Source of the DNA: a virus
DNA length: 27,843 nt
Virus record (IMG/VR): IMGVR_UViG_3300047325_000249
Location: 1 to 27,843 of that record
Direction: 5' to 3' (one strand)
Under the pieces are notes generated by a model. That model was not told the origin of the DNA, searched no databases, and was given only the letters and a program-made list of their open reading frames with translations. The translations under genes and the position numbers were made by a program. Of this stretch, positions 1-27,843 are shown in pieces. Every line of letters begins with the position of its first letter. Positions within the stretch are counted from its first letter, which is position 1.

Positions 1-414
1 TTACCCGCGCTTCAGACTTACCGCCCACGTGCAGTGTCCGGACAACAGTTGCCCGTCGATGGTCTCCCCACCGCCATCGTGCTGATCGACCGCACCGGAG
101 AAGCTGATCGAGACCGTCTCCTGCCCGCCGCCTGGACGTGACAGCGATCCCTCCAGAGCATCGGTGTCGGAGACCGTGCCGCTGATGACGGTGGTGCCCT
201 GGAAGGGATCAAATGCGAACGTCCTTCGATCAACCGACATCTGACCCTTGGTAGTCTGTCCACAGCCGTCGGAATTCGGCACAACGGGTCCAGCCCAGCG
301 CCCCTCCAGGCCAATGAATCCCATCACTTTCCCCGATTGCAGCGCATCTGCGGCCTCGTTATGGCAGCCCGAAATCGTAAGCGCCAGCCAGCTAAAGAAA
401 AAAAGCCTCGTCAT
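1..414 (-). CDS. Predicted small lipoprotein of unknown function
   Basis: Complete 137-aa frame ending in TAA at the window edge. The N-terminus (MTRLFFFSWLALTISGC) is a short basic n-region, a hydrophobic stretch and a lipobox LTISGC, so the mature protein should start at Cys17 and be membrane-anchored. The rest looks like a small beta-rich domain (GRWAGPVVP near residue 38, TFAFDPFQGTTVISG in the middle, GHCTWAVSL at the end) with a few cysteines. I chose the start at 414 because it leaves a compact signal peptide and has an AAGG upstream; an in-frame ATG at 447 adds 11 residues. It is divergent from the phage operon, so it is either a host gene at a prophage border or a moron. No function is assigned. 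Confidence 0.7.
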   Translation of the reverse strand: MTRLFFFSWLALTISGCHNEAADALQSGKVMGFIGLEGRWAGPVVPNSDGCGQTTKGQMSVDRRTFAFDPFQGTTVISGTVSDTDALEGSLSRPGGGQETVSISFSGAVDQHDGGGETIDGQLLSGHCTWAVSLKRG

Positions 415-485
415 CTGAAAAAATGCCTTGCCCAGTTGCCCCAGCATGGCGTATATTTGCCGGCATGATGGCGAGATAAGCTTTG

Positions 486-503
486 GCGGCGCTCAAGCGC
501 CGC
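486..503. repeat. Perfect 7-bp palindrome in the divergent intergenic region
   Basis: GCGGCGC-TCAA-GCGCCGC lies between the divergent lipoprotein gene and the terminase gene. No T-tract follows on either strand, so a classical terminator is unlikely; an operator or a transcript hairpin is possible. The rest of 448-706 has no convincing gene. A weak promoter-like pair (TTGTCC at 544-549, CATAAC at 566-571, 16-base spacer) reads toward the terminase, but each box matches the sigma-70 consensus at only 4 of 6 positions. Confidence 0.35.
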
Positions 504-706
504 TTCGCTCTCGTCCATAGCAAAATCCATCATTTGATGCGCATTGTCCATGATAGCTCACGTCGCATAACACGGCGTGAAATGAAATTCGCGAAGTCCG
601 GCCAGGAAAGGTCTGAGGCAAGCGCGCCCCGCCGCGTCGCATTATCGTCTACCAGTTATACCTCGTCATGCCGTTCAGCCGCCCTAGCAAGTGAGCCGCC
701 CGGACT

Positions 707-2128
707 ATGCCGAGCTCACCGACTGACGCGCCTACCCTATCGCAGGAATCAGGTCGACGCAGCCGCGTCAGAATAGGTCTGCATGATTGGGCAGTCCACG
801 TATTGGAGCCGGCGCAGCAGGCGCCTGTTGCCCACCATCGCCTCCTGCTCGCGGAACTCGAGGCTTTGGCGGCCGGACAGGTCGATCGACTAATGGTGCT
901 GATGCCCCCGGGCTCAGGCAAGTCAACTTATACGTCCGTGATTTTTCCTGCCTGGTGGTTGGCCAGGTACCCGTCCAGTTCCGTAATTGCAGCATCGCAC
1001 ACGGCGTCGCTTGCCGAACATTTTAGCCGGCAAGTGAGGGCACTTGTCAGCAATGACATCTCGTCACTCAGCTCTCTGCTCCTCTCTAACAATCGGGCTG
1101 CAGGGCGCTGGCGGCTGTCCACGGGGGGGCAGTTCTTTGCGACCGGTCTGCGAGGGTCGATCGCCGGGCGTCGGGCAGACCTGATCGTCATCGACGATCC
1201 GGTAAAATCGCAGGTCGAAGCAGACAGTCCTGCGGCCCGCGAACTCGCATGGAATTGGTATCGCTTCGACCTAATCACTAGGTTGACGCCTGGTGGCCGA
1301 ATCGTTTTGGTGATGACCCGCTGGCACGAAGACGATCTTGGCGGCCGCTTGCTGAACCACGACGGTCCACAGTGGCGTGTTCTTCGGCTACCGGCTCTGG
1401 CCGAGACGAACGATCCTTTGCAACGGCCACTCGGAGCAGCGCTGTGGCCGGAATGGGAGGATGCACCGGCGCTCATGCGGAAGCGTGAAGTGGTCGGCGA
1501 GCGGGCGTGGAACGCCCTGTTCCAACAATCGCCACGCCCGCAGGAAGGCGGCCTGTTCAAGGTGGATCGCATCCTGATCCTCGACATGCCGCCCGACCCC
1601 GGAAACTCGCGTCAGGTCCGTGCATGGGACCTCGCCGCTACATTGAAGGGCGATGACAATAATCCGGACTGGAGTGTCGGCCTGAAGTTGCTCCGCGACT
1701 CAGATGGACGCTTTGTAGTTTTGGATGTCGTGCGCCTTCGTGGCACGGCATGGCAGGTCGAATGCGCGCTGGTAGATACCGCCCGGCGTGACGGACCGAA
1801 CGTTTTGGTATCATTGCCGCAGGACCCGGGGTCGGCCGGAAAGGTCGTCGCCTCACATTACGTTGCCAAGTTGGCAGGCTTTCAGACCGTCGTATCCGTT
1901 GAGACCGGTTCAAAAATCGCCCGGGCAACCCCGGTTGCGGCGCAGATGGAAGCCGGCAACATAGCGATCGTACGCGCCGGCTGGAACGTCGCTTTCACCG
2001 AGGAACTGCGTGACTTCCCACAGGGTCGCAAGGACGACCAAGTGGATGCGTTGTCACGCGCCTTCGCACGCGTTGCTCACGCCGGTGCTCCAGCCCGGCG
2101 TCTCAATGTCAATTTCGTCGCGCGATAA
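707..2128 (+). CDS. Phage terminase large subunit (ATPase-nuclease)
   Basis: 473-aa packaging motor that cuts and pumps phage DNA into the prohead through the portal. Visible motifs in order: Walker A MPPGSGKST (66-74), Walker B LIVIDD (159-164) within the ADLIVIDDP context typical of terminases, a coupling-type segment MTRWHEDDLGGRL (203-215), a WNALFQQ..P...GGLFK linker (268-285), then the RNase H-like nuclease with RAWDLAA (305-311; acidic Asp308), LPQDPGSAGK (370-379) and the C-terminal acidic cluster KDDQVDALSRAF (442-453). Length is normal for the family. It is the first gene of the late operon. No small terminase subunit is recognisable upstream in 448-706. Confidence 0.95.
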   Translation: MPSSPTDAPTLSQESGRRSRVRIGLHDWAVHVLEPAQQAPVAHHRLLLAELEALAAGQVDRLMVLMPPGSGKSTYTSVIFPAWWLARYPSSSVIAASHTASLAEHFSRQVRALVSNDISSLSSLLLSNNRAAGRWRLSTGGQFFATGLRGSIAGRRADLIVIDDPVKSQVEADSPAARELAWNWYRFDLITRLTPGGRIVLVMTRWHEDDLGGRLLNHDGPQWRVLRLPALAETNDPLQRPLGAALWPEWEDAPALMRKREVVGERAWNALFQQSPRPQEGGLFKVDRILILDMPPDPGNSRQVRAWDLAATLKGDDNNPDWSVGLKLLRDSDGRFVVLDVVRLRGTAWQVECALVDTARRDGPNVLVSLPQDPGSAGKVVASHYVAKLAGFQTVVSVETGSKIARATPVAAQMEAGNIAIVRAGWNVAFTEELRDFPQGRKDDQVDALSRAFARVAHAGAPARRLNVNFVAR

Positions 2129-2142
2129 GCGCGACCGAGCCC

Positions 2143-3621
2143 ATGAAGCCGGCAATCCTGCCGGCTCCCCTATTTCGCTCCCGGCCGTCAGGGCATCGAA
2201 TGTTCGAAACGATCTGCGATCTCATTCCGCGCGACAACGATTACGCGCCGCGGACCCGTATGCTCGACATCTTGAGACGGGTGCTTGAGGGTACATTTTA
2301 TGACGCGTTACCGTATCAGTTCCACGAGGAACGGGGCGCAGGCGGCGACTACATACCCCTGCGCGATCGTCGCCCCTCGGTGCGCTACGCGCTGTGCCGT
2401 GTGGTGGTCGAAGATAGCATTTCGCTATTGTTTAGCGAGGGACATTTCCCGACAATTGACTGTTCTGATCCGCAAACCCGCGACGTCCTAGCGGACATTG
2501 TCAGTGAGGCGCGGCTCAATCAGGTGATGACCGACGCGGCGATCCGCGGTTCGATTGGATCCGTGGCATTGCTGCTGCGGGTCTTACGCGGGCGCGTGTT
2601 CGTAACCGCGTTGGACACTGCGTACCTCACGCCGACATGGTCCGTCGACGAACCCGATACGCTCGCTTTGGTAACGGAGCGCTACAAGGTAGCCGGTAAG
2701 GTGTTGGGAGCCTCCGGTTATGACGAACTCGCAGACTCCGAAGGCGACTTCTGGTTCATGCGAACCTGGGATTGTACTAGCGAGACCTGGTTCGTTCCGT
2801 TTCCGGTTGGCGATGAGGCCGATCCTGTCATCGATGATCTACGGAGCGTGCAACATAATCTAGGCTTTGTCCCCCTCGTGTGGGTCCGGAACCTGCCTGG
2901 GCTTTCATCTACCGGGAGCACTGATGAGGGTGCCTGTACATTTCGCGCTGCAATCGAGACACAGATTGAAATCGACTACCAGCTTAGCCAGGCAGGAAGA
3001 GGTTTGAAATACAGCAGCGACCCGACCCTACTGATCAAGGAACCGGCTTCGACCGACAGTCAGATCGTCAAAGGCGCGGGAAACGCTCTGGTCGTAAATG
3101 AGAATGGCGATGCCAAACTGCTGGAAATCGGTGGTACCGCGTCTGCGGCGGTTATTGAATATGTCCGCACACTGCGCGAGTTCGCCTTGGAAAGCGTCCA
3201 TGGCAATCGTGCAAATGCCGACAGGGTTTCTGCCGCACAATCGGGTCGTGCGCTGGAACTGCTGAACCAAGGGCTGATCTGGCTCGCTGACAACCTGCGC
3301 ATCAGCTACGGAGAGGGTGCGCTACTCCAGCTCGCTCGAATGATATTGCGTGCCGCGCAGACGTATCCCCTCACAGTCATGGGGCAGCCGGCACCGCCCT
3401 TGGACCCGAGTGTGCGCCTCTCCCTCAAGTGGCCTCGCTGGTATGCCCCGACCGCCGATGATCGCCAGAAAGATGCACAGACGCTCTCGACTTTGGCCGC
3501 AGCCGGCCAGATCAGCCGCGAGACAGCCGTCAAATCCATTGCCGACACCTATGACATTGCTGATGTCGTTGGCGAGTTGGCACGCATCGCGTCGGATTGG
3601 AAGTCGGGAAGGATAGTCTGA
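2143..3621 (+). CDS. Phage portal protein
   Basis: 492-aa protein between terminase and scaffold, the usual place for the portal. It resembles SPP1 gp6-type portals: an N-terminal region with VVVEDSISLLF, a central mixed domain, then a helical part (ETQIEIDYQLSQAGRGLKY; SAAQSGRALELLNQGLIWLADNLR; LLQLARMILRAAQ) that would form the stem and wing of the dodecameric ring. It forms the DNA channel at the head vertex and docks the terminase. The first ATG (2143) has no clear ribosome site; an ATG at 2200 (MFETICDLIPRD) with a nearby GGG is a plausible alternative that removes 19 residues. The stop overlaps the next start (TGATG). Confidence 0.88.
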   Translation: MKPAILPAPLFRSRPSGHRMFETICDLIPRDNDYAPRTRMLDILRRVLEGTFYDALPYQFHEERGAGGDYIPLRDRRPSVRYALCRVVVEDSISLLFSEGHFPTIDCSDPQTRDVLADIVSEARLNQVMTDAAIRGSIGSVALLLRVLRGRVFVTALDTAYLTPTWSVDEPDTLALVTERYKVAGKVLGASGYDELADSEGDFWFMRTWDCTSETWFVPFPVGDEADPVIDDLRSVQHNLGFVPLVWVRNLPGLSSTGSTDEGACTFRAAIETQIEIDYQLSQAGRGLKYSSDPTLLIKEPASTDSQIVKGAGNALVVNENGDAKLLEIGGTASAAVIEYVRTLREFALESVHGNRANADRVSAAQSGRALELLNQGLIWLADNLRISYGEGALLQLARMILRAAQTYPLTVMGQPAPPLDPSVRLSLKWPRWYAPTADDRQKDAQTLSTLAAAGQISRETAVKSIADTYDIADVVGELARIASDWKSGRIV

Positions 3622-4046
3622 TGTCGAATTCTCCTGAGCAGCCGCCCGAAGATCCCAACGCCGCTGTGACGGCCGAATTGCGTGCGCGCGCCGACGCTCT
3701 AGAACGCCAGTTGGTGGAACTGCAACGCAACACGGAATGCCGTCTCATACGTGCCGAGTTGAAGGCAGAAGCCGTGCGCGCAGGAATGATCGACTTGGAC
3801 GGGCTTCGTCTGATCGATCTGCCGGCTCTTAAGCTGAACGACCAGGGTGAGGTCGAGGGGGCCACCGTACTGATGCAGGATCTCCGGAAGAGCAAGCCAT
3901 GGTTGTTCGCCGCAGCCGCGCCGCCCTCATCCTCCAACCCGACCAGCCCCCCCCCTGCGACGCCGACAAAGCAGAAGATGGCCACCGAAATGACTGAGGC
4001 GGAATATCGCGCCGCCCGCGCCGCGATCGTGAAGCATCGGCGTTGA
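3621..4046 (+). CDS. Capsid scaffold / assembly protein
   Basis: 141-aa charged protein starting at the ATG that overlaps the portal stop, with GGAAGGA about 10 bases upstream. Residues ~15-50 are heptad-like and coiled-coil (AELRARADALERQLVELQ). They are followed by AVRAGMIDLDGLRLID and VLMQDLRKSKPWLF, a pattern common in scaffold-like proteins encoded just before capsid genes. A Pro/Ser-rich linker (residues ~98-115) leads to a basic C-terminal helix (EAEYRAARAAIVKHRR), where scaffolds often bind capsid subunits. It probably guides prohead assembly and leaves or is degraded before packaging. No protease motif is visible in it or its neighbours. The assignment rests on context and sequence pattern. 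Confidence 0.75.
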   Translation: MSNSPEQPPEDPNAAVTAELRARADALERQLVELQRNTECRLIRAELKAEAVRAGMIDLDGLRLIDLPALKLNDQGEVEGATVLMQDLRKSKPWLFAAAAPPSSSNPTSPPPATPTKQKMATEMTEAEYRAARAAIVKHRR

Positions 4047-4095
4047 TGTCCCTCGACTACGGCCAAAAATCCGATCCGAAGGAGTAACACCAGAC

Positions 4096-5418
4096 ATGCC
4101 TATTCAGAACTTTCCGCCGGCATTGCAGCCGATCATTCAGCAGGGTTTCCTGGAGCGTGAATTTCAGCAGGCACTGCGCTCGCGCCTTGGCTATCGGGCC
4201 TGCGCGGATCGCGAGATAATTGCTGTCGGCATTGGTGAGACGCTCACCAAGACCCGGGTCGGACTTAAGCCAACGGTGACAACGCCGCTGGCGCCGGCCA
4301 CCAATACCAATCTTGACAATGGCTTGACGCCAACGAACTGGGGCGTCGAGCAATATACCCTGTCCATCAATCACTACGCGGCCACCACCGACCTCAACAT
4401 GGTGACAAGCCGTGTCGGCATCGCTAGCCAGTTCCTGCAGAATGCATACGTCAATGGCGAGCAGGCCGGCCGAAGCCTGGACGAGATTGCGCGCAATGCA
4501 CTGTTTAACGCCTATTTCGGCGGAAATACCCGCGTGCGGGTCTCGCTTACTTCGGCGAACGTCAATCTCTTGGTTGACGATATTCGGGGCTTCCAATTTG
4601 CCTTTGTGAACGGCGTGCAGACTGCCGTCAGCGCGACGAATACGCTGCTGGTTACGGTAGGCAGCGACTCCTATACAGTCGTTGGCACTGCAGCAGACTC
4701 TACCAACGTCTCCACTGCGCCCAATGGCGTCTCTGGCATCCTGACGTTCGCGACGAGTGTCTCCGTTGCCGACGGTACGGCGGGAAATACTGTCACGGCG
4801 GCGACAGCATCGGTCATTGTCCGTCCTTCACAGCGTGGCAACACCAGCGAACTTCTGGCCAGCGATACGCTGACCATGAGTAATCTTCTGGATGCAGTAT
4901 CGAAATTGAGAATCAATGCCGTGCCAGAGATCGATGGCGTGTATAATTGTTATCTTGACCCCGTCTCGGCAAGGCAGCTGTTCGCAGATCCGGATTTCAA
5001 ACAGCTCTTCCAGGGCGCAACCTCGATGAACCAGGTTTTCCGCCAGGGGATGGTGAACAGTTTTCTCGGTCTCCGCTTCATACCTACAACCGAGGCGTTC
5101 GTGCAGACGCATCCGACGATCCCTAGCCTGATGGTGCGTCGTCCGATCATTTGCGGCCAGGGAGCCCTGATCGAGGGCGACTTCGCCGGAATGGCAGCCG
5201 AAGATGTGGCGCCGGCGGACTCGATCGTCACTATCGTCGACGATGTCGCGATGGTGACCCGCGAGCCGATCGATCGTTTGCAGCAGATCATCGCCCAATC
5301 CTGGTACTGGATCGGCGGTTTCTGCACACCGTCCGACACCACAACCAATCCATCGACAGTCCCCACCGCCTCTAACGCTGCATTCAAACGCGCCGTGATG
5401 GTTGAGCATATCGGCTAG
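4096..5418 (+). CDS. Major capsid protein
   Basis: 440-aa protein with a good ribosome site (GGAG at 4081-4084). Position after portal and scaffold, size and sequence style fit a phage major head protein. The segment GLTPTNWGVEQYTLSINHYA, followed by LNMVTSRVGIAS, matches the part of HK97-fold capsid proteins that carries the E-loop and spine helix, and the C-terminal part (LDPVSARQLFADPDFKQLF; GLRFIPTTEAF; VTREPIDRLQQIIAQSWYWIGGFC) fits the P and A domains. Residues about 146-255 form a Thr/Val/Ser-rich, beta-predicted insertion that interrupts the fold and could be an I-domain-like or surface-decorating insertion. The function is a confident call; the fold assignment is inferred. Confidence 0.88.
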   Translation: MPIQNFPPALQPIIQQGFLEREFQQALRSRLGYRACADREIIAVGIGETLTKTRVGLKPTVTTPLAPATNTNLDNGLTPTNWGVEQYTLSINHYAATTDLNMVTSRVGIASQFLQNAYVNGEQAGRSLDEIARNALFNAYFGGNTRVRVSLTSANVNLLVDDIRGFQFAFVNGVQTAVSATNTLLVTVGSDSYTVVGTAADSTNVSTAPNGVSGILTFATSVSVADGTAGNTVTAATASVIVRPSQRGNTSELLASDTLTMSNLLDAVSKLRINAVPEIDGVYNCYLDPVSARQLFADPDFKQLFQGATSMNQVFRQGMVNSFLGLRFIPTTEAFVQTHPTIPSLMVRRPIICGQGALIEGDFAGMAAEDVAPADSIVTIVDDVAMVTREPIDRLQQIIAQSWYWIGGFCTPSDTTTNPSTVPTASNAAFKRAVMVEHIG

Positions 5419-5473
5419 AACGAGTGCGTCGTGCTGCGAAGCTAAATTCACGGTAAAACAGGATGGCACACAG

Positions 5474-5782
5474 ATGGCTTCCGGTTCCACCATGCCGTTC
5501 CGCCCCACCGGGACGGTTTCGCTTAATACGACTACAGCCTCAGCCAACATTGCACTTGCGGGCGGTGGAGACTCGGTTGTTGTCACCAATCTGACTGGGT
5601 CTCTGGCATATGTCAGGTTCGGCTCAGATGCGAACGTCGTCGCTACAACGGCAGATATGCCGGTGCTTCCCAACGCCCATGTAATGCTCGGCGTCAACTC
5701 TGTCATTGGGTATGCCGCAGTCGTCTTGGTCACGGGCACTGGTAGCGTGCTGTTCACGCGCGGCGACGGCTCCTATCTCTGA
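5474..5782 (+). CDS. Small beta-rich virion (head decoration/fiber-like) protein
   Basis: 102-aa Thr/Ala/Val-rich protein. I start it at ATG 5474, which has an AGGA about 10 bases upstream; the longer frame back to a TTG at 5402 would run into the capsid gene and adds a non-conserved-looking leader. The sequence pattern (TVSLNTTTASANIAL; SVVVTNLTGSLAYVRFGSDANVVAT; DGSYL end) is all-beta and resembles small capsid-associated proteins encoded right after the major capsid gene in alphaproteobacterial phages, which often act as decoration or head-fiber subunits. Its stop overlaps the next start as TGATG. Exact role unknown. Confidence 0.7.
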   Translation: MASGSTMPFRPTGTVSLNTTTASANIALAGGGDSVVVTNLTGSLAYVRFGSDANVVATTADMPVLPNAHVMLGVNSVIGYAAVVLVTGTGSVLFTRGDGSYL

Positions 5783-6156
5783 TGTTTTCAGATTCCGAAA
5801 AGACCGATATCCGGCGGTTCTGCGGTTATCCGGCCTATGGTGGCACCGCGGCGGGCTTCGAGAATTGGCGTTTCTACCAGGCGTACGGGCTTCTTGAGTT
5901 CCGCATGAATAATCTTTCATGTACCGAGGAAACTGTCGTCAGAAGGTATTTGGCGACTCTGAATGGACTGGAAGCCGCTGTACCGATGGCCGCACAGAAT
6001 CTCGACACCGATCAAGCAGCGGTTTGGACGCATAATCGCGACGAGGTTCCTGATCGTACGACGCTTTTTGATGACTGGCGTCGCCGCCTGTGCTCTTTTT
6101 TTGGGCTTCCGCCGGGTCCTGGCCTTGCGTCCTCCGGTATCACGATCGTCGTCTGA
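5782..6156 (+). CDS. Head-tail connector / head completion protein
   Basis: 124-aa protein whose ATG overlaps the preceding stop (TGATG). It starts FSDSEKTDIRRFCGYPAYGG, is mainly helical (ETVVRRYLATLNGLEAAV) and ends DDWRRRLCSFFGLPPGPGL. Size, helical content and position right after the capsid genes match the gp6/gp15-type adaptors that form a ring under the portal. The similarity to small connector proteins in Acetobacteraceae prophages is from memory. No enzymatic motif is seen. A role in the neck is inferred from order. Confidence 0.65.
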   Translation: MFSDSEKTDIRRFCGYPAYGGTAAGFENWRFYQAYGLLEFRMNNLSCTEETVVRRYLATLNGLEAAVPMAAQNLDTDQAAVWTHNRDEVPDRTTLFDDWRRRLCSFFGLPPGPGLASSGITIVV

Positions 6157-6801
6157 ATGTCGCTCGAGCATATCCAAGATCGCATCCGCTGGGGACTAAA
6201 TGTTGCCGCGCGAAAAGTCGGTAGAACAACGGATGTCTACAGACCCTCAGGCTTTGCAGCGCCGATCTCACCCAGCAATCGGTTTCTTCGTCTTCATGCC
6301 GCCTTCAGCGGCCCTGATAACCGGTTCCTTGCGCCCAATGGTTACGGGGCCGCGATGTGGCACGGCGTCTTCGATGCTGCCTACACTCAGGTCGGCGACT
6401 ACCTCGTCCAGGATAGCCAGATATGGTTCATTGCCGCACAACAGGATCTTCTACCGGTGCTGTGCGTAAGAGCGGACCGTTTTATCTCGTTCTCACGCTC
6501 CGACGCACCGTCGACTGCCGGGGTAAATTCGTATAGTGGCGTAACGGCGGACACCAACACGCCGCTGCTGACGGGCTGGCCGGCTAGCATTCTTGGTGTT
6601 GGCGGCGCTGGACAACCGGCGGCTGACTTGCCTTCCGACCAATCGGTGCCTTACTGGACAGTACTGATGCCGGCCTTCGGGGATGTCGTTCTGTTGCCAG
6701 CTGACCGTATGCAGGACGATCTGGGGCGAAACGCTACAGTGGCGGCTGCAGAGCTTACGTCCCTGGGCTGGCGTATCACGGTCCAGCAGTCGAGCACCTG
6801 A
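6157..6801 (+). CDS. Neck / head-closure structural protein
   Basis: 214-aa protein beginning directly after the previous stop, with no gap. The sequence opens with a helical part (LEHIQDRIRWGLNVAARKVG), then becomes beta-rich with segments such as VGDYLVQDSQIWFIAAQQDLLPVLCVRADR, which recall head-closure proteins that plug the portal channel. The end (TVLMPAFGDVVLLPADRMQDDLGRNATV) fits a soluble structural protein. It lies between the connector and the tail terminator candidate, where head-closure proteins usually sit. I do not recognise a named family with certainty. Confidence 0.6.
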   Translation: MSLEHIQDRIRWGLNVAARKVGRTTDVYRPSGFAAPISPSNRFLRLHAAFSGPDNRFLAPNGYGAAMWHGVFDAAYTQVGDYLVQDSQIWFIAAQQDLLPVLCVRADRFISFSRSDAPSTAGVNSYSGVTADTNTPLLTGWPASILGVGGAGQPAADLPSDQSVPYWTVLMPAFGDVVLLPADRMQDDLGRNATVAAAELTSLGWRITVQQSST

Positions 6802-7610
6802 TGGCGGATCAATCGGACGTGGAAAGCGAGCTCGTTACGCTCGTTTCCGCGGCACTTTACCCCGATGGTATCGGCTCAAGCAGCGTCCCTGGACCACTCT
6901 GCCGCGTCTATCGTGGATGGCCAAAAGCTGCGGCACTGAATTCGGACCTTGCGGCCGGCCGAATCAACGTCACCGTCTTTCCTGCCGGCACGGCAGTACG
7001 CAATACAACGCGATATCCCAACGAGTGGACCACGACCCCGGTGGCGCCAACGCTGACTGCAACCACTGCCGGGCCTATTGTTACATTTGGTGGTTCCTCC
7101 ACGATGGGGCAGCTGGCGGGCGTTCGTGTCGACGGGCGGAGCTACGTCTATCGGACGAGCTCAAATGACACACCATCATCGGTCGCCGCGAACATTGCAG
7201 CATTGGCTCGCGCCGATGGCATCGTGACGCTTTCCTACGCGACGCTGATTTTCCAGGGTGCTGGGGACGTGCTGGCGCGGGTTGTGGCCGACGCACCCGG
7301 CCTCATGGAAGTGCGCCGCCAGACGCAAAGCTTCCGCATTATTTGCTGGTGCCCATCGCCGTCGTTACGCGACGCTGTGGCAATCGCCATCGATACGGCA
7401 CTCGCCACCATGTACTTTATTACTATGCCGGACAGTACCGCAGCTAGGCTGATCTTCTTGGGAAGCACGGTGTTCGACCAGTCTCAGGATGCAATTTTAT
7501 ACCGTCGTGACCTGATCTACACCGTCGAGTACGCGACGACGATCACCTCGCTGCAGCCTTCAATGCTGTTCGGGAGTCTCGATCTCAATGCAGAAGATTA
7601 TATAGTTTAG
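6801..7610 (+). CDS. Tail terminator / neck protein
   Basis: 269-aa protein starting in a TGATG overlap with its upstream neighbour. The N-terminal part (VESELVTLVSAALYPDG; GRINVTVFPAGTAVRNTTRYPNEW) and the C-terminal part (FRIICWCPSPSLRDAVAIAIDTALATMYFI; RRDLIYTVEYATTI) look like the alpha/beta tail-terminator fold that caps the tail tube and couples it to the neck. A central segment (about residues 75-160) adds a beta-rich domain with RVDGRSYVYRTSSNDTPSSVA. Position just upstream of sheath and tube supports the call. Function is inferred mainly from context. Confidence 0.6.
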   Translation: MADQSDVESELVTLVSAALYPDGIGSSSVPGPLCRVYRGWPKAAALNSDLAAGRINVTVFPAGTAVRNTTRYPNEWTTTPVAPTLTATTAGPIVTFGGSSTMGQLAGVRVDGRSYVYRTSSNDTPSSVAANIAALARADGIVTLSYATLIFQGAGDVLARVVADAPGLMEVRRQTQSFRIICWCPSPSLRDAVAIAIDTALATMYFITMPDSTAARLIFLGSTVFDQSQDAILYRRDLIYTVEYATTITSLQPSMLFGSLDLNAEDYIV

Positions 7611-7623
7611 TTTTGGAGCTATC

Positions 7624-7773
7624 ATGGATATGCATTTGGTCGTTGTGAAGCCCTTCAGTGGGTTCGCCCGGGGCGATGTTGTTACTGATAAGGCACAGAT
7701 TGCAGACATTCTCCGAGGCGAACAAGCGGCTCACGTCGTACGTGTCGCCGTGCCGTCACAGAAGGAGGGCTAA
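7624..7773 (+). CDS. 49-aa conserved-position phage protein before the tail sheath
   Basis: A 49-codon frame (MDMHLVVVKPFSGFARGD ... VRVAVPSQKEG) filling the gap between the terminator candidate and the sheath gene. It has a good ribosome site (GGAG at 7614-7617) and ends three bases before the sheath ATG; its last codons supply the GAAGGAGG ribosome site of the sheath gene. The sequence is compact and beta-rich with a KPF.G..RGD..TD.AQI..IL.GE pattern. Contractile-tailed phages often carry a tiny gene at this point (DUF2635 in Mu-like phages), but I do not claim homology. It may be a small structural or coupling protein; the function is unknown. Confidence 0.7.
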   Translation: MDMHLVVVKPFSGFARGDVVTDKAQIADILRGEQAAHVVRVAVPSQKEG

Positions 7774-7776
7774 GCA

Positions 7777-9339
7777 ATGCCCATTGTCCAGCAGGGAAGC
7801 ATCAACACCACTGCTCTCGTGGTACCTGATCTGTATGTTCAGATTGTACCACCACAAAACCTCGTGCTTAATGGCGTGCCAACGAACATCGTCGGCGTCG
7901 TGGGCACTGCTTCCTGGGGTCCGATCGGTCAGCCAGTGATTACGGCGACGATGTCGGATTACGCGCAGACCTTTGGCCCTATCATTGCACGCAAATATGA
8001 TATGGGCACTCAGGTGGCGACTGCAGTGCAGCAGGGCGCCCAGGATTTCCGTTGCGTCCGTGCGACGGACGGCACCGATACCGCTGCCCAGGCTGCCATC
8101 AATGGTACGACGTTCATATTCACCGCGTTGTATACTGGTTCTCTGGGTAACCAGATAGTCTTGACAATGGGGGCGGGGTCGCAAGCCAATACTTGGCGGC
8201 TGACGGTTGCTCTGCCGGGCCTTGCGCCCGAGGTTTATGACAATGTATCTGGCACCGGTGCCGCGTTCTGGACCGCACTCGCTGCAGCGGTCAATCAAGG
8301 TCAGGGTCTGTTGCGTGGTCCCTCACAGCTTGTAGTTGCCAGCGCCAATGGCACGACGGCGGCGCCTGCAGCCTTCTCGCTTAGCCTGGGCAGCGGGAAT
8401 CCAGGGACCGATGGCGCGAGTAACATTACCGCCTTGACGTTGGTCGGGTCGGATATCCTGCCCCGTCATGGAATGTACGCTTTGCGCGGACAAGGTTGCG
8501 GAATAGCGCTGCTCGCCGATGCAGATGACCCGACTCAATACACCACTCAGGCCGGCTTCGGTCTGGAAGAGGGCATCTACATGATGCTCACGGGGCCAGC
8601 TGGTGACACGATCAGCAACGCCGTTAATATGAAACAGCAGGTCGGGCTTGATTCCTATGCGGCCAAGCTCATGTTTGGAGACTGGCTGTGGTGGTCTGAC
8701 CAGGTCAATGGCGTCATCCGCCTGGTTTCTCCGCAGGGATTTGCAGCCGGTCGTCTCGCCAATCTTTCGCCTGAGCAGTCTAGCCTCAACAAACAGCTCT
8801 ATGGCGTGATCGGTAGTCAGAAATCAGGGTTGCCAGGATCTGGACAAACAACCAGCTACTCCTCGGCTGATCTCTCCGCTCTGCTCAGCGCCGGAATCGA
8901 CGTGATCGCCAATCCACAACCTGGGGGCAGCTACTGGGGGGTTCGCGGTGGGCATAACTCTTCGTCCAATACCGCCATCGATGGTGACAACTACACCCGC
9001 CTGACGAATTATATTGCAGCGACGTTGGCCGCTGGCATGGGTCAATATGTCGGCATGGTAATTAATGCCAACCTGTTTCAGCAGATTCGTTCGACTCAGC
9101 TCAGCTTTCTGCAGAACATGCTCGGTCAGGGCCTACTAGGCAGCACGGATGGAAGCCAGCCGTTCAGCGTCGTGTGTGATACATCCAACAATCCTCTCTC
9201 GCGAACAAGCCTCGGCTACGTCCAGTCTGATGCGCAGGTGCAATATCAGTCGATCAATGAGAAATTCATCGTCAACATTGAAGGTGGCCAAACCGTACAG
9301 GTGTCGGTCCAGACGCTGCCGAGCGGGCAAACGTCATAA
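7777..9339 (+). CDS. Contractile tail sheath protein
   Basis: 520-aa protein with a strong ribosome site (GAAGGAGG). The N-terminus (VPDLYVQIVPPQ; NIVGVVGTASWGPIGQPV) and the C-terminal part (NYIAATLAAGMGQYVGMVINANLFQQIRSTQLSFLQNMLGQGLLG; VQYQSINEKFIVNIEGGQTVQVSVQ) match the layout of phage tail sheath (Mu gpL/P2 FI type) proteins, whose terminal beta strands interlock neighbouring subunits. It polymerises around the tail tube and contracts to drive the tube through the cell envelope. The tail tube gene follows immediately, the expected partner. Confidence 0.93.
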   Translation: MPIVQQGSINTTALVVPDLYVQIVPPQNLVLNGVPTNIVGVVGTASWGPIGQPVITATMSDYAQTFGPIIARKYDMGTQVATAVQQGAQDFRCVRATDGTDTAAQAAINGTTFIFTALYTGSLGNQIVLTMGAGSQANTWRLTVALPGLAPEVYDNVSGTGAAFWTALAAAVNQGQGLLRGPSQLVVASANGTTAAPAAFSLSLGSGNPGTDGASNITALTLVGSDILPRHGMYALRGQGCGIALLADADDPTQYTTQAGFGLEEGIYMMLTGPAGDTISNAVNMKQQVGLDSYAAKLMFGDWLWWSDQVNGVIRLVSPQGFAAGRLANLSPEQSSLNKQLYGVIGSQKSGLPGSGQTTSYSSADLSALLSAGIDVIANPQPGGSYWGVRGGHNSSSNTAIDGDNYTRLTNYIAATLAAGMGQYVGMVINANLFQQIRSTQLSFLQNMLGQGLLGSTDGSQPFSVVCDTSNNPLSRTSLGYVQSDAQVQYQSINEKFIVNIEGGQTVQVSVQTLPSGQTS

Positions 9340-9351
9340 GGAGATCGGATC

Positions 9352-9780
9352 ATGGCTTTGAACAACTTCTCGGTTGGTCGCGATACCCAACTGGTGGTCA
9401 TTGGTGGCTCCGGCCGAATTGACCTTTCGCATGTCACTGGCTTCGAGGCGCGCCAGCTCACCCAGTCGGTGCGTGTTGATCGTCTCGACGGTAAGCAGAT
9501 GGGTGCTGAACTTCCGAAGGGGTGGGAGGGCAGCTTCGATATCGAGCGCGGCAATTCCGTTGCCGACGACTTCATATCTTCTGCGGAACAGGCCTACTAC
9601 AATGGTAGCCAGCCCAGTCTTGGCACAATGTACCAGTATATCACTGAGACCGACGGCTCCACATCTACCTATCAGTATGAAAGCGTCACGTTCCGGCTCT
9701 CGAGTGCCGGTCAATGGAAGGGCGACGCTAGCGTCAAGCAGAAGCTCGATTTCTTTGCTTCGCGACGCATGCGAATTTAA
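9352..9780 (+). CDS. Tail tube protein
   Basis: 142-aa protein with AAGGAG upstream. Length and pattern (FSVGRDTQLVVIGG; SHVTGFEARQLTQSVRVDRLDG; LPKGWEGSFDIERGNSVADDF; YQYESVTFRLSSAGQWKGDASVKQKLDFFASRRMRI) match the beta-barrel tube proteins of contractile tails, which stack as hexameric rings inside the sheath. The WEG.FDIERG and KQKLDFFASR segments are characteristic of the family in alphaproteobacterial phages. It sits between sheath and tail assembly chaperone, the normal order. Confidence 0.9.
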   Translation: MALNNFSVGRDTQLVVIGGSGRIDLSHVTGFEARQLTQSVRVDRLDGKQMGAELPKGWEGSFDIERGNSVADDFISSAEQAYYNGSQPSLGTMYQYITETDGSTSTYQYESVTFRLSSAGQWKGDASVKQKLDFFASRRMRI

Positions 9781-9792
9781 AGGGTATAGGTC

Positions 9793-10137
9793 ATGGGGCC
9801 AGCATCGAGCATACTGACTGCATCTGCATCTGAGCAGGTAGCGACGACGGCGGATGGAACGCGGCTGACGCTGCGACGCTTGAATGCACTAGACAAGCTG
9901 AGACTGTTCAAGGCAGCTGGGCCTATTCTAGCGCAAAACGAACCGTGGCTTGGCATGGCCCTTTTGGCATCGTCGGTCATTGCCATAGACGATGTGCCAG
10001 TACCGCTGCCGGCCACCGAGCATCAAATAGAAGCAATGGTAGCGCGACTTGGGGATGCGGGTATCGCGACCGTTGCCGCTGCGCTTCGGCCCGAATCTGT
10101 CGCGCAAAGCGGATTGGTGGCCAGCGCGGGAAACTGA
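9793..10137 (+). CDS. Tail assembly chaperone, short form (gpG-like)
   Basis: 114-aa zero-frame product ending at TGA 10135-10137. It starts with a small beta part (EQVATTADGTRLTLRRLNALDKLRLFKAAGP) and is otherwise helical (NEPWLGMALLASSVIAIDDV; EHQIEAMVARLGDAGIATVAAAL), the layout of lambda gpG/P2 gpE type chaperones that coat the tape measure during tail assembly. The last sense codons GGA AAC lie inside the slippery heptamer that yields the longer gpGT-like form. Location between tube and tape measure is canonical. Confidence 0.85.
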   Translation: MGPASSILTASASEQVATTADGTRLTLRRLNALDKLRLFKAAGPILAQNEPWLGMALLASSVIAIDDVPVPLPATEHQIEAMVARLGDAGIATVAAALRPESVAQSGLVASAGN

Positions 10138-10307
10138 GCAGGCACCCCGACCTGATCGATTGCCTTTTCTTGGTCAGGAATGGGGTGCCATTCGATGTTG
10201 CCTTCAGCCTCCCAGACGATGAGCGGCTGGCTTATGTGGTCGTTCTCGGCACTCTTGCCGGGCATGTCTTCGATTGGCAAAGCATGCGGTGGACGGACCA
10301 GCAATGA
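9793..10307 (+). CDS. Tail assembly chaperone, frameshifted long form (gpGT-like)
   Basis: Predicted -1 frameshift product: residues 1-114 are the short form, then decoding continues from base 10134 in the -1 frame for 57 codons (beginning LSRHPDLIDCLFLVRNG, ending at TGA 10305-10307), 171 aa in all. The extension has the typical T-domain look (GVPFDVAFSLPDDERLAYVVVLGTLAG and VFDWQSMRW). It has no start codon of its own that would explain its conserved beginning, and its stop overlaps the next gene (ATGA). In lambda and P2 relatives the T part recruits tube subunits to the tape measure-chaperone complex. Efficiency cannot be judged from sequence. Confidence 0.85.
10128..10189 (+). promoter_or_regulatory. 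Programmed -1 frameshift signal: slippery heptamer plus stem-loop
   Basis: G-GGA-AAC (10128-10134) is a canonical X-XXY-YYZ heptamer in the correct phase, directly before the zero-frame TGA. Six bases later a stem begins: GGCACCCC (10141-10148) pairs perfectly with GGGGTGCC (10182-10189), and CCTGATC (10151-10157) pairs with GGTCAGG (10172-10178, one T-G wobble). There is a small internal loop (GA opposite AAT) and a 14-base apical loop. Spacer length and stem strength fit stimulatory structures of known -1 sites. Confidence 0.9.
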
Positions 10308-10678
10308 CGCTCATCCGGGGTTTGCGACAGTTTGAAATACGGCTCGTCCGCTTTGGCTGGGAAAGGGCGATGGCCGACGCACTAGGGGTGGTCGCGCAGG
10401 AGCTTGAGTCCCAGGTTGTGGACGTGCTGTCGCAACCAGCAAGTATCGACCATAGCATGCCGTGGCTAGAGACTGGTGCATTGCGGGATTCAATTGGCCA
10501 CAACATTGATGGCACTATGGCCATCGTCGGTTCGACTAGTGACGTTGCCGTGGATCAAGAGCTCGGCACGCGGACAGATCCGCCACGCCCATTCTTTTCT
10601 GCCACAGCTGCAGCCGCTGCCAACCATCTAGTGCAGTCGATAGCAGCGTCACTGGCACGCCATATCGAAGATCATTGA
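10304..10678 (+). CDS. Tail completion protein, HK97 gp10-like
   Basis: 124-aa protein whose ATG overlaps the stop of the frameshifted chaperone (ATGA), implying translational coupling. The N-terminal half is helical (QFEIRLVRFGWERAMADALGVVAQELESQV). The second half carries ETGALRDSIGHNI, then VGSTSDVAVDQELGTRTDPPRPFFSATAAA, matching the E.GT...PPRPF pattern of HK97-gp10-like and minor tail/completion proteins. It would act at the neck or tail tip during joining. The gene usually sits further upstream in head-neck clusters, so its place after the chaperone is slightly unusual. I chose this start over an in-frame TTG at 10274 because of the overlap. Confidence 0.72.
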   Translation: MTLIRGLRQFEIRLVRFGWERAMADALGVVAQELESQVVDVLSQPASIDHSMPWLETGALRDSIGHNIDGTMAIVGSTSDVAVDQELGTRTDPPRPFFSATAAAAANHLVQSIAASLARHIEDH

Positions 10679-10679
10679 C

Positions 10680-11948
10680 ATGATCGACGCTTACACGATC
10701 GGAGTAACGCTCGCGCTGGAGGACGGCGTCTCCGAGGGCATCGAGGCGATCCGCCGAGATCTCGCGCAACTTGACGTCGCCGTCGCGCAGAGCGAGGCGA
10801 GGCTGCTCCAGCTTCGCGAATTGGCAACCGAGGCGGGATTGGCCGTGCAAGCTGTTCGGCCTGGTCAGACTGAGAGGCTTTTCGCGCCCCTGAGCCGTGA
10901 TCCTCAAACGCTTTCGCTGCCTGCTATCAAGAATGTAGCACAGATCGGTACGGCTCCTGTGAGCACGCCGTCGCTGTTCCCGGCGCTCGAACCGCAAACT
11001 GCCGTGCCGAAACCCGAAGCTGGGGTGCCAGGGGCCGCATTGAGCGCTGTGCTGCTCCGGCCAAGCGATACGCTAGCCGCTACGCCCTTGGCACTGCCGC
11101 AAGCGACTCGCGCTCGGACCGCGGCGCCGGTGGATCCGGCGCGCCCTGTTCAGCTGTCAATAGGACCAGAGGGGCCTGCGCCAAGCGTCAAGAGGGAGCC
11201 GCAAGACAAAGTCCCGCCAGTTGATTTCGCAGCCATCGCACGATCTTTGACACCGATCCGACCGGCATCGACATCAGTATCACCACTGACGGTGCAGGAG
11301 GCAGCATCGGCACGGAACGTCAGCGCACCCATTCCTACGCCATCGCAGCCTCCGCCGATCGATGTGTCGGTCGTGCAGCCACCATTGCCGCTAACGGCAA
11401 TCGCGGCGCCCGCGGCACCCCCTGCTTCGCAGCAGCCGACAAAGGAATCACCTGCATCGCCCACCCATCTGCCGGACAAATCAAAAGCGATAATCAATGT
11501 ACCCCGTATTCCGGCCCCATATCTCCCCTCGTCGAACACATCCTCAATGGAGCTGGAGCCTCCCCAGCAAGTCTCTCCGACTGCACGGCCCTTATCGACG
11601 GCTGTGTCGCCGCCGCCGCGGCGACCTGCTTTGCAGCCTGGATCCCCATCGTTCGGCGCACCAGCATCGTCGCAACAGTCGGCCGCGCCGCTACTCCCCA
11701 TGCAGCGGCAGGTTTCTTCTGCCGAAGTAAGGACGCCCCCATCGGCCCAGCCTGATTCGGCTGATAGTCCCACGGTTCCACCCCAGTCAGATAGACCGGT
11801 GCACGCGGAACTCCATCTGGACGGCGCACTACTGGGAAGATGGGTAACGAGATACATTGAGCGCCAGGTGACTCGGCCGCAATCGGGCGCCACAGGTTTT
11901 GATCCACGAATGACGCCTAGCTGGGTGGGTGCGCCGATCGGCAACTGA
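10680..11948 (+). CDS. Short Pro/Ala-rich candidate tape measure protein
   Basis: 422-aa protein directly after the completion gene and before the baseplate genes, the only candidate for a tape measure. The first ~55 residues (YTIGVTLALEDGVSEGIEAI; ARLLQLRELATEAG) are a beta strand plus helix of the kind seen at the start of tape measures. Residues ~60-370 are a low-complexity Pro/Ala/Ser/Thr stretch with no membrane segment. The C-terminus (HAELHLDGALLGRWVTRYIERQV; TGFDPRMTPSWVGAP) is a folded-looking cap. Tape measures are normally longer, helical and partly hydrophobic, so this is atypical. Alternatives are a degenerate tape measure or an unrelated tail protein. Confidence 0.5.
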   Translation: MIDAYTIGVTLALEDGVSEGIEAIRRDLAQLDVAVAQSEARLLQLRELATEAGLAVQAVRPGQTERLFAPLSRDPQTLSLPAIKNVAQIGTAPVSTPSLFPALEPQTAVPKPEAGVPGAALSAVLLRPSDTLAATPLALPQATRARTAAPVDPARPVQLSIGPEGPAPSVKREPQDKVPPVDFAAIARSLTPIRPASTSVSPLTVQEAASARNVSAPIPTPSQPPPIDVSVVQPPLPLTAIAAPAAPPASQQPTKESPASPTHLPDKSKAIINVPRIPAPYLPSSNTSSMELEPPQQVSPTARPLSTAVSPPPRRPALQPGSPSFGAPASSQQSAAPLLPMQRQVSSAEVRTPPSAQPDSADSPTVPPQSDRPVHAELHLDGALLGRWVTRYIERQVTRPQSGATGFDPRMTPSWVGAPIGN

Positions 11949-11990
11949 TGCGATGCCTGCGGGACACAGAGGCGTGCCTCACCCGCGTAA

Positions 11991-12092
11991 ATGTCGGTCG
12001 TCCTGATGCTAATTGACGTCAGCCGCAAGCCGTGTGGCATCACAATCCAAGGCTACTATTCCTGGGCATCATTGAGCATTTTACGACCGTGA
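11991..12092 (+). CDS. Possible 33-aa small ORF, or remnant, in the tape-measure/baseplate gap
   Basis: ATG 11991 to TGA 12090-12092 encodes MSVVLMLIDVSRKPCGITIQ followed by 13 more residues. If that TGA is ignored the same frame runs on for 15 codons to a TGA at 12138-12140 that overlaps the next ATG (12137), the spacing typical of this operon. No ribosome site is evident. It could be chance, a tiny gene, or a small gene broken by a stop. The rest of the 188-base gap shows nothing else. Confidence 0.2.
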   Translation: MSVVLMLIDVSRKPCGITIQGYYSWASLSILRP

Positions 12093-12136
12093 CGACGGTA
12101 TCCAACGCGTCAACTCCTTAGTCCGAACACCATGCG

Positions 12137-12877
12137 ATGACGAATACAACGCTTCTCCTCGGGCCGGTGACCTTTCAAGACTTCGAGGTTCCTTGTGGGA
12201 TCAATTTCGGTGGCAGGCAGCGCTTAGCTGTACATCGCCTTCCTGGTGGCGTCAGGGTCATTGATGCACTTGGACGCGATGATGCCGATATCTCCTTTGC
12301 TGGTATCTTCAGCGGCGACGACGCGACACTACGCGCACGATTGCTTGACGAAATGCGGGTCTCAGGTTTGGTTCTTCCACTGACCTGGGACGTGTTTTTC
12401 TACACTGTCATAATAAGTCGATTTCAAGCCGACTACGCCACCAGCAATTGGATACCATATAAAATCACCTGCACAGTGCTACGCGATGAGGCCAGTGCCC
12501 TGATTGAAGCGGCCTTATCCTTGGGTGCTTCCGTGCTGAGCGATGTCAACGCGGCGATAACCCAGGCGGCTGCGGGCGGTGTCGATATCTCAACTCTACA
12601 GTCGACGCTGTCGGATCCATCGGCAACGATAAGGGATACCGCAGCCTATGGAACCGCACAGTCGGGCCTCTCAGCAGCGCAGTCCAGCCTCAGCAGCGCG
12701 GTCGACGGGGCGGGAGCCGCATTGCCAATCAGCACAATAAACGCGCCAGGAAGTGCCTCAGCTGGAGTTACCAATCTGACCACTGCCATCAGTGCCTCGC
12801 AACAGCTCGGCCAACTGACAATAGCGCAGGCATATCTTGGACGCGCGGCAACAAATCTGTCGAATGCGAGCACCTGA
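12137..12877 (+). CDS. Tail/baseplate protein in tube-initiator (gpN-like) position
   Basis: 246-aa protein. The N-terminal ~115 residues are a beta-rich domain (LLLGPVTFQDFEVPCGINFGGRQRLAVHRLPGGVRVIDALGRDDADISFAGIF in three strands; WDVFFYTVIISRFQADY), reminiscent of proteins that join the tube to the hub. The remaining part is Ala/Ser/Thr-rich and helical (SALIEAALSLGASVLSDVNAAI; QSGLSAAQSSLSSAV). It lies between the tape measure candidate and the LysM-type gene, where Mu-like phages encode gpN (DNA circularisation/baseplate). Homology to gpN is not claimed; the baseplate role is inferred from gene order. Confidence 0.6.
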   Translation: MTNTTLLLGPVTFQDFEVPCGINFGGRQRLAVHRLPGGVRVIDALGRDDADISFAGIFSGDDATLRARLLDEMRVSGLVLPLTWDVFFYTVIISRFQADYATSNWIPYKITCTVLRDEASALIEAALSLGASVLSDVNAAITQAAAGGVDISTLQSTLSDPSATIRDTAAYGTAQSGLSAAQSSLSSAVDGAGAALPISTINAPGSASAGVTNLTTAISASQQLGQLTIAQAYLGRAATNLSNAST

Positions 12878-12879
12878 TC

Positions 12880-13065
12880 ATGATGACTATTACGGTCGCT
12901 GGAGGCAACCTATTCCAGATCGCCGCGCAGCAGCTAAATGATGCGACGCAGTGGATCAGGATAGCACAGCTGAACGTAATCGATGATCCTATGCTAACCG
13001 GCATCGTGACGTTATTGATCCCCGACGTGGACGCGAACGCCGGTGGCGGCATTGCCGCCCAGTGA
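12880..13065 (+). CDS. Small LysM-type tail protein (gpX-like)
   Basis: 61-aa protein two bases after the preceding stop. The sequence follows a LysM fold: TVAGGNLFQIAAQQLNDATQW, then IRIAQLN and a final LTGIVTLLIPD. P2 gpX and XkdP-type proteins have such a domain and stabilise the hub-tube junction. A second ATG at 12883 is equally possible as start. Its 3' end overlaps the GTG proposed for the hub gene. A tail role is well supported by the gene order; peptidoglycan binding in the mature virion is only a family-based possibility. Confidence 0.75.
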   Translation: MMTITVAGGNLFQIAAQQLNDATQWIRIAQLNVIDDPMLTGIVTLLIPDVDANAGGGIAAQ

Positions 13066-14245
13066 CGCGGTGAGCAACAGTATATTCGCTGACATCGGTA
13101 CTCCGACCGTCGATGGCTCGGTTGGATGGCAAACGGCGGTCCCGACGCTCGAATCCACGTGGCGGGCGCCGCGGTTGCGCCTGCTGGCTAACGGAGCGGT
13201 CATAGGGGGAGTCGTAACGGCGGATGTGCTGTCAAATAACCACTATGCCGCTGATCGATTCAGCGTTGTCGTGGCTCTCGGTGTCGATCTTTGGGCTAGT
13301 TCCACTTATTGGGCGTCGCAGACAGACATCCTAGTCGACGTTCAATTTAGCCTTGATGCAGGGTCCACCTTCATCAGCTTCATCCAGGGGCTAGCTGACG
13401 TCGTCTCCATCGATGTGCTGACAAGCACATTACACATAGAAGGTCGCGACCTCACAGCAGCGCTGATCGATAACCGCACGCAGGAAACCTTTGCCAACCG
13501 GACATCGAGCGAGATCGCCACAATACTAGCTCAACGCCACAATCTTACACCGATCATCACGGCAACGACTACGCCAGTTGGTCGCTATTATCAGAATGAA
13601 CACGATCGGATCGCGCTGAATCAGTTCAGCCGATCCATGACTGAATGGGACCTATTGATCTTCCTCGCTGGTCAGGAAGGATTCGACGTCTTCGTCACCG
13701 GGACGTCCCTCTATTTCCAGCCTTCGGCAGGTTCACTATCGGCTCCCTGCACGTTAACGCCCGGCCAGCTTCAAGACCTTAGGCTGGAGCGCTCGTTGAC
13801 TTTGGCGCGGGATATCGTAGTCACGGTCAAAAGTTGGAATAGCCGCCAGCAGGATGCGTTCACCCAGACCGTACGTGCATCCGGTCGGACCAGCGGCGGC
13901 ACTGGCGGCACAGGGCGATCCGGTCCGCCGCAACACTACGTCTTCGTCCGACCCAATTTGACGATGGATGATGCGTTGAAGCTGGCACAACAGAAGGCCG
14001 CTGAATTGGCTCAGCATGAACGGGTGTGGGAAGCTACGATGCCTGGCGATCTTACGCTCGATCCACGTTCTATGATCCAGCTGATCGGAACGGAAACCGA
14101 CTTTGATCAGCTTTACTTCATCGATACAATAGAACGGCATCTTTCACTTGAAAGAGGCTTTGTACAGCACGTGCGGGCGAAAAATACTTCGCCTCGCACC
14201 ACCTCGACCACGCCGGCGGATATCGTCGGCAGCGTGACCGGGTAA
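13043..14245 (+). CDS. Baseplate hub protein, gpD/late control D-like
   Basis: 400-aa protein beginning at GTG 13043, which overlaps the LysM gene by 23 bases; a GTG at 13070 is an alternative start and neither has a good ribosome site. Features: RAPRLRLLANGAVIGGVVTADVLSNNHYAADRFSVVVAL, the N-terminal beta domain of hubs, with the two strand segments split by a turn; then IEGRDLTAALIDNRT, a central SSEIATILAQRHN and a C-terminal LQDLRLERSLTLARDIVVTVKSWN barrel. This is the P2 gpD / Mu gp44 hub layout that forms the tail tube-like trimer above the spike. A Gly/Thr/Ser-rich loop (SGRTSGGTGGTGRSG) interrupts the C-terminal part. Confident as hub from sequence and order. Confidence 0.82.
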   Translation: MAALPPSDAVSNSIFADIGTPTVDGSVGWQTAVPTLESTWRAPRLRLLANGAVIGGVVTADVLSNNHYAADRFSVVVALGVDLWASSTYWASQTDILVDVQFSLDAGSTFISFIQGLADVVSIDVLTSTLHIEGRDLTAALIDNRTQETFANRTSSEIATILAQRHNLTPIITATTTPVGRYYQNEHDRIALNQFSRSMTEWDLLIFLAGQEGFDVFVTGTSLYFQPSAGSLSAPCTLTPGQLQDLRLERSLTLARDIVVTVKSWNSRQQDAFTQTVRASGRTSGGTGGTGRSGPPQHYVFVRPNLTMDDALKLAQQKAAELAQHERVWEATMPGDLTLDPRSMIQLIGTETDFDQLYFIDTIERHLSLERGFVQHVRAKNTSPRTTSTTPADIVGSVTG

Positions 14246-14250
14246 GCTCA

Positions 14251-14766
14251 ATGGATCGCTTCATTAACGCATTGAAAGCGGAAGCAGGCCGCCTCGATCA
14301 GATTCAGGCTCAGCCACGCTTTGGTTTGGTTACTTCTGTTGATCCTGTAAATGCCACGGTTCGGGTAATGTTGCAGCCGGAGTCGGTGTTAAGCGGCTGG
14401 TTGCCTCTGCTGTCGCCGTGGGTCGGTGCCGGCTGGGGCATGAGCTGCCCGCCGGCGCCTGGTGATCAGGTGTTTGTATTGTGTCAGGAGGGAGATGCGG
14501 AGCACGGTGTTGTCGTTGGTCGAGCTTTCAGCAATGTCGCGAGTTCGCCGCAGGCGCCGTCTGGAGAGCTATGGCTGGTACATCAGTCGGGCAGCTTCTT
14601 GAAGCTCCTGAACAATGGCACCGTCCAAATCTCCGGCGACTTGCATGTCGCCGGAGATGTATATGACAGCCATGGCTCGCTCGCAGAGTTGAGAGGCCAT
14701 TATGATGGCCACATTCATACGGACTCCCGTGGTGGTCCGACGTCGGCGGCCAGTGAGCAGGACTGA
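14251..14766 (+). CDS. Baseplate spike protein, gpV-like
   Basis: 171-aa protein. Residues ~20-100 form an OB-fold (RFGLVTSVDPVNATVRVML; WGMSCPPAPGDQVFVLCQEGDAEHGVVVGRAFS), and residues ~105-150 are short beta repeats of a triple-stranded helix (SGSFLKLLNNGTVQISGD; LHVAGDVYDSHGSLAELRG). The end carries HYDGHIHTD, with HxH at 154-156. In P2 gpV and phi92 gp138 such an HxH motif binds an iron ion at the needle tip. The trimer pierces the outer membrane on sheath contraction. Location between hub and wedge genes is standard. Confidence 0.88.
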   Translation: MDRFINALKAEAGRLDQIQAQPRFGLVTSVDPVNATVRVMLQPESVLSGWLPLLSPWVGAGWGMSCPPAPGDQVFVLCQEGDAEHGVVVGRAFSNVASSPQAPSGELWLVHQSGSFLKLLNNGTVQISGDLHVAGDVYDSHGSLAELRGHYDGHIHTDSRGGPTSAASEQD

Positions 14767-14768
14767 GC

Positions 14769-15146
14769 GTGTACGATCTCTCACTCCAATGGGGCAGTGA
14801 TCTGTCTATCGGTCCGACCGGCGATCTCGCGCTTGTGAGCGGGTCACAGCTGGGCCAGCAACGCGTATTGCGCCGCCTGATGACAAATGCTGGCGACTAC
14901 ATATGGCAAATCGGGTATGGCGCCGGCCTTGCGCAGTTCATAGGCCAACCGGCGAATGCGTCACAGATTCAGGCAGTTGTACGTAGCCAGATATTCAAGG
15001 AGACGACTGTCTCTCGAACGCCAGAGCCAACTATTACCGTGCAGTTCAGTCCGTCCGACGGCACCGGCACGGTCTTCCTAGAAATTTTGTATGTCGATGC
15101 TGCGTCGGGACAGACTCAGCTATTATCCTTCTCAGTCAATGGATGA
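14769..15146 (+). CDS. Baseplate wedge protein, gpW/gp25-like
   Basis: 125-aa protein starting with GTG two bases after the spike stop. The central region (DLALVSGSQLGQQRVLRRLMTNAGDYIWQIGYGAGLAQFIGQPAN) followed by VRSQIFKETTVSRTPEPTITVQFSP is the gpW_gp25 pattern, in which a conserved helix and beta sheet mimic a sheath subunit and start sheath polymerisation on the baseplate. Sequence order spike-wedge-J-I is that of P2 and Mu. GTG is the only sensible start here. Confidence 0.85.
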   Translation: MYDLSLQWGSDLSIGPTGDLALVSGSQLGQQRVLRRLMTNAGDYIWQIGYGAGLAQFIGQPANASQIQAVVRSQIFKETTVSRTPEPTITVQFSPSDGTGTVFLEILYVDAASGQTQLLSFSVNG

Positions 15147-15149
15147 GAT

Positions 15150-16274
15150 ATGCAGCTCTCGCTACAAAATTTCTCAACATTGATGCAGAATATGGCTGCG
15201 TCCGTTCAGTCAGCCGCTGGGCAACTTCTAGACCTGACGGTTGGCTCGACGCTCCGCGCGATACTGGAGGCGAATGCTTCCATCGCGCTGTGGATGCAGT
15301 GGCTAATCCTGCTTGTGTTGCAGACAACGCGGGCCGCGACAAGCACCGGGACTGATCTCGATACTTGGATGGCAGACTTCGGATTGACACGATTGCCGGC
15401 CGTGGCGGCAACCGGCATTGTCACCTTTACCCGATTTACGGTGGTTGGTACTGCGTTGGTGCCGGCGGGAGCACTGGTCCGAACATCGGATGGCACCCAG
15501 ACTTTTGCAGTGAGCATCGACACTACGAACTCGGCTTGGAGTTCCGCTCAGAACGGCTACGTGATGGCGTCGACCGTGAGCTCGATAAATGTTCCGGTGG
15601 TCGCTCAAGTTGCGGGGGCCGCCGGCAACGTCCAAGGTGGGGCAGTTACACTGCTGGCGTCCGCCATACCAGGGGTCGATGCCGTAAGCAACTCAGCGGC
15701 ATTTGAAAATGGTTTGAATGCTGAAAGTGATGCGGCCTTTCGCTTGCGCTTTCAAAACTACATCAACAGCCGTTCTCGAGCGACCGTTTTGGCTGTTGGC
15801 TATGCGGTGAGCAGTGTCCAGCAAGGACTGGTCTATGCTATACAGGAGAATCAAAATCCTGCAGGAGGAACCCAGATGGGCTGCTTCGTGGTGACAGTGG
15901 ATGATGGTTCCGGCTATCCATCCGCGACGCTGCTCAGCACCGTGCAGACCGCGGTCGATGCAGTCAGACCTATTGGTTCGATCTTCACGATGCAGCCCCC
16001 CGTTGTCACGGTGGTTAATGTCACCCTGACCCTTGCCGTTTCCGGGAGCACGACTAGCTCGATCTTGGCCGCGCCTGTCGCGACGACCCTAACGAGCTAT
16101 ATCAACAGTCTGCCAATCGGCACTTCCTTGCCGATCAGTCGGATAAGTCAAATCGCGTACGACGTGTCCAGTTCGATAGCGAACGTCACGCAGGTCCAGT
16201 TGAATGGCGGCACCGTTGACATCGTTCCACCGGCTAATGGTGTCGTGAAAGTTGGCGCAGTGACGGTAAACTGA
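15150..16274 (+). CDS. Baseplate protein J
   Basis: 374-aa protein with the Baseplate_J layout: N-terminal helices (MQNMAASVQSAAGQLLDLT; GSTLRAILEANASIALWMQ), a GTDLDTWMADFGLTR signature (about residues 67-81), a beta domain (TFTRFTVVGTALVPAGALVRTSDG) and the VSNSAAFENGLNAESDAAFRLRFQNYINS region leading to a C-terminal alpha/beta part (VDAVRPIGSIFTMQPPVVTVVNVTL). J forms the wedge arms that hold fibers and change shape on triggering. It sits between the wedge gpW and gpI genes as expected. Confidence 0.9.
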   Translation: MQLSLQNFSTLMQNMAASVQSAAGQLLDLTVGSTLRAILEANASIALWMQWLILLVLQTTRAATSTGTDLDTWMADFGLTRLPAVAATGIVTFTRFTVVGTALVPAGALVRTSDGTQTFAVSIDTTNSAWSSAQNGYVMASTVSSINVPVVAQVAGAAGNVQGGAVTLLASAIPGVDAVSNSAAFENGLNAESDAAFRLRFQNYINSRSRATVLAVGYAVSSVQQGLVYAIQENQNPAGGTQMGCFVVTVDDGSGYPSATLLSTVQTAVDAVRPIGSIFTMQPPVVTVVNVTLTLAVSGSTTSSILAAPVATTLTSYINSLPIGTSLPISRISQIAYDVSSSIANVTQVQLNGGTVDIVPPANGVVKVGAVTVN

Positions 16275-16275
16275 A

Positions 16276-16935
16276 ATGACTGGTGATCAGTCGGACATGG
16301 TCGGCCGAATGAAGGCGGTTTTGCCTATCCGCTGGTTTGCTGACTCGACCCCCATCCTGGATGGCGTGCTTTCTGGCCTCGCGTCTGCCTGGTCCTGGAT
16401 ATACTCCCTCCTTCTCTATGTTCAGACGCAGACGCGCATTGCGACAGCGACTGATGTCTGGCTTGATATCATTGCGAGTGACTTCTTTGGCAGCCGTCTG
16501 CAACGTCGCTCCGGTCAAAGTGACGATGCGTTTCGTCTGCTAATCCAAGGCGGTTTGCTCGCAGAGCATGGCACACGGCAGGCCATCATCAGCGCTGTGC
16601 GGGATCTGACCGGGCGGCCGCCAGCGATTTTTGAGCCGATGCGAACATCGGATACGGGCGGTTATACGTTTGGTGGTGTCGGTTACTGTGTGGCTGGCGG
16701 CTGGGGCAGTATGGCGCTCCCGTTTCAGTGTTTCGTTACAGCGTATCGGCCGACCGGTAGCGGAATTGCACTGGTGTCTGGATGGGGCTGCCCGATTGGC
16801 GCCTATGGCATAGGTGCGATTGAATATGCGAGTTTGGCAATGGTCCAGGGACAAGTGACCGACAGCGACATTAACAGCTGCATAGCAAATGTGTTGCCTG
16901 TGGCGTCTATTGCGTGGACGCGCATCGAGAATTAG
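16276..16935 (+). CDS. Baseplate/tail protein I-like
   Basis: 219-aa protein directly after J. Its N-terminus (GRMKAVLPIRWFADSTPILDGVLSGLASAW) and RIATATDVWLDIIASDFFG are typical of gpI-like proteins of alphaproteobacterial phages. These pair with J in the baseplate wedge and provide the fiber docking site. The second half is Gly-rich and beta-like (TGGYTFGGVGYCVAGGWGSMALPFQ; SGWGCPIGAYGIGAIEY). The order J-I-fiber supports the assignment. Confidence 0.78.
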   Translation: MTGDQSDMVGRMKAVLPIRWFADSTPILDGVLSGLASAWSWIYSLLLYVQTQTRIATATDVWLDIIASDFFGSRLQRRSGQSDDAFRLLIQGGLLAEHGTRQAIISAVRDLTGRPPAIFEPMRTSDTGGYTFGGVGYCVAGGWGSMALPFQCFVTAYRPTGSGIALVSGWGCPIGAYGIGAIEYASLAMVQGQVTDSDINSCIANVLPVASIAWTRIEN

Positions 16936-16984
16936 CCCGACTATTTTGCACTTCTAGTGGGCCTATGAACATTCACGAGGATTC

Positions 16985-18241
16985 ATGAACAGGAACATCG
17001 TTTACCCCGGTGCCATCCCGCTCGACAGCGACCTATTGTCGCTGAACCGCAATACGATGATCGCCTTGGGCTACCTGGCGCAGTTGGTTATCGGGACGAG
17101 CACCGTCGTCGACGGTCTGGCTTGCACACCCACCACACCTGCATCGTTGAATATTACCGTCGGATCGGGCAGCATTACGCAACTTTCAGTGGTCGACGCA
17201 CTGGCCTACGGATCGCTTGCGGCAGATACCACCGATCCGCTGATTAAGATGGGTATCAATCTCGAGTCGACCAGCTTTACAATCACACCTCCTATGTCAT
17301 CCGGCCAGGCCACGAACTTTCTGATACAGGCGGCCCTGCTTGAAGCCGACGGCGATCCGGTGGTCCTGCCCTACTACAATGCGGCTAATCCCTCGCAACC
17401 CTATAGCGGCCCGACCAACTCTGGCGTCGCGCAGAACACCGTGCGGACTCAATGCGTCCAACTTCAGTTGAAGGCCGGAGCAGCGGCAAACGCTGGAACG
17501 CAAGCGACGCCGCCAGTCGACAATGGCTGGGTCGGCTTATACGTGATCACCGTGGCTTACGGCCAGTCGGCCATCACGGCCGCGTCCATTACCGTATTGC
17601 CGGGCGCGCCCTTTCTTGGTTGGAAGTTACCGGTTCTCCGTCCAGGCTTTGCCTCTGGCGTTCAATCGCTGGCCTCGTCGGGCACCTTCGTCGTGCCACC
17701 CGGTGTATCGCAAGTCGAGGTCGAGGTTTGGGGCGCCGGCAGCGGTTCGTTCGCATCGACGGCCACGGTACCAAGCGGTGGCGGCTCGGGCGGGGGATAT
17801 GCCCGCCTGCGGATCACCGGCCTGACGCCTGGACAATCCATCCCGGTCACGGTGGGAGCCGGCGGGACTGCCGGGAGCAACGCTTCAGCGCCTGGGCCCG
17901 GCGGCAGCAGCAGCTTTGGCAATTATGTATCCGCGACAGGTGGGGGCCTTAATCCCCTGGCGACTATTGGCAGCCCTTGGCTTGGTGCGTCGTCAGTGGG
18001 TGTCGGAGTCGGTGGTGATATCAATGTTGCGGGCAGTTCGGGTGGCAACGGACTTAACAACATCGGTGGTGCCGGTGGTTCCGGAGCTCTGGGCGGCGGC
18101 ACGACCTGCGTGGCAACGAGCTACGCGCTCAACGGGCAGGCGCCCGGTGGTGGAGCGTCCGGATCGGGGACCGGCCTCGGTAGCAATACTGCACAGCCAG
18201 GAGCCACCGGCGCCCCTGGCCTGGTAATCGTCAGATGGTAG
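16985..18241 (+). CDS. Tail fiber protein with C-terminal Gly-rich domain
   Basis: 418-aa protein with GAGGA just upstream. The N-terminal ~110 residues (IVYPGAIPLDSDLLSLNRNTMIALGYLAQ and following, split by strands) look like a baseplate-attachment part. Residues ~110-230 are beta-rich. From about residue 235 (GTFVVPPGVSQVEVEVWGAGSG) the sequence is a glycine-rich domain with runs such as GGGSGGGYARLRI and GGAGGSGALGGG, ending PGATGAPGLVIVRW. Gly-rich tips of this type occur in adhesins and may pack as polyglycine helices that present variable loops to the receptor. Predicted receptor-binding fiber; the receptor is unknown. Confidence 0.8.
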   Translation: MNRNIVYPGAIPLDSDLLSLNRNTMIALGYLAQLVIGTSTVVDGLACTPTTPASLNITVGSGSITQLSVVDALAYGSLAADTTDPLIKMGINLESTSFTITPPMSSGQATNFLIQAALLEADGDPVVLPYYNAANPSQPYSGPTNSGVAQNTVRTQCVQLQLKAGAAANAGTQATPPVDNGWVGLYVITVAYGQSAITAASITVLPGAPFLGWKLPVLRPGFASGVQSLASSGTFVVPPGVSQVEVEVWGAGSGSFASTATVPSGGGSGGGYARLRITGLTPGQSIPVTVGAGGTAGSNASAPGPGGSSSFGNYVSATGGGLNPLATIGSPWLGASSVGVGVGGDINVAGSSGGNGLNNIGGAGGSGALGGGTTCVATSYALNGQAPGGGASGSGTGLGSNTAQPGATGAPGLVIVRW

Positions 18242-18726
18242 ACCCAGGCAGCAGGTCCCGCCCGGGTCGATCACGACGTTGTCGTCGGACATTGCCCGCT
18301 GACAGAGACATAGGCCTTATGTTCCATCACGATCTTTTTTTGCGTCAACGCCTCTGACGTCGTGGGAATCCCCTCCGGCTGGATTTGCGACGGGAAGAAT
18401 TTTACCCAAGTCCATAACGGCGACAATTGATAGGCCGTCGATCGTACCGGACCCGGCAATTAGGGGCCGTCAGCAAATAGACGCTACAGTATTGGCACCG
18501 TCGCTGCATCCGGCCGTCATGGTCGGCGAAGGCCGACCATCCACGCCTCTGCCGCCACCAGCACCGCAAGGCGTGGATGGTCCGCCTTCGCGGACCATGA
18601 CGTTGAGGGGATCGTGCGCGATTTCGACTGATTCAGTTATTTACCAACAACGCCTTAGTCCCAGTCTAGCGTAAATCAAACGCAACGACACAGGCGTAGT
18701 TGCATCGCTCAATTTCGGAGCAAGCC
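18242..18726. other. 485-base intergenic gap between tail fiber genes
   Basis: The longest non-coding stretch in the window. It contains the double REP-like inverted repeat (18515-18602), a weak T-rich stretch (18335-18341) and no gene I can support. A 62-codon minus-strand frame at 18459-18271 begins only with TTG. In a module otherwise packed to the base, the gap suggests past insertion or loss of a gene such as a fiber chaperone (inference). Confidence 0.6.
18515..18602. repeat. Pair of inverted REP-like palindromic units (BIME-like)
   Basis: Two 33-base arms (18515-18547 and 18570-18602) are inverted copies separated by 22 bases, identical at 31 of 33 positions. Each arm holds its own hairpin: GGTCGGC-GAAG-GCCGACC in the left arm and GGTCCGC-CTTC-GCGGACC in the right arm. 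The two differing bases are the two partners of one stem pair, so pairing is preserved. This is the form of chromosomal REP doublets. It could also act as an RNA stabiliser or attenuator after the fiber gene. Confidence 0.8.
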
Positions 18727-19209
18727 ATGGCATCCCAAGCGTCGCATGTCTGGAAGCCAAGCAGTGCCCGCACTGTACGGCTGGATAGTTTCATTCCGGT
18801 TCCCCGTGGCTCAATCGCATCGGCACCGCCTCCCCTCAATTGGCCCACCAAGGATCCGGCGGACGTTCTGGACTATCAATTCGATATCTCACCTGCCTTC
18901 GTTGGCAATGATGGAGACTCGATATTAACGCTCGACGCAACAATCAGCCCAGCAAATCCAGGTGACTTAACGCTCATATCAACGACGGCAGATGGACCCG
19001 TTGCAGTATTCTGGCTGTCGGAGGGGCAGGCAGGCACTGTTTATACCGTGACGGTGATAATCGGCACAATTAACGGTCGCACGATTCAACGCAGCATTCT
19101 TCTGCCGGTTCTCTCGTTGTCCACGCCTGCCGTCCCGGCTGCTGCGATCGAGACTGATACTGGTCAAGCTATCACTGACCAGAACGGCAACCCGATCCTG
19201 TCGAACTGA
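18727..19209 (+). CDS. Phage fiber-tail adaptor protein
   Basis: 160-aa protein; start at ATG 18727 with GGAG upstream rather than the in-frame non-ATG at 18700. Residues ~45-140 form an Ig-like beta domain beginning TKDPADVLDYQFDISPAF and containing AVFWLSEGQAGTVYTVTVII and NGRTIQRSILLPV. The DPADVLDY opening and WLSGG-type turn are hallmarks of proteins annotated as phage fiber-tail adaptors, which join tail fibers to the baseplate. The C-terminal tail (ETDTGQAITDQNGNPILSN) is short and polar. It directly precedes the two largest fiber genes, consistent with that role. Confidence 0.75.
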   Translation: MASQASHVWKPSSARTVRLDSFIPVPRGSIASAPPPLNWPTKDPADVLDYQFDISPAFVGNDGDSILTLDATISPANPGDLTLISTTADGPVAVFWLSEGQAGTVYTVTVIIGTINGRTIQRSILLPVLSLSTPAVPAAAIETDTGQAITDQNGNPILSN

Positions 19210-19242
19210 TGCAATCCCACTCCGTCTGGAGTTAAGCTACGC

Positions 19243-22200
19243 ATGCCGACCATCGACCAACTCGCCCCCGCAACAGCGTCTTATGACACTGACGAAATGA
19301 TGGCCAGTCAGAGTGGTGTCGTTGTCAAGGTGACGCGTGGGCAAGTCATAGCTGGTTTGCAGCCCACGCTGGCAATTCCTAGCGGCACGATTCTTGGGCG
19401 GGCATCAAGCGGCACGGGTGCACCTGAAACGCTCAGTGTCGGGACCAATTTGATCATCAACAGCGGGACACTCTCCGCTACCACCGGATACGTCGTAAGT
19501 TCCCTACCCGCAGGCACCGTTCCTGCCGTTGGCGACTTGGTTGCGATGGGTCAGGCCGGTGTTAACACGGCCGTTCCCTACGGCCAGTTTGTCAGTGGTC
19601 TGTCGGGTGTACCAGGCGTCGACGCGTCGCAAATGTTGGTGACAGCGACCGGCGCGTCCCGCAGTCAGAAACTTGCCGACTTCGCTGCGGGAACGTTGCC
19701 GACGGCGGGCGGCACAATGACCGGTGCATTGATCCTCGCGTCAAATCCAACGGCTGCGCTGCAGGCAACGCCGAAACAGTATGTCGATGCGCAGTCTAGT
19801 GCAGCGCTGCCGATCTCCGGTGGCACGATGACCGGTACGCTCACGCTGGCTGCGGACCCTTCGGCACCCTTACAAGCCGCGACGATGGACTATGTCGACG
19901 CCCGGGTGAGTAGGGCCCTGCCGATATCGGGCGGCACTATGACCGGGCTCCTGGTGCTCGCCAGCGATCCGGTAGCCTCGAGCGAGGCAGCGACGAAGCA
20001 TTATGTGGATGGCCAGGTGCTGACGTCACTGCCGATTGCTGGCGGCACGATGACCGGCAGTTTGACGCTGGCAGAAAATCCCACCGCTCCTTTGCAGGCT
20101 GCGCCCAAGCAATATGTCGATACGCAGGCGGCGGCGGCGCTGCCGATTGCAGGTGGTACAATGGCGGGGGCGCTGACATTGGCAGCCGACCCGACGACAC
20201 CATTAGAGGCAGCGACCAAAGAATATGTTGACGCCCAGGTGGGCACAGCCGTCCCGATCGCTGGTGGCACTATGACCGGCGTGCTGGTGCTCCCTGGCGA
20301 CCCAGTGGCATCGACCCAGGCCGCGACAAAGCACTATGTCGACAGTCAGGTTTTTACATCGCTGCCTCTAGCAGGTGGCACTATGACCGGTACTCTCACA
20401 CTGTCCGGTAATCCGACGACATCTTTGCAGGCCGCGCCAAAGCAGTACGTCGATAGCGCGGTGGAGTCCGTTTATTCTTCTCTGCCAACGACCTCGCTTC
20501 TTGGCGCGAATGGTGGCCAGTTCACAGCGGTGAGCCTACTATCCGGGGGAGGCCTCCAACTTACTGGCGGTAATCTGTCCTTGGCACCGGCAGGTGTCAA
20601 TTTCACGTCTGGTGATGTCACGCCAAGCGATACCGGCACTGCGACAACTTTGGGTGCTGCTATCGGTGCTCGTTTATCTCCTACGGGTAACGCATCTGCA
20701 TCAACAGTCGTCGCAACTGGTGGTACAACGGCCAGAACGCTGGCGACCAGATTTGCTGATATGTTCAACGCAAAGGATTACGGTGCACAGGGCGACGGCG
20801 TTACCGATGATACAGTGGCCTTGCAGCACTGGTTGACGGCGGTGGGATCGAGTGGTGGTACGGGATACATACCGTCGGGAACCTATGTTATCAGCAGTCC
20901 GCTCGCGCAGACGATTGCTGGCGTTTCTGTGAATATTCGGGGCGCCGGCGCTGGCAACACAAAGCTTCTTTTCAGTGGCTCGACAAATGGCCTGGTGATA
21001 ACTCTGACACGTGCCGTCGGCGTATGGGCGGGCGCGAGGATATCTGACCTCAGTATCGTGCGAAATCAGATGACCCCGGCGCAATCCAATGTCGGACTCT
21101 CCATTATTGTGGATTCGACGCAAGGAGTCAGCTATTTCGGAAACAGCGGTTTGTCGGACGTATCCATTATCGGCTCATCGCCAGGCATTAATGCATGGTC
21201 CACCGGAATTTTCCTGCAGGATACCACAAATTTCGAGCTGAGAAATGTCAACATACTGGGCCCCAACGCATCGGGAGGTGGAACAGACTGCGGTATTTCA
21301 ATCGTTGGCTCAAGTTCGTCGATGTTCAGCGTGCAAACAGACATCACAGATAGCAACATACAGGGATTTTCTACGGGCATTAGCGCCACAGGCTACATCC
21401 AGGGCATATTCGTTGAAAACAGCGCCATCATCGGTGATTGGTGGGGGATAAACTGGCAAGGAGCCTCGGCCGCCACGATCTATCCTGCGGCATCCAGTGT
21501 GGCGGCTGGAAGTTCAACGATCTACTTGTCGCCCGCTAACGCAGCGGCCCTACTGGCCTCAAATGGGTCTATCGTCAACGGCAATGGCATTACGCCGCAA
21601 TCGCGGATCGGAAGCACCAACGGCGTTCTGAATATCAACACCAGTACTGGGGCCATCACGATCAACCAACCGACAACAGGACAAATTACCGCTGGTGAAA
21701 GCATAAGCTTCCAGACATATTTCACTGGTGAAGCGCTCAACGTCGTTAACTGCACATTGAACGCCTCCTACAGAGACATTTTGGCTTCATGGCTCGGATT
21801 TGTGCAGATCGAAAATTGCAGCTTTCTCAGATTTGGGCTGACAGCCGCGACGTGGGCGGGGATTGACCTCGAAGAGTGCAATAATTCTTCGATCGTCGCA
21901 AATCAAATTATCGGGGCTTTTTCTGGCTCGGAAACCGGCATCATAGTTAATAGCCTAGGCTCGCAAGGGAATGCTCCAAACCTTGTAACCAGCAATGTTG
22001 TCAATGGCGTTTCCGGCTATGGCATTGCGTTGACCGGCACGACTCAGAACACTACTGCTGTGGCAAACACGGGTTACGCCTGCATTGCAGCTGTTAGCGC
22101 TAGCCAACAAAACATAAATGCTATTTTTGGGAATAAATCAAACGTAAATCCGCCCGATATTTCATTTAATACAACCACCGGAGATCTGAACTTCAACGGA

Positions 22201-22758
22201 CGGTCGTTCGTATTCGGAAACAACTCTTCTGTCAACGTTGAGTTCACAATAAACTCAGCCGCAGGGGGTGGTAACCTCAATTTTTCCGAAGGGGGAGCAG
22301 CGAATTGGATCGTCGGTGGCTCTCCGACGAACCTCGTATTTGGAAGATGCGTCATACCCGGCACGTTGACCGACGTCCCATTCATTATCGATACGGCTAC
22401 TGGGAGCCTGGCTCTTCTGCATAATCTGACCGTTGGCGGAACGCTCCAACGGCAGGCAATGATTTCGTCCACACCGTCATCGGGAAGCACGATTGCCATA
22501 GCAGCCGGGGTTTCGGACTATCGAATTCTCGGGAGTTCGCCACTAGGTGCGCTAACTGTCGAATTGCCTCCCTCTCCTGCTAACGGCCAAGTCGTGAGTG
22601 TCAGCTCTCAGGTCACCATCACTGCATTGACGGTGAGGGATGGCTCAGGTGGGACATCGGATGTACAGACGCCACCTGCGGCGCTGGCGGCAGGCGGGGG
22701 ATTCTCCGCCCAGTGGAACGCCTCGGCGTCTGTTTGGTGGTGCAGAGTCGGATCGTAA
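19243..22758 (+). CDS. Large tail fiber/spike with fiber repeats and pectate-lyase-like beta-helix
   Basis: 1171-aa protein. Residues ~1-150 are an N-terminal attachment region with three copies of a short D...SQ.G...V....L..G module, shared with the next gene. Residues 152-410 are seven 37-residue phage fiber repeats (GGTMTG.L.L..P......A.K.YVD). A linker leads to residues ~505-960, beginning FNAKDYGAQGDGVTDDTVAL, the entry signature of pectate-lyase-3 type right-handed beta-helices, with Asn/Ser/Ile-rich rungs. The C-terminus (ILGSSPLGALTVELPPSPANG; WNASASVWWCRVGS) is a small capping domain. Such beta-helix spikes bind or cleave surface polysaccharide; I do not identify catalytic acids with certainty. 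Confidence 0.88.
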   Translation: MPTIDQLAPATASYDTDEMMASQSGVVVKVTRGQVIAGLQPTLAIPSGTILGRASSGTGAPETLSVGTNLIINSGTLSATTGYVVSSLPAGTVPAVGDLVAMGQAGVNTAVPYGQFVSGLSGVPGVDASQMLVTATGASRSQKLADFAAGTLPTAGGTMTGALILASNPTAALQATPKQYVDAQSSAALPISGGTMTGTLTLAADPSAPLQAATMDYVDARVSRALPISGGTMTGLLVLASDPVASSEAATKHYVDGQVLTSLPIAGGTMTGSLTLAENPTAPLQAAPKQYVDTQAAAALPIAGGTMAGALTLAADPTTPLEAATKEYVDAQVGTAVPIAGGTMTGVLVLPGDPVASTQAATKHYVDSQVFTSLPLAGGTMTGTLTLSGNPTTSLQAAPKQYVDSAVESVYSSLPTTSLLGANGGQFTAVSLLSGGGLQLTGGNLSLAPAGVNFTSGDVTPSDTGTATTLGAAIGARLSPTGNASASTVVATGGTTARTLATRFADMFNAKDYGAQGDGVTDDTVALQHWLTAVGSSGGTGYIPSGTYVISSPLAQTIAGVSVNIRGAGAGNTKLLFSGSTNGLVITLTRAVGVWAGARISDLSIVRNQMTPAQSNVGLSIIVDSTQGVSYFGNSGLSDVSIIGSSPGINAWSTGIFLQDTTNFELRNVNILGPNASGGGTDCGISIVGSSSSMFSVQTDITDSNIQGFSTGISATGYIQGIFVENSAIIGDWWGINWQGASAATIYPAASSVAAGSSTIYLSPANAAALLASNGSIVNGNGITPQSRIGSTNGVLNINTSTGAITINQPTTGQITAGESISFQTYFTGEALNVVNCTLNASYRDILASWLGFVQIENCSFLRFGLTAATWAGIDLEECNNSSIVANQIIGAFSGSETGIIVNSLGSQGNAPNLVTSNVVNGVSGYGIALTGTTQNTTAVANTGYACIAAVSASQQNINAIFGNKSNVNPPDISFNTTTGDLNFNGRSFVFGNNSSVNVEFTINSAAGGGNLNFSEGGAANWIVGGSPTNLVFGRCVIPGTLTDVPFIIDTATGSLALLHNLTVGGTLQRQAMISSTPSSGSTIAIAAGVSDYRILGSSPLGALTVELPPSPANGQVVSVSSQVTITALTVRDGSGGTSDVQTPPAALAAGGGFSAQWNASASVWWCRVGS
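19696..20472 (+). repeat. Seven tandem 111-bp coding repeats with a 333-bp super-period
   Basis: Units start at 19696, 19807, 19918, 20029, 20140, 20251 and 20362, each coding 37 residues with the core GGTM(T/A)G. By their endings the units are three kinds: PKQYVD (1, 4, 7), ATMDYVD/ATKEYVD (2, 5) and ATKHYVD (3, 6), giving the order ABCABCA. Unit 3 matches 6 (DPVAS..AATKHYVD) better than it matches its neighbours. Confidence 0.85.
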
Positions 22759-22810
22759 CCGGGAAGACGACGTCAAGCGTCGCCGCCACCTCTTGCCGTG
22801 AAAGGCGATC

Positions 22811-25297
22811 ATGCCGACTATAAATCAACTACCCGTCACGACGTCGGTCACCGCGGCCGACGAAGTGCTGGTTAGCCAGGCTGGCGCGACATGTTCAGTC
22901 AGTGTTGGCAATTTGCTCGCGGGCACCCAGCCGGCGGTCGTTGCCCCGACAGGATCTTTACTCGGTCGGGTTAGTCCCGGGGCCGGCGGCCCGGAGCCGA
23001 TCGCAATAGGGGCCGGTCTGGCGCTTTCGGCAAGCGCGGTAGAGGCAAACGGAACGGATCACGCATCGTTTCCGCCTCAGACGACGCTTCAGCTGACCGA
23101 CCAGGCCGTTCTGAATAGCAGCGGCACGCCGATGCTGCTGCAATTGTCGCTGTTGCGTGGGTTGTTTTCGGCTGGCGCTAATGTAACGATCGACAACTCT
23201 GGCGTCATATCCGCGGCGAGTAACCCCGGCAGTGCGAGCGTCGCGTCCGGAAGCGCCGACAGTATCGCTGCACTGAGCCAAGTCAGCGCGCTGGCAGCGA
23301 CCGATCTGATAGCGGTGAGTCAGGATGGTGTGGATCATGCCATCACCTATGCAAACCTTATCGGGGGTGAAACAATCGACGAGTTTGCGGCGGCCGGGCC
23401 AGCAGCTGATACCGACATCTTCCCGGTCGGACAGGGCACGAGCACGATGGTCGCGCAAACCCTCGCCGCATTGTGGACCTGGATACAGGGCCATTTGCCT
23501 GGATACAGGCAGCCGGTCGTGGAGATCACCGTCAATACCACATTGGATGCTTCAGTGCATAACGGTCGGATCCTGATCGTATCGCAGGCCGGCTTGACCC
23601 TGACCCACTCAAGCGACGAGGGAAGTGGGTTCAATTGCACCGTGGTCAATGCATCGTCAGGCAGCGTGACCTTTGACAGTGGTGTGGTGACGACCTCAGG
23701 CATCAACACACTTGCGTCCGGACAGATGGCCGAGGTGACGTGTGCTACCTACTCCGGTGGTACATTGACCTACGCGTGGATGTCCGGTCCGCTGGCGTCG
23801 CCGGTGCCCGGTCAGGTGACAAGTCTCACGACCGGCACGATCACTTATTCCACTGTCGCTATAACGTGGTCTGCTCCACCGTCCGGCGGTGCGCCGACCA
23901 GCTACACGGTGCAGTATCGCCAGACCGGTACAAATCCTTGGACGTCAATGGTCGCGACGACGACCAGCGCCACCATCTTCGGCCTCGCCGCTGGCACCGA
24001 ATATGATATCGCAGTGATTGGATCGAACGCGGGTGGAAACGGTCCGGCCAGCGCTATTGTCAATGCAACCACCGCCGCCGCACCGACCATTGTACCCGGC
24101 CAGGTCACCGGACTCGTGACGTCCAATTCTACTGCGACAACCATGAACCTGTCATGGTCCCCACCGACATCAGGCGGCCCCGCTGGGAGCTACACGGTTC
24201 TGTACCGTGTCACCGGTCAGTCCGGGTGGATTACGTCCGCTACGAATGTCTCTGGTACCTCGGAAACCGTGACGGGCCTTACGGCCTCCACGGGATATGA
24301 TTTTTCGGTTTATGCGGTCAACAGCGCCGGCAATGGTGCACAGAGCGCTACAGCCACAGGGTCCACAACGATAATGACGCCGGGCACGCCGGTCGCGCCG
24401 ACTGTTGGCACGGTAACACAGACGACCGTAGCGATTTCGTGGTCGGCGCCGACATCGGGGGGCGCCGTCAACACCTACACACTGCAGTGGCGCGTGACCG
24501 GTGGCAGCGGATGGACGCAGCAGACGGGAATCACTGGCACTAGCGCTACGATCAGCGGATTGGCTGCCAACACCCAATACGATTTGCAAGTGGCGGCCGT
24601 AAACGCTGGCGGGACCTCTGCCTTTACCGCCACCGTAAACGCAACAACTCCGATGGTGCCGCCTGGAACGCCGACCGCTCTGGCCGCCGGTCTTTCAACC
24701 AGCTCGACGCAGGCTTTGTCCTGGTCAGCACCGTCCTCGGGCGGAGCGGTTGCGACCTACAGTGTGCGTTACAGCGTCAGTGGCCTCAATTCGTGGACGA
24801 CAACCACCGGGATCGTAACTACTGGCACGACGGTTACCGGCCTCCAGCGCAACACGAGTTACGACTTCGAAGTATTGGCGGTCAATGCGGGCGGCAGCAG
24901 TGCGTGGACGGCCACCACGACAGTCAGCACGACGAACTATCTGCTCACGGAAGGCTTCCTGCCCGGAGCGAATGTGTCTTGGGCGCACGGATCGGCTGGC
25001 AATGGCGTCAATGTCAATGCCAACGTCGAAGCCGCCGGCGGATCGCACGCGACACCGAGTTCGGTGCAGTTTGCCTATGGCACAAGCAACACTGTGCCTC
25101 CGACCAGCGGATGGGAAACCGGCCTATCCGTCTACAACCCGGGTCTCGGGCAGACTGGTTATCCTGGTTACTACTATGGCGGATACATCAGCGCGCCGGC
25201 AACCGCTGGCACATGGCATCTGTGGTTCCAGGCGCTTGACGCCAGCGGGAACGTGCAGACGCAGTATGTGTCGATCTACACCATCACGGCGACATAA
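22811..25297 (+). CDS. Tail fiber protein with four fibronectin type III domains
   Basis: 828-aa protein. The N-terminus (MPTINQLPVTTSVTAADEVL) matches the start of the preceding fiber, including the SQ.G module, which recurs near residues ~163-185 and ~198-220. A beta domain follows (residues ~230-330). Four fibronectin III domains then begin near residues 333, 428, 522 and 616, each with P-G-(Q/T)-(V/P), a WSAP/WSPP strand, SY/TYT/V strand, and a T.Y.(I/F/L).V.A/G.N..G hallmark. The C-terminal domain (~710-828; YLLTEGFLPGANVSWAHG; GYPGYYYGGYISAPA) is likely the receptor-binding tip. FN3 domains in fibers act as spacers or polysaccharide-binding elements. No enzyme motif is seen. Confidence 0.85.
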   Translation: MPTINQLPVTTSVTAADEVLVSQAGATCSVSVGNLLAGTQPAVVAPTGSLLGRVSPGAGGPEPIAIGAGLALSASAVEANGTDHASFPPQTTLQLTDQAVLNSSGTPMLLQLSLLRGLFSAGANVTIDNSGVISAASNPGSASVASGSADSIAALSQVSALAATDLIAVSQDGVDHAITYANLIGGETIDEFAAAGPAADTDIFPVGQGTSTMVAQTLAALWTWIQGHLPGYRQPVVEITVNTTLDASVHNGRILIVSQAGLTLTHSSDEGSGFNCTVVNASSGSVTFDSGVVTTSGINTLASGQMAEVTCATYSGGTLTYAWMSGPLASPVPGQVTSLTTGTITYSTVAITWSAPPSGGAPTSYTVQYRQTGTNPWTSMVATTTSATIFGLAAGTEYDIAVIGSNAGGNGPASAIVNATTAAAPTIVPGQVTGLVTSNSTATTMNLSWSPPTSGGPAGSYTVLYRVTGQSGWITSATNVSGTSETVTGLTASTGYDFSVYAVNSAGNGAQSATATGSTTIMTPGTPVAPTVGTVTQTTVAISWSAPTSGGAVNTYTLQWRVTGGSGWTQQTGITGTSATISGLAANTQYDLQVAAVNAGGTSAFTATVNATTPMVPPGTPTALAAGLSTSSTQALSWSAPSSGGAVATYSVRYSVSGLNSWTTTTGIVTTGTTVTGLQRNTSYDFEVLAVNAGGSSAWTATTTVSTTNYLLTEGFLPGANVSWAHGSAGNGVNVNANVEAAGGSHATPSSVQFAYGTSNTVPPTSGWETGLSVYNPGLGQTGYPGYYYGGYISAPATAGTWHLWFQALDASGNVQTQYVSIYTITAT

Positions 25298-25308
25298 GGG
25301 ATAGATTG

Positions 25309-27444
25309 ATGCCGAGCATCGCGCAGGCCGGCGCGCACCACACGATGATGGTCGCGCCCGGTGTCGCTGCTCTCTGGCGAGCGAATGCCAATGCGTCGAG
25401 TGGTGTTTCGTATACAGGTCCTTATCCGACAGCCATTGCTGGTCTCAGTGGATGGTGGGATGCCAGCACCTACGCCAGTCTGGTGGATGCCAATGGCAAC
25501 CCGTTGCCGGGATGGAACAACGCTGCGGCCGGCGTTGCGGACAAGTCTGGTGTCGGCACGACGCTTGCCGTTTATCACTACGCGGGCAGCGGCACTGCAC
25601 CACAGGCGACACCGCGTCTCAACGGCATCTTGGGCGGGATCGGCCTGAACACTATCGTGCCGCCCAGCGTGCCGCCTTCTGGTACGGGCTGGCTATTGCC
25701 GTTCTTGGACGTCGATACCGGCTTCTCTTTGCCGTCGATGTCCATCGGTTCAGGTTCCGGCTGGACAGTCTACTTTGTCTGGTCACGGCCGAATTACATG
25801 CAGGGCGGAAGCGTGCTGCCGCCTGAGATCGCCCTGCTGACATCCGGCGCGACGGTAATCCTGGCAGCCGACTCGACCGCCGGTGCCAATTCACGGCTGA
25901 TCCTGTTTCCGGGGGCATCGCAGACCATCATAACCAGCGCACTCGAGCGCCGGCATACGCATTCGATCATCATCTGTAACACTCCCGGAACAGGGATCGC
26001 CGTGTGGCTGGATGGGACGCAGGTGACGTCATCGGCCTCAAATCCGCTGTCATCCGCTGTTACGGCGCCGTTGCTCTTCCTGCACAGTGGGACCGCCTAC
26101 GGTGCCGCGCAGTGCTGGTTTCACGAGGCGGCGATTTGGCCGCGCGCGCTGGCGGGTAGCGATATCACAACGCTCCTGTCCTGCGCGGCACGCTGGACGC
26201 GCGGCATCCGCAGGGGCGTTCAGTTGCTGGTCATGGGCCAGAGTAATGCCGGGTATTCGCTGGGTGACGGCGCATGGCATCTGCTCGCGCAGGGCATCGC
26301 CTGGCATCTGGGGGCGCTGGCCTATAACGTGATCGGCACCTGGGGCAGCAGTGGATCGGCCACCTGTGTCAGCGGACACGGCATCAGCAACATGCCTTTC
26401 AGCGCCAGCGATGCGACGGCCGTCTATCCCGGTAGCTTCCTGGAGGACCCGGGCGACGGCAGCGATCCGGCAGGCTGGGCGCTCGGCCTGGACAGTACCG
26501 GCGTACAAGTGGTTCTGTCCTCGACCGCCGCTGACGATCTGTCGGACCTTGCGCTGATCATCTGGCCCTGGACCGAGACGGACAGCATCCGCGCCTACAG
26601 CGACAAAACCGATTTCGAACACGCGCAGATTAACCTTCTGGCTAAGGTGCGGGCGATGGTTTCGCGCAGCGCTGCGTCGCTGCCTTTGATGCTATGGAAC
26701 GCGATACCGTTTGGCTCAGGCGGCCCGGGCGGAATGCAAATGGTGCGAGAGGCGGCGGCAGACCTCGCCAACATGCCCGGCGCAAACGCCTTCATCGGCT
26801 TGCCTCAGACATCGGACAGCAATCCGCGTGGTGGAACGTGGAACGCAACGAACGGTGTGTTCACGCAGGGAACGGGTGACTATCTGCACCGCGACGCGAC
26901 GGACAATATCCGCTTCGGTCGGCTGGCGGCGCCAGTGGCGGCGCGTGCCGTCTTGGCAGCAACCGGCGGCGATACGGAAACCTCGATCCCATCCGGTATC
27001 CCCATGATCGGAGGGCCCCATATCTCGCATGTATATCAGGAAATCGCGAATAGCACGACGATCATTGTGACGATCACGCACGACGCCGGCAACGACCTGA
27101 TCGTGCCGTTTCAGGCGGTAACGGGCGTAGGTTTTTCGGTAATGGACGGCGGCAGTGTGGCTTCGCCGGGCCCCATCATCGCCGCTATCGCGTGTGCACG
27201 TATTGATGCCACGCATCTGCAAATCACCCTTGCATCAGCGCCGACGAACGCGCAGGCAGGCCTTCTATTTTTCTACAGCTATGGCCCCAACAACATCTTT
27301 CGGGGCGATGCTGTCTATGACAACTACTCGACGCTGGCGCCACTGTTGGACTGGAACATCGCGGGCGATCTTGGCAGTGCATGGGCGTTGAACTATCCGT
27401 TGGCGGCTACCACGACGCCGATTGCAGTTTCTGCTACGCCGTAG
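25309..27444 (+). CDS. Tail spike with LamG-like lectin and SGNH esterase domains
   Basis: 711-aa protein starting at ATG 25309 (AGGGA upstream); a TTG one codon earlier is less likely. Residues ~45-290 look like a concanavalin-A/LamG lectin fold (LSGWWDASTYASLVDANG; GWTVYFVWSRPN; HSIIICNTPGTGIAVWLDG; CWFHEAAIWPRAL). From ~305 a sialate O-acetylesterase/SGNH hydrolase-like domain begins: VMGQSNAGYSL contains the nucleophile Ser312 in the GQSN block, and GDYLHRD holds the DxxH catalytic pair Asp524-His527. The C-terminal ~140 residues (HISHVYQEIANSTTIIVTI and after) are a beta domain. It probably removes acetyl groups from surface polysaccharide during adsorption; the substrate is unknown. Confidence 0.85.
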   Translation: MPSIAQAGAHHTMMVAPGVAALWRANANASSGVSYTGPYPTAIAGLSGWWDASTYASLVDANGNPLPGWNNAAAGVADKSGVGTTLAVYHYAGSGTAPQATPRLNGILGGIGLNTIVPPSVPPSGTGWLLPFLDVDTGFSLPSMSIGSGSGWTVYFVWSRPNYMQGGSVLPPEIALLTSGATVILAADSTAGANSRLILFPGASQTIITSALERRHTHSIIICNTPGTGIAVWLDGTQVTSSASNPLSSAVTAPLLFLHSGTAYGAAQCWFHEAAIWPRALAGSDITTLLSCAARWTRGIRRGVQLLVMGQSNAGYSLGDGAWHLLAQGIAWHLGALAYNVIGTWGSSGSATCVSGHGISNMPFSASDATAVYPGSFLEDPGDGSDPAGWALGLDSTGVQVVLSSTAADDLSDLALIIWPWTETDSIRAYSDKTDFEHAQINLLAKVRAMVSRSAASLPLMLWNAIPFGSGGPGGMQMVREAAADLANMPGANAFIGLPQTSDSNPRGGTWNATNGVFTQGTGDYLHRDATDNIRFGRLAAPVAARAVLAATGGDTETSIPSGIPMIGGPHISHVYQEIANSTTIIVTITHDAGNDLIVPFQAVTGVGFSVMDGGSVASPGPIIAAIACARIDATHLQITLASAPTNAQAGLLFFYSYGPNNIFRGDAVYDNYSTLAPLLDWNIAGDLGSAWALNYPLAATTTPIAVSATP

Positions 27445-27513
27445 TGCGATCGGCACAACAGGGGTGAAATTGCCAGGGAAATCTCCCTCATTTCCGCGTG
27501 GACGAGATATTCG

Positions 27514-27843
27514 ATGACGTCAAACCCAGCATCCAACCCGCCGATGACCGATGAGCTTGTGGACCGTCTTGCCCGGCTCGAAGAGCAGATGCGATACGTC
27601 GTCGCCGCTGTCGAGAAGCTTGGTACCCGCGACGCTGAATTGGATGCGTCGTTCCGGGCCATGTCGGATCGCTTTACCCTGGCCTTGGCCAGTCAGGCGG
27701 AAACTTTCCGTGCAAGTCTCCAGGATGTCACGGGAAAATTTGTCAGCCGAGAGGACTGGGCATTCTGGAAGAGCTTGCTGACCGCGTCGATGCTTGCACT
27801 GCTGGCGTATGGCTGGAACGCATTGCTGGGACCGCATCGTTGA
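27514..27843 (+). CDS. Coiled-coil protein with C-terminal membrane segment (XhlA/holin-like)
   Basis: 109-aa protein ending at the last base of the window. Residues ~12-75 are heptad-rich and coiled-coil (DELVDRLARLEEQMRYVVAAVEKL; AELDASFRAMSDRFTLALASQ). Residues ~83-105 (WAFWKSLLTASMLALLAYGW) form one hydrophobic helix, followed by a short basic tail (GPHR). This layout resembles XhlA-type hemolysin/holin accessory proteins that help endolysin exit. It follows the fiber block, where lysis genes often start. An in-frame ATG at 27544 is an alternative start. The holin role is inferred, and no endolysin is in the window. Confidence 0.6.
   Translation: MTSNPASNPPMTDELVDRLARLEEQMRYVVAAVEKLGTRDAELDASFRAMSDRFTLALASQAETFRASLQDVTGKFVSREDWAFWKSLLTASMLALLAYGWNALLGPHR

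Follow-up and report, generated by a model that had tools for sequence, protein, structure and literature searches.

The window analysed here, a stretch of viral DNA of 27,843 nucleotides, carries the late genes of a phage with a contractile tail, whose hosts are probably acetic-acid-type bacteria. On the forward strand, a gene for a tail sheath protein (7777–9339; phrog_23, E = 2.6e-48) is followed by a gene for a protein of 142 aa (9352–9780) that matches a family with no function assigned (phrog_12993, E = 1.3e-43) and that we regard as the probable tail tube, or major tail, protein because it lies directly after the sheath and before a two-frame gene at 9793–10307. Downstream are a gene for a tail completion or neck-type protein (10304–10678; phrog_5, E = 2.7e-8) and a gene for a protein of 422 aa with a proline-rich middle (10680–11948). 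The order is sheath, tube, putative frameshift gene, neck and, by position, tape measure. The 422-aa protein had no family match in PHROG/Pfam-type profile searches; its positional counterpart in Komagataeibacter phage phiKX2 resembles families of tape measure proteins (phrog_28, E = 1.3e-6). If 10680–11948 encodes the tape measure protein, the tails should be short. Proteins related to its N-terminus and encoded near the same position have about 330–470 aa, and that of phiKX2 has 742 aa.

The zero frame of the two-frame gene (9793–10137, forward strand) encodes 114 aa, resembles phrog_20383 (no function assigned; E = 2.5e-18) and ends in the codons GCG GGA AAC TGA. These contain the heptamer GGGAAAC at 10128–10134 in the X XXY YYZ phase of a slippery site (G GGA AAC), directly adjoined by the zero-frame TGA at 10135–10137, as a preliminary description of this DNA had reported. 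Read in the -1 frame from CTG at 10134, the sequence continues for 57 aa to a TGA at 10305–10307 (10134–10307 with the stop), which overlaps the ATG of the neck-type gene at 10304–10306 as ATGA, and translation agrees with the fusion of 114 + 57 = 171 aa that had been proposed. By itself, the heptamer occurs about as often in the window as expected (3 copies vs 2.7); what exceeds chance is its phase and position, its conservation at 177 of 178 loci and the synonymous-codon constraint on the stem that follows it.

That stem begins after a spacer of 6 nt (10135–10140). The eight perfect pairs expected from the preliminary description were found between 10141–10148 and 10182–10189, with a ninth, G.U pair on top of them (10149/10181), so that the 5′ arm of the lower stem spans 10141–10149 (GGCACCCCG) and the 3′ arm 10181–10189 (TGGGGTGCC; CGGGGTGCC in most relatives). 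Above it, an upper stem-loop (10151–10178) pairs 10151–10159 with 10170–10178, with seven pairs up to position 10157 and two weak ones. RNA folding, which had been suggested as a check, gave -35.5 kcal/mol for the 81 nt from 10120 (z -3.2), an energy equally low in 1 of 200 shuffles.

To collect related loci, we used the tube protein and the fusion as queries against IMG/VR and GTDB genomes. The scans yielded 159 viral loci and 21 from genomes, which belong to Acetobacteraceae, Rhodospirillales and proteobacterial bins. Both halves of the gene could be placed in 178 loci, a set that includes the window and phiKX2 and in which some loci overlap each other. The second half lies in the -1 frame relative to the first in 177 of them, and a heptamer occupies the homologous position as GGGAAAC in 171 and as AAAAAAC in 6. 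In the remaining locus, L121, which keeps the hairpin, an A is missing from the heptamer near position 1215 (GGGAAC). In a further locus, L051, the heptamer is intact and a TAG interrupts the zero frame upstream of it; both are probably assembly errors or decaying copies. Each of 122 distinct sequences leaves room for a shift between its last -1 stop and its zero-frame stop, and the overlap common to all these stretches is 9 nt long, with the heptamer at its end. The zero-frame stop, TGA or TAA, follows the heptamer directly in 75 of these 122 sequences and lies 18 nt later in 47, with about ten switches between the two states on a quick tree. The preliminary description had named homologues without heptamer and stem as evidence against a frameshift; among the 178 loci, none lacks both while keeping the two frames.

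Conservation of the hairpin was assessed in a gap-free alignment of the 122 distinct sequences (alignment A1), in which the 6-nt spacer and the distances between the arms are constant throughout (122/122). The lower stem, GGCACCCCG with CGGGGTGCC, is paired in 99.3% of cells (119 distinct rows). The extension of the stem by seven further pairs, part of the original proposal, is present in the window and is only partly conserved, since the upper stem is paired in 76.9% of cells and phiKX2 carries a replacement of its own. An RNAalifold consensus of a 66-nt alignment, which folds nested structures only, is a simple stem of 9 bp. Both-sided changes occur at three lower-stem pairs (CG to GC, CG to UA and GC to AU), the first of them together with a linked Pro to Ala substitution, and independent double changes amount to few events on the quick tree. 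Because the number of independent events is small, covariation alone is modest evidence.

At the level of sequence comparison, codon choice provides the decisive evidence for selection on the hairpin as RNA. Within the arms, His is encoded by CAC in 122 of 122 sequences (background 0.41), Gly by GGG in 117 of 121 (background 0.12) and Val by GTG in 122 of 122 (background 0.36), the Gly and Val codons marking the 3′ arm. Shuffles that preserve the protein and draw on the codon usage of the family have a mean minimum free energy of -11.4 kcal/mol vs -27.3 kcal/mol for the native sequences (mean z -4.5), and only 0.2% of them reach the native energy. The two uppermost pairs of the lower stem are wobble pairs in 17 and 10 sequences; no wobble appears at the pair 10145–10185 (0/122), although CAT would be synonymous there, and elsewhere in the -1 frame CAT is the commoner His codon. 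The lower pairs of this stem never vary in sequence. The wobble pattern would fit a need for a strong base beside the ribosome.

These data bear on whether the hairpin might have another origin or role, as a transcription terminator, a site of RNA processing or of protein binding, or a by-product of the amino acid sequence, with the heptamer slipping without its help or during transcription. Near-invariance of the lower stem beyond what pairing demands could mean recognition of its sequence, and Burkholderia phage KL1 carries the same combination of heptamer and stop with no notable hairpin (z -0.27). However, conservation of the amino acids as sole cause is excluded by the protein-preserving shuffles and the fixation of codons, and we have rejected the by-product reading on those grounds. 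Scans for terminators and promoters found no such site, the hairpin had no match in Rfam, and the fixed 6-nt distance between heptamer and stem in all sequences fits a stimulator that acts on the ribosome. GGGAAAC also lacks the long homopolymer usual for polymerase slippage, which AAAAAAC, in its 6 loci, would allow to some extent. On balance, we judge these alternatives for the hairpin improbable. We give a slightly lower, and still small, chance to the idea that the lower stem is kept as sequence, possibly because a phage or host factor recognises it and so sets the ratio of short to long product, or because it has a further role as RNA in the late operon. Upstream of the heptamer, base frequencies gave no sign of a Shine-Dalgarno-like stimulator.

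Beyond the hairpin, -1 codons 19–40 show a diversity of 0.25, 0.17 and 0.63 at codon positions 1, 2 and 3, a pattern from which the -1 frame is seen to be under coding selection. Its conserved beginning, LSRHPDLIDCL.LVRNGVPFDVAF, is maintained from the first residue onward, which argues against initiation inside the frame. Such initiation is what would be needed if the second frame encoded a separate small protein, made by re-initiation or from an internal start after the stop, with no fusion formed. A GTG at -1 codon 17 (10185–10187) is a candidate start that occurs in 122 of 122 distinct sequences, in many of them preceded by purines, and in the phiKX2 record each half is annotated as a gene of its own. 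Yet the residues upstream of this GTG (LSRHPDLIDCL.LVRNG) rank with the best conserved residues in this family and so are translated, no family-wide start codon lies between the heptamer and codon 17, and the GTG is explained as invariant by its pairing with the invariant CAC. Synthesis of a separate protein also leaves the conservation of an in-phase heptamer unexplained, and we hold it to be very unlikely. A start at this GTG in the window would give a product of 40 aa.

That the frame break is a sequencing error or the mark of a decayed gene has a negligible probability: a single-base change would join the frames, and one aberrant locus (L121) lacks an A while another (L051) has an upstream zero-frame stop, but independent loci refute this reading: 177 of 178, drawn from many metagenomes, show the frames parting at one and the same base, as do 21 genome contigs and the isolates phiKX1 and phiKX2.

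We therefore consider it very likely, as judged from sequence, that the gene at 9793–10307 yields two proteins from one start through a -1 programmed frameshift; it is a likely tail assembly chaperone gene of the lambda G/GT type. The frameshift in a tail chaperone gene put forward in the preliminary description is thus strongly backed by comparative evidence from the reading frames (177/178 loci), the pairing of the lower stem, the fixation of codons and the shuffles. Translation would mostly end at the TGA at 10135, yielding the chaperone of 114 aa. A minority of ribosomes, their tRNA-Gly paired with GGA and their tRNA-Asn with AAC, would slip back by one base onto GGG AAA on meeting the stable hairpin 6 nt downstream, which presumably stimulates the event, and would read on in the -1 frame to produce the 171-aa form with its T-like domain of 57 aa. 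Going by lambda G/GT, the 114-aa product would be expected to cover the tape measure protein and its extended version to bring in tail tube subunits. In this model, we infer the occurrence and rate of slippage, its stimulation by the hairpin and the roles of the two chaperone forms. A point against the model is that AAC is a weaker A-site slippage codon than AAG in E. coli, as judged from A_AAA_AAG vs A_AAA_AAC (PMC5009743); these phages may plausibly lean on the hairpin for that reason.

No curated family names the protein as a chaperone. Pfam has no family for either half, whether members were searched singly or over the whole set, and sequence searches of the PDB returned nothing credible. 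AF2 models of the 114-aa part (pLDDT 85) and of the 57-aa extension (pLDDT 91, helical) were obtained, and the top PDB fold match of the former is the HK97 tail assembly chaperone 2ob9, a weak match with a probability of 0.85, E = 0.14, a TM score of 0.46 and 14% identity. Among viral structure predictions, named tail assembly chaperones, including one from Bacillus phage Gemini, match the 114-aa model at E = 4e-3. Together with the gene order and the tape measure match in phiKX2, the weak fold match of the predicted structure makes a chaperone likely. The occurrence of this signal in the gene of a known chaperone (L203, below) also supports the G/GT-type reading.

Frameshifted tail chaperones are a classic strategy of phages (Xu, Hendrix and Duda 2004, reviewed in PMC5009743). 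Like lambda G/GT, the gene described here would yield two nested products, a short chaperone and a -1-extended form; it has an X XXY YYZ heptamer towards the close of its first frame and probably sits after the gene for the major tail protein and before the tape measure region. It differs in belonging to a contractile-tailed phage, in the near-invariant hairpin 6 nt downstream of the heptamer, and in the neck-type gene that stands between the chaperone and the tape-measure position. Sequence homology to lambda G/T was not detected in the libraries searched. In lambda the heptamer is GGGAAAG, as against GGGAAAC here.

The heptamer GGGAAAC itself has been named in phages Colossus (PMC3556154), HCTV-1 (PMC5009743) and KL1 (PMC3483164). 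Inspection of the sequence of KL1 gp18/gp19 (PMC3483164) shows GGGAAAC directly before the zero-frame TGA, and there too a gene intervenes before the tape measure, as is also the case between the frameshift genes and the tape measure of HK97 (PMC3483164), the phage of the top, weak fold match noted above. In contrast to the phage studied here, KL1 is a siphophage, and the 81 nt that we folded from it gave no notable hairpin, as cited above; its authors report a possible mfold stem-loop (PMC3483164). KL1 was absent from the matches of our searches for protein relatives. Because KL1 has a TGA directly after GGGAAAC as well, and since the stop lies 18 nt later in 47 of the 122 relatives, the arrangement in the window is not unusually compact, as had been claimed for it.

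True relatives are found in Komagataeibacter phages phiKX1 and phiKX2 (PMC8566455), with 34% identity over 85% of the fusion. They share the -1 relation of the frames, the 6-nt spacer and the lower stem of GGCACCCCG with CGGGGTGCC, and have A AAA AAC TGA at the slippery site. Electron microscopy of induced strains assigned a myovirus morphology to phiKX1/phiKX2, and the paper makes no mention of frameshifting (PMC8566455). In the phiKX2 record (LC644976; L160:7977-8515), the annotation lists PhiKX2_400 and PhiKX2_410 as two independent hypothetical proteins; together they make up the -1 frameshift gene.

The specificity of the signal was examined with a pattern scan of IMG/VR for GGGAAACTNRNNNGGCAC and GNGTGCC at the right distance, which found at least 119 stretches. 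Among the 119 whole-signal matches listed, 116 encode both halves of the frameshift gene found at 9793–10307, one (L260) encodes the extension at the end of its contig, and one (L271) looks like a chance match. The remaining one among those listed, L203, lies in the gene of another tail assembly chaperone, one that is already recognised (phrog_344, E = 7.9e-27), in which GGGAAAC-TAG, a 6-nt spacer and a GGCACCC/GGGTGCC stem follow one another (L203:303-400) and the extension matches tail assembly proteins. Judged from sequence, the likeness of this signal could reflect either convergence or very old common descent. The L203 extension starts with LARHP, and that of the window with LSRHP.

The frameshift strategy as such is well known; the novelty lies in the family and in the clear evidence that its putative RNA stimulator is conserved. 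This family of contractile-tailed phages and prophages of Acetobacteraceae and Rhodospirillales very probably makes a frameshifted tail chaperone, and its 122 distinct sequences are a natural collection of unusual clarity, where selection on codons brings out the probable RNA stimulator of a frameshift in a phage tail gene. The two positions of the stop (+0 and +18) and the two heptamers (G GGA AAC and A AAA AAC) are natural variants with which the shares of slippery site, stop and hairpin could be tested, in bacteria whose ribosomes are little studied.

Further downstream, ORF translations of 19243–25297 read as two consecutive large tail-fibre-like genes, the first with repeated GGTMTG.L.L motifs and the second with fibronectin-type-III-like repeats, and with similar N-termini (MPTIDQL and MPTINQL). 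Beside them, the translation of 25306–27444 gives a protein of 712 aa with a stretch, VMGQSNAGYSLGDG, that resembles SGNH/sialate-esterase-type enzymes, and this protein is possibly a tail-associated esterase.
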